DNA from: a virus
Virus record (IMG/VR): IMGVR_UViG_3300044699_000106
Coordinates: 1-39,416 of that record
Length of the DNA: 39,416 nt
Strand: one strand, 5' to 3'
Of the stretch, positions 1 through 39,416 are shown piece after piece. Position 1 is the first letter of the stretch, and each line of letters starts with the position of its first letter. Both the position numbers and the translations under genes were made by a program. Below the pieces are notes generated by a model, which ran no database searches, had not been told where the DNA came from, and saw only the letters and a program-made list of their open reading frames with translations.

Positions 1-1028
1 AGATCGATGAGCTGACCACGCGGCTGAAGTACCTGATCAAGGCCTGCAAGGTGGTGGGGGCCTACGACAAGAATTCCACCGCGCTGGGCCGCATCTTCAT
101 GGAAGGCATGGAGAACCAGATGCTGCCGGTCGACAACTGGGCGGCCTTTGCCGAGAAGGGCGGCATCAAGGGCCAGATGGACTTCGTCCCGCTGGAGGTG
201 ATCGCCAACGTGATCCAGAGCTTGACCCAGCAGCGCGACGTGCTCAAGGGCAACCTCTACGAGGTGCTGGGCATCGGCGACATCATGCGCGGCATGACCA
301 ACCCCGACGAGACGCTCGGCGCGCAGCAGCTGAAGGCCCAGTTCGGTGGCAACCGGCTGCAGTTCAAGCAGCAGGCGATCGGCGGCTGGGTGGCGAGCGG
401 CCAGCGCATCCGCGCCCAGGTCATCTGCGACAAGTTCCAGCCGCAGACCATCATCGAGCGCTCCAACATCATGCGATCGCCCGATGCCGCCATGGCGCAG
501 GAGGCGGTGCAGATGCTCAAGGAGGCGGGCACGAGCAAGTTCTACCGCATCACCGTCGAGGCCGAGGCGATGGCCATGGTGGATTGGGCACAAGAGCGTG
601 ACAGCAGGACGCAGTTCATGCAGGCGGTCGGCGGCTTCGTCCAGGCGGTCGGCCCGCTGCTGGAGCAGAACAAGTCCGCGGCACCCGCCATTCTGCAGAT
701 GATGAAGTGGGGCCTGGGCGGCTTCCGCGTCTCCAAGGAGATCGAGACGGTGCTCGATCAGGCGATCGCGGCGGCGACGCAGGAGATGAACCAGCCCGAG
801 CCGCCGAACATGGAAATGCAGGCCAAGGTCGACAAGGACAAGGCGAGCGCCACCAAGGACAAGAGCCAAGCCGTCAAGAACCTCGCCGAGGCCCACGTCA
901 AGGGTGCAGAAGTTGCCCTGGCGGCCGGCATGGGAGCCAACGCCGGCCCGGGTGGCATGCCGATGCAGCCGCCGCCTCCGGTGGCACCATTGCAACCCGC
1001 GCCGATGGGCGGCGCGCCCATGCAATAG
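1..1028 (+). CDS. Portal protein, C-terminal part (gene continues from 38393)
   Basis: This is the second part of the portal gene that starts at 38393. The partial codon at the window end (c) plus the first two bases here (ag) makes a glutamine codon, and the frame then runs unbroken to the stop at 1026-1028, giving 683 residues in all. Portal proteins form the dodecameric ring at one capsid vertex through which DNA enters and leaves. This part ends in a lysine-rich stretch (about residues 600-630) and a Met/Pro/Gly-rich tail, both common at the ends of podovirus portals. The ATG/GTG codons near position 51 are internal, not starts. The portal assignment rests on position between terminase and scaffold and on general resemblance. 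Confidence 0.85.
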   Translation, partial: IDELTTRLKYLIKACKVVGAYDKNSTALGRIFMEGMENQMLPVDNWAAFAEKGGIKGQMDFVPLEVIANVIQSLTQQRDVLKGNLYEVLGIGDIMRGMTNPDETLGAQQLKAQFGGNRLQFKQQAIGGWVASGQRIRAQVICDKFQPQTIIERSNIMRSPDAAMAQEAVQMLKEAGTSKFYRITVEAEAMAMVDWAQERDSRTQFMQAVGGFVQAVGPLLEQNKSAAPAILQMMKWGLGGFRVSKEIETVLDQAIAAATQEMNQPEPPNMEMQAKVDKDKASATKDKSQAVKNLAEAHVKGAEVALAAGMGANAGPGGMPMQPPPPVAPLQPAPMGGAPMQ

Positions 1029-1046
1029 ACGAAAGGACTTGACAAA

Positions 1047-1298
1047 ATGGCAACCGCTTCCAGGAAGACCCCCGAGCAGGCCGAAGGCAACCACAAGCCC
1101 GAGGTCGAGGGCAAGGCCGAGCACAGGCCCGAGCACGGTCGCAAGGGCGAGGAGCAGGCCGAGACGCGGCCGATGGTGCATCGCCCCGAGATGCCGCAGC
1201 GCTTCTTCACGGGTGGGGCGACCGCCGACGAGCGCGAGGCCTGGATCCAGGCCAACTGGCAGGGCGAGTACGACGACAGCGAAGTCGACACCCGATGA
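1047..1298 (+). CDS. Small highly charged protein of unknown function
   Basis: An 83-residue protein rich in Glu, Lys, His and Arg in its first half (disordered in appearance), followed by a short ordered end with aromatic residues (WIQANWQGEY). The start has a Shine-Dalgarno-like GAAAGGAC upstream, and the gene lies 18 bp after the portal stop and overlaps the next gene by 4 bp, so it is part of the head operon. I do not recognise a family. Small charged proteins in this position may be head-assembly accessories, but nothing in the sequence shows that. Confidence 0.7.
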   Translation: MATASRKTPEQAEGNHKPEVEGKAEHRPEHGRKGEEQAETRPMVHRPEMPQRFFTGGATADEREAWIQANWQGEYDDSEVDTR

Positions 1299-1528
1299 CC
1301 ATCACGACTGTCTCCACCGTCGCGACCCTGCCCGGCCTGATCATGTGCCCGAGCTGCTCCTCGGCGCTCTTCAAGCTCGACTACATGGCCGCGCACGAGC
1401 CGCCGCCCGAGCACCTGCGCATGAAGTGTTTAAACACGCGCTGCCCCGAGCTGGGCAAGGTCAAGCTGGTGCCCGTCAAGCTGGTCGAAGTCGAGGTATG
1501 CGATGCCCCAGACCCAGACGCTGATTGA
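1295..1528 (+). CDS. Small zinc-ribbon-like protein
   Basis: A 77-residue protein with a CPSC pair near residue 18 and a second CLNTRC pair near residue 45, the spacing of a small zinc ribbon. ATGA overlap with the preceding gene suggests translational coupling. Its end overlaps the next gene by 26 bp. The 12-bp palindrome GTGTTTAAACAC at 1426-1437 lies inside it and forces a TTA leucine codon, rare in this GC-rich genome. Function unknown; small zinc ribbons are frequent in phage head operons. Confidence 0.7.
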   Translation: MTITTVSTVATLPGLIMCPSCSSALFKLDYMAAHEPPPEHLRMKCLNTRCPELGKVKLVPVKLVEVEVCDAPDPDAD

Positions 1529-3482
1529 CACGCTGCGCCGCGGCGGCACCGAGGCCCTTGGCCACCTGGACGCTACCGGCCAGCTGCTCAAGGGCTTGGC
1601 CCTGCAGCCGGTGTCCGGGTTGGCTGGGGCCTCCCAGGGCATCGCCGACCTGCTGCGTGGCAAGGGCCTGGACGAGAGCCTTGCCAGCGCCAACAAGCGC
1701 ATCGAGCAGGTCCAGGGCTGGGGTGGCGGGCCGCAGACCGAGCGCGGCGGCGAGCTGCTGCAGACCATGGGCCAGACCTTGGAGCCGGTGGTCGAGAAAC
1801 TGCACGCCCCGGCCGACTGGATCGGCGAGCGCTCGCCGCTGGCGGGTGCCGCAGCCATGGGCTTCACCGAGCTGGCCGACCCGACCAAGCTGGCCGGCAA
1901 GGTCAAGACCGCCAGCAGGGCGGCCAAGACGGCCATCGAGACGGCCAAGGCTGCCAAGGGCGGCCTGCGCGGCGACATCGAGGCGGCCATCCCGCGTACG
2001 GCGCAGGGCATGGCCCCGCTGGTCGAGGCTGGCGAGGGTGACATTGCCAAGTCGCTGATCGCCGAGAAGGCAACCAAGGGGCCAACCGTGCCCCAGTCCA
2101 CGGTCGATCAGGCCCTGGTCAACCGGGCCGAGCTGCGCTCGGAGCCCCCGACCCTGCCCAAGCCTGCCGGCGAGATGACACCCGAGGAATGGGCCGCCTT
2201 CGGCCAGCGGCACGGCGTGAACATGACGCGCACGCCCAGCCAGTCGCTGGGCATCTCGGACCTGGACACGCGCAAGGAGATCATGGTCCCCGGCGGCCTG
2301 GAGGGGAAGTTCACGTTGCCCGACGTCTTCGAGATGAAGGCCAACAACTTCAACCCGAACGCGCTGCCCCAGGACGTCCACAACCAGCTGATGCAGAAGT
2401 TCCTGCGCACCTATGACCGGCCCGGCGGCATGGACCCCACGGACCAGTACAACGCCCTGAATTTCGCCCTGCTGTCGCCCAACGCGCCGCTGACGCAGAA
2501 CGAGTTCCTGGCCATGCGGATGCGCGCCAAGGGGCCCGAGGATCTGGCGCGTATCGGAGCCACGACGTCGGAGGCGGCACGTGCCGGCGAGATGGGCACA
2601 GGGGCCGCATCGCGCGGCGGCATGGGAGTCAAGGGCACGGCGGACCTGGGCAACCAGCCCCACCTCGCCCGCATGCTGCAGGAGCACCCCCAGGTGTTCC
2701 AGCGCGGCGAGGGCGAGTCCATGCAGGACGTGGCCCGGCGGGTCATGAACCAAGTCCCTGGCCTGGGGCCGAAGACGGCATCCCTGGGCGTGCCCTGGCT
2801 GGATCTGGCCAACGCCGACACCAGCGCGGTCGACCTGCACATGATCCGCAACAACATGGACAAGCTCCTGGTCGATCCCGAGCTGGGCCCGGCGTTCAGC
2901 GAGCGCCTGGGCAGCTTGACAGGCAAGCCCGGCATGAGCGGCGAGCAGATCACGGCTCTGCGCAAGGCGGACCCGGCTTTCGACAAGGCGTCCGAGGAGG
3001 CCGCCATCAGCGTGATTTCCAGCCATCCGAGCGCCAAGTACCGGCTCAAGGGCGGCGAGGTGAACCCGACAGTTCACGAGGCCCTGCAGCCCGGCAAGCT
3101 CGGCTTCGAGCCGGCCGAGGCGACCGAGTTCGGGCCCTACTACAACCGCATCGTGGATTACGTCAGCAAGTCCCGCGGCGAGAACCCCGAGCTGCCCCTG
3201 TTCCCAGAGCAGTGGCGGCTGTGGGACCGCTATCGCAACCGGGTCGAGCCGCACGAGATGGCGCACCCCGATATCCGCAAGCTGCCGCCGATGTCCTGGG
3301 AAGAGATGCAGGCCTCGCTCGGCGAGCACAAGGCCAAGGGCTACACCTCCACGCAGCTGAAAGAGGACTACCCGACCGACTGGCGCAAGCTGGCCTACTT
3401 CACGGCACCGCCCGCGGCGGGCTCGGCAGCCCTGATCAACGCCTTGCGAGAGCGTGAAGATGAATCCACAGGAGCACAGTAA
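1503..3482 (+). CDS. Large virion-associated protein with HhH-GPD-like signature
   Basis: A 659-residue protein, unbroken. The first ~150 residues are Ala/Gly-rich with amphipathic helices, like internal or ejection-type virion proteins. Residues 418-449 hold a helix-hairpin-helix (VPGLGPKTA, Lys424) followed 20 residues later by AVDLHMIR (Asp444). In endonuclease III/OGG1-type DNA glycosylases a catalytic Lys in the hairpin and an Asp in a (V/I)D(T/S)H motif are spaced 18-19 residues apart, so the arrangement matches closely. I recall similar TIDTH-type motifs in other phage structural proteins. It sits between portal and scaffold, hence probably a head component. Start chosen at 1503 because GAGG lies just upstream. 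Whether it has glycosylase activity is unknown. Confidence 0.75.
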   Translation: MPQTQTLIDTLRRGGTEALGHLDATGQLLKGLALQPVSGLAGASQGIADLLRGKGLDESLASANKRIEQVQGWGGGPQTERGGELLQTMGQTLEPVVEKLHAPADWIGERSPLAGAAAMGFTELADPTKLAGKVKTASRAAKTAIETAKAAKGGLRGDIEAAIPRTAQGMAPLVEAGEGDIAKSLIAEKATKGPTVPQSTVDQALVNRAELRSEPPTLPKPAGEMTPEEWAAFGQRHGVNMTRTPSQSLGISDLDTRKEIMVPGGLEGKFTLPDVFEMKANNFNPNALPQDVHNQLMQKFLRTYDRPGGMDPTDQYNALNFALLSPNAPLTQNEFLAMRMRAKGPEDLARIGATTSEAARAGEMGTGAASRGGMGVKGTADLGNQPHLARMLQEHPQVFQRGEGESMQDVARRVMNQVPGLGPKTASLGVPWLDLANADTSAVDLHMIRNNMDKLLVDPELGPAFSERLGSLTGKPGMSGEQITALRKADPAFDKASEEAAISVISSHPSAKYRLKGGEVNPTVHEALQPGKLGFEPAEATEFGPYYNRIVDYVSKSRGENPELPLFPEQWRLWDRYRNRVEPHEMAHPDIRKLPPMSWEEMQASLGEHKAKGYTSTQLKEDYPTDWRKLAYFTAPPAAGSAALINALREREDESTGAQ

Positions 3483-3655
3483 TGCCCTCCAAGACCCCGA
3501 CCCAGGCGCGTTTCATGGCGGCGGTGGCGCACGGCTGGACACCCGACAAGGTGAAGGCCCCGCCGAAGGAAGTCGCCAAAGAATTCAACCGTGCAGATAC
3601 GGGTGGCGCGAAGTTAACGCAGGCCGCCCTCGTAAAGCATCTGCGGAACAAGTGA
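3482..3655 (+). CDS. Short basic phage protein, conserved MPSKTPxQARFMAAVAHG type
   Basis: A 57-residue gene, beginning MPSKTPTQARFMAAVAHGW and ending with a Lys/Arg-rich tail (VKHLRNK). It overlaps the preceding stop (TAATG) and the next start (TGATG) by one base each. I recall very similar short proteins (with the QARLMAAVAH core) in many tailed phages in the head-gene neighbourhood; no function is established to my knowledge. Basic character and position suggest a DNA- or capsid-associated peptide, which is inference. Confidence 0.8.
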   Translation: MPSKTPTQARFMAAVAHGWTPDKVKAPPKEVAKEFNRADTGGAKLTQAALVKHLRNK

Positions 3656-4044
3656 TGCCGACCTACTCCTTCCGCTGCCCGGTCTGCGCCGGCACGCTCG
3701 AAGCGTCGATCCCGATCGGCGAGTACCTGCGCCATCCGCCGGCCTTCTTCCACTGCGCCAAGCCGATGGAGCGCTACTTCCCGCCGGTCGGCGGCAAGGC
3801 GCTCGACAACGCCCTGGCGGGCGATCGTTCCTACGACGGCCTGCGCGCGCCGGACGGCAGCGATATTTCCTCCAGGTCCAAGCATCGCGAGTACATGCGC
3901 CGGACGGGTCTGACGACCGCCGACGACTTCAAGGAGGTCTGGGCGCAGGCCGAACAGAAACGCAACGAGTACCGCACCACGGGGCGCGGCGGTGCGGTTA
4001 CCCGCGAGGACATCGCCCGGGCACTGGCCCGACTGGACACCTGA
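3655..4044 (+). CDS. FmdB-like zinc-ribbon protein
   Basis: A 129-residue protein. The N-terminus MPTYSFRCPVC followed by HCAKPMER about 25 residues later resembles the FmdB family regulatory zinc ribbon (MPxYxYxCxxC ... Cxxxxxxx). The rest is polar and helical. The ORF stays open upstream to 3454, but the TGATG overlap with the previous gene and the family-typical N-terminus fix the start at 3655. Such small zinc proteins are common in podovirus head operons; their role there is not known. Confidence 0.75.
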   Translation: MPTYSFRCPVCAGTLEASIPIGEYLRHPPAFFHCAKPMERYFPPVGGKALDNALAGDRSYDGLRAPDGSDISSRSKHREYMRRTGLTTADDFKEVWAQAEQKRNEYRTTGRGGAVTREDIARALARLDT

Positions 4045-4881
4045 TGAGCACCGACACCCTGCTGGACAAGTACGAGAAAGTCGGCCAACCCGACGGCGAC
4101 GCCACCGACACGCTGTCGGCCTCGCCGATCGGCGGCGACACGGTGCCGGCGGCCGCGGATCGGCTGGTCTACTACCCGTTTGGTGGCGGCGTTGCCGCGC
4201 CTGCTCCGGGTGACGTTGCCGGCGGTGGGGGTGGCGGGGGCTACGCCTTTCCTGCTCGACAGCTCGTCCTATGCCCGGGCGTTGACGGCTGCCGGCGGCG
4301 CGGTGCAGGTACCGAGCGGCAAGTACGGCTCGGCACTGGACAACCGGACGATCGGGGCCAGCGGGGTGTCGACTCCCGATGCGTCGGAGCTGTACTTCGG
4401 CACCCTGGCGGTGCCGTTCTGCATCGAGGCCTGGGTCAAGTTCAATGCGGTGGGGACGGGTGTTTTTGTCTCGCAGTGGGCCACGTCGAACATGGCGTGG
4501 TGGATGGGCTACTCGGCTTCCAACACTGTCGCTTTCGTCTATTCGGCCAACGGTTCGACGCAAGGCGGCATCGTGGCGCAGCCGTGGACGCCGACGGTCG
4601 GGGTCTGGTATCACGTCTGCGCCAACCGTACGGCAGGGAATGTGTGCAACGTTTACGTGGACGGGGTTCGCTTGGCGACGACCCCGACCGGGTTCCAGTT
4701 CTTCAACAGCACGGCGGCCCTGATGATCGGCAACGCCGTCTCCGGCCTCAGCGCCTTTAACGGCTACATCGATGAGGTCCGTGTTTCCAAGGTTGACCGC
4801 TACGGTGCTGTTGCCAGCTTCACGCCGCCCAGCGCTGCCTTTGTTTCCGACGCCGATACGCTGCTGCTGGCGCACTTCTGA
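4044..4881 (+). CDS. LamG/concanavalin A-like domain protein (one frame break)
   Basis: The start at 4044 overlaps the previous stop (TGATG) and opens with about 45 residues of linker. The frame then breaks in a glycine-coding G-rich tract (about 4215-4250, with GGGGG runs), after which the second frame carries a clear jelly-roll domain: LLDSSSYARAL, an FCIEAWVKF strand, WYHVCANRTAG, VYVDGVRLA, and IDEVRVSKVDRY, the usual landmarks of a LamG-like fold. Such domains bind sugars or decorate capsids and tails. Position before the scaffold suggests a head decoration or surface-binding protein. The break is most simply a homopolymer error; a true programmed frameshift in the G-tract is the alternative. 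Confidence 0.75.
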
Positions 4882-4894
4882 CAAGGACAAATTC

Positions 4895-6016
4895 ATGGAC
4901 CCCGACAACGACCTGCGCGCCGACCTGGAGTCGGCCATCGACAGTGACGTGTCGGATGCGGGCGGTGAGTCCGCCCCGAGCGACCCTGTTTCGGCCCCGC
5001 CCGAGTCCACGGGTGAGCCGTCCGCGCCGCGCGAGGCCTCCGACGGCAAGGTGCGCGACTCCCTGGGCCGGTTCGTGCCGAAGGCGCAGACCGGCCAGGA
5101 GGCCCCAGGAGGCGCTGGAACGCTTCCAGCCGCCCAATCCACCTCCCAGGCCCCGATCGCGTCTCCTGGGGCCGTCCAGGCCCCTGCGCAGGCCACTGCC
5201 GCGCCACCATCCTGGTCACCTACCGCACGGGAGCACTGGGCGTCGACCCCGGCTCCCGTGCAGCAGGAGATCCATCGGCGCGAGGTGGAGATGCAGCGCT
5301 TCGCGGCCGACACCCATCAGGCCCGGCAGGTCGCCGAGCGCTTCCAGCAGATGATCCAGCCGCACATGGCGACGATCCAGGCCGAGGGCGTGGACCCGTT
5401 CACCGCGGTCGGCAACCTGATGCAGGCCACCACGATCCTGCGCATGGGCACGGTGGCCGAGAAGGCCAACCTGCTCTCGCACCTCGTCAAGACCTACGGC
5501 GTGGACATCGGCGCGCTCGACTCGGCCCTGGTCGGCCAGCCGGTGCAGGGCCAGCAGGGCCCCGACGTCTCCCAGGCGGTGCAGCAGGCCCTCGCGCCGC
5601 TCTACCAAGCCGCCCAGGCGCGCCAGCAGCGCGTGGCCCAGGAGGCCAGCTCGCAGGCCCTGGGCGAGATGCAGGCCTTCGCGGCCGACCCGCAGCATGA
5701 ATTCTTCGGCGACCTGCGCCTGACCATGGCCGACATCCTGGAGGTGGCGCAGCGCCAGGGCTACCCGGTGACGCTGGCCGAGGCCTACGACCGCGCGGCG
5801 ATGCTCCATCCCGAGGTCAGCAAGGTGATAATGGCGCGGCAGCAGGGCGCAAATGCCCGCCAGCTGACGGCAGCCGCCCAACGCGCCCAGGGGCGCGTGC
5901 GGTGAGTGTCAAGGGGCGCGGCCCCTGTTGGCAACCCGAACGGTCACGAACCAACCTCGATTCCGGCGAGTCGATCGAGGCGGCCATCGAAAAAGGCCAT
6001 TCGCGGTACTTTTTGA
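4895..6016 (+). CDS. Capsid scaffolding protein (C-terminus frame-broken)
   Basis: Starts at ATG 4895 after AAGGAC. The acidic, Pro/Ala-rich N-terminal half and the Gln-rich helical second half (about residues 120-330), directly ahead of the coat gene, are typical of podovirus scaffold proteins, which guide coat assembly and then leave the prohead. The first frame stops at 5905 after AQRAQGRVR, but a second frame continues with VSVKG and then AAPVGNPNG, and after further single-base shifts with SIEAAIEK and a stop near 6014-6016. I take that as the true C-terminus, which in scaffold proteins contacts the coat protein. Without it the product would be 336 residues. Confidence 0.75.
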
Positions 6017-6179
6017 GGGGGGGGCGTTAGTAGAACCAACCCGGAGAGCAGGTAGAACCTAACCTGCCAAAGGCGGCAATCGCGCGTTCTCTCGGGCGGC
6101 CATCGAAGCGATCTCAGGTGAGAAGTCAAAGGTGCGCGCGTGTAAACGCGCTGGGCTCTCCTAACTTTTCCATCTGTGG

Positions 6180-7161
6180 ATGTCCACGAATGGGGCCTTC
6201 CCGAACGTCTCCGACGATCCGTACACCACGACGATCCAGTCGCGCACCCGCAAGATCGCGGACAACGTACCAAGAACAACGCGCTCTACATGCGGCCTTG
6301 ATCAGCGTGGCAACCGCAAGCCCTTCTCTGGCGGCAACGTGATCTACCAGGAGCTGTCGTTCGCGCAGAACACGAACGGCGGCTGGTACTCGGCTACTGA
6401 CCTGTTGCCCGTGGCTGCAAGTCGACGTCCTGTCGGCGGCCGAGTTCACCATCAAGCAGCTTGCCTGCCCGGTGACGATGTCCGGCCTGGAGGAGATCCA
6501 GAACGCCGGCAAGGAGCAGATGATCGACCTGCTGGAGGCCCGCATCACGGTCGCCGAGTCGACGATGGCGAACCTGATGGCCGAGGGTGTCTACGGCAAC
6601 GGCACCACGTTCGCGGGCAAGTCGCTGACCGGCCTGGGCGCGGCTGTACCGGTCGACCCGACCACCGGCACCTACGGTGGCATCGACGCAACGCATGGCC
6701 CTTCTGCAGTCAAGGTGACGACCGCAGGCGCGGCGCTCACCGCGTCGACCATCCAGGCGGCGATGAACGCGATGTGGGCGCGGCTGGTGCGCGGGACCGA
6801 CCGGCCCGACCTGATCGTGATGGACAACGCCATGTGGGCTCTCTACATGGCGAGCCTCCAGGCGCAGCAGCGGTTTCACGCAGCCCGACGTCGGCAACCT
6901 GGGGTTCCCCAGCATCAAGTTCATGGACGCGGATGTCGTCCTGACGCGGCATCGGGGGCTTTGCGACCGGCCAACACCATCTTCTATGCTCACAAACGAA
7001 GTACATCTTCCTGCGCCCGCACACGTCGCGCGACATGGTGCCGCTCAACCCGAACAAGCGCCTACGCCGTGAACCAGGACGCCGAGGTGTCCATCCTGGC
7101 CTGGCCGGTAACCTGACCTGCTCCGCGGGCGCAGTTCCAGGGCACGCTTATCAGCCCGTGA
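6180..7161 (+). CDS. Major capsid (coat) protein, several frame breaks
   Basis: Reassembled across three frames the product reads as a coat protein of about 325 residues: TRKIADNVT, then PFSGGNVIYQELSF, WYS(G)YDLLPVAAS, FTIKQLACPVTMSGLEE, MIDLLEARITVAESTMA, the RGTDRPDLIVMDN segment, and an end at FQGTLISP. I recognise this as the coat family of BPP-1-like podoviruses. Breaks are visible near 6271, 6296, 6390-6405, 6425, 6690-6712, 6877, 6950-7000 and 7107-7130; several are compensating -1/+1 pairs. The start at 6180 is the first ATG in frame; no strong Shine-Dalgarno is visible. The copy of CGTGTAAACG at 6139-6148 lies 40 bp upstream. A terminator follows at 7169. Confidence 0.88.
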
Positions 7162-7168
7162 CGGGCTG

Positions 7169-7223
7169 GGGCCGGGCGGGCGTTTCTCCTTCGCTCCCTC
7201 GGACTTTCGCCCGGCCCGCTTTT
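7169..7223 (+). terminator. Intrinsic terminator after the coat gene
   Basis: A perfect 10-bp stem, GGGCCGGGCG (7169-7178) paired with CGCCCGGCCC (7208-7217), with a 29-nt loop and the T-run GCTTTTG after it. It lies 8 bp past the reconstructed coat stop. It could lower transcription of downstream genes relative to coat protein. Confidence 0.75.
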
Positions 7224-7231
7224 GTTTACAC
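7224..7231 (+). promoter_or_regulatory. GTTTACAC motif between terminator and Shine-Dalgarno
   Basis: This copy of the dispersed motif sits exactly between the terminator T-run and the AGGAG ribosome-binding site of the gene at 7244. Its flanks (T..A) differ from the C..G flanks of the nine exact 10-mer copies. Confidence 0.5.
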
Positions 7232-7243
7232 AGGAGTTGACAC

Positions 7244-7824
7244 ATGCCTGCAGGACTCCCCGGCGCGACGCTTCGCGCAGAATTCCAACCCGACCCAGGG
7301 CCCGCTGGTCATTTTCGACCTGCCCTCGGCCCGAAGGGCTCGCCCTTCGACAAGGACTCGGCCGGCAACTACTCGACCGGCGGCCTGTCCACCGGCATCG
7401 GCTACGGCTCGCCCCCGGTGCTCGACCCGATCAGCAACTCGCTCGTCAGCAACTCGCTGCTGGGCATCCGTGCGGCCGGCTTCGATGACGACGACACGCC
7501 CGGCCAGACCAAGCTGGACGGCACCGCGACCACCAACTCGACCTACATGTACATCGGCGGCGGCAGGAGCCTCGCCAACGCCGACCCCACCTCCAACCCG
7601 TACACCGCCGGCTACGGGATCGGCGCGGCCGGCAACGGCGCGGCACGCGACGCCGGGGCGGCCCGGCCTTCACGGGCTTTCCGCTCAAGATGGTGACGGC
7701 GGCGGCCGGCATCGCCAACGGTGCCGTCGTTGAAACGGGCTTCCAGAACCGTTCCGGCGTGGCCCTGGTGAGTGGGCAGTCGGTGTTCGGCGCGTCCACG
7801 ACCGCCAGCGCCGCGGTGGCGTGA
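7244..7824 (+). CDS. Virion structural protein downstream of coat protein
   Basis: Starts at ATG 7244 after CACAGGAGTTGACAC. The reconstructed protein of about 190 residues begins MPAGLP, passes through FAQNSNPTQGPLVIFDLPSA in a second frame, then GSPFDKDSAGNYSTGGLSTGIGYG in a third, and ends VFGASTTASAAVA. It is Gly/Ser/Ala/Thr-rich with few charges, as in capsid decoration or cement proteins. At least three frame breaks (near 7262, 7335 and 7650-7690). The position just after coat supports a head-surface role; I do not recognise a named family. Confidence 0.65.
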
Positions 7825-7871
7825 CGCTCTACTCGCGGCGGCGACTCACTCAACAAATCAGGAGAACCCAG

Positions 7872-8495
7872 ATGGCCCTCGATGCACAAGCCGTGCAGGA
7901 CATGCAGACAGCGCTCCACCGACCGACTGGTCGAAGTTCGACCAGGGCCTCAGCCCGACCGAGTTCGGCCGTGGCCGCTTCGAGCACGACAGCGTGATTC
8001 ACGTGCGCTTTTTCATGCTGCCGCGCATCGACGTGCGGCATCCACCGAGGCCAACCGGCCGATCTACAAGGACATCCCCTACATCGAGCTGATGATGCCG
8101 GGCGACAAGAACAACATCCCGGTCGAGCCGGTCTGGGAGCAGCACAAGCAGCGCTTCCCGGAGCACTGGCAGCAGTTCCTGCGCGGCGAGCAGCAGCAGA
8201 TCGTCGGCACCCGCCTGACGGCGGCACCCTTCCTGTCCCCCGGGCGCGTGGCCGAGCTGAACTACCTGAAGATCTTCACCATCGAGCAGCTCGCCAACCT
8301 CAACGATGCCTCCATGCACTTCATGGGCGCGCACGAGCTGAAGGCCGAGGCCAAGCGCTACCTCGACAAGACCGGCAGCAACGAGGCGTTGCTGGAGCGC
8401 ATCAAGCGCTGGAGGCTGCCCTGGCCGACAAGCCGCTGACGACCAGCGAGCCGGCCGGCTACGACGAGGGCAAGCCGAAGAAGAACTTCCGCTGA
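7872..8495 (+). CDS. Conserved phage head/neck protein, unknown role
   Basis: Starts at ATG 7872 after AGGAGAACCCAG. The reconstructed protein of about 205 residues has an N-terminal MALDAQAVQDM, a central segment (PTEFGRGRFEHDSVIHV), PYIELMMPGDKNN, and a helical end AELNYLKIFTIEQLANLND followed by GAHELKAEAKRYL, which looks like a helix-hairpin-helix-type or IHF-like DNA-end motif. Frame breaks near 7910, 8038 and 8412. I recall this type of protein next to the coat gene in several podoviruses, without a defined function. Confidence 0.65.
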
Positions 8496-8504
8496 GGTCG
8501 AGCC

Positions 8505-9252
8505 GTGACAACTTACTCGATGACCAACTTCTCGACGCTGCAGACGTTGATCAATACCTGCTGCGCGTTGCTGTCGTTGTCGCAGCCGAGTGATGCGGCG
8601 GGCTCCCCCGACCCCAACGTCGTGCTGATGCGTACGGCTGCCAGCCTCGCCTCGCTGGAGATGCTCAACGCCTACGAGTGGCCGACCTGACCAAGCGCGG
8701 CTCGATCATGGTGGTGGCCAGTGGCCCGCCGCCGCCGCCGGCGAGTCCAGCGAGCTGGGCTTCCCGCTGCCGGAGGACTTCTTTCGCTTCATCGACCAGA
8801 CCCAGCAGCCGCTGGCGATCGGCCCGGTCACGCCGCAGGGCTGGATGGTGCATGCCACCTCGGCCACCTCCCGCCTGACGTGGCAGGTCCCGCGAGCGGC
8901 AGATCTTCTTCCTCAACCCGCCGCCTGCGCCAGGGCAGGAGTTCAAGTTCATGTACCTGTCGCAGGCACTGGTGCGCGACGCCGACAACCCTGACCTCTT
9001 CAAGAACGTCGCCAACAAGAACGGCGACGTGTTCGTGCTCGACGGCATCCTGATGGCGCTCATCACCAAGGTGAAGTGGCTGGAGGCCAAGGGCTTCGAC
9101 TCGGCCGCCGCACTGCGCGACTTCCTGCTGGCCTCGACTCACGGGTCGGCGCGCAGAAGGGGGCCCATGTCCTCAGCCTCGTGGGTGGTCGGGGGCCCTC
9201 CTACCTCGGCCCGGGCAACGTGCCCGAGGGCTCGATCTACGGCATGCGCTGA
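8505..9252 (+). CDS. Putative head-tail connector (adaptor) protein
   Basis: Starts at GTG 8505. The first ~60 residues (frame ending at 8690) are helical: TLQTLINTCCALLSL, then ASLASLEMLNAYEW. After a break the protein continues LTKRGSIMVV, FPLPEDFFRFIDQTQQPLA, GPVTPQGWMVHA, a strand-rich middle, FKFMYLSQALVRD, and DGILMALITKVKWLEAKGFD, ending GSIYGMR. The LPEDF...RFID.TQ motif, the GPVTPQ segment and the final long helix are, from memory, shared by podovirus adaptor proteins that follow the coat gene and sit under the portal. Length about 248 residues. Frame breaks near 8683, 8740, 8885 and 9135-9150. Confidence 0.65.
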
Positions 9253-9262
9253 AAGGATTCAC

Positions 9263-9403
9263 ATGATCGTCATCGGACTGCTGATCGCCGCGCTGGTGCT
9301 GTTCATCCTGGCCGCGCTCAACTGGCCCAGCACCACCCCGTTCAATCTGGTGGCCGCGGGGCTGGCCTGCTGGGTCGCCTCGCTGCTGGTCTCGCATTTC
9401 TGA
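9263..9403 (+). CDS. Small membrane protein (46 aa, two hydrophobic helices)
   Basis: An unbroken 46-residue gene with AAAGGATTC just before ATG 9263. Residues 1-19 (MIVIGLLIAALVLFILAAL) and 27-44 are hydrophobic and flank a short polar turn NWPSTTPF, so it would form a transmembrane hairpin. It lies among tail genes. A two-helix protein of this size could be a holin or an injection accessory; no lysis partner is adjacent, so the role is open. Confidence 0.65.
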   Translation: MIVIGLLIAALVLFILAALNWPSTTPFNLVAAGLACWVASLLVSHF

Positions 9404-9412
9404 GGTGACGCC

Positions 9413-9607
9413 ATGGCCGCGTCCATCCTTCGACTGGGTCTTCACCAAGACCCTGGAGATGGTCCCGAACCCGAACACGGGGCAACCCGCCTTCAGCCGC
9501 TGGACCTGGATCTGCACCGACGCCCGCGGCAGCTATGTCTGCTCCTCCGGGGCCGGACGACTGCCCGGTCCCAGGCCCTGTCGATGATCCAGGCGCACAC
9601 GCAATGA
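9413..9607 (+). CDS. Small tail-operon protein, frame-broken
   Basis: ATG 9413 follows GAGGTGACGCC. Reassembled: MAA, then SFDWVFTKTLEMVPN in the second frame, RWTWICTDARGSYVC, and PGPDDCPVPGPVDD in the third, about 64 residues with three cysteines. The stop overlaps the next ATG (AATGA). Breaks near 9422 and 9545. No family recognised. Confidence 0.5.
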   Translation: MAASILRLGLHQDPGDGPEPEHGATRLQPLDLDLHRRPRQLCLLLRGRTTARSQALSMIQAHTQ

Positions 9608-11238
9608 GCCTCGTTCCCTACGCCCACCCCCGCCGCACGATCCCGCGCCGGTCGAGCGCCACCCAGACGCACTCGGCCTACGCCTTCAGCGCGCCCTCGC
9701 GTGGCATTGACATCAGCCAGCCGCTGCCGGCCGGCAACCCCAACACCGCGATCCGCATGGAGAACATGGTGCCGCGCGTGGCCGGCTGCCAGACCCGGCG
9801 CGGCTACCGGCGCTGGGCCTCGAACCTCGACGGCGAGGTGCGCTCGCTGATGAAGTACCAGCCGGCTACAGGTTTAAACAAGCTGTTCGCGGCCACCTCC
9901 AGCGGCAGTGTCTACGACGTGACCCTGCAGCAGCCCTCCAGCTTCATCCCGTTGCCGGTGCTCACCGTGCTCGGGGGCCAGCCGCCGGGCGAGTGGACCA
10001 GCCTCAACTTCGTCACCTCGGCCGGCGTCCACTACCTCGTGGCGGTCAACCCGGCGGGCGCTACTGGACCTATGACGGCACGACCTGGGCCGAGCACCTG
10101 ATGGGGCCCGGCACGGGCCAGACGGTCGACGGCGTCAACCCGAAGACTTTCGTCTTCGTCACGGTCTACCGCAACCGGTTGTGGTTCATCGAGCAGAACA
10201 GCACCCGGGCGTGGTATCTCGGGACCGGCGTGATCGCCGGCACCGCAAGTCGTTCGACTTCGGCGCGATGCTGCCTTCGGGCGGCAAGCTGGCGGCGCTC
10301 ATCAACTGGACCTATGACGGTTCGGGCGGGTTCGGCAGCGCCGGCATGGACAACAAGCTGGTGATCGTCGCCACGCAGGGCGACGTGCTGGTCTACGAGG
10401 GCGAGCGGAGACGACCCCGCTGTCGTTCAAGGTGGACGGCGCTGGTTCATCGGGCGCGTGCCGGTCGGCAACCGCTTCTTCTCCAACTACCAGTCCGACG
10501 TGATCCTGCTCTCCGAGCGGGGCATGTGCTTCATGTCCGAGCTGATGCGCGGCCAGGGCTTTTTCCAGAACCCGCAGATGGCCCAGGCGGTCAACTCGGC
10601 GCTGGCCATCGACATCGCCGGCTCGCTCGACGCGCGCTACTGGGAGTGCGCTTCGCGCCGCACGAGCAGCTGATGATCATCAACCGCGCCGAGATCGACG
10701 TGCAGAACCTGCAGTGGGTCTACGAGGTGAACAACAAGGCCTTCGCCACGCTGCGCGGCATCCCGATGGTGACGGTCGAGACGTTCGGTGCGCTGACCTT
10801 CTGCGGCGACCTGGACGGCCATGTCTGGCAGATCTTCGAGGGCGCGTCGGACGGCGCGGTGGACGACGTGCCGGGGCCGACCTGCAGGCGTCTGCGTGAC
10901 CGCCTTCCACACGCTCGGCGAGGGCATCCGGGTCAAGCGCTTCCTGATGATCCGCCCGAGCTTCATCTCCGACTCGCCGCCGGCATCCAGGCGGTGCTCA
11001 ACAGCGAGTGGAACACGGGCGCACCGGCAACGCCCGCCCTACCTCGCGGTGGGCGAGAACTTCTGGACACGGCAAGTGGGACGTGGCGGTCTGGTCCGGG
11101 GCCGGGCGCGGCTACGAGTCCTGGCTCGGCGCGACCGGGTCGGGGCGCTACGGTTCGCTCGCGCTGCGCATCCGCGCCGCGCCCGACACCGTCTTTGTCG
11201 GCTGGCAGGCGCTGGTCGAGGGAGGCGGCATCCTGTGA
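9604..11238 (+). CDS. Large tail/neck structural protein (strand-rich)
   Basis: Reassembled length about 540 residues. It opens MSLVPYAHPRRTIPRRSS, then has a run of strand-type repeats: SLMKYQPATGLNKLFAATSSGSVYDV, TSAGVHYLVAVN, YWTYDGTTWAE, FVFVTVYRNRLWFIEQN, MDNKLVIVATQGDVLVY, GNRFFSNYQSDVILLSERG, and ends RAAPDTVFVGWQALVEGGGIL. Repeated YDVT/YDGT/RLWF elements suggest a beta-propeller-like fold. In podoviruses a protein of this type after the connector is a tail-hub or DNA-stabilising component, reminiscent of P22 gp10, but I cannot show homology. Frame breaks near 10058, 10246, 10408-10440, 10648, 10888, 10984, 11027 and 11070. Confidence 0.65.
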
Positions 11239-11692
11239 GCCTGCATCCGATCACCGGCAAGCTGCTGGAGCTGTGCAACGGCGACGCCCAGGCGGTGCGC
11301 TTCATCGAGGACTTCTGGTCCTTCTGCGTCACCTGGGACGACCTGATCGATCGCGACAAGCCGTTCGACAACGAGCGCATCAACAACGCCATGCTGTGGG
11401 CCCTGTTCGGCCTGAACGACGACCCGTTCTACCAGCGCTACCCGGCGGTGCTGCGTGCTTCGATCATGCAGTGCATCGCCAGCTGGATGACCGCGAACAA
11501 GTTCGAGCACTCCGGCCACGCGACCGCATCGAGCAGGCCTACTTCCTGCGCTGCTCGCCGTTCGACGTCTTCTCCACCGTGGTGCTGCTCGCCTCGGGCT
11601 TCCAGAAGCAGCTCGCCGCGGTCGAGTACCTGCATACGTTCGCGGCCGACGACCGGCTGGCCGACTACCTCACCGAGCACGGGGAGAAGTAA
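11235..11692 (+). CDS. Conserved phage protein, FWSFCVTWDDLIDRDK type
   Basis: The GTG start at 11235 overlaps the previous stop (GTGA). About 152 residues, almost all helical: LLELCNGDAQAVRFIEDFW, TWDDLIDRDKP, AMLWALFGLNDDPFYQRY, then after one break near 11515-11522 RIEQAYFLRCSPFDVFSTVVLLASG. I recall helical proteins with this DDLID/NDPFY pattern in tail operons of several podoviruses; no function known to me. The DDLID core superficially resembles isoprenoid-synthase Asp motifs but nothing else supports an enzyme. Confidence 0.65.
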
Positions 11693-11694
11693 CC

Positions 11695-12781
11695 ATGGGA
11701 TGGGGATCATCGCCCAAGCCGCCGCCCGCGCCGACTACAAGGGTGCGGCCGAGGCCACCGCCGTCAGCAACCAGCAGGCCCAGACCACGGCTGACTGGGC
11801 CAACCGGCCGACCGTCAACACGCCGTGGGGCCAGGAGTCCTGGTCGTCGCAGGCGGTGATGGACCCGGCGACCGGCAAGATGGTCAACAAGTGGACCCAG
11901 ACCCAGACCCTGAACCCCGAGCAGCAGGCCGCGCTCGACGCCCAGCAGCAGGTCGAGATGGGTCGCAGCCAGCTCGCGCAGGCCCAGATGGGGCGGGCCG
12001 GCGAGGCGCTGGCCACCCCGTTCGACTGGCAGAACCTGCAGGGCTACGGGCAGGTCAATCAGCAGAACATCAACGCCGACCCCTACATGACCAGCGGGGC
12101 CGGCGAGGGCGTGACCCGCGGGCTCGACCAGAACATCTTCGGCGACGCCGGGCGGCAGCGCTACGAGCAGATGGCGTTCGACCGCATGGCCCCGCAGCAC
12201 CAGCAGGCCCAGGCCGGGCTGGAGGGGCAGCTGGCCAACATGGGCCTGACGCGGGGCAGCCAGGATTGGAACCGCGAGATGCAGCGGCTGCAGGACCAGC
12301 AGTCGAGGGAGCGCTACGGACGCCTACTCGGCCGGCGGCGCCGAGCAGATGAACCAGTACCAGATGGCGTTGGGCCAGGGCAATTTCCAGAACACCGCCC
12401 AGCAGCAGGCCTTCCAGCAGGCGATGGGCCAGAACCAGCAGAACTACGGGCTGATGGCCGGCGCGAACCAGCAGAATTTCGCCAGGGCCTGCAGACCGCC
12501 GGCTACCAGAACCAGCTGCGCCAGCAGCAGATCGCCGAGCAGCAGCTGCGCCGGCAGATGCCCTGAACGAGATGAACGCGCTGCTCACCGGCCAGCAGGT
12601 CGGCCAGCTGCAGACGCCCGACTTCGCCAAGTCGACCTCGGCGGGCGGGGCCAACTACACGGGCGCGGCGCAGGACCAGTACGGCGCGGCGATGGACGCC
12701 TACAACGCCAAGGCGGCCGACAAGCAGTCGATGATGTCCGGCGTGGCCGGCATCGCGGGTGCCGGGCTGATGGTGTTCTGA
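11695..12781 (+). CDS. Gln/Ala-rich virion protein, probably internal or ejected
   Basis: About 360 residues, very rich in Gln, Ala and Gly, with a heptad-like helical body (LNPEQQAALDAQQQVEMG, FDRMAPQHQQAQAGLE) and a hydrophobic C-terminus GVAGIAGAGLMVF. ATG 11695 gives MGWGSSPKPPPAPDY if one base is restored, an N-terminus I recall from podovirus tail or ejection proteins; ATG 11700 gives an unbroken but less family-like start. Further breaks near 12319, 12485 and 12560. The stop overlaps the next ATG (TGATG). Probably an internal virion protein that follows DNA into the cell; inference from composition and place. Confidence 0.65.
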
Positions 12782-13433
12782 TGAAGCTGCTGCAGTTCTC
12801 CGGCGGCCTCGACTCGCTTGCCTGCCTGCTGCTGCTGCAGTACGAGCCGGGTCTGCACGTGCTGACGGTGCAGACCGACGGCGCCCTACCCGGGCGTGGT
12901 GCTGTACCTGATGAAGCTGGAGGCGCGTTTCCCGAAGATCCGCTTCCACCGCGTTTACACGCAGCGCGACCTGAAGGCCCACGGCCAGCCGGTCGACGTG
13001 GTGCCGCTGCGCTGGACCGAGCTGGGCCAGCTCGCGCGCGGCGGCTCCGACGTGCGCTACCAGGACACCTACTCGTGCTGCCACCGCGCCATCTGGACGC
13101 CCCTGGCCGAGGCCAGCAAGCGGCTGGGGGCGACGGTGATCTACCGTGGCCAGCGCAACGAACGACCGCCTGAGGGGCCCCTGCAAGGATGGCGACGTGG
13201 TCGACGGCGTGACCTACCGTTTCCCCGTAGCCGGCTGGTCGCGCCTGCACGTGTCCGACTTCGTGAGCCGCCACGCGGCCGAGCTGATGCCGCCCGGCTA
13301 TGCCGAGGGCGAGCACAGCTCGCGCGACTGCATGGACTGCAGCGCCTACCTGGAAGACAACGAGGCGCGCCTGCGACATCTGCCGCCCGCGATGCTCAAG
13401 CGTTATGGAAGCGCTCCTCACGCGCTGGCGTGA
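12781..13433 (+). CDS. PP-loop ATPase, PAPS reductase/QueC-DndC-like
   Basis: About 217 residues after repairing two breaks (near 12885 and 13160). Residues 6-12 are FSGGLDS, the PP-loop (SGGxDS) that binds ATP in PAPS reductases, QueC, DndC and tRNA thiolation enzymes. Further landmarks are LTVQTDGA(Y)PG, a Cys pair in YSCCHRAIW, and a C-terminal DCMDC. The chemistry would be adenylation of a substrate, with sulfur or nitrogen transfer depending on the subfamily. It is coupled (TGATG) to a virion protein and followed by virion proteins, an unusual place for a metabolic enzyme, although PAPS-reductase-like genes are known in late operons of other phages. No dnd or queuosine partner genes are seen. 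Confidence 0.75.
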
Positions 13434-13502
13434 GATGTGCTGGAAGAACTGGGCTGAGGAGACAAACATGGCCGACCGTGACGACGTGATGCTGGACTAC
13501 TG

Positions 13503-13858
13503 ATGGAGATGGGGACCATGAAGCCCCAGGCTGACAAGATCGCCCAGCAGCAGGCGATGGTGCAGGCCTTGCGCCAGAACGCCGCGCCACCGCAGATGCC
13601 GCAGACCCGCGGCCGGCTGCAGCCGGCATCGAACCCGCTGGAGATGCTCGGCTCGGTCGCCAACGCCGGGGCCGGGGCCTACGCCCAGCAGCAGGCCACA
13701 CCATGGGGGACCAGTACAGCGCCGACCGCATGGCCGCCCTCGGCCGGGTGCGCCAGCGCCAGCAGCAGCCGCCGATGGGCGCGGTTGCCGCCGGCCGGCG
13801 GCGGCTCGTTCGACAACCCCTACGCCCAGGCTTCGGATCGCCCCAGGCCGGGGGTTGA
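13503..13858 (+). CDS. Gln-rich virion protein, frame-broken
   Basis: Starts at ATG 13503 or, with a better ribosome-binding site (GGAGATGGGGACC), at ATG 13518. About 117 residues: MKPQADKIAQQQAMVQALRQ, a Gln/Pro-rich stretch, NPLEMLGSVANAGAGAY, then in a second frame GDQYSADRMAALGRVRQRQQ, and finally GGGSFDNPYAQA ending FGSPQAGG. Breaks near 13702, 13793 and 13830. Composition matches the neighbouring internal virion proteins. No named family recognised. Confidence 0.5.
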
Positions 13859-13867
13859 GGATCGACC

Positions 13868-15256
13868 ATGTTCGATGACGCTGTCTACGGCATCCTGAAC
13901 GAGCTGGCACCCCCGCCGCCGCCGATGCCCGACCTGTTGCGGGGCAAGCCGCAGGGGCCCCAGGTGCCGCAGGCGCAGCAGCCGCCGCCCATGTTGCCGC
14001 AGGCCTACCCGCCCAACCCGTGCCGCAGACGCCCCTGAACCCGCCCCAGCAGCAGGCCATGGCCAGCCGCAGGCCCAGCCACGCCCGGTGCCGCAGGCGA
14101 CTCCGCCGCAACAGCCGCCCGCCCAGGCGCTGCCCAGGCCGTCGCCGCGGCCGGCGGCGGTAGCGACTGGGGCAGCCGCAGCCTGCGACGTGCAGTCCCG
14201 CCTGGAGGCGGCCCAGGCCGACGAGCAGGCAGCGCTGCAGCCGATCGACCGCAGCGCCATGGAGTCGATGTACAAGCAACGCGCCGCGTCCGGCAGCGGC
14301 CATCTGTGCGCGCGCTGGCGGCGATCGAGCCGGCAAGGAGTTCCAGCCGATCGCGCAGCACTACCTGAAGGCCAGCGAGGAAGCCGAGGCCCCGATGAAG
14401 ATGGCCGCGGCACCATGACCAAGGAAGGCTTCATCGAGGATCCGGGCTATGCGCAAGACCTGAAGCTCAAGCGTGCCCAGGCCCGCGTGACCTCGATCGA
14501 GAAGGCGCTCGAATTCAACCTCACCGCGCAGCAGCGCGAGGATCTGCAGCGCGAGAAGTTGCGCGCCGAGGCGCAGCTCAAGCAGCAGCACGACGAGACG
14601 CTGCGGGCGATCGCCTCCAACCGGCCCAGCAACGAGCCGCTGGTGCAGGTCATCGGTCCCGACGGCAAACGCGATGTACGTGCGCCGCTCCGAGGCCGTC
14701 GGCATGCAGCCGCCAGCCAAGGGTGGTGGCAAGGGTGAAGGTGGCACCGAGGGCGAACGCGCCGCGGCCGGCTACCTGGGCCGCATGCAGGCGGTCGAGG
14801 GCAAGCTCGACACGCTGGTCGAGACGGGCAAGCCGAGCCTGCTGACCAAGACCTCGGATCCAACAAGTACGGCCGGCTGGTGCGGCCCCTACAATGGAGT
14901 CTACCCCGCAGCAGGAGTACCGGCAGGCCCAGGAGGACTGGGTCCGCGCGCCAAGCTGCCAAGGAGTCCGTGCGTCGATCCCGCCCGACGAGATGGAGCA
15001 CGAGATCGAGACGTACTTCCCGCAGCCCGGCGAGACTAACGTCGGGATCATCGAGGCCAAGCGGCAGTCCCGCGCCCAGGCGGTGGAGCAGTTCAAGACC
15101 ATGGCCGGGGTCGTCAAGCCGACCATTGCACCGACGCCGACACCAACCCCGCCGGCAGCGGACAAGCCCGCCGCGGGCGCGCCCGTTATCGCCACCAACC
15201 CGACGACCGGCGAGAAGATCCAGCTGGTCGGCGGCAAGTGGGTGCCCCTCAAATGA
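13868..15256 (+). CDS. Internal virion protein with coiled coil, frame-broken
   Basis: ATG 13868 follows TTGAGGATCGACC. About 460 residues. The first 60 are Pro/Gln-rich after MFDDAVYGILNEL; a messy middle (13990-14400) needs several shifts; then a long coiled coil YAQDLKLKRAQARVTSIEKA, LTAQQREDLQREKLRAEAQL, followed by VQVIGPDGK, GYLGRMQAVEGKLDTLVE, and IPPDEMEHEIETYFPQPG. The end is a TP-repeat linker and GEKIQLVGGKWVPLK. The DEM....YFPQPG element is, from memory, a mark of one family of podovirus internal proteins. Breaks near 14035, 14062, 14320, 14400, 14672, 14865, 14900 and 14960. Probably part of the ejected protein set. Confidence 0.6.
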
Positions 15257-17089
15257 CCACGCCCGCCCTGCCCCCTGTTTTGTCCTGCCCGAGGACGCCC
15301 CGCCGCTGCCGGAGGGGTTTGTCATCGAGCGGCGCAAGGAGCCCAAGGTCACCAGCAAGACCGAGCGCTTCCTGACCGGCCTCGCCGACCGGTCTACGGG
15401 CGGCATCGATCGCCGACAAGTACCTTGTCAACCCGATCCGGCAGGCGGTGTCGCCGGGGGCGTCGTCCATGGAGGATGTGCTCAAGAGCCGCGACGCCGA
15501 CTACCAAGCACCCGAGGGTGTCGACTGGATGCGCCTGGGCGGCAACGTCGCCAACCCGGTCAACTGGGTTGCGCCCGAGGTGGGTGTTGCCAGGGCGCTG
15601 CCCCAGGCGGGTGCGCTCGTCGCGCGCGCCGCAGCCGCGGCGCCGCGGACGACGGCCGTGGTGCGCGGTGCTGCCGGCGGGGCCGTGGGTGGCGCGCTGC
15701 AGCCGGCCGGCGAGGGCGAGTCGCAGGGCGAGAACGCGGCCGTGGGCGGGGTCTTCGGCGCGGTCGCGCCGCCCGCGCTCAAGGTGCTGGCCAAGGCCGG
15801 GCGCGCCGCCGCAACGTCGGCCAGCGGGTCGCCGCCGCGGTGCCCGGGACCATCGGCGAGCGCGCGGCCGAGGCGGTCGGGACCCGCCGCACCGCCGACC
15901 TGCTGGCCCGCGAGCTGCCCGGGGGCGTGCCGGCCGACGTTTACACGCCGACCCGCCCAGGCCTGCAGACACGCAGCGCCGCGGTGGCCACGCAGGACCG
16001 GCCGTGGCCGGGCTGGAGCGGGCCAGCCGCACCGCCGCGGGCGAGCACTGGATGCCGTTCGATGAGGCGACCCAGGGGCCCGCTGGAACACGCTGGAGTC
16101 CGGCCTGCAGAACCAGGGCAGTGTCGACGCCGCGCTGGCCGCGGCCAACAAGGTCGGCTCCGAGGTGCCCTACGCCAAGGTGGACCCGGGCAAGTTCAAA
16201 CCAGGAGATGGGCGACTTCTACGCCAACCTCCAGCACGCCAAGACGACGCCCCAGTACCACGGCAACCCGGTGGTGCGCAACGCGGTCGACTACGTCGAG
16301 GACACGATGCGCAACGCCGGGCAGGTCACGCCCGAGCTGCTGCATACCATGCGGCGCACCGTCACCAAGGGCCTGACCGGCGCTCCCGGGGCCGGCGAGG
16401 CGGTGAGTGCGCGCGGCGTCCTCGGAGCCCTTCATCATCGGGCTGGCCAAGGACATGGACAACGTGCTGGAGAAGTCCTCCGGCGGCGAGTGGAACAAGT
16501 GGAAGAGCTGCCTACGCCGACGCGATGGCGACGGCCGAGGGGCCAAGGCCGACGTCAACATCCGCAACAAGTTCGTGGACGAGGCCACCGGCACCATCCG
16601 CAAGCCCGGCGTGGGCGGTGCGCTCGACACGCCCCAGGTCACGCCCGCGGCGCTCAAGCAGGCCGTCGTCTCGGCCGGCTCGATGAAGCGCGGGCCCCGC
16701 AAGGGCCAGGACATCCTGCGCGACCAGTCCAAGAGCACGCTCAACGAGGTGCTGCGCGACCTGGAGATGCAGGGCATCCTGCAGCGCTCCAAGACCGCCT
16801 CGACGGGTGGCAGCGGCAGCGACACCGCCTCGAACCTGTCCCAGGCGGCGCTGATGGAGCTGGTGCTGCCCTCGGGCCTGGGTATCGGCCGCTACGTGCA
16901 GGCCGAGAGCAATCGCAAGGCCCAGCAGGCGATGCAGCGCCAGCTCGCGCAGCTGCTGCAAGACCCCGGCAGCTGCGCCAGTTTGTCGCCGCCCAGGCCC
17001 AGCAGCGATTGCTGCGCAGCGCCCCGCAGTCCCCTGCCCGGCGGCGGACCGGCCTCGGCGGGGTCGCGGCCCAGCTGATGGGCCCGTAA
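15253..17089 (+). CDS. Large internal/ejection-type virion protein, frame-broken
   Basis: The start overlaps the previous stop (ATGA). Reassembled length about 610 residues. The N-terminal part has RFLTGLADPVYGG, EGVDWMRLGGNVANPVNW and a long Ala/Gly-rich segment (GAAGGAVGGALQPAG) that could enter a membrane, a pattern common in podovirus ejection proteins. The middle contains HWMPFDEATQG and DVYTPTRPGLQTRSAA; the C-terminal half is polar and helical, ending GLGGVAAQLMGP. A CGTTTACACG copy at 15938-15947 encodes the DVYT. Breaks near 15275, 15395-15410, 15812, 16005, 16080, 16203, 16420, 16515 and 16970-17010. It likely forms part of the channel for DNA delivery; inference. Confidence 0.6.
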
Positions 17090-17105
17090 CGAGAAAGTCG
17101 AAACC

Positions 17106-18670
17106 ATGCCCCGCAACGTCTCCGGCACCTATACCCTGCCCCTCCGCCCGTGGTGCCCAACACCACGATCGAGAGCGACTGGGCCAACGACACCCTGGCG
17201 GACCTCGCCCAGGCCATGACCGACTCGACCGACCGCTACGGGCGCGGCGGCCTGACCGCGCCGCTGCGGCTGGTGGACGGCACCGAGCCGCAGCCGGCCT
17301 GGGCCTTCGCCTCCGAGACGGGCACCGGCATGTACAAGGCCGGGGCGGGCAGATCGGCCTGTCGATCATGGGTACGCTGACGGCCGGGTGGGATGCCAAC
17401 GGCTACACCGGCAAGCTGGCCAACGTCGACATCACCACGCTCGGCACCGTCGGTGGCAACCCAGTGTTCGAGGGCAACCCGATCTTCAACGGCTCGCCGC
17501 GTTCCTGGGCTCGCCCACCTTCGGCGGGGGGGTCGACTTCACCTCTGCCGAGCCGATCCGGCTGACCCACGCGACAGCGGCGATTGCATGGCGCAGCCCT
17601 ACACCGAGAACCCGCCGGGGGTTTATCTTTCGCGACAGGCTGGCAACCGGCTGTTGGTGGGTGCGGGGAGTGCGGTCCAGTTCAGCAACACCACGAAGTC
17701 CATGGAGTTCGGCCCGAACGACGCCCTGCGGCCGATGGCCGATGGCGGCCTGAACCTGGGCGACGGCACGCATCGTGTCGGGCTTCTGGGGCAAGTCTGT
17801 CGTGGCGATGATCAGGTCGGGGGGGGCAGATCCACGCGATCGGGGCCGTGGGTACCGGCCGTGGCCTGTTCATGAAGTCGGGCACGGCGGGCTTGGCGCG
17901 TTGGTTTGTCGGAACGGACGCTGCAAATGAATCAGGCAGCAGCGCCCAGGTCGGATTCACGATTCAACGTTACGGCGATACGGTGACTACCTTGGTCAGG
18001 TATTTGCATCAACCGCAACGACGGCTGGGCGACCTTCACTAACAATGTGACGGTTAACGCAATGCAACGATCGTTGGTTCCCTGCTGGCAAATGGTGTCA
18101 CGTCCAACAGTACGCTGACATTATTCTGGCGGGCTCGAATCGGCGTGGGTGCAGTGAATCAATTCAGTTACGTTGATTTTCACTCCGGCCCCGTGATGAA
18201 TGATTTCGACGCGCGCATTTCTGGCACAGGTGTTCTGGCGCAACCGCTGCAGGCACCCTGACCTATCAGGCGCGGCTCATACTTTCGCGGGTAACGTATC
18301 GACAAACGGCAAATGACTTGCGGATGGGGCTACCAGTGCAAGAACGGCACCTCGGCGGCGCGCTGCCCTACACCTTCAATGTCGCCTACGACGGCAACCT
18401 GTACCTCTGGATCGACAGCCCTGAGGTGCAAGCTGACGTGGACCTCCTCCCTCTTCAGTGCCGACGAGCTTGCGGCGGCCAAGCCGCAGGAGATTGACAC
18501 CTCCTGGTTCAAGGCCCTGCAACCGGAGGTTCTCCCCTCGGCCTCCGACCTGATCCCGGCGGCAAGCTGGCCGGGCGCATCCCGATGACCCCGAGCCCAG
18601 CCTGTTGACGGGCCAGATGATCCTGCAGATACAGTCGATCCTCGGTCGCCTGGAAGCGGCCGGCCTGTGA
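17106..18670 (+). CDS. Tail fibre protein, frame-broken
   Basis: ATG 17106 opens MPRNVSGTYTLP, then PPVVPNTTIESDWANDTLAD, GRGGLTAPLRLVDGT and WAFASETGTGMYKAG, an N-terminal module I recognise from many podovirus tail fibres (virion anchor). Strand-rich repeats follow (NPVFEGNPIFNGSP, SPTFGGGVDFTS). The distal part from about 17930 is richer in A+T and hard to read through; its end has PYTFNVAYDGNLYLWIDSP and then a short C-terminal stretch GGKLAGRIPMTPSPA plus a helix MILQIQSILGRLEAAGL. About 520 residues. Breaks near 17138, 17345, 17500, 17585-17600, 17790, 17825, 18010, 18062, 18245, 18425 and 18600. It binds the host surface. Confidence 0.7.
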
Positions 18671-18672
18671 GC

Positions 18673-18680
18673 GTTTAAAC
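18673..18680 (+). promoter_or_regulatory. GTTTAAAC motif between tail fibre and proline-rich gene
   Basis: Palindromic copy of the dispersed motif, 3 bp after the tail-fibre stop and 17 bp before the next ATG, just ahead of the AAAAGGAC ribosome-binding site. One of the few copies outside a gene. Confidence 0.5.
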
Positions 18681-18696
18681 CGGAAAAGGACTTGCA

Positions 18697-19389
18697 ATGG
18701 CACCATTCCTTGCTCTCATCACGCCCGTGGGTGGCGACACCCAGCCGCCGCAGCCCCCGCTCGGCATCTGGGGCCCGACCGACCCGCGGCCCAGCAACCC
18801 GATCTACTGGCCGGGCTATCCGGGCGGCGGAGGCGGTGGACAACCTCCGGGGATCTGGGGCCCGACCGATCCCAGGCCGACTCCGCCGATCGCCATGCCT
18901 CCTGGCGGCCAGCAGCCGCCGCAGCCGACTCATCCCTGGGTGCCGCCAAGCGGCCCCGAGGGCCCGCCCGTGCCGGGCTGGCCGGCGATCCCCGGCTTCC
19001 CCAACTTCCCCAGGCCGCCGCAGCCCGGCGTGCCGCCGACCCCGCCTGGGGGCGGCCAAGGTGGCCCGGTCGACCCCGGCTACTCGCCGCCCTGGGCGCA
19101 GGTGCCCGGCGGCGGCCAGGGCCCGGGTGGCCCGGTCGACCCCGGCTACTCGCCACCGTGGGCCCAGGTGCCGGTGCCGCCTCCCTCGCCGCCCAACCTG
19201 CCCGAGGGTGGTGGCATCCTGATCCCGCTGCCTGAGGGCTCGGAGGGCCCGCCGCCGCCGGAGGGCACGCCGGAAGAGAACGTGGCCTACGTGGTCTGGT
19301 TCGGTCCCGGCACGGTGGCCGGGGTGGTCTACCTGCCGCCCGTGGCGACCACCAAGCCGCCGGTCCCCGGGCAGAACCCGCCGGCCTGA
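18697..19389 (+). CDS. Proline/glycine-rich tail-associated protein
   Basis: An unbroken 230-residue protein, more than a third Pro and Gly, with internal repeats: GIWGPTDPRP occurs twice (near residues 23 and 52) and GGPVDPGYSPPWAQVP twice (near residues 123 and 144). Only the C-terminal ~40 residues look folded (ENVAYVVWFGPGTVAGVVYLPP). Low-complexity proteins starting MAPFxxLITPV occur, from memory, after tail-fibre genes in other podoviruses. Start at ATG 18697 after GGAAAAGGAC. It may be an extended spacer or a fibre-associated factor. It is one of the few long unbroken genes in this half of the genome. Confidence 0.7.
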   Translation: MAPFLALITPVGGDTQPPQPPLGIWGPTDPRPSNPIYWPGYPGGGGGGQPPGIWGPTDPRPTPPIAMPPGGQQPPQPTHPWVPPSGPEGPPVPGWPAIPGFPNFPRPPQPGVPPTPPGGGQGGPVDPGYSPPWAQVPGGGQGPGGPVDPGYSPPWAQVPVPPPSPPNLPEGGGILIPLPEGSEGPPPPEGTPEENVAYVVWFGPGTVAGVVYLPPVATTKPPVPGQNPPA

Positions 19390-19395
19390 TCCGAA

Positions 19396-19416
19396 GGGGG
19401 CGTAACTGCCCCCTTT
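19396..19416 (+). terminator. Intrinsic terminator after proline-rich gene
   Basis: Perfect 6-bp stem GGGGGC/GCCCCC with loop GTAACT, followed by TTTG, 7 bp after the stop codon. Short T-run, so probably partial. Confidence 0.6.
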
Positions 19417-19432
19417 GCTCTATGTTGGTTGG

Positions 19433-19662
19433 ATGAAGTGGGCCGTCGCGCTGTCGGTATTGTTCTGGTTGGCCTTGTACTGCCTGTGGCTTGCACCGTA
19501 GTCGAGGGGCCATGCCGGATATACAACGACGAGATCTACTGCTCGCAGGGTGGCAAGGTGAGCATCTTCACGCCGCGCCCGATAGCTGAAACCGTCTACG
19601 CGATCAACCCGGTGCCTGACGTCGACCCGCGCATCCTGGTCCCGCCGAGAGAAAGGAATTGA
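19433..19662 (+). CDS. Putative small secreted protein or lipoprotein (frame-broken)
   Basis: ATG 19433 gives MKWAVALSVLFWLALYCLW, a good signal-peptide core, but that frame stops at once. The overlapping frame, open from a TTG at 19429, supplies VLPVACTVVEGPCRIYNDE and the rest to 19662 (about 76 residues in all). VLPVAC could be a lipobox with acylated Cys. A single-base loss near 19490-19500 joining the two frames is my preferred reading; a TTG start without frameshift is the alternative. Four cysteines and a C-terminal PPRERN. A small outer-membrane lipoprotein next to tail genes could be a spanin component, but no inner-membrane partner is seen. Confidence 0.5.
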
Positions 19663-19663
19663 C

Positions 19664-21014
19664 ATGTCGTTGCTGAAGGGTAAGCCTGCGCCAGCGCCCG
19701 AGCCCATTGCCGGCCCTCCAGGCCCGCCGGGGCCTCCAGGCCCTCCTGGGCCCCCAGGGCCTCCTGGCGAGCCTGCGCCTGCTCCCGCCCCTATCGAGCC
19801 GGCCCCTATCCCGCCGCCCCCCTTCCCCTTCGCCCTCGCCCCCTCCTACTGGTGGTGGGGACAGTGCTAACCATCGTTACCTGCGTGCCGGCGGCCCGGG
19901 CGGCGACGGCAAGAGCTGGAGCACCGGCATGGAACCAGTGGTCGCAGATCTCGGGCCTGTCGGCCGGCATGACCGTTTTCATAGCTGGTGGCGCTTACGA
20001 CTCAAGCGCGGCTCAGGCGGTCAGCGGCTCATCCGGGCAGCCCGTGACCTACAAGGCTGCGACCAAGGCCAGCCACGGCACCGCTACCGGGTGGCAGGAC
20101 GGTTACGCCGTCGATGGCGGTGCCGGAGCGGCAGTGCTGCGTGGTGGCTTCAACGTCGAGTGGGGGTCGCGCCGGTCTTTCATCACCCTCGATGGGCAGG
20201 TACGTTCGTCCCTTACCGCAGGGTATGGCTTTCATTGCGTGAAAGGCTACGCGGGCGACCGTGCGGCAGTTTTCGCAGGCGGGCAGGTCGATGATCTGAC
20301 GATCAGGTTTTGCGAGCTGGGCGACGAGAGCCAGGAGGACTACTGCATCGACGGCATCCAGGGCAAGGGCCACCGGCTGCTGGTGGAGTCCTGCTTCATT
20401 CACGACTGCGACAACCGAGGAGACGCGCATGGCGACGGCATCCAGTGGTTTCTTCGGTGACGGTTGTACTTCCGCTATAACCTCTTCCGCCACTGCGGGC
20501 AGCATCTTTACACGGGTGATGCGGGTGCGCCGGGATCAACCAATTTCATCGTGGCGTTCAATCAATTTGATAACAAGGATTCCGGAAGCGGTGGAAGCGC
20601 AGGTTGGGCTATTAATGCCGGTGGACCTAGCGAATGGAACATGGATATTCAAAACTGGAGAGTATTCAACTAACACCATTTGCTTTACCACCAGCCTGTG
20701 GTATCCCATCTATCCCAATGCAGCAATGGCCAACCTGATCCTGAAGAACAACGCCTTCGTGGCCTGTGATTGCTTCGAGGTAGGCAATACCACGAACAGC
20801 AACAACGGCTATGACGACTCGTGCAAGGGCGTGCCGGACGAGCCCGGCAAGGTGACGGGCGACCTCGGCTTCAAGAACGAGAGCGGCTACGACTTCCAGC
20901 TCACCTCGGGCTCGCCGCTGCGTGCAAGGCCACCAGCACCGACCTGGGCTACACCAGGGACATCCTGGGCAACCCGGTGGGTCGGACATCGGCGCGTTCC
21001 AGTACGTGCCCTGA
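19664..21014 (+). CDS. Tailspike: collagen-like neck plus right-handed beta-helix, frame-broken
   Basis: ATG 19664 follows GAAAGGAATTGAC. The N-terminus MSLLKGKPAPAPEPIAG leads into six GPP-type triplets and a Pro/Ala linker. After frame breaks near 19820-19850 and 19920-19935 the protein continues RYLRAGGPGGDGKSW, GMTVFIAGGAYDSSAAQAVS, a strand-rich body with CELGDESQEDYCIDGIQGKG and ESCFIHDCDNRGDAHGDGIQ (typical parallel beta-helix turns), then FRYNLFRHCGQHLYTGD, LILKNNAFVACDCFEVG and a closing DLGYTRDILGNP. Further breaks near 20455, 20670, 20925 and 20985. About 450 residues. Right-handed beta-helix tailspikes cleave or bind host polysaccharide; the collagen-like repeat would trimerise the neck. 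Last gene of the rightward unit. Confidence 0.72.
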
Positions 21015-21021
21015 AAAACAA

Positions 21022-21042
21022 GGGCCCCCGGGGAGGGGGCCC
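21022..21042 (-). terminator. Terminator between the converging units
   Basis: Perfect 8-bp stem GGGCCCCC/GGGGGCCC with a 5-nt loop, 7 bp past the tailspike stop and 3 bp past the end of the leftward gene at 21046. On the minus strand it is followed by TTGTTTTTC, so it ends the leftward unit; the same hairpin may slow rightward transcription. Confidence 0.8.
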
Positions 21043-21045
21043 AAA

Positions 21046-21386
21046 CTATGCACGAGTAAGAAGGATTGCAAGAAGGTGAATGACTTGCCCCTCCAAGGGT
21101 AGCCGAATCTCAGCCGGCGTCAACCGGGCCCAGCCGCGCTGGCGGTTGTAGGCCTCCTGGTGGTCGATCAGGTCACCTTGATTGCGTGGCCCTGGCGGCG
21201 CTTCCTGCGGCCCCTGCTGGTCGCGTGTCGCCGAGGCGCGTTGCAGCTCGCCGACGAGCCGGTTGATCAGGCCGTAGCTGGCCTCGGCGGGTAGCTTGCC
21301 CAGGCCCGCGATCAGCAGGTTGGCGTCGCTGTCCACCAGCGTGAGGGTGATGTAGAGCGGCTGCGGGGGGTCTGGTCGTTGATCAT
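21046..21386 (-). CDS. Small protein at the end of the leftward unit
   Basis: The ATG at 21386 overlaps the preceding stop (ATGA). Reassembled with one base restored near 21365: MINDQTP, PQPLYITLTLVDSDANLLI, GLGKLPAEASYGLINRLVGEL, a Gln/Pro-rich middle and RLPLEGQVIHLLAILLTRA, about 113 residues. The GLINRLVGELQRA helix after a strand pair is the only visible structure. No family recognised. Last gene before the terminator. Confidence 0.55.
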
Positions 21387-21806
21387 TCAATTGCTCCAGG
21401 GGACGTCGGACGGAGAAGCGCGGCCGGCACCTTGAAGATCTCGGCGATCTGGCCGGCGCGCAGGATCGGCAGCGGGAAGTTGCGGTCGGCCGCGCACTGG
21501 CGCTCCCACTTGTAGACCGACTGCACGGAAACCCCCAGCCGGCGGGCCAGCTCGGCGCGATTGTCATCGATGAGGTATCCGTGGTGCTTGAGCAGCCACA
21601 GGAAGGGGTGCATCTTGATGCGGCTGCCGTCGGGCATGGCAAACGGCAGCCTCAGCACGGGCTGGCGTGGGCCCGTTGGCGGCACGTAGGTCGCGGCTTG
21701 ACCGGGCGCGGCCCGAGCGGCCGACCGACCGGCTGGCGGGCGGCCAGGACGGCCTCGACACGGGACTCGCGGCCGCCCGGGCCTTGGTCAGATCTTGCTT
21801 GTTCAT
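21383..21806 (-). CDS. HTH (Cro/C1-type) DNA-binding protein, frame-broken
   Basis: ATG 21806 overlaps the helicase stop. The first part reads MNKQDLTKARAA and, after shifts near 21763 and 21690, RVEAVLAARQPVGRPLGPRP and VLRLPFAMPDGSRIKMHPF. The C-terminal half is clean: LIDDNRAELARRLGVSVQSVYKWERQ, a helix-turn-helix, then PILRAGQIAEIFKVPAALLRP. About 140 residues. It is the only recognisable transcription regulator in the genome and is thus a candidate for binding the repeated promoter palindromes or the dispersed motif; that link is inference. Confidence 0.65.
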
Positions 21807-23212
21807 TGCTTGCCTTTCAGGCGGTTCAGTATGGCGGCCTGGACGTCGGCTTGTCGATCAGCGCCTTGGCGATGTCCTCGTCAACCTGTCCTGGGCCAAT
21901 CAAGTAGTGTACCACCACAGGTTTCATTTGGCCCTGCCTGTAGACCCGGGCGTTGAACTGGATATGCTCCTCCAGGTTCCACGTCAGGCCGAACCAGCAG
22001 ACCGCGTGGCCGCCCGCCTGCAGGTTCAACCCGTGAGCCACCGAGGTGGGGTGCGCCAGCAGCACCGGCAACCTGCCCTCGATTCCCAGTTCCAGACGAT
22101 CTTGTCAGCCGCCGGCCGGCTGACAACCGCCGCCCAGGTAGGGCACCTCGGTGCCGGCCGGCAGCACCTTGGCCAGGGCGGCGCGGATGGCCGCACCTCG
22201 TGCAGGAAGGCCACCGCCACCAGCAGCGGCGTGCCCTGCATCTCTTCCACCAGCTCGGCCAGGGCGTCGACCTTGGCGTCGTGCATGTGGGCCGACTCGC
22301 CATCCGCATCGTGAGGCCCAGCCGTTGGTGATCTGGCGCAGCTTCATCACCGCCGCGGCGGCCGTGGCCGCGGTCAGCGACACCTTGGCATCGACCTTGG
22401 CGACAAGGTCGTCGGAGATCGCCTTGTAGGCCTTGCGGGCCGGGGGCGGCAGCTCGACCGGGATGCGGTTGTAGCTGATGGCGGGCATCGTCAGGTAGTC
22501 CTCGGCCTGCAGGCGCAGCGCGATGTCGCCGATCTTGTCGGCCACGACTCGGTCGGACCCGGGCTTCGGGTGCCAGATCTCCTGCATGCGGCCGCCGGCT
22601 ACGCGGATGAATTCGGAGTCCATGAAGGCCTTGCGGAAGTACGTGATATAGCGCCCCAGGCGCTGGCCCTGGTCAACGATCTGGACCTGGGCGAACAGGT
22701 CTTCGATCGACTGCGGCGCGGGCGTGCCGGTCAGGATGTGGCGGCGGGGAAAGCGCCCATGAAATGCTTCAGCGCCTTGAAGCGCTTGCTTTGGGCGTTC
22801 TTGAAGCGAGTGGATTCATCGACCACCAGCATGCCGGGGGTGGTGCCCCACTTGCCAGTAAACCAGTTGCCGATGTAGCCCGAGAGCCAGTCCACATTTT
22901 CAGGATTGATCAGGTACACATCGGCTGGTTCCATCATCGCAGCGCGGCGCTGCTCAGGCGTGCCGTGGACGATCGACACCTTGAGGTGCCTGAACTGCTC
23001 CCACTGGCCACCTCGCCGGCCACGTCAGGTACATGGGGCGCAGCGGCGCGATCACCAGCATCGACTGCACCTCGCCATGGTGCTGCAGCACGCACAGGCT
23101 CGCCAGCGCGATCGCCGTCTTGCCCATGCCGGGATCTAAAGCATCGCCGTGCCGGCGTTGCCCACCATCATCTGGATCGCCTTGTCTGGTAGGGGAGCGG
23201 CGCGTAGTTCAC
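21803..23212 (-). CDS. SNF2-type DEAD-like helicase, frame-broken
   Basis: GTG 23212 follows AAGGACAACCCA. Reassembled, about 470 residues, with SF2/SNF2 motifs in order: LDPGMGKTAIAL (Walker A; broken near 23145), MLVIAPLRPMY (Ia), MLVVDESTRFKN (DExx box), ILTGTPAP (III, broken near 22740), LTMPAISYNRIPVELPPPARKAY, then HPTSVAHGLNLQAGG (V) and ARVYRQGQMKPVVVHYL (VI). The true C-terminus is DVQAAILNRLKGK after restoring one base near 21848. Breaks also near 23010, 22305, 22200 and 22110. Phage helicases of this kind accompany PolA and VRR-NUC genes in replication modules and may drive strand unwinding or annealing. Confidence 0.82.
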
Positions 23213-23248
23213 TGGGTTGTCCTTGTGTGGTGAAGCCCCAGGTTACAT

Positions 23249-23523
23249 TCAACGCAGCAGCAAGTCAATAGCGTCCCTGAAGTGTTGCGTGCTGGATATC
23301 ACGGCCACGTCGTGCCCGATCGTCGCCAGCTGGCCGTGGATCATCTTCTGGCGCGGCGAGAGCGTCGCACCGGGCACCTTGAACTCGACCAGCCAGAAGC
23401 GCCCGCCCGGCAGCAGGAAGAGCCGGTCGGGGATGCCGGTGACACCGTAGGCGAGCTTGATGGCGTGGCAGCCGCGCTTCCTGGCGTAGGCGCAGCAGGA
23501 CGCCTCCAGTAGGACTCCCTCAT
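23249..23523 (-). CDS. VRR-NUC domain nuclease
   Basis: ATG 23523 overlaps the stop of the VapE-like gene (ATGA). About 91 residues: VLLEASCCAYARKRGCHAIK, GVTGIPDRLFLLPGGRFWLVEFKVPG, then SPRQKMIHGQLATIGHDVAV. The G-x-P-D ... E-F-K pattern is the PD-(D/E)XK active site of VRR-NUC proteins, which act alone as Holliday-junction or structure-specific nucleases. One break near 23510-23518, just after the start. Length is normal for single-domain phage VRR-NUC proteins. Confidence 0.85.
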
Positions 23524-25903
23524 GCCGTGGCCGGCTTGTACAGGACCAGCTTGAAGTCCTGCACCTCGCGCATGCTGGCGTTGACGACCCAGCGCGGCAT
23601 CTTGGTCGGTGACCCTCGCCGGTCAGGTCGCGACCCTTGCCCAGCAGCCGGTCCATCGTGAGTGCCGGCACTGCCGAGCAGCTTGCCGTTCATGAAGTCC
23701 GCGTGGCATAGCTCAGCATGCCCGCGGCCCGATGATGACCTTGACCGGGTGCTGCTCCTCGTCCTGGCGGCGTTGCAGGCTCTCCTCGATCAGCTCGGCC
23801 ACCGGGCTGACCACCTCGAAGTCGCCAACATGCTCGTCGCGCATCTCCTCCTCGGCCTCGGTCAGCCACCACTGCTCGCCCTTCAGCCAGTCCGCATGGA
23901 CCTGGGCCCACAACTGCTGCACGTCCACCGCGTGGTCGACGTCGATCTTGCCGTCCACCTCGATCGGCAGGAAACGTCCGTTGCCGGTCGGGTCGCTGAG
24001 GAATTTCGGGTCGTTGACGGTGCCGCAGAAGGAGGCGCAGCGCGGCCGGCGCAGCCAGCCCTGCGCATAGGGCAGTCGGTACTCGTCCGTCTCGTTGGTG
24101 ATGAAGGCCTTCAGCGCGGAGATCTCGGCCTTCTTGAAGGTGGCATCGATCTCGCCCAGCTCCACGATCACGCCCTGCAGGGCCTCGTGGATGGAGTCGC
24201 GTGAGTTGAGGTTCAGGTGCTTGCCGATCGAGGCGAAGTCCGGCGCGAGTGACGAGAACCAGCGTGTCTTGCCGATCCGCTGCTTGCCGACCAGCACCAG
24301 CACCATGCCCTTCTGCGACTTGCGCCGGCCGGCATCCCAGCCACAACAGGCCTCCACGCCCTGCAGCAGCCAGCGGCGCAGGTACGTCCTGAACAGCACC
24401 GGGGTCGGTGTCGGCACCGACCTGCACAGGTCGTCCAGGCGGTCCTGGCCGTCCCAGGGCTTGGACAGGATCCAGTCCTGCATGGGGTGCCAGAAGTGGG
24501 AGTTGGCGATGCGCGCCAGGGCGTCGGCCAGCTCCTTCTTGTTCTTCATGCGCCCGCGGCCGAACACGTCCTCCAGGCTGCCGTGGACCATGTCCGAGAT
24601 CTCGTAGTCGGCCCGGTGGCCGAAGCGCTCCAGCTCGATGCGCCCGGCAGGATGTAGCTGGTGCCCGCGGTCATCAGGTTGAGCCGGGGCGCACCTCCAG
24701 CATCTGCAGGCCCGACTCGACGTTCTCGGCGCTGGTCGGCTGGATCGCCTTGGTCTTGCCGTCGGCGGTGTTCTCCAGGTTGGCCAGCTTGCCGATGTCG
24801 ATCAGGCCGATCGCCTGCCGCAGGGTGATGAAGTTGTAGGGGTCGGGGTGAGCTGGCCTGGGCAGCAGCAGGGGCGGCTTGGCCCGGGGCGGCCGGGCCT
24901 CGAAGGCCCGCGGCGGCGGCGGTGGTGATGGTGCTGCCTTGCGGGCCGCCATCACCTCGATGATCTCGCACAGGACGAGGCGTGTTTCCTCGCTGATCAC
25001 GTAGCCGCCGCGCCGGTTGACCGGGCCACCCTGGGCCTCGACCCAGTCGAAGAAGCGCTGCGTGTAGAGTGGCCGGTTGGCCCCCTGGCCGTGGCCGTGC
25101 TCGCAGTAGACGATACCGATGCCGGTGTCACTGTCACCGCGCTGCAGGTACTTGGCCTCGGTGCGCGGGTCAGCCGTGTGCTCCTCGGCGAACGGGCAGG
25201 CGATCGGCCACCAGCCGGCGGCGTTGCGCTTGCCGACCACGTGGCCGTTGGCCGCCAGCCAGTCGAACACCGGGTCGTCCTCGCCCATGGCCGGCGGCAT
25301 CTCGGGACGCTCGCGCGGCTTGACCACCTTGCCCGGCTTGACCTTGAGCGCCTCGGCCAGTTCCTGCAGCGTGTAAACGGTGTTCTTGTCGAAGGAGTGC
25401 AGCACCGCGGCGAAGTTGTCGCGGTCCTTCTTGTTGTTGATGGAGCCCGGCAGGCGAAACAGCCGGCAGGCCGGGCTTGCGCCCTTGTCCTGCAGGCCGG
25501 CGGCGATGAGCCCGGCATTCAGGGCGTCGGCCGCGGGGATGTCCGCGGTCCATTCCCGCAGCATGTAGCCGAGCTGGAAGTTGCCGGGCGATGTCTCCAG
25601 CACCCAGGTCGGCTCGGCCAGGATGCGCGAGCGCTCGACCTTGCTGCCGACGTCATCGACAACGATTGCTCGCACGGCGTGGGTGTCCTCGGCCTGCCGG
25701 CGGCGGGGCTTGTCGGAGGCTCCGGTGTAGAAGTACCACGGTCCGGGCGGCAGGGGCTTGCCGTCCCAGGTCCAGGACGGAAAACCCCGGCCCTCGACCT
25801 TCAGGCTGACAATGAAGTGGTGCCCGGCCGGACAACCCTCGGACAGGGTGTTGAGGAACTGGTACTGGTCCGTGCTAGAGTAGTCACCGCCGGGGGCTTG
25901 CAT
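23520..25903 (-). CDS. VapE-like primase-helicase, frame-broken
   Basis: ATG 25903 follows AGAGGATCGACTT. About 795 residues. The N-terminal ~400 residues (unbroken to 24674) resemble a primase-type region: GCPAGHHFIVSL, AIVVDDVGSK, RLFRLPGSINNKKDRDNFAA and IACPFAEEHTAD. After two single-base losses (about 24658 and 24700) the VapE domain follows: WDGQDRLDDL, LVLVGKQRIGKTRWF (Walker A), IVELGEIDATFKK, KAFITNETDEYR and GRFLPIEVDGKID. The C-terminus is scrambled between 23720 and 23600 but ends cleanly MPRWVVNASMREVQDFKLVLY. This would prime and unwind DNA for the phage polymerase. Length suits phage VapE proteins. Confidence 0.82.
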
Positions 25904-25953
25904 AAAGTCGATCCTCTGGTGCCGTGTGGTAGCGGCGGATTAGGAAGCTAGAC

Positions 25954-25981
25954 GCCCCGGGTTACAGCCCGGGGCTTTTTT
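25954..25981 (+). terminator. Terminator-like hairpin on the strand opposite the genes
   Basis: Perfect 8-bp stem GCCCCGGG/CCCGGGGC, 6-nt loop TTACAG, then six T on the plus strand. No plus-strand gene precedes it; both flanking genes are leftward. Read leftward it is CCCCGGG-CTGTAA-CCCGGGG, similar to the palindrome of the promoter at 34450. It may stop antisense transcription or serve as an operator for the VapE-like gene. Confidence 0.7.
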
Positions 25982-25987
25982 ATGCGC

Positions 25988-28120
25988 CTACTTCCCGTAG
26001 CGCTGGGCGGTTTTCACTTGAGCATCAAGCGGAAAACCAACCAGCCATTTTGGCACTCGGCACATCTCGTTGGCGAGCAGCTTCTCGGCACGAGGGGCAT
26101 CCCTGGCCGAGGCCTCCAGCAGGATCTCATCGTGCGTATGGCCGATGAGGAAGGCGTCCAGCTTGGCACCCGCCAGGGCCGCCTCGACCCGCCTCAGGCA
26201 ATCGCGCAGCAGTGCCGCACAAATGGCCTGGGTGACGTTCTCGGCCAGCAGGCCGTGCCAGACCCGCTCGGAACGGTAGTGTGCCGCGCCGGCCTTCAGG
26301 AACTTGGTGCCGTCCTCGGGCATGTTCGACGCCCTGAGTTGCACCATGCGGACATCCTTGTGCCCGGGGCCGGTTTGCACCAGGGCCCGGCGGCGCTCCT
26401 GCAGGCGGGGCAGCCACCCCATCGGCCAGCGCTTGTCGTCCTTGCCGGCCGGGCCCAGCAGCCGCAGCGTCTCGTTGCCCGGGTAGAACAGCTGGGTGCC
26501 GTCGGGCAGCGTGCAGACCACGGTGCAGCAGTAGTAGTCGTCCTCGACAGGGGTGTAGGTGATGCCGCTGAATGACTGTGGGCAACCCCCGTCCGTGGCC
26601 CCGTCATAGGCCTCCTTCAGGCCGTAGCTGAAGCGTGCGGCCCAGGTGTTGGCCTCGCGCCAGCGGCAGACCACGTCGAGCGCCTCGCCGTCGGTGAAAC
26701 CGATGCCGTAGTTGCGGGCCATCGCCTTGAGCGCTCCCACCGCACCGCCGAACTGCAGCGACAGCTCGGCCACCTTGCCGACCTGCCGCTGCTTGTCCGT
26801 CACCGCGGCGTAAGGCACGCCGAAGATCTGCTCCGCGTTTACACGGTACACGTCGATATCCTTGCGGTACAGGTCCAGCTTCCACTGGCAGCCGGCCAGC
26901 CAGGGCATGCCGCGGGCTTCCACGGCCGACCAGTCGCCCCAGACCAGCCGGCGGCCCTCAGGAGCCTTGATGGCGGGCCGCAGCAGGCTCGCCAGGACGT
27001 GCATGACCTTGCCCTTCACCCGGCGCTCCAGCACCGCCTGGACCGCTCCAGGCACGTCCTCGGGCACCTCGCGCGGGAAGTTGTGGGCCTGCACGCCGCG
27101 GCTGCTGTAGCGCTTGGTCTGCACCGCACCGAAGGCGAGGTAGGAACCCTGCGCGCGGCCGCCGTCGGAGGCCCGCGCGGCCATGGTGGCGTACTTGACC
27201 ACCGAGGACTTGCTGGCATCATCCACGTGGCTGACCAGCTCGACCGCATCCGGGTACTCGGCCGACTCGCTGGCCAGCAGGAACTCGCCCCGGGCCCGCT
27301 TGTCGGTCGACACCTTGACCACTGCCTCGCCGTTCTTCTCGTAGCGCTGCTCGAAGAAGCGCAGGAAGGCCTCCTCGCCCATCGCCTCGCGCAGCCATGC
27401 CTTGACACGGGCATGCTGGCTGGCCGAGGTCACCATGCCGCCGGACGTGTATGACAGCAGCGCGTCCAGCTCTTCGCGTTCCTCCTTGCCATAGACCTGC
27501 GCGGCCTGGGCCAGCGCCACGTCGATCGGCAGGCCGCGGTCGTTGATACGCTCGCACAGGTAGAAGTCGGCCAGCTCATCGTCGCTCATCGGCGTGTCGG
27601 CGAGGTAGCGCTGCAGCTGGATTTCGGAGACGACGTCGTCCTGGCAGTACGACACCAGCTTGACGTACTCGGCCGGGTCGCCCGCCCAGCCGCCGTCGGG
27701 CAGTGGCCGGCACCACTTCATCATGACCCGGTAGCCTTCACGCTTGTGGGCGAGCTGCACCTCCTCGCCGATGAACTCCAGCGCCACCTCCAGCTTGCCG
27801 GGCAGGCCCGAGCAGCGGGCCCAGGCCGCGGTGCAGTGGAAGCGCTCCAGGGGCAAGTCGAAGCCGGCGCAGTGCCTGAGGATCAGCCGCTCGAATTGGC
27901 TGTTCCAGGCGTGGATCTCGCACCTGGGGTTGTCGAGCGCGGCGGCGAGGTCGGCCGGCATCTCCTCGCCGGCCCACTTCTGCCACGCCATCACGTCGCC
28001 GTCATCGATCGAGTAGGCGGCGCACAGGACGGTGGTGCTCTCATGCTTGGCGTAGACATAGGCCCCGGCCAGCTTCAGGTCCACCGTGCTGCGCGTCTCG
28101 AAGTCGAGCGACAGCTTCAT
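25988..28120 (-). CDS. Family A DNA polymerase
   Basis: 710 residues, unbroken. The start at 28120 overlaps the previous stop (ATGA); the frame stays open further upstream but MKLSLDFETRS is the family N-terminus. A 3'-5' exonuclease domain comes first (SLDFETRS at 4-11, YCQDD at 158-162). Polymerase motifs follow: A, GDWSAVEAR with Asp396; B, RQVGKVAEL with Lys449; C, GHTHDEIL near residue 663. This is the replicative polymerase of the phage. Short linkers between exonuclease and palm are usual for phage PolA. A CGTTTACACG copy lies inside at 26836-26845 (read RVNA). Confidence 0.93.
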   Translation of the reverse strand: MKLSLDFETRSTVDLKLAGAYVYAKHESTTVLCAAYSIDDGDVMAWQKWAGEEMPADLAAALDNPRCEIHAWNSQFERLILRHCAGFDLPLERFHCTAAWARCSGLPGKLEVALEFIGEEVQLAHKREGYRVMMKWCRPLPDGGWAGDPAEYVKLVSYCQDDVVSEIQLQRYLADTPMSDDELADFYLCERINDRGLPIDVALAQAAQVYGKEEREELDALLSYTSGGMVTSASQHARVKAWLREAMGEEAFLRFFEQRYEKNGEAVVKVSTDKRARGEFLLASESAEYPDAVELVSHVDDASKSSVVKYATMAARASDGGRAQGSYLAFGAVQTKRYSSRGVQAHNFPREVPEDVPGAVQAVLERRVKGKVMHVLASLLRPAIKAPEGRRLVWGDWSAVEARGMPWLAGCQWKLDLYRKDIDVYRVNAEQIFGVPYAAVTDKQRQVGKVAELSLQFGGAVGALKAMARNYGIGFTDGEALDVVCRWREANTWAARFSYGLKEAYDGATDGGCPQSFSGITYTPVEDDYYCCTVVCTLPDGTQLFYPGNETLRLLGPAGKDDKRWPMGWLPRLQERRRALVQTGPGHKDVRMVQLRASNMPEDGTKFLKAGAAHYRSERVWHGLLAENVTQAICAALLRDCLRRVEAALAGAKLDAFLIGHTHDEILLEASARDAPRAEKLLANEMCRVPKWLVGFPLDAQVKTAQRYGK

Positions 28121-28785
28121 GCCTTCTTGCTGGCGGCCTTGGCAGGGACTTTCTTCGGTGCCGCCTTGACCACCTTGGGCGGGGCGACCGGCTCGGGTTC
28201 GGGCTCCGGCTCGGTGGTGGGCAGGTCGTCCACCCAGGCCTTCACGTCGAACACGGGGATGAAAATCCGCCCGTACTTCTTGTGCCGGTACGAGTCGCTC
28301 GACAGGCTGACCACGGGAACGAAGCGCTTGGGATCCTTGCGGTACTGCTGCCTGACCAGCTCGGCCAGCTTGGCGACGGCGTTGAGGCCGCCGACGCTGG
28401 TGGTGCTGTATGACAGGCCCTCGCCATTGACCACCAGCAGCAGCCCCAGCATCTCGTCCCACGAGCGGCCGTTGGGCGGCAGCGTGGCCGGCCGGGCCGG
28501 AGCGGGGCCGAACATGGAGGCCACCTCGTTGCCGAGCATCTCGGGCTGCACGCCGGGGATGTTGGTGTCGGCCCAGCACTGCCAGCCGCGGGCAAAGCTG
28601 GTCGGGTCGATGTAGACCCGGTCGTCTGTGGTCACCGGGATTTCGTCGGGGCCGTAGTTCCAGGCGCCAGTTTTATCCATGCGCAGGAAGCTGGTGCGGG
28701 TGCTGCCGCCGCTGCTGGCAATGTCTGCCAGGGCGACGTCGAAACTGCCCGGGTCGAACGTGGTCAGGTCCATTCGTGTAGTCAT
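28117..28785 (-). CDS. Putative ssDNA-binding protein of the replication module
   Basis: 222 residues, 1 bp after the exonuclease stop and overlapping the polymerase start. The N-terminal two thirds are strand-rich (VYIDPTSFARGWQCW, LGLLLVVNGEG, RFVPVVSLSSDSYRHKKYGR, IFIPVFDVKAWVDD); the C-terminus is an acidic Glu-Pro run followed by a Lys/Ala/Pro tail, as in some DNA-binding proteins. Proteins between a RecB-like exonuclease and PolA in such modules are often ssDNA-binding (the DUF2815 type); identity to that family cannot be shown by eye. Confidence 0.6.
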   Translation of the reverse strand: MTTRMDLTTFDPGSFDVALADIASSGGSTRTSFLRMDKTGAWNYGPDEIPVTTDDRVYIDPTSFARGWQCWADTNIPGVQPEMLGNEVASMFGPAPARPATLPPNGRSWDEMLGLLLVVNGEGLSYSTTSVGGLNAVAKLAELVRQQYRKDPKRFVPVVSLSSDSYRHKKYGRIFIPVFDVKAWVDDLPTTEPEPEPEPVAPPKVVKAAPKKVPAKAASKKA

Positions 28786-28786
28786 C

Positions 28787-29890
28787 TCATCTCCGATATT
28801 TCAACAGTTCAATATTCGCCATCAGCTTTTCCATGCGGTCAGCGTCAGATGGCGGGGCCATTGGCAGGGGCGGCGCGATGGCCGCCTTTACCAGATTGCT
28901 TCCCGAGGATACCGCGACGATGTGCTCGCGCAACTCCTCGGGCAGGGGACTGTGAACCCGCTCGGCCATGGCCGGGCTCAAAAGTTTGTCTTGAAAAATG
29001 CGGATCTTGCGGCGCCGCGCGATCTTCAGAACTTCCTCTTCGCTGTCCCATGAACGAGTGGCACGCTTAGGCTTCAGAGCCCAACCAGGAACGTCGATCC
29101 CGTTGGACGCTGTCAGGTGGGCGAACTCGCGCAGGGCGTTCAGCCACTGCTCCAACAGCTCGGCCCGGTCAAGCCAGTAAGCGAGTTGATCAGGCATCAG
29201 CTCGGCCACAACGACCGGCAGCGAGCCAAGCACGAGGCCGCGCAGCTTCGGGCAGACCGGCCGCGCCTTGCAGAAGCGGCACCAGCTGCCCGGCTGCAGG
29301 TCGGTGGAGCCGTCCACTGCTGCCTTGATCGCGGCCTGGGCCTCGCGGCCCCACTCCAGCACCCGCTCGACGGGGCAGTCCCAGCTCTTGACCGGCTCGT
29401 CCTCACAAGCCGGCTGCACAACTGTCAACTTCACGCGCTCGGGATAGGGCCGATCGTCGCCCAGCATCGCCAGCCACGCATAGCACATCAGCTGGTCGTT
29501 CTCTTCAGGACTGACCAGGATGCCGAAACCAGCCTTCAAGTCGACCACTTCCATCCACGGGCCGGTGCGGCAGATGAAGTCCGGGGTGCCAAACAGCAGC
29601 ACGTTGTAGGCCAGCGGCTGCTCGATGTGCCAGTCGTCGGCCTCGGCCATCAGGCCCTGCACGTACTTCAGGTAGGGCTTGAGGAACAAGTAGTCCGGAC
29701 TCGACTTGGCCATGACACCCGAGGGTTCCTTGACCGTCAGGTAGCTGGCGGCCAGGGCGTGTAAACGGGTGCCCTCGCGGCTGTACTCGGTGTCTTCGCG
29801 GTCGGGCAGTTGAAGAGCCAAACCAAACGAGCCGCGGCAGTTCAGCCAGCGCGCGGCTGAACTGGGTGCAAAAGGTGCATGTTGTCCCAT
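28787..29890 (-). CDS. PD-(D/E)XK exonuclease, Cas4/RecB-like (DUF2800 type)
   Basis: 367 residues, unbroken, with AAAGGAC before ATG 29890. Nuclease motifs: GTPDFI (101-106), EVVDLKAG (114-121) and ENDQLMCYA (130-138), the conserved QxxxY-type element of RecB-family enzymes. Cysteines in WCRFCKARPVCP plus an N-terminal WLNC suggest an iron-sulfur or zinc site as in Cas4. It would resect DNA ends for phage recombination. First gene of the replication block, downstream of the promoter palindrome at 29915 and of the pentamer array. The CGTGTAAACG copy at 29758-29767 forces a TTA leucine (TRLHA). Confidence 0.83.
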   Translation of the reverse strand: MGQHAPFAPSSAARWLNCRGSFGLALQLPDREDTEYSREGTRLHALAASYLTVKEPSGVMAKSSPDYLFLKPYLKYVQGLMAEADDWHIEQPLAYNVLLFGTPDFICRTGPWMEVVDLKAGFGILVSPEENDQLMCYAWLAMLGDDRPYPERVKLTVVQPACEDEPVKSWDCPVERVLEWGREAQAAIKAAVDGSTDLQPGSWCRFCKARPVCPKLRGLVLGSLPVVVAELMPDQLAYWLDRAELLEQWLNALREFAHLTASNGIDVPGWALKPKRATRSWDSEEEVLKIARRRKIRIFQDKLLSPAMAERVHSPLPEELREHIVAVSSGSNLVKAAIAPPLPMAPPSDADRMEKLMANIELLKYRR

Positions 29891-29914
29891 GGTGGTAGTC
29901 CTTTCAAATTGATG

Positions 29915-29935
29915 CCTGGGTCATCATGACCCAGG
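29915..29935 (-). promoter_or_regulatory. Palindromic promoter of the replication module
   Basis: A 21-bp perfect palindrome around a central base (CCTGGGTCAT/ATGACCCAGG arms). Read leftward, CCCTGGGT is followed at once by CATGAT, the equivalent of the -10 box in the other family members, 33 bp before the start codon of the exonuclease. It separates the pentamer array from the first replication gene. Confidence 0.6.
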
Positions 29936-29945
29936 GCTTTCCGTG

Positions 29946-31035
29946 CCTGCCTTGCGTTGCCTTGCTCCGCCTATCCTTGCCTTGCCTTGCCCGGCCTGCC
30001 TTGCCCGGCCTGCCTCGCCCAGCCTGCCTTGCAGTGCCTTGCGGCGCCTAGCCCCGCCTTTCCAGACCTGACCTCGCCTTGCCTGCCTTGCGGTGCTTTG
30101 CCGGTCTGCGCCAAACCTCACCTTGCCCCGCCGCGCCTCGCCTGCCTTGCAGTGCCACGCCTTGCCGTACACCGCCACGCCTCGCCTCGCCATGCCACGC
30201 CTGCCTTGCGGTGCCATGCCCCGCTCGACCGCGCCTCGTCTCACCTTGCCCCGCCGTGCCTTGCCTGACCTGCCTCGCGGTGCCGGGCCATGCCGGGCCC
30301 AGCCCCGCCAAGACGCGCCAGTCCTAGCCCAGCCTGCCTTGCGGCGCCTGTCCCGACCTTGCCAAGCCATGCCAAGCCACGCCTCGCCTGCCTTGCAGTG
30401 CCTGTCCTAGCCTCGCCCGGCCGGGCCGAGCCAAGCCTCGCCTAGCCTGCCTTGCATTGCCCATCCAATCCTGGCCTGACCATGCCTCGCCATGCCCCGC
30501 CTGACCGGCCTTGCAGTGCCTGTCCAGACCCAACCCGGCCAAGCCACTCCAGGCCTAGCCTCGCCTGCCTTGCAGTGCCCCTCCGTGCCGCCCCCGGCCT
30601 CACCATTCCGCGCCTCGCCATGCCTGCCTTGCAGTGCCGTGCCGGGCCTTGCCTCTCCTGGCCCCGCCCCGCCACTCCTTGCCTGCCGTGCGTTGACATG
30701 CCTAGCCGGGCCAATCCCGGCCATACCTCGCCTCGCCTGCCGTGCCAGACCGGGCCAGTCCGCTCCAGTCCTAGCCCTGCCCTGCCTGCCTCGCATTGCC
30801 TTGCGGTGCCCCACCTTGCCAAGCCATGCCGCGCCGGGCCTCACCTAGCCTGCCTTGCGATGCCAAGTCACGCCGTGCCTTGCCCTACCGCGCCATGCCT
30901 CGCCGTGCCTGCCTTGCGGTGCCAAGCCTGTCCGCGCTATGCCACAACGCACCGCACCGTGCCATGCCGCGCCTGCCTTGCGGTGCCAAGCCATTCCAGT
31001 CCTAGCCCAGCCATGCCGAGCCTTGCCGCGCCTGC
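29946..31035. repeat. Hierarchical pentanucleotide array with 59-bp super-period
   Basis: About 1.09 kb made almost entirely of CCNNG pentamers (plus strand), commonly CCTTG, CCTCG, CCATG, CCAAG, CCCCG. A tetramer CCTG breaks the phase and is followed by CCTTG and CRGTG, forming a recurrent CCTGCCTTGCRGTGCC mark. The tetramer lies at 29946, 29995, 30009, 30023, 30082, 30141, 30200, 30269, 30333, 30387, 30446, 30505 (as CCGG), 30564, 30623, 30682, 30736, 30785, 30849, 30908, 30972 and 31031. Ten of the 20 intervals are exactly 59 bp and all equal 4+5n. It fills the space between two leftward genes completely. Open reading frames across it on both strands reflect lack of stop codons, not coding. 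Confidence 0.93.
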
Positions 31036-31036
31036 C

Positions 31037-31588
31037 TCAGTGCTGCAGCTGGCCTATCGCGTGCTCGGCCGCCGTCAACGCCTGCAGCGCGAACGAGATC
31101 CGGGCCAGCCGCTCGGGCTCGGCTCCTTGCGCGCGGGCCAGCCGCTCCAGGTCGCGCAGGCCGCTTTGTGCCTGCTGGATATTGCGCTGCAGCCGGGCGG
31201 CGGCGTCAGCGAACAGGTCGGCATCCTGGACCACCTCGATCGCCGGCTGGTAGGTCGGCTGCTCCTCCTCCGGGCTGCGGGTCAGCACGTACTGCCTGTG
31301 TTCCCGGACGTCGGGGGCCTCCTGGATGATCACGGCGCGTATCAGGGAACCCGCCTGATGGCGGCGGTGCTTCTCGGCTGCACTGAAGTCGTCCCAGTCG
31401 AAGATCGCGTGCAGCGGCGCCGCCTCGGGCCGGGCCTCGTCCACCACGATGGCGGAAGTGGCCTTGCCGTGCACCTGACGGATGCGCACCAGTTCCTCTC
31501 CTGCCACCTTGGCAGGGATCGAGTAGCGCGCGCTATCGGCATAGCTGTACTTCGGCCACTCGGCCTCAACCTTCTTCTTGCGTGGCAT
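31037..31588 (-). CDS. Conserved phage protein of unknown function (array side)
   Basis: 183 residues, start 31588 after TGAGGAGGGCAC. N-terminus MPRKKKVEAEWPKYSY is basic; the core LHAIFDWDDFSAAEKHRRHQA and SLIRAVIIQEAP is a pattern I recall from other phage early regions; the C-terminal third is a helical, coiled-coil-like ARLQRNIQQAQSGLRDLERL. Its stop codon is 1 bp from the pentamer array. Nine bp separate it from the previous gene, so the two are cotranscribed. Function unknown. Confidence 0.65.
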   Translation of the reverse strand: MPRKKKVEAEWPKYSYADSARYSIPAKVAGEELVRIRQVHGKATSAIVVDEARPEAAPLHAIFDWDDFSAAEKHRRHQAGSLIRAVIIQEAPDVREHRQYVLTRSPEEEQPTYQPAIEVVQDADLFADAAARLQRNIQQAQSGLRDLERLARAQGAEPERLARISFALQALTAAEHAIGQLQH

Positions 31589-31597
31589 GTGCCCTCC

Positions 31598-32302
31598 TCA
31601 GGTGATGTTGAAGTGCTTGCGGACCGCGGCTTCCTCGCTGGCCGGCACCAGTGCGAAGGTGCCCCAGCCGCAGCCGGCGGACGACTTGCTGTCGGGCCGC
31701 CCGGCGCCGATGCCGACCTGACCGCCGACCCGCGCCAGCAGGTTCAGGATGTCCGGCAGCTTGAACTGGTCCTGGTCGAAGCGCACGCGCAGTACGCAGG
31801 CCCAGTCGCGGTACTGCGGCCGGCTGCGCACGTCGGCCACGCCGGTCGCGTTGCGGGTATGCGCGGTAAAAACGCGCGATTCGCCGAAGATGCGCACGAG
31901 CGGCAGGCCGTCGAAGGTGTCGTGGCCGTCGGCGACGATGAACACCGAGAGCTTGGCCAGGGTCATTTTGAAAGCGACCAGCCGGCAGGCGCTGATCATG
32001 CCGGCCCGGAAGGCAGCGGCGTTGATGCCTTCCCAGTTGCCGTCCTCGCTGCGGTAGCGCGCGGCCTCGGCTTCGACCTCGTAGTCGCGTGCCGTGCGCT
32101 CCTTGCGGTTGCGGGCGGTGGTGCCCTCCTGCATCTTGAGCATCAGCTCGGCCTTTTTAGCGAAGCGCTCGATCACCAGCGGCGCAGTGCCGCGGATCAG
32201 GAAGTCGACGGTGCCGATGCTCGGCGGGGAGATGACGACGGCATCAGCCGCGGGTGCGACCAGCCCGGCGGATGCCGCGGTCTTTGTCTTGGTGGTAGCC
32301 AC
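31598..32302 (-). CDS. Conserved early protein with glycine-rich C-terminal motif
   Basis: 234 residues, start 32302 after AAGGAAAATTCTGTGG. Mixed alpha/beta core (IGTVDFLIRGTAPLVIERF, INAAAFRAGMISACRLV, LSVFIVADGHDTFDGLPLVR) and a conserved-looking C-terminal loop GIGAGRPDSKSSAGCGWG before TFALV. Such G-x-G-x-G-R-P ... G-x-G-x-F loops recall RAMP/Cas7-like RNA-binding folds and also turn up in uncharacterised phage recombination neighbours; neither is shown here. Pairs with the next gene downstream. Unknown function. Confidence 0.6.
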   Translation of the reverse strand: MATTKTKTAASAGLVAPAADAVVISPPSIGTVDFLIRGTAPLVIERFAKKAELMLKMQEGTTARNRKERTARDYEVEAEAARYRSEDGNWEGINAAAFRAGMISACRLVAFKMTLAKLSVFIVADGHDTFDGLPLVRIFGESRVFTAHTRNATGVADVRSRPQYRDWACVLRVRFDQDQFKLPDILNLLARVGGQVGIGAGRPDSKSSAGCGWGTFALVPASEEAAVRKHFNIT

Positions 32303-32332
32303 AGAATTTTCCTTGTGTGTGTGCCTGGGGTT

Positions 32333-32446
32333 TCAGTCGCTGTAGCAGGTGAAGTCGCCGTTGTACGAGCGATAGCAGCGGGTGGTGCCGGCCTGGGCGA
32401 CGCCGATGGCGGCCAGGACGAGGAGGGCAATGACAAACTTCTTCAT
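32333..32446 (-). CDS. 37-residue secreted peptide with one Cys pair
   Basis: MKKFVIALLVLAAIGVAQA is a textbook signal peptide with an AQA cleavage site, leaving an 18-residue mature peptide that has two Cys (TRCYRSY ... FTCYSD), so probably one disulfide in the periplasm. Starts at ATG 32446; weak ribosome-binding site. A half-palindrome GTGCCTGGGGTTTCA lies at its end (32321-32335). Possible roles are superinfection exclusion or envelope modification; nothing shows which. Confidence 0.65.
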   Translation of the reverse strand: MKKFVIALLVLAAIGVAQAGTTRCYRSYNGDFTCYSD

Positions 32447-32497
32447 GGTTTCACTTTCAGTGGTAGGTGGGGCCTCCGGCCCCGGTTAGGGAATCAG

Positions 32498-32683
32498 TCA
32501 GGGCAGCAGCGCGAACACGTAGTCCGGCTCCAGCCCGATGTCATACAGCAGCTCTTCGGGGTCTTCGCCCTCCAGCACGCGCTTGCGCATGCTCTCCAGT
32601 TCGCGGCGGGCCTCGGTGTCGTCCAGGCCCTCGCGCCGCACCAGCTGGGCCAGGATCGCCTTCTCGTCGTAACTCATGCTCAT
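32498..32683 (-). CDS. Small acidic early protein
   Basis: 61 residues, all helical and acidic: MSMSYDEKAILAQLVRREG, DDTEARRELESMRKRVLEGE, DPEELLYDIGLEPDYVF. GGAAATGAGC provides a start with AAAAGGAAA upstream. Driven by the palindromic promoter at 32713. I recall similar short EELLYDIGLEPDYV proteins in other phages; unknown function. Confidence 0.7.
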   Translation of the reverse strand: MSMSYDEKAILAQLVRREGLDDTEARRELESMRKRVLEGEDPEELLYDIGLEPDYVFALLP

Positions 32684-32712
32684 TTCCTTTTCGTTTCGTC
32701 TTCAGAGGTTTG

Positions 32713-32741
32713 ATTCTAACCCAGGGTTTCATGCCTGGGGT
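32713..32741 (-). promoter_or_regulatory. Palindromic promoter (32683 gene)
   Basis: Leftward: ATGAAACCCTGGGT directly followed by TAGAAT, which starts 30 bp upstream of the start codon. A second arm makes an ACCCAGG/CCTGGGGT inverted repeat with an 8-nt spacer. Confidence 0.6.
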
Positions 32742-32751
32742 GTGACTTATT

Positions 32752-33345
32752 TCATGAACCTGCCACTTCCACGCCTTCCCAGGCATGGCAGGCCGGGCAG
32801 GACATGTTGCCCTCGACCATGTCGATCACGGACTGCGTGAGCCTCCAGATCGCGCCGCAGCTGCCGCAGGCGCACTTCAACATACGTGCCTTCTGGGGCT
32901 TCACGGGCGACATCGACTTGTCGAGCGTGGAGTGCGGAAACTCGCCGAAGCGGGCCACCACGCGGGCCGTCCAGGCCTGCGCCAGCTCAGCCGGCGGCTG
33001 CATCTGGGTCGGCTTGCCGGTCAAGCCCATCTGCCGGGCGATCGCCACCCAGCCGGTCTTGTGGCCGTTCACGCAGTCGTCCACGGCATGGGCCAGCTCG
33101 TGCGCCAGGATGGCCACCACGGTCACGCTGTCGGCGATACGCGGGGAGATAAAAACCTCGTTGATGCCGGCCTGCGAAGCCGCACGCGACCAGCACTCGC
33201 CGATCCTGCGGACGGGCGAGCCGCCGCCGGGCCACGAGCAGCTCACCTTGACGGGCGGCACGTCCACGCCCTGCTGGCTGACGGCCGAGCGGATCACCTG
33301 GACCGCCCCTTCGAGCCACGCTTCACGGGTTACCTGCCTGCTCAT
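32752..33345 (-). CDS. SprT-like zinc metalloprotease
   Basis: 197 residues. AHELAHAVD places the HExxH zinc-protease motif at residues 82-86, with His95 (NGHKTGW) as a likely third ligand. A C-terminal zinc ribbon follows: CACGSC (158-163) and CPAC (183-186). HExxH plus a zinc ribbon is the layout of the SprT/Spartan family, DNA-dependent proteases that in eukaryotes remove proteins crosslinked to DNA. Start 33345 after CCAGGAGCAAAGAG. It has its own palindromic promoter at 33379. It might clear host or phage proteins from DNA early in infection; inference. Confidence 0.82.
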   Translation of the reverse strand: MSRQVTREAWLEGAVQVIRSAVSQQGVDVPPVKVSCSWPGGGSPVRRIGECWSRAASQAGINEVFISPRIADSVTVVAILAHELAHAVDDCVNGHKTGWVAIARQMGLTGKPTQMQPPAELAQAWTARVVARFGEFPHSTLDKSMSPVKPQKARMLKCACGSCGAIWRLTQSVIDMVEGNMSCPACHAWEGVEVAGS

Positions 33346-33361
33346 CTCTTTGCTCCTGGCT

Positions 33362-33369
33362 GTTTAAAC
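33362..33369 (-). promoter_or_regulatory. GTTTAAAC motif in the leader of the SprT-like gene
   Basis: Palindromic copy 16 bp before the start codon and 9 bp downstream of the -10 box at 33379, that is within the transcribed leader. A word TTTCGCACA at 33413-33421 also recurs beside the copy at 35448. Confidence 0.5.
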
Positions 33370-33378
33370 GATGAAGAG

Positions 33379-33398
33379 ATGATAACCCAGGGTTTCAT
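33379..33398 (-). promoter_or_regulatory. Palindromic promoter (SprT-like gene)
   Basis: Leftward: ATGAAACCCTGGGT followed directly by TATCAT, 34 bp upstream of the start codon. CAGACA lies 17 bp further upstream as a possible -35 (four of six consensus bases). Confidence 0.65.
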
Positions 33399-33421
33399 TC
33401 TTGTCTGTGTGGTTTCGCACA

Positions 33422-33685
33422 CTAGTGCCCCGGGCTTGAAGGGGACACGCCCGAGCTGTCGGTGACGAAGGGCATGTCCTCGACCGCCCAGTGGGCGAAC
33501 TCGGCCGCCTTGGAGGCGTCCACGTCGGTGGAGATGTGGACCTTGCCGGTGTTGTTCTCGGCCAGGATGACCATGAAGACGGCGTCGACGCCGATCAGCT
33601 CGACGCCGCGCGCGATCAGGATGGCGGCGGCCTCGGCGAGGGCCTGCATCTTCTCGTAGTGCATCTTCTCTTCAGTCGTGGGCAT
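33422..33685 (-). CDS. Small early protein, unknown function
   Basis: 87 residues from ATG 33685, which has GGAG six bases upstream; an upstream in-frame ATG would overlap the neighbouring gene and is less likely. The N-terminus is polar (MPTTEEKMHYEKMQALAEAA), then hydrophobic ILIARGVELIGVDAVFMVIL, then a strand-helix end VHISTDVDASKAAEFAHW. Looks like a small alpha/beta protein. No family recognised. Confidence 0.65.
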   Translation of the reverse strand: MPTTEEKMHYEKMQALAEAAAILIARGVELIGVDAVFMVILAENNTGKVHISTDVDASKAAEFAHWAVEDMPFVTDSSGVSPSSPGH

Positions 33686-33737
33686 GGGATCTCCAGGAGG
33701 GGTCGGGAAGGGCCCTGGCGGGCCCGTGGTGGCACGA

Positions 33738-34418
33738 TCAGAATTTCCCAGCACAAGTGGGGCCGATGCCGCGCTCGATCGATTCTGGGTCGGTCAGGTC
33801 ACGCGAGCAAACCGAGCAGCGACCGCTCAACTTGCCATGCAGGGCCGCGGCGGCCTCGGGGTCGGCCTCGATCAGCAGCAAGGCGTCGAGCACGGCCTGC
33901 ATGTCGATGCCGGGCCGGCCGTAGATGGACAGCACGCCACCCTCGATCTTGCCGACCACGCGCTCGGCGGCCTCGTGCTTCACCCAGCAAAGTGACGCTT
34001 GATTTTTACGAGTGACGGTGAGCTTGCCGATGGTCAGCTTGGACAGGCGCTGCATCAGGTCAAAGAGCCGCGGCAGGCGCGTCTCGGGGTCACGAGCCGG
34101 GGCGGCCTTGTGCAGTTGCTCGATACGCTCATACGTAGCCGGCAGCGCCTTGCGGGGCTTGGACCACTCGATCAGCTGGACCGCGTACTGGCGCTGGCGG
34201 TCGCTCGCGAAGGAGCCGAACTGCTCCAGCTTGGTCGCGATGTCGTGGCAGGTCGCGGCCTTGCCGTTGGCGAAGTCGTCGCGGCGCGCTGCCCAGCGGG
34301 TGGCAGCTTCGCGCAACTCGACGGCGCAGTGCATCGCCTGGGCCACGTCGGCCGGCTGGGCCTGGGCGGCCTCGTGGCGGGCGAAGGGGGTGAAGCTGGC
34401 GGGGTTGAAGCTGGTCAT
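33738..34418 (-). CDS. Early protein with C-terminal DUF6011-like zinc motif
   Basis: 226 residues from ATG 34418 (SD GAGCAGACC). The N-terminal part is helical (AQAMHCAVELREAATRWAAR, SDRQRQYAVQLIEWS); the C-terminus CSVCSRDLTDPESIERGIGPTCAGKF-type segment (CSVCSRDLT ... GIGPTCA) is the zinc-binding signature of DUF6011, a small domain often found in plasmid and phage proteins beside nucleic-acid domains. The frame is open further upstream but that region belongs to the neighbour. Driven by the palindromic promoter at 34450. Confidence 0.75.
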   Translation of the reverse strand: MTSFNPASFTPFARHEAAQAQPADVAQAMHCAVELREAATRWAARRDDFANGKAATCHDIATKLEQFGSFASDRQRQYAVQLIEWSKPRKALPATYERIEQLHKAAPARDPETRLPRLFDLMQRLSKLTIGKLTVTRKNQASLCWVKHEAAERVVGKIEGGVLSIYGRPGIDMQAVLDALLLIEADPEAAAALHGKLSGRCSVCSRDLTDPESIERGIGPTCAGKF

Positions 34419-34449
34419 GGTCTGCTCTCGTTTCGGTTGGTATGCTGCA

Positions 34450-34478
34450 ATTATAGCCCGGGGTTTCAAGCCCCGGGC
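34450..34478 (-). promoter_or_regulatory. Palindromic promoter (34418 gene)
   Basis: Leftward: an 8-bp perfect inverted repeat GCCCGGGG/CCCCGGGC with loop CTTGAAA, followed directly by a consensus TATAAT, which begins 32 bp upstream of the start codon. No -35 match at normal spacing. The CGTTTACACG copy at 34483-34492 lies 5 bp upstream. Confidence 0.68.
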
Positions 34479-34485
34479 GTGACGT

Positions 34486-34728
34486 TTACACGCTTTTGAG
34501 CTGCTGCGTGTGGACGTGGTGCAGGGTGGAGAGGTCAGCCTGCGTGCGGGCCAGGATGCGCAGGATCTCGCGCTTGGCGTAGCCATCCTCCATGCAGGAG
34601 GCCAGCTGCTCGATGTCGCCCAGGGCCTCGCCGCGCACGACCGCCTTGGCGGCGTTGTAGGAGAGCTTCAGGGCGACGACGTCGGGGGTGGTCATCTGCT
34701 TGTAGGCGGCGATGTTGCTGGTGTTCAT
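34486..34728 (-). CDS. Small early protein; stop codon lies in the dispersed motif
   Basis: 80 residues: MNTSNIAAYKQMTTPDVVAL, helices ALGDIEQLASCMEDGYAKRE and ILRILARTQADLSTLH, ending QQLKSV. Its stop codon TAA is the centre of GTGTAAAC at 34484-34491. Promoter at 34762. No family recognised. Confidence 0.68.
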   Translation of the reverse strand: MNTSNIAAYKQMTTPDVVALKLSYNAAKAVVRGEALGDIEQLASCMEDGYAKREILRILARTQADLSTLHHVHTQQLKSV

Positions 34729-34761
34729 GTCTGGCTTCCGGTTTCGTGTTGCGATGAAGAG

Positions 34762-34789
34762 ATTATGAAGCCTCAGGCTACAACGTCAA
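34762..34789 (-). promoter_or_regulatory. Palindromic promoter (34728 gene), with good -35
   Basis: Leftward: TTGACG, 16-bp spacer, CATAAT. The spacer contains the palindrome GCCTGAGGC ending 3 bp before the -10 box. The -10 box begins 34 bp upstream of the start codon. This is the member that best fits a sigma-70 promoter. Confidence 0.75.
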
Positions 34790-34793
34790 GTGA

Positions 34794-34922
34794 TTACTGC
34801 ACGTTTTCGTCGTCGTCGTCGTCGTCGTCCTTGGGCAGGGCGCGGATCAGGATCTCCAGGCCGGCAGCGGCGGCGATCACCGCCACGGCCAGGATCAGCA
34901 GGAGGGTGACCGGCCAGGGCAC
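34794..34922 (-). CDS. Small membrane protein with poly-Asp tail (42 aa)
   Basis: GTG 34922, starting 4 bp after the previous stop. Residues 3-29 are hydrophobic (WPVTLLLILAVAVIAAAAGL and on to IRAL), then PK, seven Asp and a short end ENVQ. One membrane helix with an acidic cytoplasmic or periplasmic tail. The Asp run is a (GAC)7 trinucleotide tract that could change length by slippage. Could be a lysis or exclusion protein; no direct evidence. Confidence 0.55.
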   Translation of the reverse strand: MPWPVTLLLILAVAVIAAAAGLEILIRALPKDDDDDDDENVQ

Positions 34923-34925
34923 GGC

Positions 34926-35129
34926 TTACTCCTCCACCCCGTCGAGCTGGGCCAGGGCGTCGGCCTCGTCCAGGCCGGCGAGCGGCTTGGCCAGGGCAAT
35001 GGCCGCGGTGCGGTTCCAGCGGGTCTGGACGAGGCACTCGGCGGCGACGGCGTCGGAGACGCCGGCCACGTCGCCCACCTGGAGCATCAGGTCGTAGCGG
35101 CGGGCGACGGGGAGGAGGAGGAGTTGCAT
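34926..35129 (-). CDS. Small early protein, UBA-like helical
   Basis: 67 residues: MQLLLLPVARRYDLMLQVGD, then VSDAVAAECLVQTRWNRTAAIAL, then a short acidic end. The TRWNRTAAIALA pattern resembles the UBA-type three-helix bundle (Trp, then Ala-Ala-Ile-x-x-Leu), known in elongation factor Ts and ubiquitin-associated proteins; this is a weak similarity. Start 35129 after AAGGAAAACCACC. Confidence 0.6.
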   Translation of the reverse strand: MQLLLLPVARRYDLMLQVGDVAGVSDAVAAECLVQTRWNRTAAIALAKPLAGLDEADALAQLDGVEE

Positions 35130-35175
35130 GGTGGTTTTCCTTGGGGAGGGGCCGCAGCCCCGGGGGTTGTGGTGC

Positions 35176-35361
35176 TCAGGCGGTCAGCTTGCAGACGTCC
35201 TCGGGGTAGCCCCAGGACAGCTGCTCGATGGTGTCGACCGCGGCCTTGCCGCCGGCTGCACGGTAGGCGGCCAGGGCGGATTTTTCGCTGCCGGCGGTGA
35301 CGAAGGCGACGACCTTGGCGTTGGACCAGATCTTGTAGAGGTTGCGGAAGGCGTTGAGCAT
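35176..35361 (-). CDS. Small early protein, first gene of the leftward unit
   Basis: 61 residues: MLNAFRNLYKIWSNAKVVAFV, then SALAAYRAAGGKAAVDTIEQL, then GYPEDVCKLTA. Helical, slightly basic N-terminus. First gene after the divergent region, 34 bp from its -10 box. A GC hairpin (GGGGC/GCCCC) follows it at 35150. No family recognised. Confidence 0.62.
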   Translation of the reverse strand: MLNAFRNLYKIWSNAKVVAFVTAGSEKSALAAYRAAGGKAAVDTIEQLSWGYPEDVCKLTA

Positions 35362-35394
35362 TTGCGGCTTTCAGGTGTCGGTTGGTATGAGTGA

Positions 35395-35416
35395 ATTATG
35401 CAGCCTGGGGCTTCAC
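35395..35416 (-). promoter_or_regulatory. Palindromic promoter opening the leftward unit
   Basis: Leftward: GTGAAGCCCCAGGCTG followed by CATAAT, 34 bp upstream of the start codon at 35361. Upstream is an inverted repeat TTGCA-CTA-TGCAA (leftward reading) and the word TGTGCGAAAT. This is the most upstream member of the family. Confidence 0.62.
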
Positions 35417-35447
35417 TTGCATAGTGCAATTTCGCACATTCCTGCCT

Positions 35448-35455
35448 GTTTAAAC
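35448..35455 (-). promoter_or_regulatory. GTTTAAAC motif at the edge of the divergent region
   Basis: Palindromic copy between the leftward promoter at 35395 and the hairpin-rich region, enclosed by a CCTG ... CAGG pair (35444 to 35466). TTTCGCACA lies 17 bp to its left, as beside the copy at 33362. Confidence 0.5.
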
Positions 35456-35760
35456 GCTCAAGCAGGGGGCCGCGACACCCCCCCACCCCACGCCGCAGCG
35501 CCCACAACCTGCCCACAGCCTTGTGCAGGGAAGGCTGTGGACCCCTCTTTCATAGGGGCGTCCACAGGGTCCACAGCCATCCACAACCCTATTACTACTA
35601 AAAGGAAGTCTTTTTAGGCTAGTGCTCTCGCGCGCGCGCGCGTGTACGCGCGCGGCGTACGCGCGCGCGCGCGCGAGAAAAAAGCCGCCCCGCCTACGTA
35701 AAAAAGGCTGTGGATGGCTGGGTACCCTGTGGACCTGTGGACCCCCGCGGCGGCCGGCGA
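35456..35760. other. Divergent non-coding region with nested inverted repeats; candidate origin
   Basis: No gene here. Outer arms: 35560-35588 and 35706-35734 are inverted repeats matching at 26 of 29 positions, each carrying GTCCACAGGGT and CATCCACA, close to DnaA boxes. Inside is an A+T-rich stretch (35588-35616), then a near-perfect 21-bp GC hairpin (35627-35647 with 35657-35677, one mismatch) of alternating CG, able to form a cruciform or Z-DNA, then AAAAAA. A further perfect 10-bp hairpin, CCACAGCCTT/AAGGCTGTGG, lies at 35513-35540, and TGTGGA words continue to 35745. Origin function is inference from this combination and the divergent transcription. Confidence 0.6.
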
Positions 35761-35788
35761 TTGACCCCGCGGCCGGCGCATGTATGCT
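35761..35788 (+). promoter_or_regulatory. Rightward promoter ahead of the terminase genes
   Basis: TTGACC (35761-35766), 16-bp spacer, TATGCT (35783-35788). This is the only good sigma-70 match facing right in the divergent region. Its -10 box overlaps the ATG at 35780, which argues for the later start of the following gene. Confidence 0.5.
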
Positions 35789-35830
35789 GGCCGGCTGGGC
35801 CTGTCGCCGGCATGGGACTACATTCCGGGC

Positions 35831-36253
35831 ATGCAATTTGCGCCAAATGCACCAAACGAGTGCGCTGACCGCACAGGTGAACAGCTGGCGCTGTTCCCCA
35901 GTAAAGAAGTTGACTCTGTTAAGCCCAAGCGGCGGCCCCCCGCGGCCGGCATGGGCAGGCCCAAGGGCTCGACCAACAAGGCAACCCGCAGCTTCCGCGA
36001 GACGATCGAGCGGCTGCTGCATGACAACCGCGACAACGTCGCTGTCTGGCTGCGGCAGATTGCCGAGGGCATCCCGCCCGTGATCGATCCGGCCACCGGC
36101 AAGGTGCTGGTGACCGGTCGCCCTGGCGATCCTGTGGCGGCCATGACACGCCTGGGCTACCTCGCCGAGTTCGCCGCCCCGCGCCTCTCCCGCGTTGAGC
36201 AGGTCGGCGAGGGTGGCGGGCCGCTCACCATCGTCGTGCGCAAGGAAGCCTGA
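35831..36253 (+). CDS. Terminase small subunit (putative)
   Basis: 140 residues from ATG 35831; the frame is also open from ATG 35780 (157 residues), but that codon lies inside the likely -10 box. The core GMGRPKGSTNKATRSFRETI followed by LLHDNRDNVAVWLRQIAEG and DPVAAMTRLGYLAEFAAPRLSR is the DNA-binding N-terminus plus helical body seen in phage terminase small subunits that precede the large subunit. It recognises the packaging site and stimulates the motor. Two genes separate it from the large subunit by name, but all overlap, so they are one operon. Confidence 0.68.
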   Translation: MQFAPNAPNECADRTGEQLALFPSKEVDSVKPKRRPPAAGMGRPKGSTNKATRSFRETIERLLHDNRDNVAVWLRQIAEGIPPVIDPATGKVLVTGRPGDPVAAMTRLGYLAEFAAPRLSRVEQVGEGGGPLTIVVRKEA

Positions 36254-36888
36254 TGGACCTCGCGACTCATCCGCTCTACCACGATGAGCAGTTGGTGGCT
36301 GCCGAGACAGCCAAGCACGTGCGTGCCGGCCGCACCGTCTTCCAGGTCTGGCAGGCTGCCGGCAACGAGCGCGACCACTCCCTCGTCGTGCTCGAAGCGC
36401 TCGACCTGCCCCTGCGCGCCCGGGTGCTCTCGCTCGGCTGCGGCGTGGGCGGCATGGAGCGCTACTGGCAGGCCGCACGGCCCGACCTGCGCTTCACCCT
36501 GGCCAACCAGTCCGAGAGCCAGCTGCAGGCCTGCCTGTGCCCTGGCAGGCGTGTCCGCATGGACGCCGAGGACCAGGGGCTGCCCGCGGGCGGCGACTAC
36601 CACTGCGTGCTGGTGGCCTACCTGCTGGGCCACGTCAGCCCCGAGCGCGTGCTGCTCAACGCGGTGCGGGCGTGTAAACGCGGCGGGCTGGTGGTGGTGC
36701 TCGACGTGTTCGACGCCAGCGAGGACTTCGCCGAGGGCATGGGCTACGACGCCCCGACCTGCGACCTGATGCGCCTGGGCGGCTTCGAGGAGGTCGGGCA
36801 GTGCTGGTCGCTGGCCGACTTCGGCGAGGAGGCGCTGCCCGGCTGGATCCACGAGGCCGACCCACGCATGTGGGTGCGCCATGTCTAG
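36253..36888 (+). CDS. Class I SAM-dependent methyltransferase
   Basis: 211 residues; ATG 36253 overlaps the previous stop. LSLGCGVGG (59-67) is the SAM-binding motif I; then FTLANQSESQLQAC, MDAEDQGLPAG, CVLVAYLLGHVSPERVLLNAV and GGLVVVLDVFDAS follow in the order of a small-molecule-type methyltransferase (UbiE/cyclopropane synthase-like) rather than a DNA methylase: no DPPY or PC motif is present. It sits between small and large terminase. Substrate unknown. A CGTGTAAACG copy at 36671-36680 encodes ACKR. Confidence 0.8.
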   Translation: MDLATHPLYHDEQLVAAETAKHVRAGRTVFQVWQAAGNERDHSLVVLEALDLPLRARVLSLGCGVGGMERYWQAARPDLRFTLANQSESQLQACLCPGRRVRMDAEDQGLPAGGDYHCVLVAYLLGHVSPERVLLNAVRACKRGGLVVVLDVFDASEDFAEGMGYDAPTCDLMRLGGFEEVGQCWSLADFGEEALPGWIHEADPRMWVRHV

Positions 36889-37042
36889 GCTGTGGCGCCT
36901 CACGGGCGGCAGGCCCATGGTCTGGCTGGGCGCACTCGCCCGCGGCGACGGCACCGTGGTCACCTACTGGATCGACCGGCTGGGGCGGCGCTGGATGGCC
37001 CGCTCGGCCTGGGCGAAGGACAGGGTGCGGCTCGATGGCTGA
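36881..37042 (+). CDS. Small basic protein between methyltransferase and terminase
   Basis: 53 residues, overlapping the methyltransferase end by 8 bp and the terminase start by 8 bp. Sequence MSRLWRLTGGRPMVWLGALA, then GTVVTYWIDRLGRRWMARSA: Trp- and Arg-rich, strand-like. Overlap on both sides and an unbroken frame argue for a real, coupled gene. No family recognised. Confidence 0.6.
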   Translation: MSRLWRLTGGRPMVWLGALARGDGTVVTYWIDRLGRRWMARSAWAKDRVRLDG

Positions 37043-38393
37043 GCTGGTCATCCCCAACGGCTTCACCCCGCGCGAGCCGCAGCGCGAGCTGATGCGCTAC
37101 TTCGACCGCGGCGGCCTGCGTGCGGCGGCCTGCTGGCCCAGGCGCTACGGCAAGGACCTGACCATGGTCCACCAGACGGTGAAGGCCATGTTTGAGCGGC
37201 CGGGGATGTACTTCCACATGCTGCCCAATCACAAGCAGGCCAGGAAGGTCATCTGGGACGGCTTCGACAACACCGGCCAGAAGTCGCTCGACGTGGCGAT
37301 GCCCAAGCAGATCCGCGAGCAGACCAATCAGACGGAGATGAAGATCACGCTGCGCAACGGCGCGATCTGGCAGCTGGTCGGCTCGGATTACTACGACTCG
37401 CTGGTGGGGGCCAACCCGTTCGGCATCGTGATGTCCGAGGCGGCGCTGTCCGATCCACGGGCCTGGAGCATCTTTCGCCCGATCCTGGCCGGCAACGGCG
37501 GCTGGGCCGGCTTCATCTCGACGCCGCGCGGCTTCAACCACTTCTGGGACATCATGAAGCTGGCCAAGGCCAGCGACACGTGGTTCCACTCGCACCTGAC
37601 GGTGCGCGACACCCAGCACATCAGCCCCACGGTGCTGGCCGACGAGCAGCGCGAGATGCCCGACGAGCTGTTCCGCCAGGAGTACATGTGCGACTTCTCC
37701 GCGGCCAATGTCGGCTCGATCTTCGGCCGCTACATCGAGCAGTGCGAGCGCGAGGGCCGCATCGGCCCCTTGGACCTTGCCTTCGAGGGCGAGGTCTGGG
37801 TCACCTCCGACATCGGCTACCGGGACAAGGCCAGCTTCGTCTGGTGGCGCAGGATGCGCGGCGGCTTCGAGATCTTCCACTACGACGACGGCTCCGGCAT
37901 GGACGCCGAGGACTGGATCCAGCGCCTCGCCAAGCAGCCCCACGCCGACAAGCTGGTGCTGCCGCATGACGCACGCGCCAAGAGCTTCCAGTCCAAGCGC
38001 ACGGTCGTGGAGACGTTCCTGGCCGAGCCGCCCTGGGCCGGCTGCGAGGTGCGTGTAAACGGGCAGCGCCGCAAGCACGACTCGATCAATGCCGGGCGGG
38101 TGATGCTGCGCCGGCTGCGCATCAGCAGCGCGGCGGTCTGCGAGCCGTTCCTGGAGGCGATGCGGGCCTACAGCTTCAAGTACGACGAGGAAACCAAGGC
38201 CTTCTCCTCCGAGCCTAACCACGACTGGAGCAGCCACTGCGCCGACGCCTTCATGGAGGGTGCGGCGGTGCTCATCGAGCTGGAGCCGCCGCTGCCGGCC
38301 AAGCGCATCATCATCCCGCCGCTGCACCACGCCTTCACGCTGGAGCAGCTCTATGACACGGTCGGGCCGCAGGCCAACAACGGAAGGCTGTGA
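37035..38393 (+). CDS. Terminase large subunit
   Basis: 452 residues, unbroken, from ATG 37035. ATPase motifs: WPRRYGKD (34-41, an Arg-rich Walker A) and IVMSEAA (131-137, Walker B with Glu135). The nuclease domain has VTSDIGYRDKASF (Asp259) and an acidic HDWSSHCADAF near the C-terminus. It cuts concatemeric DNA and pumps it into the prohead through the portal. The frame is open upstream of the ATG but that part overlaps the preceding small gene. Stop and portal start overlap (TGATG). The length is at the short end for terminases. A CGTGTAAACG copy at 38052-38061 encodes RVNG. Confidence 0.92.
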   Translation: MAELVIPNGFTPREPQRELMRYFDRGGLRAAACWPRRYGKDLTMVHQTVKAMFERPGMYFHMLPNHKQARKVIWDGFDNTGQKSLDVAMPKQIREQTNQTEMKITLRNGAIWQLVGSDYYDSLVGANPFGIVMSEAALSDPRAWSIFRPILAGNGGWAGFISTPRGFNHFWDIMKLAKASDTWFHSHLTVRDTQHISPTVLADEQREMPDELFRQEYMCDFSAANVGSIFGRYIEQCEREGRIGPLDLAFEGEVWVTSDIGYRDKASFVWWRRMRGGFEIFHYDDGSGMDAEDWIQRLAKQPHADKLVLPHDARAKSFQSKRTVVETFLAEPPWAGCEVRVNGQRRKHDSINAGRVMLRRLRISSAAVCEPFLEAMRAYSFKYDEETKAFSSEPNHDWSSHCADAFMEGAAVLIELEPPLPAKRIIIPPLHHAFTLEQLYDTVGPQANNGRL

Positions 38394-39416
38394 TGCCGCT
38401 GCCCACCCCACCCCAAGACCCCGCTGCCTCCCAGCCCCCCGGCAAGGAGGCCCAGGCCGTCGACAAGGCCACCAAGCCCGGCGACCAGACCAAGGTGCCC
38501 GAGGAGGTCAAGGGCAAGAGCCCGACCGAGCTGGCCACGCGCTGGGAGCGCGAGCTGCAGGCGGCCAAGAAGAGCCTGTCCAAGTTCCACTCGACCGCCA
38601 GGAAGCTGAACAACCGCTACCTGGACGAGCGCGACGCGGCCGGCTCCGATCCGGCCGACGCCAAGTTCAACCTGTACTGGTCCAACATCGAGGTGCTCAA
38701 GGCGAGCCTCTACGCCAAGCCGCCCAACGTCGACGTCAGCAACAGCTACAAGGACGCCGAGGACGACGTGAGCCGGGTGGCGGCCAACATCCTGCAGCGG
38801 CTGCTGAACCACGACATCGAGGACGACGACGAGTCCACTTACCCCGAGATCACCAAGCAGTCGGTGCAGGACTACCTGATCGTCGGCCTCGGGCAGGTCT
38901 GGTACAGGTACGAGGTCGAGACGGAGAAATCCTCCACCGAGCCCGTGATCGATCCCGAGACGGGCACCATGCTGGCCGAGCCGATCGAGTACGAGGCCAT
39001 CACCGAGGAGGACGCCCCGGCCGACTACGTCTATTGGGAAGACTTCTGGTGGTCCCCGTGCCGGGTCTGGCAGGACTGCCGCTGGGTGGCGCGGCGGGTC
39101 TTCATGACCCGCGAAGAGCTGATCGAGCGCTTCGGCAAGAAGATCGGCAAGGAGGTGCCCGTCACCAAGCAGAAGGGCAAGGGCGAGGGCGTGCCCAACG
39201 ACCCCTGGGAGAAGGCTGGCGTCTTCGAGATTTGGGACAAGACCACGCGCTGCGCCTACTGGCACGTGATGGGCTTCAACGTGATCTGCGACTACAAGCC
39301 CGACCCGCTCGGGCTGCGCGGCTTCTTCCCGTGCCCCGAGCCGCTGATCGCCAACGCCACCACCACCAGCTTCATGCCGCGCGCCGACTACCTGCTGGCG
39401 CAGGACCAGTACACCC
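38393..39416 (+). CDS. Portal protein, N-terminal part (continues at position 1)
   Basis: First 341 codons of the portal. A Pro/Lys-rich disordered N-terminus (about 45 residues) is followed by TELATRWERELQAAKKSLSK, FNLYWSNIEVLKASLYAKPP, then ILQRLLNHDIEDDDES and DYLIVGLGQVWYRYEVE, a helical entry followed by strand-rich wing as in P22-type portals. FWWSPCRVWQDCRWVARRVFM precedes KAGVFEIWDKTTRCAYW. The gene crosses the end of the window and goes on at position 1 in frame. Confidence 0.87.
   Translation, partial: MPLPTPPQDPAASQPPGKEAQAVDKATKPGDQTKVPEEVKGKSPTELATRWERELQAAKKSLSKFHSTARKLNNRYLDERDAAGSDPADAKFNLYWSNIEVLKASLYAKPPNVDVSNSYKDAEDDVSRVAANILQRLLNHDIEDDDESTYPEITKQSVQDYLIVGLGQVWYRYEVETEKSSTEPVIDPETGTMLAEPIEYEAITEEDAPADYVYWEDFWWSPCRVWQDCRWVARRVFMTREELIERFGKKIGKEVPVTKQKGKGEGVPNDPWEKAGVFEIWDKTTRCAYWHVMGFNVICDYKPDPLGLRGFFPCPEPLIANATTTSFMPRADYLLAQDQYT

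Follow-up and report, generated by a model that had tools for sequence, protein, structure and literature searches.

INTRODUCTION

Origins of PICIs carry two sets of iterons that flank an A+T-rich region (PMC6092414), and SaPI Rep and SCC Cch2 each recognize iterons by a C-terminal domain (PMC7581432). In the PICI and SaPI origins that work with Pri-Rep (PMC6092414), the iteron sets are short, the initiator is a helicase accompanied by, and sometimes fused to, a primase, the words vary between elements, and the origin lies directly downstream of rep. The elements themselves are satellites without a full set of virion genes. For the self-loading helicases SCCmec Cch2 and SaPI Rep, binding was tested, and short direct repeats at the putative origin are recognized through the C-terminal domain (PMC7581432). 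In phage P4, which carries ori and crr, primase and helicase are joined in one protein, alpha. The alpha protein reportedly also includes an origin-binding part, and P4 is said to have two separate iteron sites. The origin oriV of RSF1010, which is served by the RepB' primase and the RepA helicase, combines a hairpin with iterons, and the iterons are reportedly read by a separate protein, RepC.

Here, we describe a repeat region in a virus record from IMG/VR, 39,416 bases long, the whole of which was analyzed and is called the window. The region resembles the PICI/SaPI origins in its two short iteron sets around an A+T-rich stretch, in its proposed pairing with a primase and helicase, and in words that vary between phages. 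It differs in that the proposed initiator is encoded at 23.5-25.9 kb whereas the array lies at 35.5 kb, between early and packaging genes, in that the helicase is of the VapE type with a RepB-like primase, and in that an alternating-CG hairpin lies inside the putative origin. Moreover, the window has the gene content of a full phage, including terminase and portal genes, and thus the resemblance is one of origin and not of element. Cch2 and SaPI Rep belong to other helicase families, and the recognition that was tested there is predicted here from co-variation and a winged-helix model. As in P4, primase and helicase form one protein in relatives of the window phage; unlike P4, the search for word clusters revealed no further array of similar size. 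The likeness to RSF1010 lies in the RepB-like primase domain (PF16793) and the hairpin with iterons, and in some sister phages the helicase is instead of the AAA_25 type. A RepC-like gene was not identified in the window phage.

RESULTS

Repeats between divergent gene units

The portal gene reads in frame across both ends of the record, which therefore closes to a circle, and the window is the closed 39.4-kb genome of an uncultured phage. Genes on the minus strand, which run from 35.4 to about 23.5 kb, encode among other proteins a DUF2800 exonuclease, a PolA DNA polymerase, a RepB-like primase and a VapE helicase, and the plus strand opens at 35.8 kb with a small-terminase-like gene followed by the large terminase. 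The repeat region separates these early genes from the divergently oriented packaging genes, as the original prediction had placed it. A DNA search of the repeat region against known phages gave no match, Rfam matches all fell below curated thresholds, and terminase identity to the nearest cultured relatives is no more than about 35-40%. No close relative of the window was found in bacterial genomes, and thus no host or prophage is assigned. The early region also has a strong local GC skew (-0.30) at 30001-31000. The features considered below are:

23520..23712, minus strand: residual pieces, in other frames, of the predicted DNA-binding domain (type I) at the C terminus of the primase-helicase
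23713..24591, minus strand: VapE helicase part of the same gene, beyond an apparent frameshift
24674..25903, minus strand: N-terminal part of the primase-helicase (RepB_primase), a single ORF of ~780 aa in relatives
35402..35412, no strand: AGCCTGGGGCT, palindromic and operator-like, upstream of the first early (minus-strand) gene, read directly
35513..35540, no strand: perfect 10-bp hairpin CCACAGCCTT/AAGGCTGTGG with an inverted pair of words
35560..35588, minus strand: left iteron set, TCCACA at 35561, 35570 and 35580 (9 and 10 bp apart), facing the center
35585..35614, no strand: proposed unwinding element, an A+T-rich stretch (70% A+T, against 67% G+C for the genome)
35626..35678, no strand: alternating-CG inverted repeat, 23 of 24 pairs, 5-nt loop
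35706..35741, plus strand: right iteron set, TGTGGA at 35709, 35728 and 35736, inverted relative to the left set
35761..35788, plus strand: promoter-like TTGACC-16-TATGCT ahead of the packaging genes (1 found versus 0.1 expected)
35780..36253, plus strand: small-terminase-like gene, start perhaps at 35831, assigned by position and a GRxKGxxN motif (no match in Pfam or PHROG searches)
36801..38393, plus strand: large terminase, the query for finding relatives

The outer arms (35560-35588 and 35706-35734) match in inverted orientation at exactly the predicted 26 of 29 positions, and the best inverted arm pair among 60 simulated 3-kb sequences, generated with a second-order Markov model of the window, reached 22 of 29. 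A repeat search lengthens the pair to 34 nt at 85%. Two CCACA/TGTGG words had been proposed for each arm; such words are present, but the left arm holds three copies of TCCACA. The window word is TCCACAGCC, and 7 of the 15 copies of TGTGGA in the whole 39.4 kb are packed into 206 bp here, while the genome-wide total is the number expected by chance; within the window, the clustering is confined to this gap. The CG stem, predicted as 21 bp (20/21) with a 9-nt loop, exists but is longer and has a smaller loop. The separate hairpin is as perfect as claimed, the A+T-rich stretch lies between the two word sets, and, in agreement with the prediction that the hairpin is not an intrinsic terminator, no terminator-like site was found here. 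Finally, the region folds far better than shuffled sequence (z = -11.6). We conclude that the repeats are genuine and greatly exceed what chance would produce.

The same gap in related phages

Relatives were gathered by the large terminase, with helicase relatives added later, and 16 further records carried an array. The layout shared by the 17 records consists of short words (6-10 bp) in two facing sets, with an A+T-rich stretch between them in most relatives and often a GC hairpin. With word patterns picked by hand for each genome, 131 of 136 sites agreed in polarity, such that left and right sets face each other, and neighboring words were mostly 8-13 bp apart. In a single-genome test, 11 of the 17 arrays had a top repeated 7-mer that surpassed every one of 300 shuffles; the words of L077, L014, L135 and G018 are degenerate, score weakly in such tests and were read by comparison with the others. 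Word clustering was strongest in this gap in the relatives tested, and an exact word-pair search across all viral contigs was unspecific. The GC hairpin varied and was strongest in the window, and alternating CG was strong there and in some relatives but weak or absent in others.

The layout is retained in the closest relative, L077 (terminase 94%), together with the alternating-CG hairpin and, as judged by eye, the promoter-like TTGACC-16-TATGCT, and the words of L077 are CCACAAC/CCACAGC. Words in other relatives are GAACACCT, GAACAGCC/GGACAGCC, GCACCAGT/GCACTAGT and GCATGAGTCA, and further ones GGAACAC, CACAGGC and CCCCAGG. Conservation in relatives, which had been suggested as a check, therefore holds for the layout but not for the word, which, since it differs between phages, cannot be taken for a DnaA box. 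L019 and L040 share 150 bp of identical flank but have no similarity across the array itself, and the TerL proteins of G012, G018 and G023 are just 11-13% apart, yet the three phages have three words and three types of initiator C terminus. Because of this abrupt switch and these differences in word and tip, we infer that the array is exchanged as a module, probably together with its reader.

Other elements accompany the arrays. In one subgroup of arrays, a CTACGCCCGGTAG-like conserved segment is interspersed among the changing words of L019, L030, L031, L032, L035, L037, L040, L135, L203 and G018. Stenotrophomonas phage BUCT555 was considered as a parallel and set aside: its divergent layout is the same, but it has no clear facing arrays, and its primase-helicase is built differently (Prim-Pol, PriCT_2, DUF5906).

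A second kind of array occupies the same gap in G001, G008 and G014 and in the partial contigs L012, L028, L046 and L049, where it is single and palindrome-like (e.g., TGTCCTCTTGTCCTAGGACAAAAGGACA), often with a CG hairpin in the gap as well. In G001 and G008 it is paired with a PriCT_2 plus AAA_25 primase-helicase, and G014 encodes a protein that by eye resembles theirs. The replication module thus changes although the gap does not move, as would also be expected of an origin. An origin-like region of this second type was seen before the small terminase in L004, L012, L017, L028, L046, L049 and G014, with a CG hairpin and palindrome-like words GGACA/TGTCC, or AAAGTGACA in G014. The first early gene beside the array in relatives (e.g., L019 ~50-440, minus strand) encodes a small conserved protein that by eye looks like a ribbon-helix-helix protein and weakly matches an AT-hook; this regulator-like gene accompanies both origin types and is missing from the window.

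Words co-vary with the C terminus of a primase-helicase

The primase-helicase is one ORF in six relatives. In the window, its gene (23520-25903, minus strand) is interrupted by two or more apparent frameshifts, one near 24.6-24.7 kb, one near 23.7 kb, and perhaps one more downstream of ~23.7 kb; these would be assembly indel errors or signs of a decaying gene. Consistent with a VapE-type protein, the intact ORF of relatives carries PF05272 and PF16793, the latter just under the cut-off in one of two relatives' intact ORFs, and the primase and VapE parts of the window, scored separately, are each above cut-off. The solved protein nearest to the helicase part, by sequence only, is a VapE (7pds, E 1e-28). 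The last ~85 aa sort into four types among relatives, and the broken C-terminal pieces of the window resemble type I, as in G005 and G007. This domain is predicted to be a winged helix (pLDDT 82-91 in that part). Structures that match it do so weakly (Z below 5), although almost all of them belong to winged-helix proteins, and Foldseek with the domain gave no significant match.

Co-variation of word and protein was measured in the only eight genomes where an array occurs alongside an intact initiator; the window was left out because its initiator is broken by the apparent frameshifts. Word distance correlated with distance in the C-terminal 85 aa (Mantel rho 0.70, p 0.002), for consensus words that were hand-aligned after the types had been seen. 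An alignment-free version based on repeated 6-mers is therefore the fairer test, and here too the C-terminal domain ranked first (rho 0.59, p 0.002). Correlation was weaker for the N-terminal primase part of the initiator (p about 0.02) and for an SprT-like gene (p 0.02-0.03), and much less or absent in these eight genomes for TerL, TerS, DNA polymerase, the helicase core, DUF6011 and the exonuclease. The pattern suggests that the C-terminal winged helix binds the words.

DISCUSSION

The architecture is conserved in this gap and the word co-varies with an initiator-like protein, and thus an origin is the best-supported reading. By sequence, structural model and analogy, the repeat region is most likely the phage's replication origin, with facing iterons probably read by its own primase-VapE helicase. 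The original prediction of a likely origin is upheld in that respect, and its DnaA-like words are not. Against an origin stand the 10 kb between initiator gene and array and the weak skew of the window, which had been proposed as a check: the cumulative minimum lies near 31.7 kb, about 4 kb from the site. In G012, G013 and G018, GC skew peaks within 1.3-2.2 kb of the site and reaches its minimum at a distance of 23-25 kb, a pattern that could stem from strand-biased transcription.

The alternative that survives best, though quite unlikely, is that the words are operators at which a phage transcription regulator controls two divergent promoters, and that replication does not start here. The array does lie between divergent units with a promoter-like sequence at its right end, and word arrays can evolve along with repressors. 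However, similarity of the adjacent regulator-like gene is unrelated to word similarity in two tests (rho 0.03 and -0.35), and the array is still there in the window, where that gene is absent. Moreover, the early promoter already has a different conserved element, AGCCTGGGGCT, found in the same or near-same form in most relatives though the nearby words differ, and the words instead follow the replication helicase. It is very unlikely that the array is a packaging site, pac or cos, read by the adjoining small terminase. Sites of the pac type are often near terS, and the array is directly upstream of the small-terminase-like gene, but small-terminase similarity does not follow the words (rho 0.22 and -0.09 in two tests). 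Slightly less probable still is an origin that host DnaA would open: TCCACA does correspond to the right half of a DnaA box, but clustered 9-mer boxes are absent, with no exact TTWTNCACA in the window and no one-mismatch site inside the arms, and close relatives hold unrelated words, such as GCATGAGTCA and GAACACCT, at the same spot. That the CG palindrome is a hairpin-telomere resolution site, as the alternating CG core of protelomerase sites might suggest, is barely credible, since the portal gene runs in frame across the genome ends, the palindrome is looped and not constant among relatives, and the iterons would be left unexplained.

Under the preferred reading, that of an origin read by the primase-VapE helicase, the C-terminal winged helix would bind the words of both facing sets, and two helicase rings would load face to face at the iteron sets and melt the A+T-rich stretch. 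The fused RepB-like primase would then start synthesis for the phage's own PolA polymerase. The CG hairpin may, as a guess, aid priming or unwinding; the CG repeat could extrude as a cruciform, adopt Z-DNA, prime synthesis or simply be tolerated. Initiator and iterons would change jointly, by mutation and by cassette replacement, and the best reading of the sequences is that the pair diversifies and is swapped as a cassette.

A broader proposal, which we regard as doubtful, is that this is a virulent phage lineage with a fixed origin architecture and a rapidly retuned, cassette-swapped initiator-iteron code that defines "incompatibility groups," with the CG hairpin as a loading or priming element. 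If so, such groups may prevent satellites or competing sister phages from making use of the same replication machinery. An iteron origin in full phages would connect satellite and phage replication, and matched initiator tips and words may offer a route to how a winged helix shifts its DNA specificity.
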